Assembly (NCBI GenBank): GCA_017465625.1
Contig: JAFTVV010000024.1
Location: 1 to 48,977 of the forward strand
DNA: 48,977 bases
Reading direction: 5' to 3'
Source: Oscillospiraceae bacterium
GTDB taxonomy: Bacteria > Bacillota > Clostridia > Oscillospirales > Oscillospiraceae
In this document: positions 1 through 48,977 of the stretch, piece after piece
Layout: the number at the start of each line of letters is the position of its first letter
How positions within the stretch are numbered: the stretch's first letter is position 1
Program-made: the position numbers and the translations under genes
Notes under the pieces: model-generated
Told to the model about the DNA's origin: nothing
Databases searched by the model: none
The model's input: the letters and a program-made list of their open reading frames with translations, nothing else

Positions 1-966
1 CTGAACCAGGAGAACGTGGTTCTGACCGGCGCTTGTGAAGCCATTGTTGTAGACGTGCAGTGTATCTTCCCCGCACTGGGCCCCCTGTCCAAGTGCTTCC
101 ACACCAAGTTCATCACCACCTCCCCCATCGCCCGTAGGCCCGACTCCGAGTTCATTCAGTTCAGCGCTGAGACTGCCGGTGAGAACGCAAAGGCGATCGT
201 GAAGATGGCTATTGAAAACTTCCAGAACCGTAATCAGGATCTGGTCAACATCCCCTCTCAGAAGCAGAAGGCTCGTGTAGGCTACTCCGTCGAAGCAATC
301 AAGAAGGTGCTGGACGGCGTTGCAAACACCCAGGTGGACGAGATGGGCACCACCAAGCCTCTGATCGAATGTGTCCACTCCGGTGTTCTTCGCGGTGCTG
401 TGGCAATGGTCGGCTGTAACAACCCCAAGGTTCGTCCCGACTCCGCCCACATCGGTCTGATGAAGAAGATGCTGGAAAACGACATCATTCTGATTGTCTC
501 CGGCTGTTCCGCACAGGCTGCCGCCAAGGCCGGTCTGATGGATCCCGATCAGGCAAAGGAATACTGCGGCGCAGGTCTGAAGCGCGTTTGTGAGCTGGCA
601 GGCATTCCTCCCGTTCTGCACATGGGCTCCTGCGTGGACATCTCCCGTATGCTGGTTCTGGCTTCCGATATTGCCAAGGACTGGGGCATCAACATTTCTC
701 AGGTTCCCGTAGTAGGCTGTGCTCCCGAATGGATGTCCGAGAAGGCTGTTTCCATCGGTAACTACGTTGTGGCTACCGGTATTGAAACCTTCCTGGGCGT
801 AGATCCCTACTCCAAGGGCTCTACCGAGGTCACCGAGCTGCTGCAGGGTGAGAACGGCATCAACAAGTGGGTTGAAGCAAAGTTTGTTGTGGATACCGAC
901 ATCGACAGCCTGGGCGACAAGATGATCGCCTGCATCGAAGCTAAGCGTGCTGCTCTCGGAATCTAA
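1..966 (+). CDS. cooS: Anaerobic CO dehydrogenase catalytic subunit, C-terminal part
   Basis: This is the 3' portion of the Ni-Fe-S carbon monoxide dehydrogenase that interconverts CO2 and CO; in acetogens it forms the CODH half of the CODH/acetyl-CoA synthase complex (acsA). The frame is open from base 1, so the N-terminus, with the B- and D-cluster cysteines and the first C-cluster ligands, lies outside the window. Four later C-cluster cysteines are visible in their family motifs: VDVQC (nt 61-63), VGCNNPK (415-417), SGCSAQ (505-507) and GSCVDIS (631-633). The stop is 3 nt before cooC, indicating one transcript and translational coupling. The family call is firm; cooS versus acsA naming depends on context, and the downstream acetyl-CoA synthase favours the acsA role. 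Confidence 0.96.
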   Translation: MNQENVVLTGACEAIVVDVQCIFPALGPLSKCFHTKFITTSPIARRPDSEFIQFSAETAGENAKAIVKMAIENFQNRNQDLVNIPSQKQKARVGYSVEAIKKVLDGVANTQVDEMGTTKPLIECVHSGVLRGAVAMVGCNNPKVRPDSAHIGLMKKMLENDIILIVSGCSAQAAAKAGLMDPDQAKEYCGAGLKRVCELAGIPPVLHMGSCVDISRMLVLASDIAKDWGINISQVPVVGCAPEWMSEKAVSIGNYVVATGIETFLGVDPYSKGSTEVTELLQGENGINKWVEAKFVVDTDIDSLGDKMIACIEAKRAALGI

Positions 967-969
967 AAT

Positions 970-1740
970 ATGAAAATTGCAGTAACCGGAAAGGGCGGTG
1001 TGGGTAAAACCACATTGTCCTCCACACTGGCAAGACTGTATGCCGATGAAGGCCGCACGGTGCTGGCCGCCGACGTGGACCCGGATGCCAACTTAGGGTT
1101 AGCACTGGGTCTGACGCAGGAGGAAGTGGACGAGATCATCCCCATTTCCAAAATGAAGGCTCTGGCCAAAGAACGCACCGGCGCCAGCGACGACAACAAG
1201 TTCTACAAGCTCAACCCCTACGTGGCGGATATCCCGGATATCTACGCCAAACCCATCAACGGTGTCAAGCTGTTGGTGATGGGCACGGTGGATTTGGGCG
1301 GCAGCGGCTGTGTATGTCCCGAGCACGTGATGCTCAAGCAGATTCTTGCCAGTTTAACCTACCGGAAAAACGATGTGGTCATTATGGATATGGAAGCAGG
1401 TCTGGAGCATCTGGGCCGCGGTACAGCATCCAATATGGACCAGTTTATTGTGGTGATTGAGCCCGGCGCCCGCAGCGTCCAAACCTACAGAAATGTAAAG
1501 CGTTTGGCCACCGATTTGGGTGTGAAGCAGGTACGGGTGGTTGCAAACAAGGTACGGGATGCGCAGGATGAGGAATTCATCCGCAGCGCCATTCCCCCGG
1601 AGGATTTGCTGGGCATCATCCACTACAACACCGAAGTGATTGACGCAGACCGTCAGGGAAAATCCCCTTACGACTGCAGCCCCACAGCACTCGACGAAAT
1701 CCGAGCCATTAAAGCACGCTTGGATTGTGATGAAGAATAA
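970..1740 (+). CDS. cooC: CooC-type ATPase, nickel insertion into CODH
   Basis: This 256-residue MinD/ParA-type P-loop ATPase inserts or activates nickel in the CODH C-cluster (some authors call the ACS-linked form AcsF). The P-loop GKGGVGKT is at residues 7-14, and the deviant Walker B-like DVDPDAN follows at residue 35. The CxC metal-binding pair that bridges the CooC dimer is C114/C116 (SGCVCPEH). The gene sits between its two likely clients, the CODH subunit (3-nt gap) and acetyl-CoA synthase (16-nt gap). No strong SD precedes this ATG, consistent with reinitiation after cooS. A ParA partition role is excluded by the CxC motif and the context. Confidence 0.94.
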   Translation: MKIAVTGKGGVGKTTLSSTLARLYADEGRTVLAADVDPDANLGLALGLTQEEVDEIIPISKMKALAKERTGASDDNKFYKLNPYVADIPDIYAKPINGVKLLVMGTVDLGGSGCVCPEHVMLKQILASLTYRKNDVVIMDMEAGLEHLGRGTASNMDQFIVVIEPGARSVQTYRNVKRLATDLGVKQVRVVANKVRDAQDEEFIRSAIPPEDLLGIIHYNTEVIDADRQGKSPYDCSPTALDEIRAIKARLDCDEE

Positions 1741-1756
1741 TTAAGGAGGATCTATT

Positions 1757-3889
1757 GTGACACTGTTTGATAGAGTTTTCGGCGGCAACGACTACAATTA
1801 TGAGCGTACCGTCGCTGCTGTTGACGCCGCAATCGCCACCTATGGCGAGAACGAGCCTGTTGGTTTCCCCGATACCGCATACGCTCTGCCTTGCTACTAC
1901 GGTGTAACCGGCGTAAAGATTACCACACTGGCTGAAATGAAGGCCGCTATGGACACCATTAAGGCCAAAATGACCCGTAACAACCGTCTGCACGACGCAT
2001 TTGAATCCGGCATTGCTTCTGCTCTGTGCGCAGAGTTTTTGGAAGCCCTGAAGTACATCCACGGTGCTACCCCCTACGCTGAGCCTGAGATGGGCCACCT
2101 GACCGACGCCTTCGTGCGTAACCTGGGCGTGCCTCTGGTTACCGGCGACATCCCCGGTGTTGCCGTTATCATCGGCGGTGCAGACGACCCCGCTGAGACC
2201 GTAGAGTTGGTTAAGTCCTATCAGAATCAGGGTATCCTGGTCACTCTGACCGGTGATGCTGTGAAGCACATCAGCGATGCCGGTATGAAGACCGGTGAAG
2301 GCGTGCGTGTATGCCCCTTGGGCTATGAAATGCAGTCCGTGATCCACGTTGTGTCCGTTGCCGTCCGTGCAGCACTGATTTTCGGTAACATCACCCCTGG
2401 TGATTTCCCCGCACTGGCCAAGTACACCATGGCCCGTGTTCGCGCCTTTGTAAATGCCTATAAGCCCCTGTCCGACGAGATCGTCTCCTACGGTGCAGGC
2501 GCAATCTGCCTGGGCTTCCCCGTTATTTCCAACGAGACCGAGAATATGTTCCGCGTACCCAAGAGCCTGATCCAGCAGCTGGATACCACCAAGTGGAACG
2601 CTACCTCTCTGGAAGCCCGTGACATTAAGATCAAGATTACCAACATCGACATTCCTGTTGCCTACGCTACCGCATTCGAGGGCGAAATCATTCGCCGCGG
2701 CGATATGCAGGTGGAAGTGGACGGCTCCCGTGTGGACTGCTTCGAGCTGGTGCAGACCAAGGAAGCCGCCGAGGTGGAGGATCACAAGATCACCGTCATC
2801 GGACCCGAGATCGACGACGTGCCCGTAGGCTCCAAGATCTCTCTGTCCTACACCATCGACGTAGCCGGCAAGGCTATGCAGGCCGACTTCGAGTCTGTTA
2901 TGGAACGTAAGATCCACGCATGGCTCAACTGCATCGAAGGCGTCATGCACACCGGTCAGCGTGATATGATCCGTATCCGTATCTCCAAGGCCGACTTTGA
3001 GGTAGGCTTCAAGTTCCGTCACCTGGGCGAAGTGCTGTACGCGAAGCTCAAGAGCGAGTTTGAGGCCGTTGTAGACAAGTGTCAGGTTACCATCGTGGTG
3101 GATGCAGAGCAGAATAAGACCCTGCGTGCAAAGGCCAACGAGGTATTTGCAAAGCGCGACGACCGTCTGCGCACCATGACCGACGAATCCGTGCCTGTTT
3201 ACTACACCTGTATTATGTGTCAGGCCTTCTCCCCCAGCCACGTTTGTATCGTTACCCCCGAGCGTCTGGGTCTGTGCGGTGCTGTGTCCTGGCTGGATGC
3301 TAAGGCTACCAACGAGCTGGATCCCACCGGTCCTTGTCAGATCGTGCCCAAGGAGCGCTGTATTGACGAGCGTCTGGGTCGTTACGAGGACGTGGATGAG
3401 GCTATTGAAAAGTACTCCCACGGTGAGCTGCACAACGGTACTCTGTACTCCCTGTTCCAGGATCCCATGACCTCCTGTGGCTGCTTCGAGTGTATCTGTG
3501 GCGTTGAGCCCTGCTCCATGGGCGTGGTGATCACCTGCCGTGAGCACGCCGGCATGACTCCTCTGGGTATGAGCTTCTCCGATATGGCTTCTATGACCGG
3601 TGGCGGTGTTCAGACCCCCGGCTTCATGGGTCACGGTAAGCAGTTCATCTTCTCCAAGAAGTTTATCGCCGCTGAAGGCGGCCCCGGCCGTATCGTTTGG
3701 ATGCCCAAGGAGCTGAAGGAACAGGTCCGTGAGCGTTTGGATGCTGTGGCACTGGAGCTGTACGGTGTGGAGAACTTCACCGATATGATCGCAGACGAAA
3801 CCGTCTGCACCGAGGATCCCGAGCAGTTGCTGGAGTTCCTGGGCGAAGTGGGTCACCCTGTACTGGGTATGGAACCCTTCGATATGTAA
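1757..3889 (+). CDS. acsB: Acetyl-CoA synthase (CODH/ACS beta subunit)
   Basis: This 710-residue enzyme makes acetyl-CoA from CO, a methyl group carried by the corrinoid protein, and CoA. All A-cluster ligands are present: C485, C488, C497 and C507 (motif CIMCQ...HVC...GLCG), and the C574-G-C576 motif that holds the distal nickel. The spacing between C507 and C576 (69 residues) equals that of the Moorella enzyme (C528-C597); the constant offset of 21 implies a slightly shorter N-terminus. The CODH-contacting N-terminal domain is retained, so this is the bacterial, not the short archaeal, form. The GTG start is set by AAGGAGG about 9 nt upstream. The operon ends here: acsC, acsD and acsE do not follow. 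Confidence 0.97.
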   Translation: MTLFDRVFGGNDYNYERTVAAVDAAIATYGENEPVGFPDTAYALPCYYGVTGVKITTLAEMKAAMDTIKAKMTRNNRLHDAFESGIASALCAEFLEALKYIHGATPYAEPEMGHLTDAFVRNLGVPLVTGDIPGVAVIIGGADDPAETVELVKSYQNQGILVTLTGDAVKHISDAGMKTGEGVRVCPLGYEMQSVIHVVSVAVRAALIFGNITPGDFPALAKYTMARVRAFVNAYKPLSDEIVSYGAGAICLGFPVISNETENMFRVPKSLIQQLDTTKWNATSLEARDIKIKITNIDIPVAYATAFEGEIIRRGDMQVEVDGSRVDCFELVQTKEAAEVEDHKITVIGPEIDDVPVGSKISLSYTIDVAGKAMQADFESVMERKIHAWLNCIEGVMHTGQRDMIRIRISKADFEVGFKFRHLGEVLYAKLKSEFEAVVDKCQVTIVVDAEQNKTLRAKANEVFAKRDDRLRTMTDESVPVYYTCIMCQAFSPSHVCIVTPERLGLCGAVSWLDAKATNELDPTGPCQIVPKERCIDERLGRYEDVDEAIEKYSHGELHNGTLYSLFQDPMTSCGCFECICGVEPCSMGVVITCREHAGMTPLGMSFSDMASMTGGGVQTPGFMGHGKQFIFSKKFIAAEGGPGRIVWMPKELKEQVRERLDAVALELYGVENFTDMIADETVCTEDPEQLLEFLGEVGHPVLGMEPFDM

Positions 3890-3898
3890 TAACCAACA

Positions 3899-3930
3899 AG
3901 AGGGTTCGCACTATTTGGTGCGAACCCTCT
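3899..3930 (+). terminator. Strong hairpin after acsB
   Basis: A perfect 13-bp inverted repeat (arms 3899-3911 and 3918-3930, loop TATTTG) starts 10 bases after the acsB stop codon. Only two T residues follow, so it is an atypical intrinsic terminator, but its position supports an operon end. Confidence 0.7.
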
Positions 3931-3931
3931 T

Positions 3932-3965
3932 CAGCTTGTCAAAAAACTATGTTTTTGACAAGCTG
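3932..3965. repeat. Second inverted repeat downstream of acsB
   Basis: A 14-bp perfect inverted repeat (arms 3932-3945 and 3952-3965, 6-nt loop) lies directly behind the first hairpin. Its stem carries A-T runs at the loop side rather than after the stem, unlike a terminator. It may be a dispersed palindrome. Confidence 0.6.
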
Positions 3966-4214
3966 CCAGAGGTTAAAGAAGCCCCAAAGACAAGCAACGC
4001 GACCCCGAAGTGTATGCGGATACTCAAGAGGGTTGCGCCCAGCAGTAAGTCAAAACGCCTTGCATAGCAAGGCAATTTAGAAAATATTACTTTTGGGACG
4101 GGAGACCCGTCCCCTACGCTTTTAATAGGATGTATTTTTTATGTTTTGACGGTTTGGGGGTTCTTTGACACTCTGAAAAACCTGCCATCGACCGAAGGCA
4201 GGTTTTTGTTCGCA
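3966..4214. other. Gene-free spacer with hairpins
   Basis: I see no gene here. The spacer holds a small palindrome of the type GGGACGGGAGACCCGTCCC (4095-4113), followed by CCTACG, and a terminator-like hairpin flanked by A and T runs (arms 4176-4186 and 4197-4207). That hairpin abuts the hairpin array beginning at 4215. Confidence 0.5.
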
Positions 4215-4317
4215 GCGATATAAATCCCTTGCGGGATTTGCGATATGCCGCTGTGCGGCGCGATATATCTTCGATGCGATATGCTTGCGCGCGTGGGGGA
4301 ACTTATATCATATCGCA
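4215..4317 (+). repeat. GCGATAT-linked hairpin array, copy 1
   Basis: Short hairpins (AATCCC/GGGATT, GCCGC/GCGGC, ATC-TTC-GAT) are separated by linkers of the form GCGATAT or CGATATAT. The last linker appears in reverse orientation (ATATCGC, near 4311). The segment matches the reverse complement of part of 8722-8891 over about 100 bp with indels in the hairpin arms and loops, so both are copies of one element. Confidence 0.75.
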
Positions 4318-4368
4318 AAGCGGACACCCCGGGAGGAGTGCCCTTACAAATTCTTTCGATGGGTTTCA

Positions 4369-4405
4369 AAAAATCTCCGCCTGACTCTTCAGACGGAGAT
4401 TTTTC
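4369..4405 (-). terminator. Terminator of the HAD hydrolase gene
   Basis: The stem TCTCCG-c-CTGA / TCAG-a-CGGAGA has a CTCT loop and A/T runs on both sides. It lies 5 bases past the stop codon of the minus-strand gene at 4410. The T run on the minus strand follows the stem, as expected for an intrinsic terminator. Confidence 0.8.
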
Positions 4406-4409
4406 ATCC

Positions 4410-5183
4410 TTATCGCACGATCTCGCCTACGCCGCTGGCGATTACGCCGGGGCGGTAGGGGAATTTGTCAATATCTTCCAAAGCAGTCACACCAGACAGC
4501 ACCAGCACCGTGTCCACATTGCTTTCGATGCCTGCAATAATATCGGTATCCATTCGGTCACCGATAAAGGCAATGTCCTGAGAGTGGCAGTTCAGTTTTT
4601 TCAAGCCGTGGCGCAGCATCAGCGGATTGGGCTTACCCACAAAATACGCCTTTTTGCCGGTGGAAATCTCGATCGGTGCAATGAGCGAACCGGTGGCAGG
4701 ATAAATACCGTTTTCAACAGGACCTGTAATGTCCGGGTTTGTGCCGATCAGCTTTGCGCCCTTGATCACCAGATTGATGGCTTTTGTAATCTTTTCAAAG
4801 CTGTACGTGCTGGTCTCACCAACCACCACATAATCGGGATTTACATCGTTCATATAGATGCCCTGATCATACAGCGCCTTTGTTAATGCGGCTTCACCGA
4901 TCACATAGGCGGTACAATCCGGCTTTTGACTGTGCAAAAATTCCGCAGTTGCCATTGCGCTGGTGTAGAAATGGTCTGCAGACACATTCAGTCCCATCCG
5001 TTCCAGCTTCATACTCAGCTCGTGGGGGGTGCGCTCGGAGCTGTTGGTCAAAAATACAAACTTCTTGTCATTTTCCTGCATCCAGTTTATAAACTCTGTA
5101 ACGCCATCCAGAATCTTATTGCCGTGATAGATGACACCGTCCATATCGCAGATAAAACCCAGCTTGTTTTTAATTCTTTCCAT
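4410..5183 (-). CDS. HAD-IIA family phosphatase, NagD-like
   Basis: This 257-residue cytoplasmic phosphatase belongs to HAD subfamily IIA (NagD/AraL/PGP type). Motif I is DMDGV near residue 13, with the nucleophile and acid/base aspartates. Motif II is LTNSS, and motif III/IV is the GKPNPLM lysine region followed by GDRMDTDI. A C2 cap domain lies between motifs II and III. Family members hydrolyse sugar phosphates, nucleotides or glycolytic side-products; the substrate cannot be read from sequence. An ATG two codons upstream (5189) is only one base from the GGAGG SD, whereas the ATG at 5183 has a 7-nt spacing, so 5183 is chosen. A repeat-filled gap separates it from surE downstream in coordinate order. 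Confidence 0.88.
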   Translation of the reverse strand: MERIKNKLGFICDMDGVIYHGNKILDGVTEFINWMQENDKKFVFLTNSSERTPHELSMKLERMGLNVSADHFYTSAMATAEFLHSQKPDCTAYVIGEAALTKALYDQGIYMNDVNPDYVVVGETSTYSFEKITKAINLVIKGAKLIGTNPDITGPVENGIYPATGSLIAPIEISTGKKAYFVGKPNPLMLRHGLKKLNCHSQDIAFIGDRMDTDIIAGIESNVDTVLVLSGVTALEDIDKFPYRPGVIASGVGEIVR

Positions 5184-5215
5184 ACTCATACCTCCGTATT
5201 GATTGAGGGAAATCC

Positions 5216-5538
5216 GGGGACACGGGTCTCAATGTCATTGGGTTTAGGATGTCATTGCGAGCACCCTGAGCGAAGCCGAAGGGTGCGTGGCAATCCGTAA
5301 TCCAAAGGCTCCCTTGTGTAAAGGGTAAGCGAAGCGCAGTCGCGGTAGTGAATGACAGTCCGGTGGACTGTCAGAGCCGCGACCGGGCTCGCCTCAGCGA
5401 GCTGTCACGCGAACAGCGTGACTGAGGGATTGTTACGCGGTGCTTTACACCGCAAGAAAACGGATTCCCACGGCTGCTTCACAGCCTCGGAATAACAAGG
5501 GTTTTTGAACTCAATGACATTGACACGGGTCTGTCCCC
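5216..5538. mobile_element. Composite nested repeat element with imperfect terminal inverted repeats
   Basis: The ends form an inverted pair: GGGGA...TCAATGTCATTG at 5216-5240, and its inverse at 5512-5538. Inside is a head-to-head pair of GTCATT(G/C)CGAG-type palindromic repeats (5251-5300 and about 5460-5495), and between those a third element (5306-5429) that is related to 40670-40791. No transposase is present. The structure looks like successive insertion of non-autonomous elements between the HAD gene and surE. No gene is seen in this 358-base gap. Confidence 0.65.
5306..5429 (+). repeat. Long palindromic repeat, type A copy 1
   Basis: The element begins with GGCTCCCTTG and ends with GACTGAGGGA. 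The interior carries the shared block AAGCGAAGCGCAGTCGCGG and several nested hairpins. It aligns along its length with 40670-40791, with differing hairpin stems that keep base-pairing (compensatory differences). Confidence 0.75.
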
Positions 5539-5541
5539 TTT

Positions 5542-6261
5542 TTACTGATTCAATGCTTTCAGATCTTCGTATACGCCGTAATCGGTGCGGTTGATGGTCA
5601 TCGGCGTAACGGAAATGTAGCCTGCGGTGACGCAGTCCGTATCCAAGGTCAGGTCGTTGCTGTTCTGGTACACGCAGAAGCCACGGGGCATATAAAGATC
5701 CTCTCCCTGAGGATCAAATTCGTCACAGTAGTAAGGCCCACCTTGACGGGTGATGCGTATCCCTTTGGGATTTTGGGGGATGTTGATGTTATACAGGCTG
5801 TGGCGCTCCAGCAGTTTTTCACTGACCACATAGTCCCACACCTGATCCAGATGGTCTGTGGCGCAACTGTATTCACGAACGCCGGTAGAAAGCGCAATGG
5901 CGGGAATCCCCAGAGCACAGGCCTCAAAAATTGCGGCGGCGGTACCGGAATACATCACATCCAGCCCCATATTATAGCCTTTGTTGACACCGGAGATCAC
6001 CAAATCAAACTGCATTTTCAGTCCCATCACCGCAAAACGCACACAGTCTGCAGGAGAGGAATCCACCGTCCAAAGGGACACGTCTTCCACCTGACGGGGT
6101 GCGGCACGGAAGGCCTTGTGCAGCTCGATGGCGTGGCTTTTGCCGCTTTGCTCATATTCAGGCACTACAACGGTGACCTCTGCCCGTTTTTGCCACCATC
6201 TGACCAGCGGCAGAAGCTGGGCGGCAGAAACAGAATCGTCATTGGTAATTAAGACCCGCAT
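5542..6261 (-). CDS. surE: 5'/3'-nucleotidase SurE
   Basis: SurE is a divalent-metal-dependent survival protein that dephosphorylates nucleoside monophosphates, and in some species polyphosphate. The 239-residue protein opens MRVLITNDD, the classical N-terminus with the metal-binding Asp pair. It continues with SGKSHAIE and SGVNKGYN, the second metal/phosphate motif. A GTG three codons upstream is possible, but GAGGGG lies 8 nt before the ATG at 6261 and this start matches the family. The ATG overlaps the stop codon of the upstream DHH gene (TAATG), so the two are translationally coupled. It is the last gene of a three-gene operon. Confidence 0.95.
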   Translation of the reverse strand: MRVLITNDDSVSAAQLLPLVRWWQKRAEVTVVVPEYEQSGKSHAIELHKAFRAAPRQVEDVSLWTVDSSPADCVRFAVMGLKMQFDLVISGVNKGYNMGLDVMYSGTAAAIFEACALGIPAIALSTGVREYSCATDHLDQVWDYVVSEKLLERHSLYNINIPQNPKGIRITRQGGPYYCDEFDPQGEDLYMPRGFCVYQNSNDLTLDTDCVTAGYISVTPMTINRTDYGVYEDLKALNQ

Positions 6262-7247
6262 TACAGCCACCCCTCATGTGTATCCTTGTATGCCTTTACG
6301 TGAGCATCCGCATCTGCCAGCAGGGATTGCATCTCCTCAAGGGAGTAGACCGTTGCACCGCTGGCACAGGCGTGACCGCCGCCGTGATATTTTTCGGCAA
6401 TGGTGTTGATGGTCACAAAACGGGAACGCAGACGGACACGAATTGACCCCTCCGCATCTCCGTTTTCAATAAATACCATCCAGCAAATCACATCCCGAAT
6501 AGAATCCAGCGTGCCCACGCAGGCACTGGCCTGCTCTAAGCTCAGGTTGAATTCCTCCTGCATTGCCTTGTCTACATAGATATATGCAATGCCGTTTTCC
6601 GTAATTTCCATACGGCGGTAGATTTCCGCCTTGAATTTCAGGTAACCGTATGCCTCCAAATAGAGGTTGGCATAGAGGGTGTCGGTATCCACACCCACGT
6701 CCAGCAGCGTTGCCGCCGCACGCAGTGTATCGCCACAGATGCCGCTGTATTTAAAGCGGCCGGAGTCGGTCACCATACCGGTGTACAGGCATTTTGCCGC
6801 CTCCTGATTTAAAATCAAACTGTCCTTGAAGGTTTCGTAGAACACCACCACCATCTCACAGCAGGAGGAACGCTCCTCCTCTACCCAGATATAGTCACCG
6901 TAGTTTTCCAGAGGGATATGGTGGTCAATTTTGATCAGTTCCTTGCACAGGGTGTACTTTTTGTTGGCAATACGGTTTTCAGAGGCCGTATCCAGCACGA
7001 TGCCCAGGGCGGAAGCATAGACCTCATCGGAAACATCCGGGTCTTCTTTCCCTAAAAATGCCAAATATGCAGCGCTCTCCGTTGCCACCAAATGCACCTG
7101 CTTTTCCGGCCAGGTAGCCTTGATGATGGCTTGCAAGCCCTTGGTTGCGCCCATACAGTCTCCGTCCGGACGCACGTGGCGAAACAGCATAATGGTGTCA
7201 TATTCCCGGATTTTATCAAATATCTTCTGCTTAATTTCTTTATTCAT
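6261..7247 (-). CDS. DHH/DHHA1 phosphoesterase, NrnA-like (second paralogue)
   Basis: The 328-residue protein has the DHH domain (RHVRPDGD near residue 23, LDTAS, then IDHH) and a C-terminal DHHA1 domain ending in GGGHACASG. NrnA-type enzymes degrade oligoribonucleotides of 2-5 nt and dephosphorylate pAp, a by-product of sulfate assimilation and acyl-carrier-protein metabolism. It overlaps the first paralogue by 8 nt and surE by 1 nt. The GVTSGR-like stretch GMVTDSGRF is conserved between both paralogues. The two copies differ enough (for example LDTAS versus LDCGG at motif II) to suggest divided substrates. Which one is the true NrnA cannot be decided here. Confidence 0.9.
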   Translation of the reverse strand: MNKEIKQKIFDKIREYDTIMLFRHVRPDGDCMGATKGLQAIIKATWPEKQVHLVATESAAYLAFLGKEDPDVSDEVYASALGIVLDTASENRIANKKYTLCKELIKIDHHIPLENYGDYIWVEEERSSCCEMVVVFYETFKDSLILNQEAAKCLYTGMVTDSGRFKYSGICGDTLRAAATLLDVGVDTDTLYANLYLEAYGYLKFKAEIYRRMEITENGIAYIYVDKAMQEEFNLSLEQASACVGTLDSIRDVICWMVFIENGDAEGSIRVRLRSRFVTINTIAEKYHGGGHACASGATVYSLEEMQSLLADADAHVKAYKDTHEGWL

Positions 7248-8190
7248 GGTGCTCTCCTATCGCATCTAAATCCTGAAGCATCGCCATCACCGTCTGACGG
7301 TCTGCAACCGTTGCGCCGCTGGCTTTTTGGTGTCCGCCGCCGCCGTACTTGACGGCAATGGGGTTAATGTTGTACATAGACGAGCGCAGTTCACACTGCA
7401 CGCCCTTGTCGGTCTCGGTAAAGTTTGCCCAAATGTGGACGCCCTTGATGTCGGCCATGGTGTTGACCATACCACGGGAGATGGTAAACAGGTCGATGCC
7501 CTGCTGTTCCAGCTCCGCCACCTCGTCCCGGGTGGTGTAGATGTAGGCATTGCCTTTGGGGGTAAACTGTATTTTCAAAATGAAAGCCGCCTTCAATTTC
7601 TTGCTTTCAAAGCTGTCGGCATACAGCCCTCTGAACAGCCGGTTGGTATCAAAGCCGGTTTGGAGCAGCTCTGCCGCCAGACGGTGGGTACGGGCGGTAG
7701 TGCCGTCATAACGGAAACGGCCGGAATCAGTAACCATACCGGTGTACAGGCTTTGTGCCGCCAACGCATTGATGTTCCAGCCGCCGTCCACTGCCAACTG
7801 GGTGACCATACCGCAGCAGCTTTCAAAAGAGGTATCAATCGCCTCTTCGTCTGCAATTTTGCCGGTAAACAGGTGGTGGTCAATACGGGCGGTTTTCTCA
7901 GCCAACGTATAGCGGTTGTCGCAAATCATATTGACGCCGCCGCAATCCAAAATGATCGCCAGTGCCCCCTGATAGGTGCTGTCGGGGATCTCGTCCATGG
8001 CGCAATCGTCCATAAAGCTGTATGTTCCCGGATCGTCACCCACCACATAGATGTGCTTTTCGGGAAAGTTTTCCAAAAGCAGGTTTTTCAGTCCGATTTG
8101 ACTGCCCATTGCGTCACCGTCAGGCTTGTGATGGCGGTGCAGAATAATGGTATCGTATTCTTTTATAAGCTTTAAAATCTGTTGAAACAT
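7240..8190 (-). CDS. DHH/DHHA1 phosphoesterase, NrnA-like (first paralogue)
   Basis: This 316-residue protein has all expected motifs: HRHHKPDGDAMGS (motif I), LDCGG (motif II), IDHH (motif III), GMVTDSGRF, and C-terminal GGGHQKASG of DHHA1. It leads the operon of two DHH proteins and SurE. An in-frame ATG at 8196 touches the SD directly; the ATG at 8190 has GGAGG with a 6-nt spacing and is chosen. A promoter matching TTGCGT-17-TATATT lies upstream. Known family activity is nanoRNase and pAp phosphatase; acting with SurE it could complete salvage of short RNA to nucleosides, which is inference. Confidence 0.9.
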   Translation of the reverse strand: MFQQILKLIKEYDTIILHRHHKPDGDAMGSQIGLKNLLLENFPEKHIYVVGDDPGTYSFMDDCAMDEIPDSTYQGALAIILDCGGVNMICDNRYTLAEKTARIDHHLFTGKIADEEAIDTSFESCCGMVTQLAVDGGWNINALAAQSLYTGMVTDSGRFRYDGTTARTHRLAAELLQTGFDTNRLFRGLYADSFESKKLKAAFILKIQFTPKGNAYIYTTRDEVAELEQQGIDLFTISRGMVNTMADIKGVHIWANFTETDKGVQCELRSSMYNINPIAVKYGGGGHQKASGATVADRQTVMAMLQDLDAIGEHHE

Positions 8191-8220
8191 CGACATCCTC
8201 CAAAAAATTCATTACCTTAT

Positions 8221-8249
8221 AATATAGCACATTTCTGCCACAGACGCAA
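8221..8249 (-). promoter_or_regulatory. Sigma-A promoter for the DHH-DHH-surE operon
   Basis: On the minus strand, TTGCGT (8249-8244), a 17-bp spacer and TATATT (8226-8221) precede the GGAGG of the first DHH gene. Confidence 0.6.
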
Positions 8250-8268
8250 GAAAAAAGACGGTTGGAGC

Positions 8269-8301
8269 AAAAAACCCCAACCGACAAAAAGACGGTTGGG
8301 G
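8269..8301 (-). terminator. Terminator of the zinc-knuckle lipoprotein gene
   Basis: On the minus strand, CCCCAACCG and CGGTTGGGG form a 9-bp stem with a 9-nt loop, followed by six T residues. It begins 18 bases after the stop codon. Confidence 0.88.
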
Positions 8302-8318
8302 AATCTTGAGGTATGTTG

Positions 8319-8480
8319 TTATTTGCCCAGGCAGTTGTCGCAAATGTAAACCTTCTGACCGAAAATGTTGGCTTCCTTAGCGCCGCCCTTGCCGCAGATG
8401 TCACACTTCTTGCCACAGCCGGTGAGTGCAAATGCGCCCAGTGTGCACAGAACCAATGTTAATGCAATAATCTTTTTCAT
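8319..8480 (-). CDS. 53-residue lipoprotein with two CxxC zinc knuckles
   Basis: This gene encodes 53 residues. A lysine start and hydrophobic stretch lead to the lipobox LTGC (C22), so the mature chain is lipid-anchored outside the membrane and only about 32 residues long. That chain contains CDIC (C26, C29) and CDNC (C47, C50), a likely four-cysteine zinc site like a rubredoxin-type knuckle or treble-clef fragment. An AAGGAG SD lies 8 nt before the ATG, and an intrinsic terminator follows the stop, so it is a self-contained transcription unit. Function is unknown; zinc or redox sensing, or an envelope chaperone role, would be guesses. Confidence 0.85.
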   Translation of the reverse strand: MKKIIALTLVLCTLGAFALTGCGKKCDICGKGGAKEANIFGQKVYICDNCLGK

Positions 8481-8721
8481 AATATCGTCTCCTTTTTATG
8501 ATTGCCAATCGCTTGACTGTTTTTAGTATACCACAGGGGAAAACGGAATGCAAGGCGGTCACGTCGGTTTTGTTCATATTTTTTTAAAAGATTATCCATA
8601 ATAAAAGCAACCGGGAAACAACGGGCGGATGATATCCGCCTCTACAATGCTGTACATACCGTTTCTTATCCGTAGGGACACCGCTCCTGAGGTGACCGCG
8701 GTTAACACGTAAAACGGCTTA
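8481..8721. other. Gene-free spacer with dispersed repeats
   Basis: I see no gene. There is a palindrome GGGCGGATGATATCCGCC followed by TCTACA at 8623-8640, of the same class as 38921-38941 and 16566-16583. Near 8690 the stretch TCCTGAGGTGACCGC also occurs near 33866, next to the inverted-repeat element there. Confidence 0.5.
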
Positions 8722-8891
8722 GCGATATGTTTTTCTTTGCAAAACGCGATATATTTGTCTTGCGGCAAATGCGATATATGGCTTCGCCATGCGATATGAT
8801 ATAAATCCCCTCACGCCCGCAGGCATATCGCATCGAAGATATATCGCGCCGCAAAGCGGCATATCGAAAATCCATTTATGGATTTATATCG
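8722..8891 (-). repeat. GCGATAT-linked hairpin array, copy 2
   Basis: Hairpins such as ATGGC-TTC-GCCAT, ATTTG/CAAAT, GCCGC/GCGGC and AAATCCAT/ATGGATTT are spaced by linkers. Linkers read GCGATAT in the left half and ATATCGC in the right half, converging near 8805-8820. The right half is homologous, inverted, to 4215-4317. Confidence 0.78.
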
Positions 8892-8903
8892 TTGCAACAA
8901 CAC

Positions 8904-8931
8904 AAAAACCGCTGACCTACGGGTCAGCGGT
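8904..8931 (-). terminator. Terminator of the 253-residue lipoprotein gene
   Basis: A 10-bp stem (8908-8917 with 8922-8931) with a 4-nt loop is followed on the minus strand by five T residues. It lies just beyond the stop at 8939. Confidence 0.85.
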
Positions 8932-8938
8932 CTGTGTG

Positions 8939-9700
8939 TTATTGCAGGGGAATATCACTGCTCTTATCCAAATGATACTCTACAGCGTAGTCCCTCTCGT
9001 CGTGATCCTTCCGCACGATGTGCTGGTTCAGCATATCCAGATGGCCGCCGGTCTTTGTGGTTTCGTAATAGTATTGCTCGTAGGTGGGGGTATCCAGATA
9101 AATGCGATCCGCCTCCGTGTGGTAATGCTCCGTCCAGCCTTTGTAGTACGCGGAAACACCATCCATACAGATCAGGCCATAATCCTGCACCTGTGCCGGC
9201 TGCTGGGGTGCGGGATCATCCAGCAGAGAGGGAATGTTATAGTTATACAAGTAGCTGTATTTGGTCACCGTTACCACAGAATGTACGTAATCCTCCCAGG
9301 CAATGCCGTGCACAGCAAGACGCTCTTCCACGGTTGTGCCGCGTTTGGCGGTTTGCTCCTGCCAGTAAGCATACAGACACTCAGAGGACTGCATCTCCAA
9401 CTGATGCAGCATTTCTTCTGTGGAGGCTTCGTCACAGCTCAGCGCCATTTCTCCATCCTCAGAGAAAGAGAGACTGATCGTATGGTGCAAATCGTGGAAC
9501 GCAAAAATCGGTCCGACCGTTTCCTCAATACGGGAGTTAAAGTCTTCCATAATGGTTTTCGTCTCGTCTGCATCCCCCGTCCAAACACCGATGAGACTGT
9601 CGGTATTCAGCGGTTTTGTCTCTTTGGGTGCAGAGTCGGCAGCAGTACAGCCGGCAAAAACCAAAAGAACAATCAACAATACAGGCAAAAGCCTTCTCAT
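8939..9700 (-). CDS. Lipoprotein of unknown function
   Basis: The 253-residue protein has a signal peptide with lipobox FAGC (C18), then a low-complexity linker and a mature domain beginning DSLIGVWTGD. The GVW-G opening followed by alternating polar and hydrophobic segments resembles beta-sandwich or lipocalin-like extracytoplasmic domains found in clostridial lipoproteins. Tyrosine-rich segments (YSYLYNYN, YEQYYYE) stand out near the C-terminus. I do not recognise a named family. It ends at a good terminator. It starts 33 bases before (in its direction, after) the DUF4432 gene's stop, so the two may be cotranscribed. Confidence 0.8.
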   Translation of the reverse strand: MRRLLPVLLIVLLVFAGCTAADSAPKETKPLNTDSLIGVWTGDADETKTIMEDFNSRIEETVGPIFAFHDLHHTISLSFSEDGEMALSCDEASTEEMLHQLEMQSSECLYAYWQEQTAKRGTTVEERLAVHGIAWEDYVHSVVTVTKYSYLYNYNIPSLLDDPAPQQPAQVQDYGLICMDGVSAYYKGWTEHYHTEADRIYLDTPTYEQYYYETTKTGGHLDMLNQHIVRKDHDERDYAVEYHLDKSSDIPLQ

Positions 9701-9732
9701 AATATACCTCTTTATTTTTTATAATCGGCCTA

Positions 9733-10725
9733 TCAGGCGTTTTTCCATTCATTATAATCGCTGTAGAAGACCACATCATATTGGAAGGTGGTCTTTTCGC
9801 CGGGGTTCAGCATTTGCAGTCTCCCCTGCTCCCGCATAGCAACGCGGCCATCAGGCGTGCAGTTGCCGGGCTCCAGACCCAGCACATAATCGTGCGCACC
9901 GGGCATTTTCCACTGGCAGAAGGAATTCAGGTTTTTGGGGTCAAAAGAGATGGCCAGGCCCAATCCAATGCCGTGGTTATAGATTTTCGCAAGACCCTTA
10001 TGGTCAAATTCGTGGAAGTAGCACTGTTCCTCATAGCCGGGGGTGGGTGTGGGGAATTGCAGATGCTGCTGAAGACCCTCTGCGGCGTGGGCATTACGGG
10101 GAATCACCCGATCAGAGGGGATGATCAGCTCAGACTGCTCGCTCAGCAGCGGATAGCCCATATTCATGTGGTAGAGTACCATCACAGGAGATGCCTCGTC
10201 ACCGTGGTTTTCTACGGTATCTTTCAGCGTCAGCTTGTTTTCCGTAGTGGAAAATTCCAGCACCCGGTGCAGCTGCAGCTTGCGGCCAAACAGCACACAG
10301 TCCTTCATATCCGCCTCCACAACCAGCAGATCGCCTTTGCGATACCAGTGGGCGTGCTCGGCAGGAGTGTTGCCAATAGTGCCGTGCATGGGCAGGAATT
10401 CATCCCCGTCCTGAGCGTCTCCGCCAACAGTGGTCAAGCCGCAGGTGGTCAAAAATCCGGCAGTAAAGCTTTTCAGCCAATGATCCTCTCTGCGGTCGTA
10501 ATAGGAAGAACCCACAAAGCCGCAGGGGGAGAAATAGCCCATATTCATCCCCATAAAGGTCAGACGGGGAATATCCGCACAGCGATCCAGCGAAACACTG
10601 CACTGAAGACCCAATCCGTTGCGCACCTGCAAAAGCCGCAGGCCGTCACCCTTGCCGCCTACCAGGCGGTATTCTTCAATGCCGGAGATCTGGTCTTCGT
10701 GTCCTAAATAGTTGCTAAAAGCCAT
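9733..10725 (-). CDS. DUF4432 / aldose 1-epimerase-like protein
   Basis: The 330-residue cytoplasmic protein fits the DUF4432 branch of the galactose mutarotase-like beta-sandwich superfamily. Recognisable stretches are LDRCADIPRL near the N-terminus, FTAGFLTTCGLTTVG, the MHGTIGNTPAE segment, YHMNMGYPLL, and LGLEPGNC near the C-terminus. In the superfamily, conserved His and Glu residues catalyse anomer interconversion of a sugar or sugar phosphate; MHG and LEPGN supply candidate residues. AGGAGG lies 9 nt before the ATG. The neighbouring polyol-type dehydrogenase suggests sugar or sugar-phosphate use, though each gene has its own promoter. Confidence 0.88.
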   Translation of the reverse strand: MAFSNYLGHEDQISGIEEYRLVGGKGDGLRLLQVRNGLGLQCSVSLDRCADIPRLTFMGMNMGYFSPCGFVGSSYYDRREDHWLKSFTAGFLTTCGLTTVGGDAQDGDEFLPMHGTIGNTPAEHAHWYRKGDLLVVEADMKDCVLFGRKLQLHRVLEFSTTENKLTLKDTVENHGDEASPVMVLYHMNMGYPLLSEQSELIIPSDRVIPRNAHAAEGLQQHLQFPTPTPGYEEQCYFHEFDHKGLAKIYNHGIGLGLAISFDPKNLNSFCQWKMPGAHDYVLGLEPGNCTPDGRVAMREQGRLQMLNPGEKTTFQYDVVFYSDYNEWKNA

Positions 10726-10826
10726 ATCGCTGTTCCTCCTGATTTAGCCTGCGTAGCACAGGCGCGTTCTATCCATCATAACCATCATATCATAGTCTTT
10801 TGAAAAAAGATAGCACTTTTTCCGTT

Positions 10827-10855
10827 TTTATACATAAAAATCTAATTATATTCAA
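10827..10855 (-). promoter_or_regulatory. Promoter for the DUF4432 gene
   Basis: On the minus strand, TTGAAT (10855-10850), a 17-bp spacer and TATAAA (10832-10827) lie about 100 bp before the start codon. Confidence 0.6.
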
Positions 10856-10884
10856 AGTTTTTCACCCATTACCGACCCACAATA

Positions 10885-10922
10885 CAAAAAACTTCCGGCA
10901 ACCCCAATGGGTCACCGGAAGT
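10885..10922 (-). terminator. Terminator of the zinc dehydrogenase gene
   Basis: A long stem of about 13 bp (10891-10905 with 10909-10921) is followed on the minus strand by six T residues, 29 bases after the stop codon. Confidence 0.88.
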
Positions 10923-10950
10923 GCAGAAATTTTTATTTGTGGATGCAGAA

Positions 10951-12216
10951 TCAGTTGATGGGGGTTGCGTGGGCCAGCAGGTACTTTTCGGCATCGCCGT
11001 TCCACAGACCGTTGTGCTTCTCCACCAGCTTTGCCAGCTCTGCAAACATCTCGTTCTCCTTGCCCAGCTCTGCAAAGTCGTCGATGGCAGTCAGAGGCAT
11101 ACTGATCTGATTGTAGATCAGCTTCTTGCCGCCCTTGATGTTGGGCAGATTCAGTGTGGTATCCACAACTGCATCCAGGCCGCCAATGTGGGTAACCATT
11201 GCGGCAGGATTGATCTTGCCGCTATTCATCATCTCGATGGCTTCACGCATATCGTCGGTGTTGCCGCCGGAGGTGCCCACAATGTGGGTAGCAGCATAGT
11301 GGACATTAAAGAAGTTCATCTCTGCCTTGAACTGTGCATTGGTGGGGCCTGCGAAGAAATTCAGACAGCCGTCGTAACCCAAAATCGCATCAGCCTGCTC
11401 CACAACGGGACGGACAGGTGCAAAGCAGATGACGTCGTTGTAGCCGGTGCCGCCGGTGAGGTTGCGGAGGTACTCCACAGGATTTTCCACCTTTGCGGTG
11501 TTGACGTAGTGCAGCTCGATGCCCAGCTCCTTGGCGTGCTCTACGGTGTAGATGCTGGCGGCGCGCTCCAGACGGGCGTCGTCAATATCGGTCACAACCA
11601 GCAGAGAGGGACGACGGTCGCAGTGCAGAGCGTAGTCAATTGCGCCCAGACCCATAGGACCGACGGAAGCCAGCAGTGCCATCTTGCCGCCTTCTACAAT
11701 GCCCATATCGTGGACATAAGAGCCGGCTTTGGTGTGATACTGGGCGTGGAAAGTGCCGATGATGCAGCTCATAGGCTCAGCCAAAGAGCCGTAGAAGTAA
11801 ACATCGGAATTGTAGGGCAGCAGGCAGTCGGCGAGCAATGTCTCCTGAGGAATGTTGCCGTACAGGGCATCGCCGCCGCAGTAGTTGTAGGAATAGCCGG
11901 GAGCCATCAGAGAGCCCTTATAGAAGTGGGCAGGCTGAATGGAGAAGCCGTCACCGACCTTAAACTTGTGGGCCCAGTTCTTGCCCACTTCCACGATCTT
12001 GCCGCAGAATTCGTGACCCACAACGGTGGGATTTTCTGCAACATTGTCGGGCACGCGCTTGTGATCGCCGCCTTCAACAGCAGCCTTGTAGGTGCTCATG
12101 CACAAAGAGTCGGAAATAATCTGGACGCGCACACCGTCGTCGCCAATTTCCGGCAGGTCAAATTCCTCCAGACGGAGGTCCATTTTGCCGTGGATACGAA
12201 CGCCTTTATTCTTCAT
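10951..12216 (-). CDS. Zinc-dependent medium-chain dehydrogenase, L-sorbose-1-phosphate reductase-like
   Basis: This 421-residue medium-chain dehydrogenase has an N-terminal GroES-like catalytic domain, with C near SDSLCMSTYK and GHEFCGKIVEVG supplying the catalytic zinc site. A Rossmann domain follows (LLASVGPMGLGAIDYAL). The overall sequence resembles the sorbose-1-phosphate reductase/sorbitol-phosphate dehydrogenase branch, which interconverts ketose and hexitol phosphates with NAD(P)H. The typical four-cysteine structural zinc lobe is not obvious. The frame extends 19 codons further upstream, but AAGGAG with an 8-nt spacing selects the ATG at 12216. It has its own consensus promoter and terminator. 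The true substrate is unproven. Confidence 0.85.
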   Translation of the reverse strand: MKNKGVRIHGKMDLRLEEFDLPEIGDDGVRVQIISDSLCMSTYKAAVEGGDHKRVPDNVAENPTVVGHEFCGKIVEVGKNWAHKFKVGDGFSIQPAHFYKGSLMAPGYSYNYCGGDALYGNIPQETLLADCLLPYNSDVYFYGSLAEPMSCIIGTFHAQYHTKAGSYVHDMGIVEGGKMALLASVGPMGLGAIDYALHCDRRPSLLVVTDIDDARLERAASIYTVEHAKELGIELHYVNTAKVENPVEYLRNLTGGTGYNDVICFAPVRPVVEQADAILGYDGCLNFFAGPTNAQFKAEMNFFNVHYAATHIVGTSGGNTDDMREAIEMMNSGKINPAAMVTHIGGLDAVVDTTLNLPNIKGGKKLIYNQISMPLTAIDDFAELGKENEMFAELAKLVEKHNGLWNGDAEKYLLAHATPIN

Positions 12217-12290
12217 AATTACTCTCCTTATTTCTGCCAAAAAGCGGCAATCATTTATGTATTTTCTCATCACCGAGGTCTTTCTCCGCC

Positions 12291-12319
12291 ATTATAGCAC
12301 AGAAAAACGAAAATGCCAA
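12291..12319 (-). promoter_or_regulatory. Promoter for the zinc dehydrogenase gene
   Basis: On the minus strand, TTGGCA (12319-12314), a 17-bp spacer and TATAAT (12296-12291). It is back to back with the glycosyltransferase promoter. Confidence 0.75.
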
Positions 12320-12367
12320 TAGGCGGATGTCAATCTTTTTCCATTTTCTTAAATAAAAATGCGGTGA

Positions 12368-12396
12368 TTGCCTTTCTTTCCGTTTTCTGCTACAAT
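12368..12396 (+). promoter_or_regulatory. Promoter for the glycosyltransferase gene
   Basis: TTGCCT (12368-12373), a 17-bp spacer and TACAAT (12391-12396), placed about 30 bp before the ATG at 12427. Confidence 0.7.
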
Positions 12397-12426
12397 ATGG
12401 GTAAATACACAGAAAGGGTTGATCTT

Positions 12427-13590
12427 ATGGCTTCAAAACCTTTACATATTTTAGTGGTGGCCACCTGGCTTCCGGGCAGATACGACAAACTGATGGGCAT
12501 TTACCACAAGCATTTCTGCGAGGCACTGGCGCAGGCCGGTGTAAAAGTGGGTATGCTCCATATTGACCGGCAGCCCATCTCTCAGGCACTGCGTTTTCCC
12601 TTTATGAAAAAGCGCTACACCGTAGAAGAAAAGGGCTACCGTACTCACGCCCGTCGGATGCTCAACCGTCACCGTCTGTCTCCCCACTGGCAAATGAAGG
12701 CCTACACCCGATGCCTGTATCGGCTGTATAAGGCTTACGAAAAGAAAAACGGCAAACCGGACGTGCTCCACGCACAGGTGCTGATTCCTGCAGGCTATGC
12801 CACCGCAATGCTGGGTAAACGCATCGGTGTGCCGGTGCTGATCACAGAGCACGCCAGCTATTTTGAGCGATTCTTTAAGGATTGGAGCGCACCCTACACC
12901 AAAAAGACGGTGGAAAGCGGCGCGCAAATCACCTGCGTGGGAAACTATATGGTAGAACTGTTTGCCAAACTGGGGGTGCAGGCGCAGGTGCTTCCCAATA
13001 CGGTGGACTGCTCTGTCTTCAGCGGTCCGAAGGCAGAAAAGACCGACAGTACCATCCGCTTTGCCACCGTTTGCGCTCTGCGTGAGGGCAAGGGCATCGA
13101 AGTGGCGGTGCAGGCACTTTCCAAGCTTTCAAAGGAAGAAAAGCTGACGGATTTTACATATACCGTCATTGGAAACGGAGATCAAAGTGCGCTGTATCGG
13201 GCCGCCGCAGAGCAAGCAGGCATTGCAGACCGCACCCGTTTTGTGGGGCAGAAAAACCATCAGCAGATTGCGGAAATTCTCGCCCATACCGACATTCTCT
13301 TGATGCCCTCAGACAAGGAGACCTTTGCCATCCCTGTCATCGAAGCCGCCGCCGCAGGCGTGCCGGTTGTCTGTACCCGCTGCGGTGGACCGGAGGGCTT
13401 CCTCACCCCTGACAGCGCAGAATTTTGCGGCATTCAGGACGCAGACGGAATGGCCGACGCCATTATGCGTATGGCAGCGCGCCTGCCTCAGATTGATGAG
13501 CAGAAGGTGCGGCAGGTAGCCGCCGCCTTTGACCGCAAAGCAGTTGCAGAAAAAGCCATAGGCTACTATAAAGCACTGCTCAAAAATTAA
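12427..13590 (+). CDS. Family 4 glycosyltransferase
   Basis: The 387-residue protein is a GT-B-fold, nucleotide-sugar-dependent retaining transferase of the GT4 type. The N-terminal Rossmann half starts HILVVATWLPGRYD. The C-terminal donor-binding half contains VCALREGKGIE, GNGD, FVGQKNHQQI, and the signature MPSDKETFAIPVIEAAAAGVPVV with the E-x7-E motif. The open frame runs 38 codons further upstream, past the promoter, but GAAAGGG at 8 nt and the -10 position fix the start at 12427. It stands alone with its own promoter and hairpin. The acceptor is not known; a cell-surface polysaccharide or glycolipid is the usual role. Confidence 0.9.
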   Translation: MASKPLHILVVATWLPGRYDKLMGIYHKHFCEALAQAGVKVGMLHIDRQPISQALRFPFMKKRYTVEEKGYRTHARRMLNRHRLSPHWQMKAYTRCLYRLYKAYEKKNGKPDVLHAQVLIPAGYATAMLGKRIGVPVLITEHASYFERFFKDWSAPYTKKTVESGAQITCVGNYMVELFAKLGVQAQVLPNTVDCSVFSGPKAEKTDSTIRFATVCALREGKGIEVAVQALSKLSKEEKLTDFTYTVIGNGDQSALYRAAAEQAGIADRTRFVGQKNHQQIAEILAHTDILLMPSDKETFAIPVIEAAAAGVPVVCTRCGGPEGFLTPDSAEFCGIQDADGMADAIMRMAARLPQIDEQKVRQVAAAFDRKAVAEKAIGYYKALLKN

Positions 13591-13601
13591 AATGCAAAAT
13601 T

Positions 13602-13628
13602 TTACGGGACGGCAATGCCGTCCCGTAA
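13602..13628. terminator. Hairpin after the glycosyltransferase gene
   Basis: A perfect 12-bp inverted repeat (13602-13613 with 13617-13628, loop AAT) lies 11 bases after the stop. The T-rich side is on the minus strand, so it is only a partial match to an intrinsic terminator for this gene. Confidence 0.55.
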
Positions 13629-13662
13629 TGCATATCAAAAGTAACGTATGTCCGAAGAAATT

Positions 13663-13763
13663 GTCATTGCGAGCCGCTTGCCAAGCGGCGTGGCAATCCG
13701 TTTCTCCACATTTGCGCCCACCGATCGTAATACCTCGTGGGGGCACCCGTCCTCGGGTGTCCC
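13663..13763. repeat. Two dispersed palindromic repeats
   Basis: A single GTCATTGCGAG...GTGGCAATCCG repeat (13663-13700) is followed by a GGGCACCCGTCCTCGGGTG-type palindrome with CCTACAAA tail (13739-13763). The first class also occurs at 5251, 16586 and 19684; the second also at 34221-34243. Confidence 0.75.
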
Positions 13764-13778
13764 TACAAATGATCGTGC

Positions 13779-14975
13779 TTACTTTCCTGCCAGTATCAGA
13801 GCGCGGTCTAAGATGGCATTGGCCGCAGCTTCTTTGGACATCAGGGGCAGCTGCCGAACGTCCTCGGCTGTGATCAGCGTGATCACATTGGTATCCACCC
13901 CAAAGCCTGCGCCTGCCTGACGCAAATCGTTGGCGCAGATCATATCCACGCCCTTTTTCTTCAGCTTTTCTTTGCTGTTTTCCAGCACATTTTCCGTCTC
14001 CATGGAAAAGCCGCAAAGCACCTGACCGGGACGGCGATTTGCACCCAGCCACGCCAAAATATCTTCGGTGCGCTTCAGTGGGATGGAAAGTGCACCGTCT
14101 TTTTTCTTCATTTTCTCAGCGGCAGGCTCTGCCGGTGTATAATCCGCAACAGCGGCGGCTTTGAATACGAAATCCGCCTCCCGGCTGTGCTCCCGGACCG
14201 CCTCAAACATCTGTGCCGCAGACTGCACCTTGATCACCTCTACAAAAGGAGGCGGTGCAACCGTGGTGCTGCCGCAGATGACTTTTACCTCTGCACCCCG
14301 AAGCATGGCCGCTTTTGCAAGGGCAAAGCCCATCTTTCCGGAGGAATGATTGGTAATAAAGCGCACCGGATCCAACGCCTCACAGGTCGCACCGGCAGTG
14401 ACCAAAACCTGCTTGCCTGCCAAATCCTTGGGCATCGCCAGTGCCCGAATAATATGCTCCAAAAGCAGTTCCGGTTCGGGCAGTTTTCCTGCACCCACGT
14501 CACCGCAGGCCAGTCTGCCGCTATCCGGTGCAATCACCTCCCAGCCATAATGACGGAGTGTCTGCAAATTATCCTGGGTCACAGGGTTTTCCCACATACC
14601 CGTATTCATTGCCGGTGCAATCAGCTTGGGACATTTGCAGGCCAATACCGTGGTGGTCAGCATATCGTCCGCCAGTCCGTGAGCCAGCTTGGCGCAGACA
14701 TTGGCGGTGGCCGGTGCAATCATCACCAGATCCGTCCGACGCGCCAGAGAGATGTGCTCCACCTGATGCACAAAATTGCGGTCAAAGGTATCTACCAGGC
14801 ACTTATTTCCCGTAAGCTGTTCAAAAGTAAGGGGTGCAATAAATTCTGTGGCGTTTTTGGTCATCACAACCTCTACGGTGGCATTGGTCTTGACCAGTGC
14901 GGAGCAAAGTGCCGCAGCCTTATAGGCGGCAATTCCACCGGTGACACCCAGAAGAACAACTTTTCCTTTCAGCAT
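13779..14975 (-). CDS. coaBC: Bifunctional phosphopantothenoylcysteine decarboxylase / phosphopantothenate-cysteine ligase
   Basis: This 398-residue flavoprotein carries out two steps of coenzyme A synthesis: joining cysteine to 4'-phosphopantothenate (CoaB, C-terminal) and decarboxylating the product (CoaC, N-terminal). The CoaC half shows VTGGIAAYKAA, the histidine in VEHISLAR, the substrate-binding PAMNTGMW motif and the flap around GRLACGDVGAG. The CoaB half begins near residue 190 with VLVTAGATCEALDPVRFITN and contains the KMGFALAKAA motif. AGGGAGG lies 8 nt before the ATG. It diverges from panT-coaX across a shared promoter region, so three CoA functions are controlled together. Confidence 0.96.
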   Translation of the reverse strand: MLKGKVVLLGVTGGIAAYKAAALCSALVKTNATVEVVMTKNATEFIAPLTFEQLTGNKCLVDTFDRNFVHQVEHISLARRTDLVMIAPATANVCAKLAHGLADDMLTTTVLACKCPKLIAPAMNTGMWENPVTQDNLQTLRHYGWEVIAPDSGRLACGDVGAGKLPEPELLLEHIIRALAMPKDLAGKQVLVTAGATCEALDPVRFITNHSSGKMGFALAKAAMLRGAEVKVICGSTTVAPPPFVEVIKVQSAAQMFEAVREHSREADFVFKAAAVADYTPAEPAAEKMKKKDGALSIPLKRTEDILAWLGANRRPGQVLCGFSMETENVLENSKEKLKKKGVDMICANDLRQAGAGFGVDTNVITLITAEDVRQLPLMSKEAAANAILDRALILAGK

Positions 14976-15006
14976 TTCGGAATCCTCCCTATGATTCTTT
15001 GCCCCT

Positions 15007-15035
15007 ATTATAGCGATATTTTTTTCCGGTGTAAA
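15007..15035 (-). promoter_or_regulatory. coaBC promoter
   Basis: On the minus strand, TTTACA (15035-15030), 17-bp spacer, TATAAT (15012-15007). It mirrors the panT promoter in sequence as well as in spacing. Confidence 0.85.
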
Positions 15036-15055
15036 GACCTCAATTGCTTTTGCGC

Positions 15056-15084
15056 TTTACAACCTGAGAAAATACCGCTATAAT
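15056..15084 (+). promoter_or_regulatory. panT-coaX promoter
   Basis: TTTACA (15056-15061), 17-bp spacer, TATAAT (15079-15084). Its -35 box is 20 bp from the -35 box of the coaBC promoter. Confidence 0.85.
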
Positions 15085-15142
15085 AGGGATATAATATGCG
15101 CTGCATCCCTTTAGCGGAGCGGCAGCAGGAGGTAAACTGAAT

Positions 15143-15796
15143 ATGAAAAAAAGCCGTATGAATGTACGTTATATGGTTATACTGGCAATGTTTGTGGCAT
15201 TGATGCTGGTACTGCAAATCACGGGGATCGGGCTGATTCCGCTGCCGCTGATCAAAGCCACCACCATGCACATCCCCGTCATTTTGGGTGCGATTTTGAT
15301 GGGTCCCACAGCCGGCGGCATTTTGGGCGGTGTATTCGGTCTTTGTTCCATCTGGACCAACACCACCACCCCCAGCGCCTTATCCTTCGCCTTCTCCCCC
15401 GTGCTGGCAAACGAAATTGCCGGCTTTGGCGGTGCGCTCGCCTCGGTCTGGACTGCGCTTTGCTGCCGGATTTTACTGGGCGTGGCGGCAGGCTGGCTGT
15501 GGAAGCTGCTGAAAAAATGGTCCGTAAACGATTATCTGGCACTGCCTGTGACGGCAGGTATCTCCACAATTCTCCATTCCACGCTGGTGATGGGCAGTAT
15601 TGGCATTTTATTTGACCAGCAGTTCGCTCAGGCAAAAGGCGTGGCGGCAGACGTGGTACTGAAGGTTGCTATGGGCGTTGTGGGCACTTCCGGCATACCC
15701 GAGGCCATTGCCGCAATCCTGTTGGTCACAGCAGTAGGCAAGCCTTTAATTCTGTTTGCGGCAAAAGCCGGCAAACAAATGCACCGGAGGAACTGA
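15143..15796 (+). CDS. panT: ECF transporter substrate-binding (S) component, probably pantothenate
   Basis: The 217-residue integral membrane protein has about six hydrophobic segments and the hallmarks of ECF S components: an N-terminal ALMLVLQITGIGLIPLP stretch, the membrane segment ending TMHIPVILGAILMGPTAG and a C-terminal helix pair. S components bind a vitamin and dock onto a shared EcfAA'T energising module, which is not in this window. Pantothenate specificity is inferred from location: it lies 2 bases before coaX (pantothenate kinase) and diverges from coaBC. AGGAGG lies 10 nt before the ATG. Another vitamin is possible from sequence alone. Confidence 0.88.
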   Translation: MKKSRMNVRYMVILAMFVALMLVLQITGIGLIPLPLIKATTMHIPVILGAILMGPTAGGILGGVFGLCSIWTNTTTPSALSFAFSPVLANEIAGFGGALASVWTALCCRILLGVAAGWLWKLLKKWSVNDYLALPVTAGISTILHSTLVMGSIGILFDQQFAQAKGVAADVVLKVAMGVVGTSGIPEAIAAILLVTAVGKPLILFAAKAGKQMHRRN

Positions 15797-15798
15797 GT

Positions 15799-16566
15799 AT
15801 GCTTCTTGCAATTGATATCGGCAACACCAATATTGTCATCGGCTGTATCCGGGACGATGAGATTCTCTTCACCGCACGGATTGCCACAGACCGTCTGCGC
15901 ACCTCCGATCAATACGGTGTGGAAATTAAAAATATGCTGGACGCTTTTGGCGTCAGCCTCTCAGACATTGACGACTGCATTATTTCGTCCGTCGTGCCGC
16001 CCGTGTTTCACTCGGTGCGCACAGGTGTCGTCAAAATCATCGGCAAACAGCCTATGGTGGTTGGACCCGGATTAAAAACCGGTCTGAACATCCACGTGGA
16101 CATTCCCAGTCAGGTGGGCAGTGACCGCATCGTTATTGCGGTGGCGGCACTGGCAGAATATACCGCCCCCCTGATTCTGATTGATATGGGCACTGCCACC
16201 ACCATTGAAGTAATCGTACAGGACAATGTGTATATCGGCGGTGTGATTTTCCCCGGTGTGAAGCTGTCGCTGGATGCTTTGACCAGTCGGGCAGCACAGC
16301 TGCCCGGCATCAGTCTGGATCAGCCTTCAAAGGTCATCGGCAAAAACACCGTAGACTGTATGCGCAGTGGTATGATGCACGGCACAGCGGCTATGCTGGA
16401 CGGGCTCATCGACCGGATCACCGAAGAACTGGGCCACGGTGCAACCATCATTGCCACCGGTGGTCTTGCCAAATTTATCATTCCGCTGTGCAAGCACGAG
16501 ATTATTCTGAAGAAGGATCTGCTCCTCCACGGACTGAACATCCTCTACAAAAAGAATAAAAAATAG
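15799..16566 (+). CDS. coaX: Type III pantothenate kinase
   Basis: CoaX phosphorylates pantothenate, the committed step of CoA synthesis, and unlike CoaA it is not feedback-inhibited by CoA and needs a monovalent cation. The 255-residue ASKHA-fold protein shows the N-terminal phosphate loop LAIDIGNTNIVIG with the catalytic Asp, the substrate motif GSDRI near residue 110, and DMGTATTIE of the second half. The C-terminal ATGGLAKF completes the ATP site. It starts 2 bases after panT and overlaps a downstream palindrome at its stop codon. Together with panT and coaBC it covers uptake and the first three intracellular steps. Confidence 0.96.
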   Translation: MLLAIDIGNTNIVIGCIRDDEILFTARIATDRLRTSDQYGVEIKNMLDAFGVSLSDIDDCIISSVVPPVFHSVRTGVVKIIGKQPMVVGPGLKTGLNIHVDIPSQVGSDRIVIAVAALAEYTAPLILIDMGTATTIEVIVQDNVYIGGVIFPGVKLSLDALTSRAAQLPGISLDQPSKVIGKNTVDCMRSGMMHGTAAMLDGLIDRITEELGHGATIIATGGLAKFIIPLCKHEIILKKDLLLHGLNILYKKNKK

Positions 16567-16583
16567 GGGCGGATATCCGCCCC
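16566..16583 (+). terminator. Palindrome after coaX
   Basis: A perfect palindrome, GGGGCGGATATCCGCCCC, starts on the last base of the coaX stop codon and is followed by TT. It belongs to the same class of dispersed palindromes as 8623-8640 and 38921-38941, here probably serving as a transcript end. Confidence 0.5.
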
Positions 16584-16585
16584 TT

Positions 16586-16715
16586 GTCATTCCGAGGAGC
16601 CGCAGGCGACGTGGGAATCCGTTTTCTTGCGGTGCGAAGCACCGCGCCGCCTTCGGCGGCAGGGGATACGGATTGCCACGCACCCTTCGGCTTCGCTCAG
16701 GGTGCTCGCAATGAC
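16586..16715. repeat. Head-to-head pair of GTCATT-class palindromic repeats
   Basis: GTCATTCCGAG...GTGGGAATCCG on the left faces its inverted relative (CGGATTGCCACG...CTCGCAATGAC) on the right. A short hairpin-rich core (GCGGTGCGAAGCACCGC and GCCGCCTTCGGCGGC) lies between them. The same arrangement occurs at 19684-19782 and, split by another element, at 5251-5495. Confidence 0.8.
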
Positions 16716-16735
16716 ATACGTTTGTAGTAAAGTTT

Positions 16736-16764
16736 ATGGGCGTGTTGCAAGCAACACGCCCATA
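16736..16764 (-). terminator. Hairpin after the zinc-ribbon membrane protein gene
   Basis: ATGGGCGTGTTGC and its perfect inverse form a 13-bp stem with a 2-base centre, directly past the stop codon of the minus-strand gene at 16768. The flanking bases are T/A-rich rather than a clean T run. Confidence 0.6.
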
Positions 16765-16767
16765 AAA

Positions 16768-17358
16768 TTATTTCAGCTTTGCGCCACAGACGGTGCAGAA
16801 AGCAGCATCTGCGTCTACTCTTGCGCCACAGGTGGTGCAGAATGCGGCTTCAGGAGCTTCGGCAGCTGCAGGAGCAGCTTCCTTTACAGGAATTTCAAAA
16901 GCAGGAGCCTCAAAAACAGGAGCCTTGGCAGCTGTGCCTTCGTCGCCCTTCAGCTTGTTGTTGATCTGAATGACATTCTTAACCAGCAGAATGAACATCA
17001 TAAGGAACTCGTAGGAAAGACGAATGGCGATCGGACCCAGAATCATGGTCAGCAAGCCTACACCGCCGTACCATTTGGAACCGCTCCATGTATCTTCCAC
17101 ACGGAACAGCATCAAGAAACCTTCGATGAAAACATACGCTGTCAGGAAAATGTACAGCGCCTGCAGAATCTTTTCAACAATCAGATACTTGAAGTTTACA
17201 GTATCATGCAGGAACTTTCCAAAAGCATTCAGCTTCTTGCGGTTCTTCTCCGGAACAATGAAAACGAAAGCAAGAACTGTTGCGACCACAGCCAGAATCA
17301 GGGCCACAACGGCGAGCGTACCGGAAGCGCTCGAGCCGCCCATAGCGACAACACCCAT
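16768..17358 (-). CDS. Membrane protein with C-terminal zinc ribbon
   Basis: The 196-residue protein has hydrophobic segments near residues 14-35, 65-85 and 100-130, then a flexible Ala/Pro/Glu-rich stretch. It ends in a double-CxxC zinc ribbon: CTTCG and, 15 residues later, CTVCG. This is the layout of DUF4282-like or 'zinc-ribbon domain' membrane proteins common in Clostridia; the ribbon is expected in the cytoplasm. AGAGAGG lies 8 nt before the ATG, and a consensus promoter TTGACA-17-TAAAAT precedes it. It is a single-gene unit. Function is unknown. Confidence 0.82.
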   Translation of the reverse strand: MGVVAMGGSSASGTLAVVALILAVVATVLAFVFIVPEKNRKKLNAFGKFLHDTVNFKYLIVEKILQALYIFLTAYVFIEGFLMLFRVEDTWSGSKWYGGVGLLTMILGPIAIRLSYEFLMMFILLVKNVIQINNKLKGDEGTAAKAPVFEAPAFEIPVKEAAPAAAEAPEAAFCTTCGARVDADAAFCTVCGAKLK

Positions 17359-17403
17359 AAATTTTACCTCTCTTTAAAAAATATTTGGTCATAAACCGTT
17401 CAT

Positions 17404-17432
17404 ATTTTACCATTTGCGACAAGTGATGTCAA
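17404..17432 (-). promoter_or_regulatory. Promoter for the zinc-ribbon membrane protein gene
   Basis: On the minus strand, perfect TTGACA (17432-17427), 17-bp spacer, TAAAAT (17409-17404). Confidence 0.75.
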
Positions 17433-17513
17433 CCTCTGTTTTCCAAAGGGGCAGAAATAAATCTTTTTTATTGTGAATTTTCCGAAAACAGGGTAGAAGT
17501 CTATAAAATTATA

Positions 17514-17522
17514 TGATATAAT
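17514..17522 (+). promoter_or_regulatory. Extended -10 promoter for the U32 gene
   Basis: TGA-TATAAT at 17514-17522 is an extended -10 element. No good -35 box is seen at 17 bp, which is typical of extended -10 promoters. Confidence 0.5.
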
Positions 17523-17569
17523 GATATGGTTGAGAAGAATGTTCTTTTGACAGAACGGAGAAAACGCCT

Positions 17570-19651
17570 ATGTTAGAGATTTTAGCGCCGGCAGGCTCTA
17601 TGGAAGCACTGCGCGGAGCAGTTCAAAACGGTGCCAATGCCGTATATTTGGGTTGTGGTATGTTTAACGCCCGTCAAAGTGCCAAAAACTTCACCCCCGA
17701 AGCCTTGGCAGAGGCGGTGAAATACTGTCACATCCGTGGCGTTCACGTGCATTTAACCCTGAACACCCTGGTTTCCGACCGGGAAATGAATGACCTTTGC
17801 AAGCTGATTCGCCATGCCGCCCTTTGCGGTGTGGATGCCTTTATTGTGCAGGATTTGGGCGTGGTGCGCCAATGTAAGGCCATCGCCCCCCACATTCCCA
17901 TCCACGGCTCTACCCAAATGACGGTGCACTCTCTGCCCGGTGTGCGGCTTTGTGCCGCCTGGGGTTTGAGTCGGGTGGTGCTCAGCCGGGAGCTGAGTCG
18001 GGAGGAAATCCGCTATATCTGCGCCAATTCCCCCATTGAGATCGAAGTATTCGGTCACGGGGCGCTGTGTATGAGCTATTCCGGTCAGTGCTACTTATCT
18101 GCCGCCATTGGCGGTCGATCCGGCAACCGGGGGCGCTGCGCCCAGCCTTGCCGTCAATGCTATGGCTATGGCCGTATGCAAAACAGCTATCCCCTGAGCC
18201 TGAAGGACAACTGTCTGGTGCAATACCTGCAGGAGCTGGAACGCATGGGCGTCGCTTCGGTGAAGCTGGAGGGACGTATGAAGCGGCCGGAATATGTGGC
18301 GGCAGTGACCAGCGTGTATGTGCAGGCCGCCAAAACCGGCGGCGTCACCCGTCCGATGATGGAGACCCTTTATCAGGCTTTTAACCGTCAGGGCTTTACC
18401 GACGGCTATTATCAGGGCAAAACCGGCCCGGAGATGTTTGGTGTGCGTCAGGAAAATCAGGAAAACAACGCCTGGTATAAGCAGGTGCGCCAAAGCTATG
18501 AAGCCATTGAAAATCAGCTTGTGCCCATTACGATGGAGGCGGAAATCCGTCGGGAGGGCTGCAGACTTTCTGTGCAGGACGAGCAAGGCCGCATCTGCAC
18601 TGCCTACTGCGGCGGTGCAGAAGAGGCACGGACGATGCCGCTGACCGAACGGGTGCTGGAAGAACGGCTGGGCAAAACCGGCGGTACGCCTTATTACTGC
18701 ACCGATGTGCACGTCACCCTTCAGCCCGGTGTGACTCTGCCCGTTTCTGCCATCAACGGTCTAAGGCGGGATGCCCTGAATATGCTGACCGCACAGCGCG
18801 CCCGTCAGGAGACCCCCATATTGGGCAAACCCCAAAAGACAATTTCCTTCCCCGGTCAGCGAAAAGCCCCGGTGATGACGGTGCAGGTCACCACCCGGGA
18901 GCAGGTAACCGCCAGCCTGATCAAGGCACGTCCCTCTATGCTGTATGTGCCGGTGCATCTGCTTGCAGAAGACCTTGCCTGGTGCGAAAAGCTTTCCCAC
19001 TATGTGCCCGTATGTGCCGCACTGCCCCGTATCACCCACGACGCAGAGGTGGGTATGCTTCTGCAAAATCTCCGCCGGCTGAAAAATGCAGGCGTGGAGG
19101 ATGTGCTGGTTTGCAACTTGGGGCAGATCATCCCTGCCAAGGAAGCCGGAATGCGTCTGCACGGCGATTTCGGACTGAATATTTATAACTCCGGTTCCAT
19201 TTATGCGCTGCGGGAGCTGGAAATGGCCTCCGTGTGCCTGAGCTTTGAGATGACATTGCCCCAAATTTGGGACGTGAGCAAGGCGGTAGCCTGTGAGCTG
19301 CTGTGCTACGGCCGTCAGCCGCTGATGGTGACGGAAAACTGTCTGATTCGGGGTCGCACCGGAAAATGCACCTGTCAGCTTGCTCCCACCAAGCTGACCG
19401 ACAAGACCGGTGCAGAATTCCCCGTGATTCGGGACGGTATGAGCTGCCGCAGTGTATTGCTCAACGGCAAGAAGCTGAACTGGCTGGACCGTCAGGAGGA
19501 TTTGGTGAAGCTGGGTCTGTGGGCAACCCGACTGTATTTCACCACGGAAAATCCACGGGAAGTGGATCAGGTGATCGGCAGTTGCCTCAGTCCCCGTCCC
19601 TTCGACCCCGGTGCCAACACCCGGGGGCTTTACCTGCGGGGCGTGGAATAA
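17570..19651 (+). CDS. U32 family protein (RlhA-type, RNA hydroxylation), with DUF3656 region
   Basis: This 693-residue protein has the U32 'collagenase-like peptidase' TIM-barrel core: start MLEILAPAGSMEAL, and signature EVFGHGALCMSYSGQCYLS followed by the cysteines of GRCAQPCRQC. Despite the peptidase name, studied relatives (RlhA, TrhP) are prephenate-dependent enzymes that hydroxylate 23S rRNA or tRNA and carry an Fe-S cluster bound by these cysteines. The length and C-terminal extension (DUF3656-like) resemble RlhA rather than the shorter TrhP pair. A further CysCys pattern, CLIRGRTGKCTC, lies near the C-terminus. It is the only gene of its transcription unit. Confidence 0.87.
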   Translation: MLEILAPAGSMEALRGAVQNGANAVYLGCGMFNARQSAKNFTPEALAEAVKYCHIRGVHVHLTLNTLVSDREMNDLCKLIRHAALCGVDAFIVQDLGVVRQCKAIAPHIPIHGSTQMTVHSLPGVRLCAAWGLSRVVLSRELSREEIRYICANSPIEIEVFGHGALCMSYSGQCYLSAAIGGRSGNRGRCAQPCRQCYGYGRMQNSYPLSLKDNCLVQYLQELERMGVASVKLEGRMKRPEYVAAVTSVYVQAAKTGGVTRPMMETLYQAFNRQGFTDGYYQGKTGPEMFGVRQENQENNAWYKQVRQSYEAIENQLVPITMEAEIRREGCRLSVQDEQGRICTAYCGGAEEARTMPLTERVLEERLGKTGGTPYYCTDVHVTLQPGVTLPVSAINGLRRDALNMLTAQRARQETPILGKPQKTISFPGQRKAPVMTVQVTTREQVTASLIKARPSMLYVPVHLLAEDLAWCEKLSHYVPVCAALPRITHDAEVGMLLQNLRRLKNAGVEDVLVCNLGQIIPAKEAGMRLHGDFGLNIYNSGSIYALRELEMASVCLSFEMTLPQIWDVSKAVACELLCYGRQPLMVTENCLIRGRTGKCTCQLAPTKLTDKTGAEFPVIRDGMSCRSVLLNGKKLNWLDRQEDLVKLGLWATRLYFTTENPREVDQVIGSCLSPRPFDPGANTRGLYLRGVE

Positions 19652-19683
19652 AGCAAACAATGTCATTCCGTTCAGAAATCCCG

Positions 19684-19782
19684 GTCATTCCGAGGCTGCG
19701 CAGCAGCCGTGGGAATCCGTCTTCAAATGGGATTGCGGATTGCCACGCACCCTTCGCCTTTGCTCAGGGTGCTCGCAATGAC
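19684..19782. repeat. Head-to-head pair of GTCATT-class palindromic repeats
   Basis: GTCATTCCGAGG...GTGGGAATCCG is opposed to GCGGATTGCCACG...CTCGCAATGAC, with a 20-base core. An isolated GTCATTCCG fragment lies just before it (about 19671). It separates the U32 gene from the maf operon. Confidence 0.78.
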
Positions 19783-19829
19783 ATCCTAAACTTCATGACA
19801 CTGTCATAATATGATCCGAGGATAGCTTT

Positions 19830-20393
19830 ATGAGATTGATTCTTGCATCCCAATCGCCCCGACGGCAGGAGCTGCTGGGCAAACTGGGCATGGATTTTCA
19901 AATACAAGTGCCGGATGTGGACGAGCAGATGGATCTGCTGGGTGATCCTGCGCAGCAGGTGGCCGCGGTGAGTCTGCGAAAGGCGCAGGCGGTGCAGGCA
20001 GAGCCGGACGATGTGGTCATTGCCGCTGATACGGTGGTGGTCTGCGACGGAAAGATTTTGGGCAAGCCTAAAAGTACCGAGCACGCCGCCCAAATGCTCC
20101 GTATGCTCTCCGGCCGTGCCCATCAGGTGATGACCGGTCTGACGGTACTGCAGGGAAACAGGCAGGAAAGCTGTACGGAGATCACCACAGTGCATTTTAA
20201 GTCCCTGACCGATCAGGAAATTGCCCGTTACGTGGCATCCGGTGACCCCATGGACAAAGCCGGTGCTTACGGCATCCAAAGCGGTGCAACGATGTTTGTA
20301 GAAGGCATTGAGGGCGACTATTTTAACGTGGTGGGTCTGCCGCTTTGTCGGCTTTACAAGGTGCTTCAGAAAATAATGGAGGAACGCAAATGA
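19830..20393 (+). CDS. maf: Maf-type nucleoside triphosphate pyrophosphatase
   Basis: Maf hydrolyses non-canonical or modified nucleoside triphosphates (dTTP/UTP or m7GTP depending on subtype) to monophosphates, and is linked to septum or cell-shape control. The 187-residue protein starts LILASQSPRRQELL, the substrate-binding signature, and has the second motif VVIAADTVVVCDGKILGKP. GAGG lies 8 nt before the ATG. It leads a five-gene shape and wall operon, overlapping mreC by 4 nt (ATGA). This maf-mreC-mreD order is frequent in Clostridia. mreB is not in the window. Confidence 0.94.
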   Translation: MRLILASQSPRRQELLGKLGMDFQIQVPDVDEQMDLLGDPAQQVAAVSLRKAQAVQAEPDDVVIAADTVVVCDGKILGKPKSTEHAAQMLRMLSGRAHQVMTGLTVLQGNRQESCTEITTVHFKSLTDQEIARYVASGDPMDKAGAYGIQSGATMFVEGIEGDYFNVVGLPLCRLYKVLQKIMEERK

Positions 20394-21229
20394 AACACTT
20401 TTTCTCCACTCGTATTCGGGTGGTTTTGGTGGTTACCCTGCTTTTGGCAGGTATTCTGGCTGTGGTGGGCAACCTGACCGGACTGGGTTTTCCGTCTATG
20501 GTGGTCAAGGGCATTTTGATGCCTTTGCGCACCGGTGTCAGCCGTCTGACCGATCAGGCAGAGAATTTATACAGCTACATTTTTGAGCACGATTCCCTGT
20601 TGGAGGAGAATGCCAAACTGAAGCAGCAGCTTGCGGAAATCGAGGACGATGCCCGTAATGCCGATGCTATCGCCCGGGAAAACGCCCGTCTTCGGAAGCT
20701 GCTGGATTTGAAGCAAAGTGACGAGGATTACAAATTTGTGGACGGCTACATCATCGCCTGGAGCTCCAACGACTGGTCCAACACCATCACCATCAACCGC
20801 GGCTCTAATGCCGGTATCCAAAAGGATATGTGTGCGGTCACTGCCAACGGTCAGTTGGTGGGACTGGTCAGTGAGGTAGGTCCCAATTATGCGGTGATCA
20901 AAACCGTTTTGGACTCCACCATTGAAATCAGTGCCACTGTGGCCGGTGCAGGCTACAACGGTATGGTCAAGGGCGGCTATTCTACCGAAAGTCCCGATAA
21001 ATTGCGGATGAACTATCTGCCCAGCACCGCCACCATTCACATCCACGATCAGGTGGTAACCACCGGCTCTACGGTTTATCCCCGCAATCTGATTTTAGGT
21101 TACGTGATTGACGCAGGTTTTGACGATTCCGGTGTTTCTAAATTCGCCCTGTTACAGCCTGCGGCAGAAATTGGCTCTTTGGAGCAGGTCTTTGTGGTCA
21201 CCGACTACAACAGTGGGGGACTGGAATGA
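20390..21229 (+). CDS. mreC: Cell-shape protein MreC
   Basis: MreC is a bitopic membrane protein of the elongasome that bridges MreB filaments and PBP2. The 279-residue protein has one N-terminal membrane helix (VVLVVTLLLAGILAVVG), a coiled coil at about residues 60-105 (ENAKLKQQLAEIEDDARN...ENARLRKLLDLK), and a beta-rich domain with the family's INRGSNAGIQKDM and GLVSEVGPNYAVIKT segments. The frame extends 15 codons upstream within maf, but the ATGA overlap with the maf stop fixes the start at 20390. It overlaps mreD by 4 nt. Confidence 0.95.
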   Translation: MKHFFSTRIRVVLVVTLLLAGILAVVGNLTGLGFPSMVVKGILMPLRTGVSRLTDQAENLYSYIFEHDSLLEENAKLKQQLAEIEDDARNADAIARENARLRKLLDLKQSDEDYKFVDGYIIAWSSNDWSNTITINRGSNAGIQKDMCAVTANGQLVGLVSEVGPNYAVIKTVLDSTIEISATVAGAGYNGMVKGGYSTESPDKLRMNYLPSTATIHIHDQVVTTGSTVYPRNLILGYVIDAGFDDSGVSKFALLQPAAEIGSLEQVFVVTDYNSGGLE

Positions 21230-21804
21230 TCGGAAAAAGAGAATTCAGAGAGGATCGCCCTTACAGCAGCTTCTGGAGCAAGCTGTACATCACCAAAAAG
21301 CAGCGGCGCAGTATTCTGAAGTGGGCGCTTTACGGCACACTGCTTCTGACACTGAGCTTGCTGCAGGACGTGGTGCTGGCACGGTTCAGCCTGTACGGTG
21401 CAACCACAGAGCTGGTACCTGTGGGCATTTTCCTCATTTGTATACTGGAGGGCGGCGAATCCGGCAGCGTTTTCGCCCTCGTATCCTCCCTCATCTACCT
21501 GTTTACAGGCACACCCGGCGGTGTTTACTCTATGGTATTTATTACCCTGATCAGCATTGCGGTCACCATCTTCCGTCAGGCATACCTGCAAAAAGGCTTC
21601 AGTGCAGCACTGCTGTGTGGGGCGGCGGCAGTATTTTTATACCAGCTGCTGGAATTTGTCATCACCCTGTTCTTAGGACTGACCATTTCCGGCCGTTTCG
21701 GCGGCTTTATGCTCACTGCCGCAATGTCGGCGGTGACTATTCCCGTTTTGTATCCCATTGCATTGTCAATTGAATCCATTGGAGGACAGACATGGAAAGA
21801 ATGA
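21226..21804 (+). CDS. mreD: Cell-shape protein MreD
   Basis: MreD is a small polytopic membrane protein of the rod-shape complex. The 192-residue product has about five hydrophobic segments: residues 38-55 (GTLLLTLSLLQDVVLARF), 65-85, 95-115, 127-145 and 155-180. The motif LQDVVLARFSLYG is typical of MreD. It overlaps mreC by 4 nt and the PBP2 gene by 13 nt. The charged N-terminal extension of about 30 residues is longer than in many MreD proteins. Confidence 0.9.
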   Translation: MIGKREFREDRPYSSFWSKLYITKKQRRSILKWALYGTLLLTLSLLQDVVLARFSLYGATTELVPVGIFLICILEGGESGSVFALVSSLIYLFTGTPGGVYSMVFITLISIAVTIFRQAYLQKGFSAALLCGAAAVFLYQLLEFVITLFLGLTISGRFGGFMLTAAMSAVTIPVLYPIALSIESIGGQTWKE

Positions 21805-23849
21805 CCCGACGTCGGGCAATGATTATTCTGCTGGTCTTTTTGGTGATTGTAGGTCTTTACGCCTTTCGGCTGTATGACGTTCAGATGATCCAAACCGGCG
21901 GACAGAAGGATAATGCATCCACCTTCACAACCCAAACCATCGTCAAAGCGGCCCGGGGCGAAATTCTGGACCGCAACGGCAATGTGCTGGTTGGCAACCG
22001 TGATGGTAAAAAGCTGACCATCAATCACTATGTGTTGCTGAGTGTGGATGGCACATACAATCATCTGTACCGTTTGGCAACCCAGTGTAACCGGGAGAAT
22101 ATTTCCTATAACGAAACATTCCCTGTGACCCGTGAGCGTCCCTTTACTTATACTTTAAGTGAATACACCTCGGCACAGCAGGGGTATTTTCAAACCTTCC
22201 TGTCCAATTACGGCATCGACTCGGATATTACCGCCCCCCTGCTGGTGGAAAATCTCCGCAATCGGTACGGTCTACCCAAGGAATGGACCGACGAAGAAGC
22301 ACGTCAGGTCATTGGTTTGGTGTACGAGCTGGTACTGCGCAACCACATCGATCATCTGCCGGTGTATGAATTTATCAGCGACGCAGACGATCAGGCACTT
22401 TCCCACATCGTGGAATTGAACATTCCCGGCGTGAACGTAGAAGTCACCCCCATCCGGGAGTATTATACAAAATACGGTGCCCATATTTTGGGCTACGTCG
22501 GCTCTATGAGTCCGGAACAGTGGGATCATTACAAAGATATCGACGGCTATCAAATGGATACCAAAATCGGTCAGTCCGGCTTTGAAGCGGCATTTGAAGA
22601 ATACCTCCACGGTGTGGACGGTCTGCGGCTGGATACGGTGACTGCCGACGGTACGATTATTTCCTCCGAATGGCTCAAAGAACCTAAAGCCGGCTCTAAC
22701 GTAGAGCTGACCATCGACATCAATCTCCAGCGTGTCGCAGAAGAGCAGATGGCGGCTGTGGCACAATCCCTGATTACAGCAGGCAAGGACGGTGCAGATG
22801 TGGAAGGCATGGCGGTAGTTGCCATTGATCCCCGTAACGGTGATGTTTTGGCTTGCGCCAGCTATCCGACCTACGATTTGCAGACCGTTTTCGAGGATTA
22901 TGACGAGCTGATGAAAGATCCGCTGCTTCCCACCTTTAACCGCGCCCTGATGGGTCTGTATGCCCCCGGCTCCACCTATAAGATGAATATGGTGGTGGCA
23001 GGCATTGAAGCCGGTCGAATCAACTCTCAAACCAAAATTTACGACAAGGGTATTTTCGATAAGTACAAAGACTATCAGCCCACCTGCTTGGCATACCCCG
23101 AAAGCTCCCACGGTGACATTACTGCGGCAGAGGCACTGCAGGTATCGTGTAACTTTTTCTTCTACGATCTGGGTGACCGTATGGCCATCGCCAACATCGA
23201 CCTGACCGCCAAGGCACTGGGCTTAGGCGAAAAAACCGGCGTGGAGCTGCTGGAATACGCAGGCCGCCGCGCCAATCCGGAGACAAAGGCCGCCCTGTAC
23301 GACAGCGACAAAGCCGTTTGGTCCCCCGGTGACCAGCTGGCAGCCTCCATCGGTCAGTCGGATAATATGTTTACCCCCATTCAGCTTGCGGTGTACGCAG
23401 GCACATTGGGTATGCAGGGCACCAGATACAAGTCCACCTTCTTAAACCGGGTGGTCTCACCGGACTACCGCACACTGGTGTACGAAAATGATCCGGTCAT
23501 TGCCAGCGTGTTTGACATCTCCGATGATGCCTATACTGCATATAATGAAGGTATGAAGCTGGTGACCAGTAAGTATGGCGGAACAGCCTACTCCACCTTT
23601 GCAAACTATCCCATTTCCGTGGCAGGTAAAACCGGTACAGCACAGCACGGTCGCGGCGGCTCTGAAAACGGCTCTTTTGTTTGCTATGCACCGGCAGATG
23701 CACCTCAGCCGGAAATTGCCATCGCCATTTACGGTGAAAAGGCGGCTCACGGCAGCAGCCTGGCGAAGATCGCCAAGAGTATGCTGGACGTGCAGTTTGC
23801 AGTCGGGGACGTGGCAGAGGTCATTACTTACGAAAATAAAGTCAGTTAA
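21792..23849 (+). CDS. mrdA: Penicillin-binding protein 2 (class B transpeptidase)
   Basis: This 685-residue class B PBP cross-links peptidoglycan for cell elongation. It has a short cytoplasmic start, one membrane helix (MIILLVFLVIVGLYAF), a dimerisation/pedestal domain opening with ARGEILDRNGNVL, and a transpeptidase domain. The three catalytic motifs are S394-T-Y-K397, S452-C-N454 and K613-T-G. GGAGGA lies 5 nt before the ATG inside mreD. The mreCD linkage argues for elongation-specific MrdA/PbpA rather than sporulation-specific SpoVD, which usually carries PASTA domains; none is seen here. Confidence 0.93.
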   Translation: MERMTRRRAMIILLVFLVIVGLYAFRLYDVQMIQTGGQKDNASTFTTQTIVKAARGEILDRNGNVLVGNRDGKKLTINHYVLLSVDGTYNHLYRLATQCNRENISYNETFPVTRERPFTYTLSEYTSAQQGYFQTFLSNYGIDSDITAPLLVENLRNRYGLPKEWTDEEARQVIGLVYELVLRNHIDHLPVYEFISDADDQALSHIVELNIPGVNVEVTPIREYYTKYGAHILGYVGSMSPEQWDHYKDIDGYQMDTKIGQSGFEAAFEEYLHGVDGLRLDTVTADGTIISSEWLKEPKAGSNVELTIDINLQRVAEEQMAAVAQSLITAGKDGADVEGMAVVAIDPRNGDVLACASYPTYDLQTVFEDYDELMKDPLLPTFNRALMGLYAPGSTYKMNMVVAGIEAGRINSQTKIYDKGIFDKYKDYQPTCLAYPESSHGDITAAEALQVSCNFFFYDLGDRMAIANIDLTAKALGLGEKTGVELLEYAGRRANPETKAALYDSDKAVWSPGDQLAASIGQSDNMFTPIQLAVYAGTLGMQGTRYKSTFLNRVVSPDYRTLVYENDPVIASVFDISDDAYTAYNEGMKLVTSKYGGTAYSTFANYPISVAGKTGTAQHGRGGSENGSFVCYAPADAPQPEIAIAIYGEKAAHGSSLAKIAKSMLDVQFAVGDVAEVITYENKVS

Positions 23850-23862
23850 TTGGAGGTTCGCG

Positions 23863-24630
23863 ATGCGGTGCTATTATATGAGTGGTGCCGGTAACGATTT
23901 TGTGGTTATCGACGGACGGAATTGCACGGAAGATTATGAGACGCTGAGTAAAACCCTGTGCGCCCGAATGGGTGCAGACGGCTTTATGGCACTGGACGTG
24001 TCAGAACAGGCGGATTTTCGTCTGCACTTTTATAATGCCGACGGCTCCCGGGGCGAAATGTGCGGCAACGGCAGTCGCTGTATTTGTAAATTTGCCTACG
24101 ACTTAGGCATTGCAGGCCCGCATATGACGGTGCAGACCGATGCCGGCATTGTAGAAGGATGGCGCACCAACGAAAATCGCTACCGTGTATGCCTGACCCG
24201 GCCCACAGATATTGATCTGCAGGCCAAGGATGGAGTTGCATACGCTGTGTGCGGTGTGCCCCACGCATTGGTGGAAAAGCCGGATTTGCAGTGGGATCAA
24301 AAGGAGCTTTTGCGGGAGGAAGCCAAAGCTTTGCGGTTTGACCCTCTGTTTCCCAAGGGCACCAATGTGGATTTCTACCGCTTTTTGGACGAGAAAACAC
24401 TGCGCATTTTAAGCTACGAACGGGGCGTAGAGGATTATACTCTGGCCTGCGGCACGGGATGCGGTGCACTGACCGCAATGCTGTATACCGCCGGCAAAAT
24501 GCGCACAAACACTCTGACCATCCACAATCCCGGCGGCACTCTGGAAGTGACCGCAGAGGGCAATGGCGGACTGATCAGCCGCCTTCTGCTGGAAGGTCCG
24601 GCAGAGCTGATTTCCGTATTCGACATATAA
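23863..24630 (+). CDS. dapF: Diaminopimelate epimerase
   Basis: DapF converts LL- to meso-diaminopimelate, the lysine precursor and a peptidoglycan cross-linking residue. The 255-residue protein has two pseudo-symmetric halves with the catalytic cysteine pair: C67 in EMCGNGSRC and C196 in ACGTGCGAL. The N-terminal SGAGNDFVVID is diagnostic. A longer frame extends upstream into the PBP2 gene, but TGGAGG at 6 nt selects the ATG at 23863. Its place as last gene of the elongation operon couples precursor supply to wall synthesis; the gap to PBP2 is only 13 bases. Confidence 0.96.
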   Translation: MRCYYMSGAGNDFVVIDGRNCTEDYETLSKTLCARMGADGFMALDVSEQADFRLHFYNADGSRGEMCGNGSRCICKFAYDLGIAGPHMTVQTDAGIVEGWRTNENRYRVCLTRPTDIDLQAKDGVAYAVCGVPHALVEKPDLQWDQKELLREEAKALRFDPLFPKGTNVDFYRFLDEKTLRILSYERGVEDYTLACGTGCGALTAMLYTAGKMRTNTLTIHNPGGTLEVTAEGNGGLISRLLLEGPAELISVFDI

Positions 24631-24636
24631 GCAAAA

Positions 24637-24667
24637 AGGGGGGCGTCACAAAGGCCGCCCCCTACAA
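24637..24667. repeat. Palindromic repeat after dapF
   Basis: A GGGGGCG...GCCGCCCCCTACAA palindrome-like repeat, related by its CCGCCCC-CTACA tail to those at 8623 and 16566. Confidence 0.5.
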
Positions 24668-24694
24668 TACAATTTGAAAACATACTTGTTTTTT

Positions 24695-24727
24695 GGGGGT
24701 GTCTCAACATTTGAGACACCCCCTTTT
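24695..24727 (+). terminator. Terminator of the maf-dapF operon
   Basis: GGGGGTGTCTCA and its inverse form a 12-bp stem (24695-24706 with 24712-24723) with a 5-nt loop, followed by TTTT. The minus-strand SPFH gene ends 4 bases later, so it may also stop transcription from that side. Confidence 0.85.
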
Positions 24728-24730
24728 CGC

Positions 24731-25654
24731 TTATTCTTTTGTGCCTTCCACAATGCCGTTTGCCAGGCCTACAAGACCCTGCATCTGACTGGGAATGATG
24801 ATTTTGGTAGCCTTGCCGTCTGCAACCTTTTCCATTGCTTCCACGGCCTTCAGCTTAATAACCTGATCGTTGGGTGCTTTTTCGTTCAGCATCTGCATAG
24901 AGTCAGCCAGTGCCTGCTGAACGGTACGGATTGCCTGCGCTTCACCGTCTGCCTTCAAAATAGCAGCCTGCTTTTCAGCCTCTGCCTTCAAAATGGCGGC
25001 TTGCTTTTCTGCGTCAGCACGCAAAATGGCGGATTCCTTTTCGCCTTCTGCAATCAAAATGGCGGATTTTTTCTGACCTTCTGCCTGCAAAATTGCCTGA
25101 CGACGGTCACGCTCTGCCTTCATCTGCTTTTCCATGGAGCTTTGAATATCTTGAGGCGGCAAAATGTTTTTCAGCTCCACACGGTTGACCTTGATGCCCC
25201 AGGGGTCGGTGGCCTCGTCCAAAATAGCGCGCATTTTGGTGTTGATCACGTCACGGGAGGTCAGGGTCTGATCCAGTTCCAGATCGCCGATGATGTTACG
25301 CAATGTGGTGGCGGTGAGGGTTTCCATAGCGGTCATGGGCTGTTCCACACCGTAGCAATACAGCTTGGGGTCGGTAATCTGGAAATAAACCACCGTATCA
25401 ATCTGCATAGTAACATTATCCTTGGTAATAACCGGCTGAGGGGGATAGTCGTGCACCTGCTCTTTGAGATTCACACGACGTGCCACACGGTCGATAAAAG
25501 GTACTTTAAAATGCAGGCCAACGCCCCACACCTCACGGAATGCGCCCAGCCGTTCAATCACGTAGGCTTTGGACTGCTGAACCACCTGAATATTGGAAAT
25601 GATGATCAAAAATACAATGGCGATAAAGCCAATCAATACATATATACCGGACAT
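24731..25654 (-). CDS. SPFH/Band 7 membrane protein, QmcA/stomatin-like
   Basis: The 307-residue protein has an N-terminal membrane helix (IYVLIGFIAIVFLIIISNIQ), an SPFH domain starting VQQSKAYVIERLGAF and containing GLHFKVPFID and the TDPWGIKVNRVELKNI segment. A long coiled coil and a short C-terminal oligomerisation region follow. SPFH proteins form large ring- or cage-like membrane scaffolds that organise microdomains and modulate membrane proteases. The coiled coil contains five near-identical 11-residue units. It follows an NfeD-type gene by 12 nt; SPFH/NfeD pairs are a conserved functional partnership. Confidence 0.93.
   Translation of the reverse strand: MSGIYVLIGFIAIVFLIIISNIQVVQQSKAYVIERLGAFREVWGVGLHFKVPFIDRVARRVNLKEQVHDYPPQPVITKDNVTMQIDTVVYFQITDPKLYCYGVEQPMTAMETLTATTLRNIIGDLELDQTLTSRDVINTKMRAILDEATDPWGIKVNRVELKNILPPQDIQSSMEKQMKAERDRRQAILQAEGQKKSAILIAEGEKESAILRADAEKQAAILKAEAEKQAAILKADGEAQAIRTVQQALADSMQMLNEKAPNDQVIKLKAVEAMEKVADGKATKIIIPSQMQGLVGLANGIVEGTKE
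24940..25105 (-). repeat. 33-bp tandem repeats encoding hendecads in the SPFH protein
   Basis: Five consecutive 11-residue units of the pattern A-(E/D)-(G/A)-E-K-x-(S/A)-A-I-L-(K/R/I) are visible both in protein and DNA. This matches the hendecad coiled coil known in QmcA-like SPFH proteins. High DNA identity between units makes copy-number slippage possible. Confidence 0.8.
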
Positions 25655-25666
25655 TTTTGTTCCTCC

Positions 25667-26101
25667 TTATTTTTGAATACTGACGAATACGCGGACGCCT
25701 TCCACCCGATCTACGCAGACCAGTGCGCCCTCTTCAATGGTTGTGCCGTCTGTACTGCGTGCGGCCCATTCCATTGCACCCAGCTTCACGTGACCGCAAG
25801 CGTCCACGTTGCTGATTTGCTCGGTGACGCGACCCACTGCACCGATCACGGCATCCACATTGGTTTTTTCCAGTTTTGGGGTGAAGTGCTTTTTGACCAC
25901 AGGACGCAAGCACCACAAAAGCAGTGCGGAAACTGCCAAAAACAGCACCACCTGCAGCCACAGCGCACCGCCCAGCAGGCTGACAATCATTGCCGCCAGT
26001 GCGCCCATCACGAACCAAATGGACACCATTGTAACCGTGGATGCTTCCATAATGATGAATACCACCATCAGGGCAAACCAGACATAGGATTCAAGCTCCA
26101 T
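25667..26101 (-). CDS. NfeD-like membrane protein
   Basis: The 144-residue protein has three hydrophobic stretches in its first 80 residues (YVWFALMVVFIIME, IWFVMGALAAMIVSLLG, LWLQVVLFLAVSALLLW) and a C-terminal OB-fold-like domain with DAVIGAVGRVTEQISN and GALVCVDRVEGVRVFV. This is the short NfeD form without the ClpP-like protease. NfeD partners with SPFH proteins in membrane-microdomain quality control. A longer frame exists upstream; AGGGGG at 7 nt and alignment with the first membrane helix set the start at 26101. It leads the two-gene operon with the SPFH gene. Confidence 0.9.
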   Translation of the reverse strand: MELESYVWFALMVVFIIMEASTVTMVSIWFVMGALAAMIVSLLGGALWLQVVLFLAVSALLLWCLRPVVKKHFTPKLEKTNVDAVIGAVGRVTEQISNVDACGHVKLGAMEWAARSTDGTTIEEGALVCVDRVEGVRVFVSIQK

Positions 26102-26141
26102 ACACAATCCCCCTTTTATTTTATACCCTTGGGTTATCTTA

Positions 26142-26170
26142 AGTATAACAAAGCTCCCGCAAAAACGCAA
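26142..26170 (-). promoter_or_regulatory. Promoter for the nfeD-SPFH operon
   Basis: On the minus strand, TTGCGT (26170-26165), 17-bp spacer, TATACT (26147-26142). Confidence 0.6.
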
Positions 26171-26189
26171 CAAAAATCTGTCAAAACGG

Positions 26190-26218
26190 TTGCACGCGGC
26201 GAAAGAATGATGTATAAT
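26190..26218 (+). promoter_or_regulatory. pta promoter
   Basis: TTGCAC (26190-26195), 17-bp spacer, TATAAT (26213-26218), about 60 bp before the pta ATG. Confidence 0.75.
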
Positions 26219-26276
26219 TAAAATGTAAAAATATGGGCCTGATTACAGCTGCCCGAAATAATGGAGGAATCATACG

Positions 26277-27275
26277 ATGTTTAATGCAATGATTGATGTT
26301 TTGAAAGCCAACCCCCGGAAGATCGTCTTCACCGAGGGTCACGATGCCCGTATTCTGGAGGCTGCCGCACGTCTGAACGAGGGCAAGTTCCTGACTCCCG
26401 TGTTGGTAGGCAACGTGGACGTCGTGAAGGAAAATGCCGCAAAGGGCGGCTTCAACATTGACGGTGTTGAAATTCTGGACCCTGTTACTTATCCCGGTAT
26501 GGACGAGATGGTAGACAAAATGGTAGAGCTGCGCAAGGGCAAGATGTCCGCTGACGAGTGCCGTGCCGCACTTTCCAAGGGCAACTACTTCGGCACTATG
26601 CTGGTAAAGATGGGCTATGCCGACGCTCTGCTGGGCGGTGCTACCTACTCCACTGCCGATACTGTTCGTCCTGCACTGCAGCTGGTCAAGACCAAAAAGG
26701 GTGCAAACCTGGTGTCCTCCTGCTTCATTATGGTCCGTGGCGACGAGAAGATCGCTATGGGCGACTGCGCCATCAACCTGAGCTATGAAGACAGCGTAGA
26801 CAAAGAGGGCAATGTGACCGTTTCCGCCGCACGGAAGCTTGCTGAGGTTGCCATCGAGACCGCCAAGACCGCAAAGGTATTCGGCATTGATCCCAAGGTT
26901 GCAATGCTGAGCTTCTCCACCAACGGCTCCGGCAAGGGCGGCACTGTAAAGCTGAGCCACGATGCCACCGCTGTTGCCAAGGAAATGGATCCCACTCTGG
27001 CCATCGACGGCGAGATGCAGTTCGACGCTGCTGTGGCACCGGAGGTTGGTCAGCTAAAGTTCCCCGGCTCTCCTGTGGCAGGCTACGCCAACACCTTCAT
27101 CTTCCCCTGCATCGAAGCCGGCAACATCGGCTACAAGATCGCTCAGCGTTTGGGCGGCTACGAGGCTTACGGCCCCATCCTGCAGGGTCTGGCAGCACCC
27201 ATCAACGACCTGTCCCGTGGCTGTAATGCCGACGAGGTCTACAAGATGGCCATTATCACCGCCGCATTGGTGTAA
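26277..27275 (+). CDS. pta: Phosphate acetyltransferase
   Basis: Pta interconverts acetyl-CoA plus phosphate and acetyl phosphate plus CoA; with acetate kinase it yields ATP and acetate. The 332-residue protein is the short single-domain form, with the N-terminal KIVFTEGHDARIL, the GGATYSTADTVRPALQ segment and the C-terminal LQGLAAPINDLSRGC active-site motif (Ser and Arg). GGAGG lies about 10 nt before the ATG. No ackA follows; a small orphan gene does. In a cell with CODH/ACS this enzyme is the likely exit route for acetyl-CoA. Confidence 0.95.
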   Translation: MFNAMIDVLKANPRKIVFTEGHDARILEAAARLNEGKFLTPVLVGNVDVVKENAAKGGFNIDGVEILDPVTYPGMDEMVDKMVELRKGKMSADECRAALSKGNYFGTMLVKMGYADALLGGATYSTADTVRPALQLVKTKKGANLVSSCFIMVRGDEKIAMGDCAINLSYEDSVDKEGNVTVSAARKLAEVAIETAKTAKVFGIDPKVAMLSFSTNGSGKGGTVKLSHDATAVAKEMDPTLAIDGEMQFDAAVAPEVGQLKFPGSPVAGYANTFIFPCIEAGNIGYKIAQRLGGYEAYGPILQGLAAPINDLSRGCNADEVYKMAIITAALV

Positions 27276-27308
27276 TGGTACATCCATCAAAAATCGGGAG
27301 GAATTACT

Positions 27309-27521
27309 ATGGATATCAAGAAGAAAATTGACGAACTGGTGGATAAGATCAAGTCCGATCCCAAGCTGCTGGCACAGTTTAAGTCCAATCCCATTGGTGC
27401 TGTTGAAGGTCTGATCGGTGTCAACCTGCCCGACGAACAACTCAAGCCTCTGATCGCTGGCATTCAAGCCAAGTTAGAGGACAAGGGCGGCGTGCTGGGC
27501 AAAATCGGCAAGCTGTTCTAA
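27309..27521 (+). CDS. 70-residue leader-peptide-like small protein
   Basis: The small protein has an amphipathic, charged N-terminal helix (MDIKKKIDELVDKIKSDP), a helix-turn-helix-like middle with the pattern K-S-N-P-I-G-A-V-E-x-L-x-G-V-N-L-P-D-E-Q, then DKGG and a short cationic, hydrophobic tail VLGKIGKLF. The middle resembles the Nif11/NHLP leader fold of ribosomal peptides, where a double glycine marks cleavage. No maturase or ABC peptidase is nearby, so a housekeeping helical protein co-expressed with pta is equally possible. GGGAGG lies 7 nt before the ATG, 33 bases after pta, and a strong terminator follows. Confidence 0.82.
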   Translation: MDIKKKIDELVDKIKSDPKLLAQFKSNPIGAVEGLIGVNLPDEQLKPLIAGIQAKLEDKGGVLGKIGKLF

Positions 27522-27534
27522 TATATTATAATCA

Positions 27535-27573
27535 ATATTGGGGTCAGGCGATTGTTGCGCCTGACCCCAATAT
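27535..27573 (+). terminator. Terminator after the pta unit
   Basis: A perfect 16-bp stem (27535-27550 with 27558-27573) with a 7-nt loop, followed by ATTTATT. It lies between convergent units and can serve both. Confidence 0.88.
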
Positions 27574-27630
27574 ATTTATTGCAGATCCTTTTTGATGTAG
27601 GCAATGCATTTCTGAAAAGCCTGTTTGCTG

Positions 27631-28521
27631 TCAATTGGAAAACTCAACAGCCTTGATGTAGTCTAAGCAGATTTTAAGACTTTTGGACATCCATTTATTC
27701 TTATGGTAGATCAGCTGCTTCCATATATCCGTATTCATATCTGTCACGTCCAGATAGCAGAGTTTTCCGGCGTGCACCAAATCCCGCGTTACAAAATCGG
27801 GGAGATACGAGATCATATCCCCCTCCACCAGCAAGGCGGTAATTACATCGGTGCGTCCCACTTCCAAAATGGGTGAAATCTCCAAAGAGCGTTCGGAGAG
27901 TTCCCGGTCAAATACCCGGCGGTAGCCCTGTCCCCGTTCGGTCAGCACAAAGGGTTCTTTGATGATATCCTCCACGGAAAGTCCGCGAACGCCGGCAAAT
28001 TTGGAAGTGGAGGCGGTGACAAAGTGCATCGGAAGCCGCTCTTCCTTGGCGACCACGTAGTCCTTGTGATACAGCCGGTGATCCAACGTGATCACCAGAT
28101 CCAGCTCGTTGTGATCCAGCATATTCAGCATATACCCTGTATCACCGGTGGAAAACCGCACAGAAAGGGCAGGATAACGGCTGTGAAAATCCATATAGTG
28201 GGCAGAGATCAGACGCTCACAGATGGAGTCGGGCGTGCCGATGTGAATATGCCCACGGCACTCCTCCCCTTTGGAAAGACCCTCCCGAAAATCGTCTGTC
28301 AGTGCGCGGATGCGGTGGGCATAGGATACCAGTTCCTGCCCTCTTTCCGTCAGGGTTACGGTGTGGTTGATGCGTTCAAAGAGCAAGCAGTCCAATTCCT
28401 TTTCCAGCTGCTTGATTTGAAAAGAAACCGTGGACTGAGAGTAGCCCAGCTGCTCTGCCGCTTTTGTAAAGCTGCCCAGCTCCGCAACCGATATAAAAGT
28501 GATCAAATTTCTTAATTCCAT
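27631..28521 (-). CDS. LysR family transcriptional regulator
   Basis: The 296-residue protein has the N-terminal winged helix-turn-helix of LysR regulators (ELRNLITFISVAELGSFTKAAEQLGYSQSTVSFQIKQLEKEL at the start) and a periplasmic-binding-like effector domain from about residue 90. It is transcribed away from a three-gene ABC importer, the classic arrangement for a LysR protein controlling its divergent neighbour. The shared 157-bp region contains a TTCAC-N12-GTGAA dyad overlapping the importer -35 box. The effector ligand, presumably the importer substrate or a derivative, is not known. Confidence 0.93.
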   Translation of the reverse strand: MELRNLITFISVAELGSFTKAAEQLGYSQSTVSFQIKQLEKELDCLLFERINHTVTLTERGQELVSYAHRIRALTDDFREGLSKGEECRGHIHIGTPDSICERLISAHYMDFHSRYPALSVRFSTGDTGYMLNMLDHNELDLVITLDHRLYHKDYVVAKEERLPMHFVTASTSKFAGVRGLSVEDIIKEPFVLTERGQGYRRVFDRELSERSLEISPILEVGRTDVITALLVEGDMISYLPDFVTRDLVHAGKLCYLDVTDMNTDIWKQLIYHKNKWMSKSLKICLDYIKAVEFSN

Positions 28522-28567
28522 ACCCGTCCCTCACCATCGAAATTTTAGATAGTAAACATTAAAACCA

Positions 28568-28600
28568 TTCACTTGACTAATGATGTGAAGTATTATAATA
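28568..28600 (+). promoter_or_regulatory. Importer promoter with overlapping dyad, candidate LysR operator
   Basis: The inverted repeat TTCAC-N12-GTGAA (28568-28589) covers TTGACT (28573-28578), with the -10 region TATAATAT just downstream (15-17 bp spacing depending on the hexamer chosen). LysR proteins bind interrupted dyads of this size in divergent promoters. Confidence 0.55.
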
Positions 28601-28678
28601 TGTGCACTGTGAAAAGTCAATCCGCTTTGTAAAAGCAAGCGAAGCAGAGGACACAAAAAGAAGATTAGGAGAATGATT

Positions 28679-29656
28679 ATGAAAAAGACGTTATCTGTTT
28701 TATTGGCACTGACCCTTTGTCTGGGCAGCTGTTTTGCCCTTGCCGCCTGCTCCGGCAAGGACTCCTCCGCAAAATACGAAATCGGCATTGTGCAGATCGT
28801 AGAGCACCCTGCATTGGATGCCGCAACAGCAGGTTTTAAGCAAGCAGTTATTGACGAACTGGGTGCGGATATGGTAAAATTCAACTATCAGAATGCGCAA
28901 AACGATGCCAACACCTGTTCTACCATCGTCAATCAGTTTGTCTCCGACAACGTGGATCTGATTATGGCCAACGCCACCCCCGCACTGCAGGCTGCTGCCG
29001 CCGCTACCGGTGACATTCCCATTTTGGGCACTTCCGTTACCGAGTACGGTGTTGCACTGGATTTGAGTGACTTTAACGGTACGGTTGGCGGCAACATCTC
29101 CGGCACCTCCGACCTGGCACCTCTGGACGCACAGGCTGCGATGATTGCCGAATGGTTCCCTGATGCCCAATCCGTTGGTCTGCTGTATTGCTCCAAGGAA
29201 GCAAACAGTAAGTATCAGGTAGATGTGATGAAGGCCGAGCTGGAAGCCAAGGGTCTGACCGTCTCCATGCACCCCTTCTCCGACTCCAACGATCTGGCGC
29301 AGATCTGCACCACCGCTGCTGCAAACTGTGACGTCATCTATGTCCCCACCGATAACACCGCCGCTGAGAATACCGGCATTATCGACAACATCTGCTCTGC
29401 AGAAAAAGTTCCCGTCATCGCCGGTGAGGCAGGCATCTGTAAGGGCTGCGGCATTGCAACCCTGTCCATCGATTACTACGATCTGGGCTACACCACCGGT
29501 AAAATGGCTGTGCAGATCCTGCGTGACGGTGCAGACATCTCCACCATGCCCATCGGTTATGCCGAGAATGCAACACCCCAGTACAACCAGCGCATTTGTG
29601 ACGCACTGGGCATCACAGAGATTCCGGCAGGCTACACTGCCCTCGACAACGACTAA
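28679..29656 (+). CDS. ABC importer substrate-binding lipoprotein (TrpX/COG2984 type)
   Basis: The 325-residue lipoprotein captures ligand outside the membrane. The signal peptide ends in lipobox LAAC (C24). The mature domain opens YEIGIVQIVEHPALD, followed by NANTCS-like NDANTCSTIVNQFV, and shows ILGTSVTEYG and VIYVPTDNTAAEN, all typical of the ABC_sub_bind family (PF04392). Characterised or predicted relatives carry tryptophan or tyrosine (TrpX), others uncharacterised ligands. Two ATGs are in frame; AGGAG at 7 nt selects 28679. No T-box leader is present, unlike classical trpXYZ, so an amino-acid substrate is uncertain. Confidence 0.92.
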   Translation: MKKTLSVLLALTLCLGSCFALAACSGKDSSAKYEIGIVQIVEHPALDAATAGFKQAVIDELGADMVKFNYQNAQNDANTCSTIVNQFVSDNVDLIMANATPALQAAAAATGDIPILGTSVTEYGVALDLSDFNGTVGGNISGTSDLAPLDAQAAMIAEWFPDAQSVGLLYCSKEANSKYQVDVMKAELEAKGLTVSMHPFSDSNDLAQICTTAAANCDVIYVPTDNTAAENTGIIDNICSAEKVPVIAGEAGICKGCGIATLSIDYYDLGYTTGKMAVQILRDGADISTMPIGYAENATPQYNQRICDALGITEIPAGYTALDND

Positions 29657-29677
29657 GCCCCTGACGCTTACATATTC

Positions 29678-29711
29678 AGCCGGAGTGAATAAACTTCGCT
29701 CCGGCTTTTTT
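29678..29711 (+). terminator. Intercistronic terminator inside the ABC operon
   Basis: AGCCGGAGTG and CGCTCCGGCT pair (one G-T pair) around a 9-nt loop, followed by six T residues. It sits between the binding-protein gene and the permease gene, and would let most transcripts end after the binding protein, raising its level over the membrane subunits. Confidence 0.8.
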
Positions 29712-29740
29712 ATGACTATAGACACTACGGGAGAAATGAA

Positions 29741-30673
29741 ATGGAAATTCTTGAGCAACTACTTGGCGCACTGCCCGGAACGGCCTCACAAGGCCTGATC
29801 TGGGGTATTATGGCAATTGGCGTTTACATTACATATCGTATTCTGGACGTGGCCGACCTGACTGTAGACGGCTCGTTCGCAACCGGTGCCGCAGTGGCAG
29901 TCGTTTTGATTCTCAACGGCTGTAACCTGTGGCTTGCAATGTTTGCGGCCTTTATCGCAGGCCTGATTGCAGGTGCAGTGACCGGCCTTTTGCACACCAT
30001 GATGGGTATTCCCCCCATTCTTGCAGGCATTCTGACCCAGCTTTCCCTCTATTCCATCAACCTCAAAATTATGGGCAAGGCAAACCAGTCCATCAACGTC
30101 AACCAGACCGATCTGCTGATCAGTCTTCGTTGGGTAAAGGAAACCGCTTTCCACAACCCCCTGATCACCGTGGGCATTGTTCTGATTGTACTGATTGCCC
30201 TTTTGTATTGGTTCTTCGGCACAGAAATGGGCTGTGGCATCCGCGCTACCGGCATCAATCAGAATATGAGCCGCGCCCAGGGCATCAATACCAACCGCAA
30301 TAAGGTATTGGGCATTATGCTCTCCAACGGTCTGGTTGCCTTCTCCGGTGCATTCCTTGCCCAATATCAAGGCTTTGCAGACGTTAAAATGGGACAGGGC
30401 GCCATCGTCATTGGCCTTGCTGCCGTCATCATCGGTGAAGCACTGTTCGGCAAAATCTTTAAAAATTTCGCTTTGAGATTGCTTTCTGTGGCACTTGGTG
30501 CTATTGTATACTACATCGTTGTGCAGACGGTCATTACCTTGGGCTTTGACGCAAACCTGATGAAGCTGCTGTCTGCCGTCATCGTCGCTGTGTTCCTGGC
30601 AATCCCCTACTGGAAAAAGCAGTACGCTGAAAATCACATCAGAAGATCCAACAGGGGGAAGAACAATGCTTGA
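29741..30673 (+). CDS. ABC importer permease (COG4120 type)
   Basis: The 310-residue integral membrane protein has about eight to nine hydrophobic segments and belongs to the BPD_transp_2 permease superfamily. It includes the LDVADLTVDGSFATGAAVAV stretch and GCGIRATGINQNMSRAQGINTNR, the cytoplasmic coupling region of this family. It would pair with itself to form the channel energised by the ATPase downstream. Its start is 30 bases beyond the intercistronic terminator, and its end overlaps the ATPase gene by 8 nt. Confidence 0.92.
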   Translation: MEILEQLLGALPGTASQGLIWGIMAIGVYITYRILDVADLTVDGSFATGAAVAVVLILNGCNLWLAMFAAFIAGLIAGAVTGLLHTMMGIPPILAGILTQLSLYSINLKIMGKANQSINVNQTDLLISLRWVKETAFHNPLITVGIVLIVLIALLYWFFGTEMGCGIRATGINQNMSRAQGINTNRNKVLGIMLSNGLVAFSGAFLAQYQGFADVKMGQGAIVIGLAAVIIGEALFGKIFKNFALRLLSVALGAIVYYIVVQTVITLGFDANLMKLLSAVIVAVFLAIPYWKKQYAENHIRRSNRGKNNA

Positions 30674-31463
30674 TATTATTAATGTAGAAAAAACCTTCAA
30701 CCCCGGTACGGTGAATGAGAAAAGAGCCCTGAACAACATCAATCTCCACTTGGACGAGGGCGATTTTGTCACGGTCATTGGCGGTAACGGTGCAGGTAAA
30801 TCCACTATGCTGAATATGGTTGCCGGTGTTTATCCGGTGGATTGCGGCAGTATTATCATCGACGGTGTGGATGTCACCCACCTGCGGGAGCATAAGCGTG
30901 CCAAATATCTGGGACGGGTATTTCAGGACCCCATGACCGGCACAGCGGCCGATATGCAGATCGAAGAAAATCTTGCGCTTGCCGCCCGTAGAGGCAAGCG
31001 CAGAGGTCTGCGCCCCGGCATTACCGCAAAGGAACGGAAAGAGTACAAAGAGCTTCTGAAAATTCTGGATTTGGGACTGGAAAACCGGCTTACCGCAAAG
31101 GTTGGTCTGCTCTCCGGCGGTCAGCGTCAGGCAATCACCCTGCTGATGGCCACACTGCAGAAACCCAAGCTGCTCCTTTTGGATGAACACACGGCGGCAT
31201 TAGACCCCAAAACCGCAAAAAAGGTTTTGGACATTACCGAGGACATTGTCAGCCGCAACAACCTGATGACCATTATGATCACCCACAATATGGCAGATGC
31301 CATTCGGGTCGGTAACCGCCTGATTATGATGCACGAGGGTCGCATTGTGGTAGACGTGAAGGGCGAGGAAAAGAAAAAGCTGACCATCGAACAGCTTTTG
31401 CAGTTGTTTGAGACGTCCAGCGGCAGTCAGTTTACCAGCGACAAGGTGATGCTGTCGAAATAA
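30666..31463 (+). CDS. ABC importer ATP-binding protein (COG1101 type)
   Basis: The 265-residue ATPase energises the importer. Walker A is GGNGAGKST near residue 39, the Q-loop is in VFQDPMTGTAADM, the signature is LSGGQRQ near residue 145, and Walker B with catalytic Glu is LLLLDEHTAALDPKTA. The switch His is in ITHNMADAIRVGNRL. The His after LLLLDE (DEHTAAL) is characteristic of this subfamily. The ATG overlaps the permease stop region by 8 nt, so the two are translationally coupled. Confidence 0.94.
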   Translation: MLDIINVEKTFNPGTVNEKRALNNINLHLDEGDFVTVIGGNGAGKSTMLNMVAGVYPVDCGSIIIDGVDVTHLREHKRAKYLGRVFQDPMTGTAADMQIEENLALAARRGKRRGLRPGITAKERKEYKELLKILDLGLENRLTAKVGLLSGGQRQAITLLMATLQKPKLLLLDEHTAALDPKTAKKVLDITEDIVSRNNLMTIMITHNMADAIRVGNRLIMMHEGRIVVDVKGEEKKKLTIEQLLQLFETSSGSQFTSDKVMLSK

Positions 31464-31678
31464 CATTCCCATATGTAACCGCTGATTAAAACGTCTGCGG
31501 TTATTAGCAGATCTTTTGACCTAACTTTTCAGTTCATAAAACTCGAAAGACACAAAGTATTCCTTCGTTTTCTGAACTTTAATTTATGTCAAAATCTCTT
31601 GCTACTAATTCTTGCCGATTTAATCATCGGTTACATATAAAGTAGCGAAAACGAATCCGTCGAAGGGAGAAACCTGTA
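31464..31678 (+). promoter_or_regulatory. Structured leader upstream of glnN
   Basis: The 215-base gap holds three potential hairpins. AACCGC/GCGGTT at about 31479-31502 may terminate the ABC operon. A long bulged stem runs from AGTTCA-t-AAAAC near 31531 to TTCGTTTTCTGAACT near 31580. CCGAT-TTAATC-ATCGG lies near 31617-31632. GGTT near 31631 can also pair with AACC just before the ATG. No known riboswitch class was matched. Confidence 0.45.
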
Positions 31679-33772
31679 ATGAAAATGGTATCCGATTATT
31701 TTGGCTGTTTGGTCTTTGACCAGCGGCAAATGAAAGCAAGACTGAGCCCGGAGGTTTATCAGTCTTTGCACAATACCATCGAGCAAGGCACAAAGCTGGA
31801 CTCCGGTGTTGCCAACGCTGTGGCAACAGCGATGATGGAATGGGCCATTGAGCACGGTGCGACCCATTTTACCCACTGGTTTCAACCCCTCACCGGTATC
31901 ACCGCAGAAAAGCACGACAGCTTTATTCTGCCCTCTGCCGATGGCGGCGTGATTATGGATTTTTCCGGCAAGGAGCTGATTAAGGGCGAGTCGGATGCCT
32001 CCAGCTTCCCCTCCGGTGGTCTGCGTGCTACCTTTGAAGCCCGTGGATACACCGCCTGGGACCCCACCTCCTATGCCTTCATTAAGGGCAATACTTTGTG
32101 TATTCCCACCGCGTTTTGCTCCTACGGCGGTGAAGCGCTGGATGCAAAAACACCTCTGCTTCGCTCTATGGAGGCGCTGAACCGTCAGGCTATGCGCATT
32201 TTGAAGCTTTTCGGCAACGAAGAGGTCAAATGCGTCCACACCTGCACCGGACCGGAGCAGGAATACTTCCTGATTCCCAAGGAGCTGTATAAACAGCGCA
32301 AGGATTTGGTTTACACCGGCAGAACCCTATTCGGCGCAAAGCCGCCCAAAGGGCAGGAAATGGACGACCATTACTACGGTGTCATCAAGCCCCGTGTAGC
32401 GGCCTTTATGCAGGATTTGGATGAAGAGCTGTGGAAGCTGGGCGTTTCCGCCAAAACGGAGCACAACGAGGTTGCCCCCTGTCAGCACGAGCTGGCACCG
32501 GTTTATACCACCACCAACATTGCCACCGACCACAATCAGCTGACTATGGAGATTATGCAGAAGGTGGCCGCAAAGCACGGACTGGTCTGCCTGCTCCACG
32601 AAAAGCCCTTTGCCTGCGTCAACGGCTCCGGCAAGCACAACAACTGGTCCATTGCCACCGATACCGGTGTCAATCTGCTGTCCCCCGGTGAGACCCCCTA
32701 TGAAAACGCCCAGTTTTTGCTGTTTTTGTGTGCGGTACTCAAGGCCGTGGACGACTATCAGGATTTACTACGTATTTCTGTGGCTTCTGCCGGCAACGAC
32801 CATCGTTTGGGCGCAAATGAAGCGCCTCCGGCAGTGGTTTCCGTATTCCTTGGGGATGAGCTGCAGGGCATTCTGGATGCCATTGAGAGCGATACACCCT
32901 ATTACGGGATGAAGAAAAAGACTATGAAGCTGGGCGTGGACGTTTTGCCCTGTTTCCCTCAGGATACCACCGACCGCAACCGCACCTCGCCGCTGGCCTT
33001 TACCGGTAACAAGTTTGAGTTCCGTATGCTGGGCGCTTCCAACTCCATCGCCAGCGCCAATGTGATGCTCAATACCGCTGTTGCCGAGTCTCTGAAAATT
33101 TACGCTGACCGTCTGGAAGGCGCAGAGGACTTTGAAAACGCGCTGCATCAGATGATCAAAAAAACCATCAAGGATCACAAGCGCATCATTTTCAACGGCA
33201 ACGGCTACGACGATGCGTGGATTGCAGAGGCCGAACGTCGGGGACTGTCCAACTATCCCACAACCCCCGACTGCCTGATGCACACACTGGACGACAAGAA
33301 TGTGCAGATGCTCACCGCCCACAAGGTGCTCAGCTACACAGAGCTGTGCTCCCGTTGTGAAATTCAGCTGGAAAACTACTGCAAAACCGTGATTATTGAA
33401 GCAAACACCATGGTGGATATGGCGCGGCGGCAAATTTTGCCGGCAATCCGGGAATATACCACAGAGCTTGCCAACACATTGGCCGTCAAAAAGGCCGTTT
33501 CTGCCACCGTTGCCTGCGGTTACGAAAGCAAGCTGCTGGAAAAGCTTTCCGCACTTTCCGATCAAATTGCAGACAAGGCCGATGCGCTGCAGCAGGCAGT
33601 CGCCAATCTGAGCAAAACAGAGGGTGTGGTACAGGAGGCCTGCGCCATTCGTGACAACGTGCTGACCGCAATGGCACAGCTTCGTTTGTCTGCCGACGAG
33701 GCAGAGACGGCAACGGCAGAAAAATACTGGCCCTTCCCCACCTACGGCGAGCTGCTTTTCAGCGCGGAATAA
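31679..33772 (+). CDS. glnN: Glutamine synthetase type III
   Basis: GSIII makes glutamine from glutamate, ammonia and ATP and works as a double-ring dodecamer. The 697-residue length is typical of this class, much longer than GlnA (about 450). Visible features are the N-terminal [48 protein letters not shown]-type region near residue 110, the metal site CTGPEQEYF, and [25 protein letters not shown] and [16 protein letters not shown] of the catalytic domain. GSIII has no adenylylation site, so control is expected at transcription or leader level. AAGGGAG lies about 9 nt before the ATG. Confidence 0.96.
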
Positions 33773-33889
33773 GCGAAAACGTCCAATAGGATCTGTAGGT
33801 GCGACGATCATCCGCCCGAATTTTCATAATCTGTCGGCATTGCCGACACCGCTTTTATTCTTTTCCTGAGGTGACCGCAGTCAATATAT
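33773..33889. other. Spacer downstream of glnN
   Basis: I see no gene. A decayed GGGCGGATGAT-type palindrome is recognisable near 33795-33825. TCCTGAGGTGACCGC near 33866 is shared with the 8690 region. Confidence 0.4.
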
Positions 33890-34214
33890 AAAAACCGTAC
33901 AAACCTGCGCAAATAGTGCAGATTTGGGCAGTGCGCCATAGTGATAAATTGCCTGAAAAGGCGTGGATTTCCCCAGCATTTCACCAAAATCCTTTAAAAT
34001 CCACAAAGGATTCCCGCAGAATTTTGGCTCATCCTGAGAAAATCCCCATCCTTTTCAGGTGCTGCACAGTTTTGAAGTGGTAACTTTTTTGGTTAACAAA
34101 CAATAAAAATCCCGGAATGCTGGCGCATTTCGGGATTTTTTTGTGCGGTTAAGCGGAAAAGGGACCGTTCAAAACCATTTTATCACTATGGTGCACTGCC
34201 CTTGTACGGTTTTT
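33890..34214. mobile_element. Nested inverted-repeat element (MITE-like) with internal hairpin and terminator
   Basis: The terminal repeats pair in two blocks. AAAAACCGTACAA (33890-33902) pairs with 34202-34214, and GGGCAGTGC(G/A)CCATAGTGATAAA (33926-33948) pairs with 34179-34201 with one mismatch. A 23-base insert separates the blocks on the left only. Inside, CCTGAAAAGG (33952-33961) pairs with 34050-34059, CCAAAAT (33984-33990) with 34021-34027, and CCTTT with AAAGG in the centre. No coding region is seen. It could be a non-autonomous transposon or encode a structured RNA. Confidence 0.65.
34104..34142 (+). terminator. Intrinsic terminator inside the inverted-repeat element
   Basis: ATCCCGGAATG and CATTTCGGGAT pair (one G-T pair) around CTGGCG, followed by seven T residues; the left side has a run of A. 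It does not follow any protein gene on either strand, so it may end a small RNA made from the element. Confidence 0.8.
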
Positions 34215-34220
34215 TATTCC

Positions 34221-34243
34221 GGGCACCCGAGGACGGGTGCCCC
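34221..34243. repeat. GGGCACCCG-class palindrome
   Basis: GGGCACCCGAGGACGGGTGCCC followed by CCTACGATTT; same class as 13739-13763. It lies between the inverted-repeat element and the lipoprotein gene stop. Confidence 0.7.
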
Positions 34244-34276
34244 TACGATTTAAAATATGAGGTTATGTCCTTACAT

Positions 34277-34846
34277 TTATTCTGCGTTGGCAGAGGGTTT
34301 TACGCTGGCAAGGATCGCCAAAACATCTTCATCCTCCAGGGAAATGGTGCCGCCCTCGGTCTCCAAGTAAATAGAAGCCTGGAATTGATGCGCGCCGTCC
34401 TCAGCGATCAGAATGGCCATCAGGCCGTAATCGGTGGTGGTAAAGCCCGTCCAGGTGTAGGGACCGCACACGATGGGGTCCAGCTCCTGTACGTCCTCGT
34501 ACCAATCCTCCAAACCGCCCATCATCTCGGTGTCCGGTCCGTAATAGTCGATGCGCACAAAGGGCTTGCTCAGCAGGTCAAAGTCGCTCTTTGCGTCCTT
34601 GCATACAGAAATAACGTCGGGGTCGGTAGCGCCCTCTTCCTCAGCAAACACATCTACCTGCGGGATCGCCATCCAGCCCTTGGGCACAAGCACCTGTACA
34701 TTACCGGCATCATAGGTCTCGCCTGCTACTGTAGTGCCTCCTTCATTGCCGGAAGGTGTGCCTTTGTCGCCGGACTTGCCGCCACAGCCTGCCAGTACTG
34801 CCACACATAAGCACAGGGTTAAGAGCAATGCTAAAATCTTTTTCAT
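34277..34846 (-). CDS. Lipoprotein of unknown function
   Basis: The 189-residue lipoprotein has a signal peptide with lipobox LAGC (C21). A Gly/Ser/Thr-rich linker (GGKSGDKGTPSGNEGGTT) follows, then a compact domain beginning NVQVLVPKGWMAIPQVD. The 'VPKGW' opening and alternating strands suggest a small alpha-beta domain like those of PsbP/Mog1-type lipoproteins, where such sequences form the first strand; this is a weak structural guess. AAAGGA lies 9 nt before the ATG. It stands alone, with no identifiable operon partner. Confidence 0.8.
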   Translation of the reverse strand: MKKILALLLTLCLCVAVLAGCGGKSGDKGTPSGNEGGTTVAGETYDAGNVQVLVPKGWMAIPQVDVFAEEEGATDPDVISVCKDAKSDFDLLSKPFVRIDYYGPDTEMMGGLEDWYEDVQELDPIVCGPYTWTGFTTTDYGLMAILIAEDGAHQFQASIYLETEGGTISLEDEDVLAILASVKPSANAE

Positions 34847-35270
34847 ATTGATTCATCCTTTCATTCCTGATTTTTAGCTTTTGTCAGTACAGTTGTCACG
34901 GCAATACCCGAACCTACACTTATAAGATGCACAAGGGAAACGACAGCCGGGTGCAGAAGCACCGTTGCCTGATTTTTGGAATCACCTGTGGTAAAATAAG
35001 CGTGAGGAGCATTGCCCTGCACCTATAATATTTTATATGAATATCCCTAAATTGTCCCCATCCTTTTCCCGTAAAAAAGTATGGGAACGCAATAATTTTT
35101 TCAAAAAAGATGGGATTGGGCGATACACACTGAAATTCCACAGTAAAAATCTGTACGGGAAGCTGACTGCTCGCTCCCGCAAGCAACTAGTGCAGCTACA
35201 GAAGCAAAGCGCCTCCGGACATAATTCAGATATCATAAAAAAACGGCGATGTGCAGGCGCGTTTTTCGTG
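34847..35270. other. Gene-free stretch
   Basis: I see no convincing gene or repeat. A plus-strand open frame begins near 35037 but runs through the tRNA promoter and the tRNA and has no SD. The sequence is more A/T-rich than its surroundings and could be decayed coding sequence. Confidence 0.4.
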
Positions 35271-35299
35271 TTGACAAATCGGAGTTTTATAGGTATAAT
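35271..35299 (+). promoter_or_regulatory. tRNA-Leu promoter
   Basis: Perfect consensus: TTGACA (35271-35276), 17-bp spacer, TATAAT (35294-35299), 12 bases before the tRNA 5' end. Confidence 0.9.
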
Positions 35300-35311
35300 A
35301 TTTGAGCAACT

Positions 35312-35394
35312 GCGAGAGTGTTGGAATGGTAGACAAGCACGTTTGAGGTGCGTGTGGTTTCGCCGTGTGGGTTCGAGTCCCATCTCTCGCACCA
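35312..35394 (+). tRNA. tRNA-Leu (anticodon GAG)
   Basis: The 83-base gene folds as a class II tRNA. The acceptor GCGAGAG pairs with CTCTCGC, the anticodon stem is CACGT/GCGTG around loop TTGAGGT with anticodon GAG, there is an extended variable arm, and the T arm contains GGTTCGAGTCC. The 3' CCA is encoded (35392-35394). GAG reads CUC and CUU leucine codons. It is a single tRNA with its own consensus promoter and terminator. Confidence 0.96.
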
Positions 35395-35396
35395 AA

Positions 35397-35432
35397 AGAA
35401 AAAGCAGACCAAAAGGTCTGCTTTTTCTTTTG
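35397..35432 (+). terminator. tRNA-Leu terminator
   Basis: AGAAAAAGCAGACC and its inverse form a stem with an AAAA loop, ending in TTTTTCTTTT. It starts 3 bases after the CCA end. Confidence 0.9.
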
Positions 35433-35436
35433 GTGC

Positions 35437-35606
35437 AGCTATATTCGCCTTCGGCTAGTTATATTGGCTTACACCAGTTATATTTGCTTCGCAAGTTATA
35501 TTGCCCTACGGGCAGCTTTGGAGGCGAATATAATATAACTGCTGCGTAGCAGCAATATAACTTTCACATTGTGAAAATATAACTCCGGCAAAGCCGGAAT
35601 ATAACT
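35437..35606. repeat. AGTTATATT-linked hairpin array
   Basis: Four linkers read AGTTATATT or AGCTATATT (35437, 35457, 35476, 35494), then after a central segment (about 35514-35526) four read AATATAACT (35532, 35554, 35576, 35598). Each gap between linkers is a short perfect hairpin, for example GCCC-TAC-GGGC, CTGCT-GCGT-AGCAG, TTTCAC-ATT-GTGAAA and TCCGGC-AAA-GCCGGA. Hairpin sequences are all different, but linker sequence and spacing are constant. Left and right linkers are reverse complements, so the whole array could also fold as one branched structure. Confidence 0.85.
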
Positions 35607-35634
35607 TGAAACTGCATAGTGTTATTTATATAAT
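35606..35634 (+). promoter_or_regulatory. Promoter at the edge of the hairpin array
   Basis: TTGAAA (35606-35611), 17-bp spacer, TATAAT (35629-35634). It would drive the orphan gene at 35756 with a 5' leader of about 115 bases. Confidence 0.65.
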
Positions 35635-35755
35635 AATACAGAGAGCAGCGCTGTGTGTTGATTGGAAGGATAAAAATCCTTACTATCTTGCGCCACTCTA
35701 TGTAAAACCGCGCCACCGGGGTTTGAGTATTTCTAAACGAAAGGAAGATTTGGAA

Positions 35756-36166
35756 ATGTATTTTAAAGGCGATATTGTGATTACTGATCCTATGTACATC
35801 ATCAAAAACGAAGAAGACTGGCATCGTTGTGAATACGGAGAAAAACTTGAAGCACTTGATATTTTTACCTATATCACCGCTGGGAACGGAGACGAGTTCG
35901 GTTCTGATATTGTCTCTTTAGATACCCATGAAAGTTTAGGCGAATTTTGCTCAGACTCCTGTATGGTTTCTGTTATGCTGTTGAGTGAGGTCCGTCAGTA
36001 TAATCCTGATTTTGACAAGGGCCTTGGGGAGTATTGCTACACGATCATCCAGGCTTTCGACGGAGAAGTTCAACTTGTCGAAATGGAAGAATGTGATGAT
36101 AACGGTCAAAGATTATATTTTATTGGAAAAGGCAATAAGAATTTTAGAACAGACTTCTTTGAGTAA
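35756..36166 (+). CDS. Hypothetical acidic protein
   Basis: The 136-residue cytoplasmic protein has no signal peptide or membrane segment. It opens MYFKGDIVITDPMYI, reminiscent of small 'GD-x-V-x-DPxYI' proteins of unknown function found sporadically in Clostridia, then EEDWHRCEYGEKLEALDI, and is rich in Asp and Glu. I do not recognise a named family. The frame continues 50 codons upstream into the promoter; the AAGGA about 10 nt before 35756 and the typical opening favour this start. Codon use is more A/T-rich than in neighbouring genes, and it lies between a tRNA with repeat array and convergent lipoprotein gene, suggesting transfer. Confidence 0.75.
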   Translation: MYFKGDIVITDPMYIIKNEEDWHRCEYGEKLEALDIFTYITAGNGDEFGSDIVSLDTHESLGEFCSDSCMVSVMLLSEVRQYNPDFDKGLGEYCYTIIQAFDGEVQLVEMEECDDNGQRLYFIGKGNKNFRTDFFE

Positions 36167-36223
36167 CCCGCAATCTGTCGATCACAATACCTTAAATACG
36201 TAAAACAAATATTGCATCATACA

Positions 36224-36258
36224 CAAAAAGACCGCTGGTAATTCAGCGGTCTTTTTTA
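36224..36258. terminator. Bidirectional terminator
   Basis: AGACCGCTG and CAGCGGTCT form a 9-bp stem with a 6-nt loop, followed by TTTTTT on the plus strand and preceded by a run of A, so it serves both the orphan gene and the convergent lipoprotein gene. Confidence 0.88.
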
Positions 36259-36267
36259 TTGGGGATA

Positions 36268-36690
36268 TTATTTGTCACCCGCAACGATGGATGCCAGCAG
36301 ATCGCCGTCTTCTTCACAGACATCGACCTGGTAGTACTCCAGCTCGGGCAGATCCTTCTGCATCATTTCCAGTGCAGACTCGAATGTGCCGGACAGAGCG
36401 CTGTATGCCTCTTTCATAGCAGTCTTCTGCTCTGCAGGAACATTGTCCAAGCCGTGGATGTTAAGAGAGATTACAAAGCCCATACCCTTGACTTCGATGT
36501 CGGAATCGCAGGACAGACCGGCGCTGGCAGCAAAGCTCTGCTCCATAGAGCTCAGCAGATCTGCCTTGTTTTCTGCCACATACTCCTTGATTTTGGAGTT
36601 ATCCGCATCAGCTTTGTCGCTGCCGCCGCAAGCAGCCAGAGAGAACACCAGCATCAGGCTCAAAAGTAATGCAAAAATCTTTTTCATCAT
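36268..36690 (-). CDS. DUF4854-type lipoprotein
   Basis: The 140-residue lipoprotein has a signal peptide with lipobox LAAC (C21) followed by GGSDKADADN. The mature domain starts with IKEYVAENKADLLSSME, continues with an amphipathic helix near VPAEQKTAMKEAYSAL and ends in strands around YYQVDVCEEDGDLLASIV. This matches the DUF4854 pattern common in gut Firmicutes; function is unknown. Two adjacent ATGs are possible with AAGGAGGTGA just upstream; the first gives 6-nt spacing. A consensus promoter precedes it and a bidirectional terminator follows. Confidence 0.82.
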   Translation of the reverse strand: MMKKIFALLLSLMLVFSLAACGGSDKADADNSKIKEYVAENKADLLSSMEQSFAASAGLSCDSDIEVKGMGFVISLNIHGLDNVPAEQKTAMKEAYSALSGTFESALEMMQKDLPELEYYQVDVCEEDGDLLASIVAGDK

Positions 36691-36710
36691 TTTTCACCTC
36701 CTTTTCTCAA

Positions 36711-36739
36711 ATTATACTCCTTATTCACAGATGCGTCAA
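36711..36739 (-). promoter_or_regulatory. Promoter for the DUF4854 lipoprotein gene
   Basis: On the minus strand, TTGACG (36739-36734), 17-bp spacer, TATAAT (36716-36711). Confidence 0.8.
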
Positions 36740-36771
36740 GTCAAAATCAAGGGTTTTTATTGGTATCATAT

Positions 36772-37542
36772 TTACGACAGCTCTGTGAGGGGTGCAAAGC
36801 GGTAACCCAGATCCTTCCAACGGGTCAGCAGTTCGTCTAATATTTGGGCGTTGGTGGCAGAAGTAGCGTGGAGCAGGATTACTGCCCCGTTATGGGTACG
36901 GGGTAACAGCTTGGAAAAGGCGTAATCCCGTGTGGGCTGTTGTTTGTTGTCCCAGTCGGCATAAGCCAGACTCCAAAACACCGTGGTATACCCCATTTGC
37001 TTTGCCATTTTCAGATTTTCCTCGCTGTACACACCCTGCGGCGGTCGATAAAATTTCGGCAGTTCCTTTCCCGTAATCTCCCGAAACAGGTCTTCCACCC
37101 CCTGAAGCTGTGCCCCGAAAGACTGCAAATCCCCAATTTCGCTCATATTGGGATGGGTCATCGTGTGGTTGCACACCAAATGCCCCTCTGCCACCATTTG
37201 CCGCACCAAGTCCCCGTTGCGCTTCAAATAGTCCCCTACCAGAAAGAAAGCGGCAGGTACGCGGTGCTTTTTCAGGGTCTGCAGAATCTCAGCGGTATGT
37301 CCGTTTTCGTAGCCTGCATCAAAAGTCAGATAAAGCACCTTTTCGTCCCGGTTTCCCACAAAATAGGCATCATACTGTTTTAGCTGCTGCGTACTTGCCG
37401 GTCCGGAGGGCTGAAGCCCTTCTCCCGTAAAATGCAGTCCCCAGGCGGCCGTAGGAATGGCGGTGGGGATCAACTGTCCAACCGCCAGTAAAATCACCCC
37501 AACGATACCGCCAATCACAATCCAAAGATTCCGTTTACTCAA
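36772..37542 (-). CDS. pdaA: Polysaccharide deacetylase, PdaA-like
   Basis: PdaA-type enzymes de-N-acetylate muramic acid in spore cortex peptidoglycan as the first step to muramic delta-lactam. The protein (about 256 residues) has one N-terminal membrane or signal helix (WIVIGGIVGVILLAVGQL) and a NodB-homology domain: TFDAGYENG (motif 1, PdaA-style), HTMTHPNMS (metal His pair), YRPPQGVYSE (motif 3), FWSLAYADWD, and LLHAT (motif 5). AGGAGG is 8 nt from a TTG at 37542 but only 2 nt from the ATG at 37548, so TTG is favoured; the ATG or a start at 37593 remain possible. It suggests sporulation ability. Confidence 0.88.
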   Translation of the reverse strand: MSKRNLWIVIGGIVGVILLAVGQLIPTAIPTAAWGLHFTGEGLQPSGPASTQQLKQYDAYFVGNRDEKVLYLTFDAGYENGHTAEILQTLKKHRVPAAFFLVGDYLKRNGDLVRQMVAEGHLVCNHTMTHPNMSEIGDLQSFGAQLQGVEDLFREITGKELPKFYRPPQGVYSEENLKMAKQMGYTTVFWSLAYADWDNKQQPTRDYAFSKLLPRTHNGAVILLHATSATNAQILDELLTRWKDLGYRFAPLTELS

Positions 37543-37610
37543 ACCCATCCCCTCCTGCTCCACTTTATGCGCGCAATGGGAATATATGTCCACCCATAGG
37601 GTATCAAGCC

Positions 37611-37639
37611 TTGACTTTAAGGCTAAAATAGAATATATT
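37611..37639 (+). promoter_or_regulatory. Promoter for the peptidase-phosphatase unit
   Basis: TTGACT (37611-37616), 17-bp spacer, TATATT (37634-37639), about 43 bp before the ATG. Confidence 0.7.
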
Positions 37640-37681
37640 ATGCTTGTAGATATGGCAATTTTTTAGGGAGGAGATATTTTA

Positions 37682-38209
37682 ATGACTGCCGACACAACAA
37701 AAATGTCTCCCACCGGTATAACCAATGCAGAAAACGCCCTGCGGGATATGCAGGAAATCGGTGCGTATCACTCCCTGACTTTAGGCGTCAGTATGCGGCC
37801 GATGCTGCGGCAGGAACGGGATATTGTGGTGATCGAGCCTGTTCGCCGTCCCCTGAAAAAGAACGATGTGCCCCTGTACCGCCGTGAAAATTACGATCTG
37901 CTGGTTCTGCACCGCATTTTGGAGGTGCGGGAGGATTGTTATGTGATCCGCGGTGACAATACCTATAAAAAAGAGTATGTGCCGAAGGACTATGTTTTGG
38001 GCGTGCTGACCGGCTTTTACCGCAACAAGAAAAAGAAGGTCGATTGTGAAAAAAGCATAGGCTACAAGCTCTATGTCTTTATGATTACACACACTTACGG
38101 TCTGCGCTATTTATGGAAGATCAAAGTGCGTCCGTTTTTAGTGCGCATTGTGCGCAAATTCATTAAACGAAAGCCAAAGGAGACTAACCATGAGAAAACC
38201 GGTGATTGA
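37682..38209 (+). CDS. S24/S26-fold signal-peptidase-like protein
   Basis: The 175-residue protein carries the S26 core: LTLGVSMRPMLR with the nucleophile Ser, then DIVVIEP, and a late LVLHRILEVREDCYVIRGDN box. The His in LHRI occupies the place used by Ser-His (SipW/ER-type) signal peptidases; a Lys of the bacterial Ser-Lys dyad is not obvious. Unusually, there is no N-terminal membrane anchor; the C-terminus (YKLYVFMITHTYGLRYLWKIKVRPFLVRIVRKFIKRK) is hydrophobic-basic and may associate with the membrane. It overlaps the PAP2 gene by 20 nt. The substrate is unknown; it is probably not the general signal peptidase. Confidence 0.8.
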   Translation: MTADTTKMSPTGITNAENALRDMQEIGAYHSLTLGVSMRPMLRQERDIVVIEPVRRPLKKNDVPLYRRENYDLLVLHRILEVREDCYVIRGDNTYKKEYVPKDYVLGVLTGFYRNKKKKVDCEKSIGYKLYVFMITHTYGLRYLWKIKVRPFLVRIVRKFIKRKPKETNHEKTGD

Positions 38210-38909
38210 TTACCGGAAGGTGCGCCTTTCCAACATCACAGGCCCTGAATTTCGCCATCTGTTTTACTTCGTGGGCTGGATTGTTTATTTGCAGATGTTC
38301 GCCTGGACCGAACGGAATATCGACCCCTTAAAGTGCTGGGTGGCTTATTCCCCGCTGGATTCCAAAATCCCTTTTAACGAATGGTTTATCATTCCCTACG
38401 TGTCCTGGTATATCCTGATGTGGTTTGCCATCTTCTACTTCCTTTTGTATAAGGTGGATACCTTTAAAGGGATGTCCAAATACATTTTGTTCTGCCAAAT
38501 CGTGGCGATCATCAGCTACGTATGGTTCCCCAGCCGTCAGGATTTACGGCCTGCCGGTCTGTGGCAGGAGCACCCCCTCCACGCTGTTTCGGAATTCCCC
38601 CGAAGCAATATTGCCACCTGGGCGGTCAAGGTGCTTTATACCACCGATACCAACACCGGCGTATGTCCCTCTCTGCACGTCGCATACTCTTTGGCGGTTG
38701 CCTCCGCCTGGGGAAAAGACCCCACTGCCAGAAAATGGGTAAAAGCCACCATCTGGGTATGGGGCATTCTCATCTGCATCTCCACCGTGTTTGTCAAACA
38801 GCACTCTGTAGTGGACGTATTTGCCGCACTGGTGATGTGCATCTTCGCAGAGTTGATCGCCTTCTGGCCCTACTGGAAAAAGAAGTTCCGTAACCGATTC
38901 GCAAAATAA
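38190..38909 (+). CDS. PAP2-superfamily membrane phosphatase
   Basis: The 239-residue polytopic protein has about six membrane segments. PAP2 motif 2 is CPSLHVAYSLA (PSxxH) and motif 3 is VFVKQHSVVDVFA (HxxxD); motif 1 is reduced. It is related to membrane phosphatases acting on lipid phosphates or pyrophosphates such as phosphatidylglycerol phosphate or undecaprenyl pyrophosphate, or to inositol phosphoryltransferases. AAAGGAG lies 7 nt before the ATG at 38190, inside the end of the peptidase gene, so the two are coupled. A GGGCGG palindrome separates it from the next gene. Confidence 0.86.
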   Translation: MRKPVIDYRKVRLSNITGPEFRHLFYFVGWIVYLQMFAWTERNIDPLKCWVAYSPLDSKIPFNEWFIIPYVSWYILMWFAIFYFLLYKVDTFKGMSKYILFCQIVAIISYVWFPSRQDLRPAGLWQEHPLHAVSEFPRSNIATWAVKVLYTTDTNTGVCPSLHVAYSLAVASAWGKDPTARKWVKATIWVWGILICISTVFVKQHSVVDVFAALVMCIFAELIAFWPYWKKKFRNRFAK

Positions 38910-38920
38910 TATCAGTATTC

Positions 38921-38941
38921 GGGGCGGATGATATCCGCCCC
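38921..38941. repeat. GGGCGG-class palindrome
   Basis: GGGGCGGATGATATCCGCCCC, a near-perfect palindrome between the PAP2 and sulfatase genes; same class as 8623-8640 and 16566-16583. Confidence 0.7.
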
Positions 38942-38965
38942 GTCCCATTTAGAAGGATTGTAAAA

Positions 38966-40456
38966 ATGGAAAGAAAGAAAACCCGAAACTGGCCCTTGAT
39001 TTTGCTCTACATATTTATCGGTATTGTCTTTATTTTGGGGTGTATATTGGCCATTTCGGCACTGTGGGTCAACCGCACCTTCTGTGTCAGCTTCACAGAG
39101 CTTCTGTACACGCTGGCAAACTCTCTGGACGGCACCGGCGGCAATATGTTTGGGGTCACACTGCGCAACTGTCTGCTCCCGGCTCTGCCCATTGCCTTAG
39201 GCTACGGGGCGGCTGTATGGTTTTTCGGGTTTTGGCTTCCTGAAAAGAAAAAGCCGATTTTGCGACGCCTTATGCCTGCCGTGATGGGTGCAGTTGCCCT
39301 GATTACCTGCATCTGCGCCTTTCTTTGCGCAGACAGATTGCTGCAGATCACCGATTATTTCGAAGCACGGAACGCGCGCAGCACCCTCTACGAGGAGCAC
39401 TTTGTGCCGGTAGATGAGGCCAACCCCACCGCCCCCGAACAAAAGAAAAATCTTCTGATGATTTATCTCGAGAGTATGGAAACCACATACGCATCAGAGG
39501 ATGCAGGCGGCAGACAGCCGGTAAACTATATGCCCTTTATGACCGCCCTCGCCCGGGATCAAATCTCTTTTTCCGATAAAGAGGGGTTAGGCGGCTTCAT
39601 CAGTGTGCCCGGCACCACCTGGACCATGGGTGCGCTGTTTGCCACCTCCAGCGGCATCCCCTTCTCCTTCCCGGTGGGCGAAAACAGTATGGGCAAATAT
39701 GACCTTTTTGCCTCCGGCGTCACCGCTTTGGGGGACATTTTGGAACGGGATGGGTATTACAATCAATTTCTGTGTGGCTCAGATATCGCCTTTGCCGGAC
39801 GGGATAAGTATTTTCGGGATCACGGCAGCTACGACCTCTACGACCTGCATACCGCCCGTCAGAAGGGCGTGATTCCCTCAGATTATTTTGTGTTTTGGGG
39901 CTATGAGGACTACATTCTCTACGACATTGCCAAAAAGGAGCTGACCGCCCTTTCCCAAAAGAATCAGCCCTTTAATCTGACAATGCTCACCGTTGACCCC
40001 CACCATATCGGCGGCTACATCTGCCCCAAATGCGGAAACGATTACAAAAATCAGACCGCCAACGTCATCTCCTGCGCCGACCGCTTGCTGGAGGAGTTTA
40101 TAAACTGGTGTCAGCAGCAGCCCTTTTATGAAGACACGGTGATCGTCATCATCGGTGACCATCCCCGTATGGACAACAACCTGACCGCAGGTCTGAGCTA
40201 CGAACAGCGCCCGGTCTACAACTGCTTTATGAATACGGACATTGTGCCTCAGGGCGCAGTTTCCAACCGCACCTTTACCGCCATGGACATCTTCCCTACC
40301 GTGCTGGCGGCACTGAATTACCAAATGGAGGGCGACCGCATCGGTTTGGGCACGAATATGTTCTCCGGTGCAAAGACTCTGGCTGAAGAATTAGGTCTCG
40401 GCTATCTGCAGGAAGAGATCAGAAAATATTCTGTATATTACGAACGTTTTTATTAA
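38966..40456 (+). CDS. LTA synthase-family sulfatase / phosphoglycerol transferase
   Basis: The 496-residue protein has about three to four N-terminal membrane helices (residues 10-35, 70-90, 103-125) and an extracytoplasmic alkaline-phosphatase-fold domain. Features are the first metal-site Glu in LLMIYLESMETTY, the candidate catalytic Thr in PGTTWTMGALF (T217/T218), TMLTVDPHH, and the metal-binding VIIGDHPRMD. The GTTWTMG form resembles the OpgB/MdoB branch more than classical LtaS. Such enzymes transfer phosphoglycerol from phosphatidylglycerol to polymer or glycan acceptors on the cell surface. AAGGA lies 8 nt before the ATG. Confidence 0.9.
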   Translation: MERKKTRNWPLILLYIFIGIVFILGCILAISALWVNRTFCVSFTELLYTLANSLDGTGGNMFGVTLRNCLLPALPIALGYGAAVWFFGFWLPEKKKPILRRLMPAVMGAVALITCICAFLCADRLLQITDYFEARNARSTLYEEHFVPVDEANPTAPEQKKNLLMIYLESMETTYASEDAGGRQPVNYMPFMTALARDQISFSDKEGLGGFISVPGTTWTMGALFATSSGIPFSFPVGENSMGKYDLFASGVTALGDILERDGYYNQFLCGSDIAFAGRDKYFRDHGSYDLYDLHTARQKGVIPSDYFVFWGYEDYILYDIAKKELTALSQKNQPFNLTMLTVDPHHIGGYICPKCGNDYKNQTANVISCADRLLEEFINWCQQQPFYEDTVIVIIGDHPRMDNNLTAGLSYEQRPVYNCFMNTDIVPQGAVSNRTFTAMDIFPTVLAALNYQMEGDRIGLGTNMFSGAKTLAEELGLGYLQEEIRKYSVYYERFY

Positions 40457-40464
40457 ACATTTTT

Positions 40465-40502
40465 GGGGTCAGGCGTGTTGCATTGCTTTTGCAGCACGCC
40501 TG
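40465..40502 (+). terminator. Hairpin after the sulfatase gene
   Basis: CAGGCGTGTTGC and GCAGCACGCCTG pair with one bulge around a short loop, soon after the stop codon. There is no T run, so termination strength is uncertain. Its GGGGTCAGGCG arm resembles the terminator at 27535. Confidence 0.5.
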
Positions 40503-40583
40503 CAATTCTTTGAGGCGGTCTATATCCTGCGGACAGGGTGGTGGCTAATAGCCGCCCCTCCTTTTCCGAACCTTTCGGTTTTT

Positions 40584-40639
40584 CTCTCCCTCCGTCAAAA
40601 ATCAGAGATTTTTGCCACCTCCCTCGTCAGAGGGAGGCT
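40584..40639 (-). repeat. Short palindromic repeat, type B copy 1
   Basis: Read on the minus strand it starts GCCTCCCTCTGACGAGGGAG, contains AAAAATCTCTGATTTTT, and ends GACGGAGGGAGAG. It is identical to 41139-41194 over almost its whole length. Its ends match those of type A repeats (40670-40791), with a different interior. Confidence 0.85.
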
Positions 40640-40669
40640 TTAGTCTATAAAACGGCAGCTTTTCCCATT

Positions 40670-40791
40670 GGCTCCCTCTGACGAGGGTAAGCGAAGCGCA
40701 GTCGCGGTAGTGAATGGCTGTCCGGGTGACAGCCAGAGCCGCGACCGGGCCGCCCGCAGGCGGCTGTCAGCGAAGCTGACTGAGGGAGAGA
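40670..40791 (+). repeat. Long palindromic repeat, type A copy 2
   Basis: Starts GGCTCCCTCTGACGAGGG, ends CTGACTGAGGGAGAGA, with nested hairpins such as GGCTGTCC/GGACAGCC-like arms and GCCGCC/GGCGGC between. It aligns with 5306-5429. The final codons and stop of the DUF559 gene (minus strand) lie within it. Confidence 0.85.
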
Positions 40792-41135
40792 TTTTTCACT
40801 GTCAAATCAATGTATTCGCATACGCCGGAAAAATTACGGTCAATATCCAAATTGCAGATTCTGATCACCGTCAAATTCATACACTCTAAGTCTTTTGTGC
40901 GGAGATTATCCTTCTGTGTCTGTTCCGGCGTGTAATGCCCACCCCCGTCCAACTCAACGACTAAGCCGATCTTCGCACAATAGAAATCCACGATGTAATT
41001 TCCTATGGCTTTTTGTCTTTGAAAACGCATTGGGTAATTCCGAAGAAACTCATACCACAGTTTTCGTTCCCATGGGGTCATATTTTTTCTTAACGCCTTT
41101 GCTAAAGGAATGTTGTCCTTATTGTATTCTTTCAA
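40767..41135 (-). CDS. DUF559 endonuclease-like protein embedded in repeats
   Basis: The 122-residue protein matches DUF559, a very-short-patch-repair (Vsr)/PD-(D/E)xK-like nuclease fold. Features are MTPWERKLWYEFLR, RFQRQKAIGNYIVDFYC and LVVELDGGGHYTPEQTQKDNLR; the Asp of IVDFYC and the Glu/Asp of VELDG are the expected metal ligands. No ATG is usable: the frame starts at TTG codons, and the GGAGGG SD 8 nt before the TTG at 41135 lies inside the adjacent type B repeat, while the stop codon lies inside the type A repeat. DUF559 proteins are often solitary; here the coding region fills exactly the space between two related repeats. Confidence 0.88.
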   Translation of the reverse strand: MKEYNKDNIPLAKALRKNMTPWERKLWYEFLRNYPMRFQRQKAIGNYIVDFYCAKIGLVVELDGGGHYTPEQTQKDNLRTKDLECMNLTVIRICNLDIDRNFSGVCEYIDLTVKNLSLSQLR

Positions 41136-41138
41136 TTT

Positions 41139-41194
41139 CTCTCCCTCCGTCAAAAATCAGAGATTTTTGCCACCTCCCTCGTCAGAGGGAGGCT
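41139..41194 (-). repeat. Short palindromic repeat, type B copy 2
   Basis: Near-identical to 40584-40639 and in the same orientation. Its 3' end on the minus strand provides the SD of the DUF559 gene. Confidence 0.88.
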
Positions 41195-41234
41195 CTGGGC
41201 GCGCATAACTTTTCGAAGTGTTCTTTTATATGCA

Positions 41235-41264
41235 AAAATTGGGGTTAGAAAACCCCAATTTTTT
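41235..41264. terminator. Terminator of the FAD oxidoreductase unit
   Basis: AAAATTGGGG and CCCCAATTTT form a 10-bp stem with an 8-nt loop and T/A runs on both sides, 8 bases past the stop of the minus-strand gene at 41272. Confidence 0.85.
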
Positions 41265-41271
41265 ATTTCAA

Positions 41272-42489
41272 TTATAGCTGCACAGGCAGATCCTTTTCGT
41301 GAAGGACCACACCGTTTTCCTGCAGCACTTTTTGCAGCTGTGCAATATCCATTTGGGTAAAATCCGTGCACATTGCTGCCGCTGTACCTGCCGCCTGACC
41401 GGTCACTGCACAACAGGGTATCACGCGCATCAGATCCCACAGGTCTTCCGTGGCATCGGTACAACGACCGGCACAGATCAGATTCTTCACCTGTACAGAA
41501 TACAAAGAGGCAAACGGTACTTCGTAAACAGGCCCGCGCTTCCGCCAGTCGGATACCATACCCACCGAATCGGCCATAAACCGATGATTGTCCGCACTGC
41601 ACATCCGGTATTGACCGACAATGTGACGGGTCATACGAATTTGCGGAATAGTGGCAATGGTTGTGGGCATCAATGTGGGGTGCTTCTGCCGTTTTTGTAT
41701 AATATCCCGTAAAGTGGATGCGTGGGCACACTGCACCATTTGGGAGAGCTCTTTTCCGTCCAGTCCGCCAAATCGTCTGGGAATCAGAAGTTCCGGACCG
41801 TTTCGGTCTTTCTTCTCGCTGTCGGGAATATCGCAAAAGCCCAGCATATTCAGGTTGTAGCCTCGATCGTCCACACCATAGTACCAGGCCGCTAAAATGT
41901 TGCCCTGCTGAAAGGTTTCCGTGGGTGCCTGGGCAAAGGCGGCAATATCACAGTCTCCTGTTGCATCCACCACCGAAGCGGCACAGATTGCCTGTCTGCC
42001 GCTTTTATTTTCAATAATCACGGACTCAATGCGGTTTTCCTGCTTGTGTACTGCCACGGCATAGGTGCCATAGAGAATCTCTACCCCTGCTTTTATGAGC
42101 TCCTGCTCCGCAAGAATTGCAAAAAGCTGGGGATTAAACTGCACTTCAAAACGGGGATCGTCTGCGGTCCTCTGTGCCGGTGTGCTGTCTGCATTCAGCC
42201 AGTTTGCAGGATATCTGTCCTCCGCGCCCATCGAAACAGACAGGCGAAGCAGCTCTTCCGCAATACCAAAAGATACCTGCCTGCCGCAACCGTCGCACAA
42301 GGGCAGATAGATGGTAATCAGTCCTGCGGTGGCCAGACCGCCCAGCATAAACTGTCTTTCCAGCAAAATGACTCGTTTGCCCATACGTGCCGCGGCCAGT
42401 GCCGCACTGATGCCGGCAATACCGCCTCCGCAAACCAGTACATCGCACCGGTCACTTACCGGTGTTGCAATTGTTTCACGAATGATCAC
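41272..42489 (-). CDS. FAD-dependent oxidoreductase (FAD_oxidored family)
   Basis: The roughly 405-residue protein has an N-terminal dinucleotide-binding fold (DVLVCGGGIAGISAALAAARMGKRV...), the substrate-domain stretch GGLATAGLITIYLP, VVDATGDCDIAAFA and the C-terminal FAD loop NLICAGRCTDAT followed by RVIPCCAVTGQAAGTAAA. This is the PF12831 pattern of flavoproteins frequently found in carbohydrate-related gene sets; the reaction is usually unknown. An ATG exists at 42522 inside the upstream mannosidase gene, but GGGGGG 6 nt before a GTG at 42489 selects the shorter product. It follows the GH38 gene by 20 bases in the same operon. Confidence 0.86.
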   Translation of the reverse strand: MIIRETIATPVSDRCDVLVCGGGIAGISAALAAARMGKRVILLERQFMLGGLATAGLITIYLPLCDGCGRQVSFGIAEELLRLSVSMGAEDRYPANWLNADSTPAQRTADDPRFEVQFNPQLFAILAEQELIKAGVEILYGTYAVAVHKQENRIESVIIENKSGRQAICAASVVDATGDCDIAAFAQAPTETFQQGNILAAWYYGVDDRGYNLNMLGFCDIPDSEKKDRNGPELLIPRRFGGLDGKELSQMVQCAHASTLRDIIQKRQKHPTLMPTTIATIPQIRMTRHIVGQYRMCSADNHRFMADSVGMVSDWRKRGPVYEVPFASLYSVQVKNLICAGRCTDATEDLWDLMRVIPCCAVTGQAAGTAAAMCTDFTQMDIAQLQKVLQENGVVLHEKDLPVQL

Positions 42490-42509
42490 CACAGTCCCCC
42501 CTTTTGTTC

Positions 42510-44900
42510 TTATTTGCTCCACTCCATAGCATCCAGTGCGTTCCCCTCTTCATCCAAGGTCACAAGACCGTTGTGGGGTACGTAAACGGAAATTGTGCGG
42601 TCAAAGAGCCTCATATTTACAGAAGCATCCGCACCGTTCATCTCGTACATTCGAAGCACCACTGCCTCACCGTCCTCTTTTTGCTTGACAGCAGAGAGGA
42701 TCACGCCCTTATGATCCAGCTCAATGCAACCCATTTTTTCCGGCAAAGAGCCCTTATGGAAGCTGCTCAGCACTCTGCGCAAGCCATAATTCAGCTGCGC
42801 TGCCTTGCGCTCGTTTTCACTGTGATCGCCACTGGGATACAGGCTATAGGTAAATTCGTGGATGCCCTGATCCATATATTCGTTGAATTCATCACGCTGA
42901 GCAAAATGGTCGGCATAGATAGCGCCGCGCAGTACCGTCAGACGCATCTGTCCGTCACAGGTATCATAGCCGTATTTACAGTCGTTTGCAACGCACAGAT
43001 TGCCGCTGGAGAACCATTTTTGACAGGGCTCTTCCCCGGTGTAGCCCTGACGGGTCACCGTACCGAAAGGAATTTGAGCGGTAACGGTCTCTTCCGTCAT
43101 TGGGAATGTGAATTTCAGCGTTCTGTGCTTTTCGTGGAAGTCCGCTTTTACAGACACCAAAACCTGATCGCTGCCGGCAGTAACCGTATAGGTTCTTTGG
43201 ATCGTAGAGTTTTCGCACACGGAAGAAACCCGAATGGAGGCGCGGACAGCACCCAGCTCGGTCAGTTCAAATCCGGTTGCTCTGAATGTACCACAGGTTT
43301 CTCCCAGATACTTTTTATCGTGGGCCCAGGTATCACAAGCGGTTTCATCCAAAAGGATGGCCTTACAAGGCTGATCGATCAGGACTTTTCCGTTTTTCTT
43401 GTCATAAAGCTTGCAAATATCGCCTGTGGACTTGTCCAGTTCCAGAGCAATCAAGCTGTTTTCCAGTGTATACTCCGTTGCCTGCATTTCAGAAGTGATC
43501 GAATTGCTGCTTTCCTTTTCGGTGAACAGCCGATAGACCGTGTAGCCCATTGCCGGCACTTCCGCCACAAAAGCGGTGTTCATCTTATCTGTGCCGTCGG
43601 TGTGTTCCCCGCGGACAAGCTGGAACGGGATTTCCTTGCCGTCGGCATCGGTCATTTTGCTTGCGTAAGCGTAGACCTGAACCGTCTGCCGCACCGGCCA
43701 GGGATGGATATTAAACACCACAACCGGTGTGCCCAACACCTCGTGCTCCCAAATTGCCCACTGCCCCTTGTCGTGCAGGTCGTATTTATAGGCCGGCAGT
43801 GTTTGACCCTGCAATGTATCAATATGCCACGCGATATTTTGCATTGCGGCATTGATCTCCTGCTCAGTGATGCTCATCGTTTCACCGTACAAGTAGGACG
43901 CATCCTTATAGGCGGTTTTTACGCAGCAACCGTCCAAAATATCGTGGAACTGGTTAAACAGCACATTTTTCCACGCCTTATTCAGCTTTTTGGCAGGATA
44001 CTTTGCCCCCGTCAGCTTGTTTGCCATCAGGCACAGCCGTTCAGCGGCAATCAGGTTTTCTTCACATTTCCGATTGCCTTTTTTGATGGAGGTTTCCGCG
44101 CTGTAGCAGCCACGGGCGTGGTGCTGCAATTCCCCGGCAATGGTCGGAAGCGCTCCATTTCGGACCTTGTCAAAATATGCGCCTACGGTGGAATACCGCA
44201 TTTCCTCACGGTTCATCTCATTGAACCGATGGAGCATGCGGATGGTAGGGCCGCCGCCGTGGTTGCCCACACCGTAAAACGCCATCAAATCCTGATTGGT
44301 AGCATTGGCTTCATCTATAATTTGTTCAAGCTGCGAAACCGCAATGGCAGAGCCATTCAGGTTGTAACGAATGGGAATCCGAAATGCGGTCACACGGCTT
44401 CCGTCGTCACTTTCCCACCAAAACAGGCGTTCATTGCTCCCCTGTTCCTCTTTAGACGGACGCATAAACACATAATTTTCCATACCGCCGGCACGGAGAA
44501 TCTTGGGAATACCGGCATTGTGACCGAAGGAATCCACATTATAGCCGGTGGTGGCCGTTACGCCAAATTTCTCTTTAAAATATCTTTGGCAGATCAAGGT
44601 ATGGCGCAGAAAGCTCTCTCCGCTGGGGATGTTGCAGTCCGGCTGTAAAAACCAGCCGCCAACGATTTCCCAACGCCCCTTTTTTACCATTTCCTGAATT
44701 TCCGCAAACATATCCGGTGCCATTTTTTCAATCCACTGGTAATACACCCCACAGGCAGAAGTGAATTTTGTCTCCGGAAACTCATAAAGCCGGTCTAAGG
44801 CACTTCTATATGTAGCAAGAATTTCAGAAAAGCCATCCTGCCAGCGCCACAGCCAAACAGGATCCAAATGGGCATTTCCAATCATATATACATCCGGCAT
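42510..44900 (-). CDS. Glycoside hydrolase family 38 alpha-mannosidase
   Basis: GH38 enzymes are zinc-dependent retaining alpha-mannosidases. The 796-residue protein begins with the metal motif GNAHLDPVWLWRWQDG (H11, D13 in zinc binding), has QPDCNIPSGES near residue 88 and YNVDSFGHNAG with the nucleophile Asp (D123), followed by YVFMRPSKEEQGSNERLFWW. Central helical and C-terminal beta-sandwich domains make up the rest. No signal peptide is seen, so it acts on imported or recycled mannosides. AAGGAG lies 8 nt before the ATG at 44900 (a TTG at 44906 is too close). It leads an operon with the FAD oxidoreductase. Confidence 0.93.
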   Translation of the reverse strand: MPDVYMIGNAHLDPVWLWRWQDGFSEILATYRSALDRLYEFPETKFTSACGVYYQWIEKMAPDMFAEIQEMVKKGRWEIVGGWFLQPDCNIPSGESFLRHTLICQRYFKEKFGVTATTGYNVDSFGHNAGIPKILRAGGMENYVFMRPSKEEQGSNERLFWWESDDGSRVTAFRIPIRYNLNGSAIAVSQLEQIIDEANATNQDLMAFYGVGNHGGGPTIRMLHRFNEMNREEMRYSTVGAYFDKVRNGALPTIAGELQHHARGCYSAETSIKKGNRKCEENLIAAERLCLMANKLTGAKYPAKKLNKAWKNVLFNQFHDILDGCCVKTAYKDASYLYGETMSITEQEINAAMQNIAWHIDTLQGQTLPAYKYDLHDKGQWAIWEHEVLGTPVVVFNIHPWPVRQTVQVYAYASKMTDADGKEIPFQLVRGEHTDGTDKMNTAFVAEVPAMGYTVYRLFTEKESSNSITSEMQATEYTLENSLIALELDKSTGDICKLYDKKNGKVLIDQPCKAILLDETACDTWAHDKKYLGETCGTFRATGFELTELGAVRASIRVSSVCENSTIQRTYTVTAGSDQVLVSVKADFHEKHRTLKFTFPMTEETVTAQIPFGTVTRQGYTGEEPCQKWFSSGNLCVANDCKYGYDTCDGQMRLTVLRGAIYADHFAQRDEFNEYMDQGIHEFTYSLYPSGDHSENERKAAQLNYGLRRVLSSFHKGSLPEKMGCIELDHKGVILSAVKQKEDGEAVVLRMYEMNGADASVNMRLFDRTISVYVPHNGLVTLDEEGNALDAMEWSK

Positions 44901-45022
44901 ATTCAAAACTCCTTTTTTCAGTCAGCAGACCGTCCGTACAGATCAGCGTGTAAAAATATTTTCCTTTATTTCTCTCCTATAACCACAGAGAAGCTCGATG
45001 GTCATAGGGCAAAAAGCAAGAA

Positions 45023-45077
45023 GGGGCCGCCGCATAATACGGCGGCCCCAGGTTTGTGGGCGTTAGCCCACAAACCT
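45023..45077 (-). terminator. Tandem terminator hairpins of the large modular gene
   Basis: Two perfect hairpins follow the minus-strand stop: AGGTTTGTGGGC-gtta-inverse (45050-45077, 12 bp) and GGGGCCGCCG-7-inverse (45023-45049, 10 bp), the latter followed by TTCTTGC. Confidence 0.8.
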
Positions 45078-45085
45078 CGTAAAAA

Positions 45086-46310
45086 TCAGTTCAGTACAGG
45101 AATGACGAAGACACCTTCGTAGGCTTCCACATCCAGAACGATCTGATTGTTGTTCACAGCAACGTAGGTGATCTCACCCTGATCAATGATGGCTGCGCAC
45201 TTGTAATTGCCATCAGCCAGATTCAAGGTCACGGTGGCATCGGTCATTGTGAAGCTCTTACCGTCACCAACCTTGGAAGAGCCTGCAGAACCGGCGTTGG
45301 TCACCATATATGCCTTGTCACCGTTGTAATCGAACACGCCAACCAAAACATCCTGAGTAGTGGAGACACTTGCCAGACCGTTGGCGGTCAGGTCGATGTT
45401 GTTCTTCAACATACCCAACATTGTGCTGGAAGAACCGGCCTTCACACCGGCTACACCCTTCCAGTTGTATGCCATGAAGATGTTGTCCCAAGCCAGGTAC
45501 TCGTTGTTGACGGTCTTGATGTCATAGTACAAAGCAGTGGGCTTCCAGGTATTGTACTCAACCATACAGCTGTAGTCATCTTCGTGAGAGACATAGGTGT
45601 AGTGGTCAATGTTCTGCACACCGTAAGTCATAGCAACCGCCATCTGCCAACGCAGCTCCTCTGCAGTGGGTGTTGCGTAGGAAGCAGCGGTGGTCTTGTG
45701 ACCGGAGGACAGCATCGTGTACCACTTCTCGGCGGTCTTGGATGCCATAACCTCAAAGTTGTAGAAGTAGTCGGTACGAATGCCCTTTACGCTGGTATCA
45801 TTCGCCTGAGTAATCAGGGAGTAGTTATCCCAAGACAGAACCTCAACACCCAGCTTATCCAGGAACTGCTGGACATAATGGGTTTCATAATTCTTTCCAG
45901 CGATAATCAAGCCATACAAGCCATTCTTGCCAGCACAGGACGGGAACAGGTTGACGTAGAACAGCTTATCAGCAGGCATAACTGCATCAAACTTCTCCTT
46001 CAGATTAGCCAGGTTGTTAAACTCGGTTGCGCAAGGCTCGTCGTACATCAGGAAGCCCAGAACACCGGGATGGCTTGCATAGGAAGGTACGGTTTTGCCG
46101 TCCCAGTTGCGCAGATCCATAATCACGGAGATGCCGTAGCTGTATACACGATCCAGCCATGCATTCACATCGGTGGTGCCAATCCACTGGGTATCAATAC
46201 CCATAATCTTGGTGATACCGGCAGCCTGCAGCTCCTTCAGCTGCTGATCTTCAAATACGTGGTAAGAACCGTTCCACATACCGATCTTCAGCGTTTTTGC
46301 AGAGTTGGGC
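45086..46310 (-). other. TIM-barrel-like catalytic domain of the modular protein
   Basis: This C-terminal region shows alternating strand and helix segments with candidate acidic catalytic residues in YDEP (near 46045) and SWDNY (near 45830). The DEP and DNY motifs recall GH5/GH42-like barrels and DUF4434/4832-type proteins, but I cannot place it in a numbered family. Confidence 0.55.
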
Positions 46311-48977
46311 AGCAGAACATCGCCAAATTCGGTATCTGCCGCAGTAGAGAATACCACGTTGTCGTCCGCATTGGAGATGAATGTGATGTAGGTCTTGTCA
46401 ATATTCAGGGTATAGCCGTTGGAAGCATTTGCAAATTCACCCTCGATGATCAGCTGATCGCCATCCTGGATGGGTGCGTATGCGCTCCACCACCAGTTAT
46501 CCAGTGCCAGTGCATACATGCCGTCTGCAATCTTGACGATGGTTTCTGCACCGGGATTGCCGATGTTGACAGTCTCGCCACCCCGCACCAGCTTGATGTT
46601 GGAAGCAGCCTTGGGCGTATAACGTACATTCCATTCCTCGTCGGCAGGTGCATTATTGCTTGCAAGCACAAAACAGAGAGCGGTATAGTTGGTATTGAAC
46701 CAGTTTTTCTCACTGTAGGCACTCATTGCGCCGGCATTGATGTACTTGTCGGCATCAGTCAGCACAGTAGTAGTGCCGTCTGCATTGAGGATAATATAGG
46801 TCTTTTCTACATCAATGTAGACACCGTTGGCAGCGTTGTAGAACTGACCGTCAATCACAAATGTATTGCCTGCTACCAGGTTTGCAGAGCCGCCAATTGC
46901 CCAACCCTCGATGTAGTATCCTGTTTCAGAATACTTCACGATGGTCTCAGCGCCGGTGTTGCCCACATTGGTGGTGGTATCGCCACTGATGCACTTGATC
47001 GCATCGGCAGAAAGGGGCTTGTAACGGAGGCTCCAGTCGGTGTTCAGAGGAGCATCATTTGCAGCAGCGGTGAAGTAGAAGCCGCCGGTTGTCCAGCCAT
47101 TGCTGTGGCTGCCCAATTCCACTACATCGACTATATTCTTCTGCACGGGCGCTTCCGCAGAGCAGACCCAGGCAGAGCCGTTATAGTAGACATAGGACTT
47201 GGTGACATTCAAGGTCACATTTTCATACACAAAGTTACCTTCCACGATGATCACATCATCGGTGGTGATGGGGCTTGTGCTGTTCAGACCGTAGTTTCCA
47301 ATGGTCCAGCCTTCCAGCTTCAGATAATACTCATCATTGCTGATCTTGATGATCAGAGGTCTGTCAACGATACCAATGCTGATGGTCTCGCCGCCACGGA
47401 TGATCTTAATATTATCGGTGCTGGTCTGATTGTATTCCAGAGTCCAGTCGCTGTTGAAGGGCGCATTGTTTGCCGCCATTGTAAAGGAGATGCCATTGCC
47501 CCACATACCCTTTGTATGGGTCTGCATCGTACCGCCGCTGATCACGCTGGGCAGCTCGGTGGCAAAGGTCCAGGCAGAGCCGTTGTAGTACAGATAGGTC
47601 TTTTCGATCTTCATGATCGCACTGCCCTGGGTATTCTGTCTCCAGAAACCGTCAACAACAATGATATCGTCCGTGGTGTAGGCAAAGTTATTGGTACACC
47701 AGGAGTTGATCTTCAGGAAGTAATTGGTATCGCCGTACTTGACCAGTGTGCCGCGGCCGGGAATACCGATGTTGATCTGCTCGCCGTTCCGGATTACATA
47801 GTAGGAATCGGCAGTCACAGGGGTATATTCGATTTTCCATTCGTCATAGGGTGCTGCATTTTCTGCCATAGAGGCATAGATGCCATCGCCAGAAACACCG
47901 TTTGCGTGATTGGACATTGCGCCGGCAAGGATGGGGTTGAAGATCAGGCTGCCGTTGCTTACATAGATCTCCGTCTTCTCCACTGCCAAAATACTACCGC
48001 TGGCTTCGTGCTTAAACTTGCCCTCGATGATGATCAGATCACCGTCTACGAAGGGCAGCTTGCCGCCTTGGGTCGTCCAGGCCTTTGTCTCAAAGTACAG
48101 ATTGGTGTTGCCGTAAACGACCAGTGTGTCGCCTGCAGGCTGACCAATATTAAAGGTCTCGCCACCACGCACCAATTTGATCACATCCGCAGAAACGGGT
48201 CTGTAACGGACACTCCAATCCGTACCGACGGTTGCTTCGTGGGCATCGTGGGAAATGTAGATGCCGTCAGCAGACCAGCCGTTGGGATGGTTGGTCAGGC
48301 CGGTAAGGGCAAATTCAGTCTCAAAGACCGGCTCTGTCTCGGAATAGACCAAGGTCTCGCCGTCAACCAAAACATAGGTCTTGGTGATGTTCATGGTGTA
48401 GCCGTTATTGGCATTGGAGAATGCGCCTTCCACGACCAGATAGTCGCCGTCAGCCAGCTCCACGCCGTCCAGTTCCAGATAGTACTGGTCCTCAGCCATC
48501 TTCACGATGGAAGCATTGACGTTGGATACATTGCTGCCGCTGACAAGCTTCACTGTTCCGGTGTAGGGGTAGTTGGCCTCTTCATCCACAGGAACACTGT
48601 TTGCAGCCAGGGTGAAATAGATCTCCGATGCAGAGCCGTTTGCATGCGCGCTCATTGCACCTGCATCAACGATGGTCTGCAAAGTGGGCATTTCGGTGGA
48701 GAAGGATGCTGTGCCGTCTGCATTGATCAAAACGTAAGACTTGCTGATATTCAGCGTGGTATTGTTTTCAGCATTGGTGAAGTTGCCCTCTACTACCAAA
48801 ATATCATTTGCTACCAGAGGCTTGTAATCACCCAATACCCAAAGCGCAATGTAATATCCTGTATCGCTGGATTTTACAATGGTCTCTCTTGCGGTGTGAC
48901 CTACATCATAGGTTACGCCGTCACGAATCAGTTTCAGGTTGGATGCTGCTTCGGGCGTATAGCGGATAGCATCGCCA
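45086..48977 (-). CDS. Large modular repeat protein with C-terminal TIM-barrel-like domain (N-terminus outside window)
   Basis: The frame is open to the window edge, so the N-terminus and any signal peptide are not seen; about 1,297 residues are visible. The N-terminal two-thirds holds at least seven tandem modules of about 125-135 residues (the first partial). Each has a GI-or-IYF-x-x-AANxAP stretch, W-x-(V/L)-x-Y-x-P, a 'x-I-K-(L/I)-(I/V)-RGGE-x-x-NIG' strand, then DD-x-(I/L)-(I/V)-(V/I)-EG-x-F and a final KTY strand. The last ~410 residues begin KTLKIGMWNGSYH and resemble a glycoside-hydrolase-type TIM barrel (KIMGIDTQWIG, GFLMYDEPC, VLSWDNYSL, NIDHYTY). Modules may bind glycans. No cell-wall anchor is at the C-terminus. 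Confidence 0.82.
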   Translation of the reverse strand, partial: GDAIRYTPEAASNLKLIRDGVTYDVGHTARETIVKSSDTGYYIALWVLGDYKPLVANDILVVEGNFTNAENNTTLNISKSYVLINADGTASFSTEMPTLQTIVDAGAMSAHANGSASEIYFTLAANSVPVDEEANYPYTGTVKLVSGSNVSNVNASIVKMAEDQYYLELDGVELADGDYLVVEGAFSNANNGYTMNITKTYVLVDGETLVYSETEPVFETEFALTGLTNHPNGWSADGIYISHDAHEATVGTDWSVRYRPVSADVIKLVRGGETFNIGQPAGDTLVVYGNTNLYFETKAWTTQGGKLPFVDGDLIIIEGKFKHEASGSILAVEKTEIYVSNGSLIFNPILAGAMSNHANGVSGDGIYASMAENAAPYDEWKIEYTPVTADSYYVIRNGEQINIGIPGRGTLVKYGDTNYFLKINSWCTNNFAYTTDDIIVVDGFWRQNTQGSAIMKIEKTYLYYNGSAWTFATELPSVISGGTMQTHTKGMWGNGISFTMAANNAPFNSDWTLEYNQTSTDNIKIIRGGETISIGIVDRPLIIKISNDEYYLKLEGWTIGNYGLNSTSPITTDDVIIVEGNFVYENVTLNVTKSYVYYNGSAWVCSAEAPVQKNIVDVVELGSHSNGWTTGGFYFTAAANDAPLNTDWSLRYKPLSADAIKCISGDTTTNVGNTGAETIVKYSETGYYIEGWAIGGSANLVAGNTFVIDGQFYNAANGVYIDVEKTYIILNADGTTTVLTDADKYINAGAMSAYSEKNWFNTNYTALCFVLASNNAPADEEWNVRYTPKAASNIKLVRGGETVNIGNPGAETIVKIADGMYALALDNWWWSAYAPIQDGDQLIIEGEFANASNGYTLNIDKTYITFISNADDNVVFSTAADTEFGDVLLPNSAKTLKIGMWNGSYHVFEDQQLKELQAAGITKIMGIDTQWIGTTDVNAWLDRVYSYGISVIMDLRNWDGKTVPSYASHPGVLGFLMYDEPCATEFNNLANLKEKFDAVMPADKLFYVNLFPSCAGKNGLYGLIIAGKNYETHYVQQFLDKLGVEVLSWDNYSLITQANDTSVKGIRTDYFYNFEVMASKTAEKWYTMLSSGHKTTAASYATPTAEELRWQMAVAMTYGVQNIDHYTYVSHEDDYSCMVEYNTWKPTALYYDIKTVNNEYLAWDNIFMAYNWKGVAGVKAGSSSTMLGMLKNNIDLTANGLASVSTTQDVLVGVFDYNGDKAYMVTNAGSAGSSKVGDGKSFTMTDATVTLNLADGNYKCAAIIDQGEITYVAVNNNQIVLDVEAYEGVFVIPVLN
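46311..48977 (-). repeat. Tandem ~125-135-residue modules (at least seven)
   Basis: Diagnostic RGGE or equivalent positions recur near 46575, 46985 (degenerate), 47390, 47780 (RNGE), 48165, 48540 (SGSN, degenerate) and 48925 (RDGV), a period of about 385-405 bp. Modules have diverged at DNA level, so they are old rather than recent duplications. Confidence 0.8.

Follow-up and report, generated by a model that had tools for sequence, protein, structure and literature searches.

A small DUF559 nuclease gene in the genome of an Oscillospiraceae bacterium lies between two inverted copies of a structured repeat, each of which joins hairpins to a mirror-coded purine segment, and comparable arrangements recur at DUF559 genes in many other bacteria. 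As far as sequence comparison reaches, this association of nuclease and repeat is real, general and tightly structured. We consider it fairly probable that the locus represents a selfish cassette of one gene, working in the manner of the REP-RAYT system yet unrelated to it, a reading in which we infer both cleavage and mobility. The pairing points to a type of mobile element that has gone unrecognized and offers orphan repeats a likely partner enzyme; joining orphan triplex repeats with a function-unknown nuclease family gives each a testable role, and, if the proposal is true, the end signal of this mobile element would be a DNA triple helix. The stretch of DNA analyzed here, referred to as the window, comprises 48,977 nucleotides and represents one of the 47 contigs (C26) of an assembly (G000) of 1.70 Mb that is 80% complete.

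The gene occupies positions 40767-41135 on the minus strand, starts with TTG, and encodes a 122 aa PD-(D/E)xK nuclease of the DUF559 family (PF04480) ending in NLSLSQLR (E 7.1e-26, 90.7 bits versus the curated cut-off of 20.6). Another TTG, at 41153, also lies in the open frame, but homologues instead begin at the residue of 41135. Residues D50, E61, D63 and H67, at the D, ExD and H core positions, are invariant in 46 aligned DUF559 rows and are presumably catalytic, and the solved relative 3hrl is recovered with E 3e-12. The Pfam matches of the window protein up to E 1 comprise DUF559 and two weaker families, with no Y1_Tnp and no transposase family among them. A profile search of the assembly returned this gene as the sole DUF559 match in the genome, which holds 33 unit matches with the covariance model R1. 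PADLOC gave two weak matches (mREase_II, 2e-7, and DpdF, 0.003), and Rfam yielded zero families at the gathering threshold across the window. The gene flanking the window cassette was matched in 14 of 61 genus genomes, and weakly outside its own, so that no empty site was found for the window's copy.

An earlier note on this DNA had placed the gene between a type A and a type B repeat, one supplying the Shine-Dalgarno sequence and the other the stop, and this description holds. The 5' terminal unit, of type B (41136-41194, minus strand), has its third segment towards the gene and consists of hairpin 1, CCTCCCTC TGAC GAGGGAGG (41173-41192, minus), a linker with hairpin 2, TGGCAAAAATCTCTGATTTTTGAC (41149-41172, minus), and a mirror-coded third segment, GGAGGGAG (41141-41148, minus), which shows 0 mismatches to the triplex code and doubles as the Shine-Dalgarno sequence; the 3' end of the unit thus provides the GGAGGGAGAGAAA that precedes the TTG. 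The 3' terminal unit, of type A (40668-40796, plus strand), is oriented to the gene and supplies its final codons and stop; its hairpin 1 is shortened and followed by approximately 72 extra nt (40689-40760), hairpin 2 is GTCAGCGAAGCTGAC (40766-40780, plus), and the tail is TGAGGGAG, with T in place of the G of type B (40781-40788, plus). A second type B unit outside the cassette (40581-40639, minus) is identical to the 5' unit over 59 of 59 nt, and a solitary type A unit at 5307-5429 (plus) matches the terminal one with 78% identity between 5322-5434 and 40684-40796; both copies had been reported in the earlier note.

That note had further regarded types A and B each as an element in which the interior replaced the gene, and here our results depart from it, because each corresponds to a single terminal unit, whereas the gene-less form is an inverted pair of units approximately 60-120 bp apart. 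A and B alike contain hairpin 1, hairpin 2 and the purine tail, and the outer base pair, which is flipped between them (CCTCCC.. in B versus GCTCCC.. in A), is accompanied by a switch in the tail, from GGAGGGAG to TGAGGGAG. By this shared layout, A and B represent the same kind of unit and, opposed across the gene, have the appearance of a single cassette's two ends; we discarded the idea that type A is an element of its own, since it equals the unit plus the approximately 72 extra nt. Both type B units in the window conform to the purine-motif code with 0 mismatches, and the shortened type A hairpin was missed by the same scan. The mirror-coded third segment and the spread to other phyla described below were absent from the earlier note.

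Across the collected loci, the order of the unit is hairpin 1, with a pyrimidine 5' arm and a purine 3' arm, a linker, and a purine segment. The clostridial linker is itself a hairpin and is highly variable (159 distinct linkers among 199 units), and it is here, at hairpin 2, that the strand would turn. The pairing read in the units is that of the purine-motif antiparallel triple helix, in which T is tolerated on C-G. Among units matching at no fewer than 6 of 8 positions, the purine segment mirrors the purine arm, with G opposite G at 689 of 745 positions, A or T opposite A at 307 of 309, and T opposite C at 45 of 48; the exceptions are A opposite 54 of the 745 G positions and all 10 T positions, which have C opposite, outside the code. 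Each arm fits its own tail at 6.45 of 8 positions on average, compared to 5.29 (sd 0.06) for permuted tails, with 0 of 500 permutations as high, and when each of the 48 arm types was represented by one unit, the fit was 6.04 compared to 5.12 permuted (sd 0.11; maximum of 2000 permutations 5.54), in a test whose scores are depressed by the inclusion of some wrong-strand hairpins. Three other codes for this segment, namely direct repeat, Watson-Crick and swapped, were each rejected as fitting worse: exact fits among flank hairpins numbered 141 for the mirror code versus 33, 22 and 4, respectively. The units resemble the intrastrand-triplex motifs of the BoxC/PIT type and not simple palindromes.

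Third segments concentrate at DUF559 genes. Within 220 bp on either side, an exact third segment was found at 78 of 121 DUF559 genes versus 22 of 321 control ORFs, the latter as would be expected of dispersed copies of the unit; exact segments on both sides were found at 39 of 121 versus 1 of 321, and, at no more than one mismatch on either side, the counts were 117 of 121 versus 36 of 321 (8 of 129 rows, which were misread, partial or duplicate, are omitted). Conversely, 43 of the 121 DUF559 genes had no exact third segment in this range, and 4 had none at no more than one mismatch. Among 120 genes (9 of 129 rows omitted here and in the class counts), the nearest upstream unit is turned towards the gene in 88 and away from it in 10, with no unit in 22; for the nearest downstream unit, the corresponding counts are 66, 17 and 37. 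In 58 of 120 genes, the start codon lies 3-24 nt downstream of where the third segment begins, most commonly 4 nt beyond its end; downstream, 77 of 120 genes have a unit obeying the code at no more than one mismatch, and in 25 of these 77 the stop codon lies inside that unit.

The earlier note had proposed counting how often DUF559 genes are bounded by such repeats. DUF559 genes were present in 23 of 60 genomes (that of the window and 59 relatives), and a contig scan, from which we used the best 80 of 566 confirmed stretches, added loci mostly from Clostridia, along with Schwartzia, Anaerovibrio and one Anaerolineaceae. We aligned the 250 bp preceding the domain to the reverse-complemented 250 bp that follow it and took a score of at least 18 as the threshold. 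Inverted flanks were thereby detected at 72 of 122 DUF559 genes versus 6 of 370 control ORFs, which were of at least 100 aa and came from loci of at least 5 kb (94 rows), that is, from part of the DUF559 set's own loci; the 122 scored rows, of 129 (short flanks dropped), include one duplicated element, a few partial or misread rows and six rows still flagged for orientation. With one row per cluster at 80% DNA identity, 51 of 98 genes retained inverted flanks. The finding that the note had named as adverse, DUF559 homologues free of repeats, applies to part of the set: 50 of 122 genes score under the threshold, many of which by eye have units and others none, and the 4 of 121 mentioned above are devoid of a third segment at no more than one mismatch.

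The two ends of an element match, and the type of unit tracks the lineage of the nuclease and not the host. Both ends belong to the same class in 60 of 67 classable elements, compared to 18.0 under permutation (sd 3.2; maximum of 2000 permutations 29). A DUF559 tree was built from 120 rows; its columns are few and many of its forks are open, and on it the upstream unit's class requires 19 changes versus 49.4 when shuffled, with 0 of 200 shuffles as low. Within the genus of the window alone (25 classed elements), unit class requires 9 changes versus 13.4 shuffled (lowest of 300, 10), whereas the label of the host genome on the same tree requires 19 versus 19.0.

Unit numbers follow the presence of a matching nuclease, as the earlier note had anticipated. 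The covariance model R2 (CTTCCCC class) was run on 37 genus genomes, many of them incomplete MAGs, with scoring limited to 150 candidates per genome, which makes the unit counts lower bounds. The eight with a class-matched DUF559 gene (one of them, G032, assigned by tree position, its own label missing) had at least 150, 146, 109, 149, 142, 22, 14 and 91 units (median 125.5), compared to a median of 1 (range 0-49) in 21 genomes without a DUF559 match (Mann-Whitney p 1.1e-4) and a median of 21 in the 8 genomes with DUF559 of other or unclear class, a group that includes G017, in which a CTTCCCC unit adjoins a partial gene, and G025, whose match is weak and partial. The R1 model (CTCCCTT/CTCCCTC) gave a weaker contrast, with a median of 33 (3-97, n=5) in class-matched genomes versus 6 (0-87, n=21) in those with none (p 0.04; any DUF559 versus none, p 0.009), and G005, which carries a DUF559 gene of the R1 class, had 3 R1 units. 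On these counts, units are more numerous where the matching DUF559 is present, less markedly so for R1. The converse that the note had set against its own proposal, repeats in genomes without the gene, was seen in several unit-rich genomes with no DUF559 match (R2: G021 49, G028 42, G033 41, G022 31; R1: G013 87, G022 66, G008 61); units thus persist where no nuclease is detected, in genomes of which some are rated 99% complete (G021, G013).

Gene-less inverted pairs with approximately 60-120 bp between the units were found, by reading, in ten stretches of G002 and twenty of G032. The twenty pairs of G032 (L321-L340) are near-identical, and most lie within a further shared palindrome, so that the composite may be what moves; we dropped the interpretation of these copies as a clean burst because the palindrome extends into their flanks.

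Empty sites, which the earlier note had suggested looking for, were found at loci of related genomes. At the first of two intergenic sites of the genus, matched in 60 of 61 genomes, we read the best 30 loci and, by reading, tallied 4 DUF559 cassettes, 4 sets of gene-less triplex units plus one single unit, 6 RAYT-like genes with their own repeats and 7 loci of no more than 60 bp, the remainder being other sequence; four loci, one of them a DUF559 locus, had no right flank. Thus, a single intergenic site is empty, RAYT-filled or DUF559-filled depending on the species. The six RAYT-like genes (L221, L233, L238, L243, L244, L245) are accompanied by palindromes that, by reading, differ in sequence from the DUF559 units, and the one of the six that was tested (L238) belongs to PF01797 (Y1_Tnp). 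At the second site, matched in 59 of 61 genomes, the 30 loci read comprised 2 DUF559 cassettes, 1 gene-less pair, 1 TGTC-type pair, 4 with other repeats and 22 of no more than 60 bp, and the cassette there has a stop codon on one side and the following ribosome-binding site on the other. A gene block, presumably dnaN, recF and gyrB, holds additional filled and empty pairs. Several junctions of this block carry DUF559 cassettes (L097, L098, L102, L108, L083, L079, L125, L100), in a search that favored relatives of one such protein. No target-site duplication was recognized by eye at the filled and empty pairs. In one species (L249, G030:C32), the DUF559 cassette contains an in-frame stop and the copy at that site in a sister species is open, as would be expected of decay in place.

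The arrangement extends beyond these hosts. A tblastn search of plasmid records, some of them chromosome-sized, gave 38 matches, of which 22, from Pseudomonadota, Cyanobacteriota and Deinococcota, were analyzed, the other 16 being near-duplicates, partial matches and some others. A third segment within 220 bp was exact at 15 of the 22 loci, present at no more than one mismatch at 21 and present on both sides at no more than one mismatch at 12, compared to 1.1% (exact) and 8.2% (no more than one mismatch) for shuffled flanks (440 shuffles). Linkers at these loci are frequently short (TTAG, CTAGG, CCG); at L352, one of the 22, the DUF559 domain is part of a long protein, and some cassettes occur between genes of one pathway (sufB|sufC, paaD|paaZ). 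In E. coli, ycjD is annotated as DUF559, and its region is covered to at least 80% in 3321 of 5426 genomes; a PF04480 search of a 14-genome control set left E. coli unmatched, though E. coli genomes carry ycjD. The ycjD gene of strain TUM23335 is 354 nt long, the length given for K-12 in a published account (PMC12817139), and has a decayed hairpin at its stop. Past that stop, at a distance of 174 bp and before fabI, lies a motif with an exact third segment, CCCCTCTGGGGAGAGGGTTAGGGTGAGGGG. We regard this motif as BoxC-like, partly on what we take to be the BoxC consensus. The other basis for the label is the T-T-A second loop of the E. coli motif, as described in PMC4666352. We rejected a simple empty ycjD site in four E. 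coli strains without ycjD, where efflux genes are found instead; eefRABCD and ycjD alternate at one place in E. coli, according to PMC12817139.

Several known systems share part of this design. According to Holder 2015 (PMC4666352), intrastrand triplex motifs are abundant in bacteria, the E. coli motif forms a stable triplex in vitro, and the 23 copies of BoxC/PIT in E. coli include five inverted pairs. Like the units described here, these motifs combine a purine-arm hairpin with a mirror-coded third segment, are intergenic and occur in inverted pairs; unlike them, they are described as orphans, whereas the present motifs bracket DUF559 genes and, in clostridia, have a second hairpin as the linker. 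For the E. coli motif, the same authors state that an activity conferring genetic mobility was not found in its vicinity. The comparison with REP-RAYT drawn in the earlier note stands with respect to the coupling and the general resemblance and falls with respect to A and B as gene-replaced forms. The likeness to REP/REPIN-RAYT consists in one small gene within inverted structured repeats, gene-less pairs and type-specific pairing, features that on the RAYT side are in part general background; coupling of repeat type to enzyme lineage, as known for REP-RAYT, was likewise found for the DUF559 units. For the rest, the comparison draws on PMC3733652, in which GTAG repeats go with RAYT and CGTC repeats are without a dedicated transposase. 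RAYT is an HUH Y1 transposase with GTAG-tagged repeats, whereas the DUF559 cassette encodes a PD-(D/E)xK nuclease and its units have a triplex-type third segment; GTAG is absent from both strands of the type B unit, and one GTAG lies within the 72 extra nt of type A. Vsr belongs to the same superfamily, YcjD having been assigned to PD-(D/E)xK with a profile that finds Vsr (PMC1189080), but Vsr repairs T-G mismatches. MITEs and insertion sequences share inverted ends, here present as terminal inverted repeats at 72 of 122 genes, and gene-less derivatives, but the DUF559 gene matches no transposase family and no target duplication was recognized. In a mostly open-access literature, with bioRxiv outside its scope, none of the papers naming DUF559 was about repeats by its title or abstract opening, and none of the matches listed linked the family to repeats.

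The selfish cassette that we favor would work as follows. A Vsr-like PD-(D/E)xK nuclease is placed between two inverted units, each of which can be folded on paper as an intrastrand purine-motif triplex, with hairpin 1 as the duplex, hairpin 2 as the turn and the mirror-coded purine segment as the third strand. When single-stranded, at the replication fork or during transcription, the unit would fold, the cognate DUF559 protein would recognize the folded unit and nick or cut at its base, and repair would then copy the cassette, or a gene-less pair of units, elsewhere. We favor cut-and-repair over transesterification as the more likely route, given that no transposase is encoded by the gene. 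As the third segment is often the ribosome-binding site and the downstream unit can provide the stop, the cassette would be self-sufficient wherever it lands. On this view, the gene-less members of the class would include BoxC/PIT of E. coli and comparable repeats elsewhere.

Weighed against this proposal, it seems unlikely that DUF559 is a Vsr-like housekeeping mismatch endonuclease whose repeats merely serve as handy ribosome-binding and terminator signals. VsrA, a DUF559 protein of Caulobacter, is reported to cause a DNA damage response in mutants without a cytosine methyltransferase, which the authors of that study (PMC12907096) read as mismatch repair, and the third segment is indeed usable as a Shine-Dalgarno sequence, with the start at 3-24 nt in 58 of 120 genes. 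A housekeeping role nevertheless leaves unexplained the matched inverted ends, the gene-less pairs, the amplification of units and the patchy presence at one site, and downstream units keep the code (77 of 120 at no more than one mismatch) where a ribosome-binding role for the gene is impossible, whereas other ORFs in the same loci mostly have no such flanks. We judge similarly improbable a trans-acting role without spreading, in which DUF559 resolves or cuts folded units against instability, or kills cells that lose the locus. Intrastrand triplex motifs accompany genome instability in E. coli, as stated in PMC4666352, and the PD-(D/E)xK fold suits a structure-specific nuclease (PMC1189080), but such a guardian needs neither matched inverted brackets nor many unrelated sites.

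That a different enzyme, for instance a RAYT transposase, moves the units and DUF559 is a trapped passenger appears to us distinctly unlikely. This reading would accord with the RAYT-like genes that occupy, with their own repeats, the same intergenic site in sister species, and with the several genomes that keep units without a detected DUF559; yet unit type follows the DUF559 lineage across hosts, the RAYT repeats at the shared site are, by reading, of different sequence, and the pairing of DUF559 with units recurs in three other phyla. With regard to the folding step of the favored proposal, Holder 2015 reports that neither double-stranded DNA nor an in vivo footprint showed a stable triplex (PMC4666352).

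A broader generalization, to which we give an even chance, is that DUF559 and intrastrand-triplex repeats constitute one widespread class of mobile elements whose nuclease recognizes a three-stranded DNA fold as its end signal, in which BoxC/PIT of E. coli and its counterparts in Cyanobacteria, Deinococci and Proteobacteria would be gene-less and ycjD a resident nuclease; GIY-YIG would likewise serve CGTC repeats, and every major class of palindromic repeats in bacteria would then have a small nuclease of its own.

A second pairing of nuclease and repeat was observed alongside the first, in which inverted palindromes tagged TGTC/CGTC bracket small GIY-YIG genes. It is found in the window at 5249-5299, 16667-16717 and 19729-19784 and elsewhere in the same assembly at C20:3334-3555 (L203), and its arms in this genome are identical over 39 nt. 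Among YVYIL-type GIY-YIG loci, 3 of 5 score at least 19 (L204 and L191 failed), versus 0 of 25 others above 12. The pairing is also visible by eye at L098, L102 and L108 and in 2 of 2 plasmid loci examined, and L199, L200, L353 and L354 were grouped with it. The sufB|sufC junction holds a DUF559 cassette in one species (L349, Sphingomonas) and a GIY-YIG cassette in another (L354, Azospirillum). Our literature search found no paper linking GIY-YIG to extragenic palindromic repeats. Two further repeats were recorded in the window: inverted arms of 111 nt at 4212-4322 and 8785-8895, 86% complementary and separated by 4.5 kb, and four 33-nt tandem direct repeats at 24933-25064 with 67-82% identity to the first copy, perhaps part of a repeat protein.
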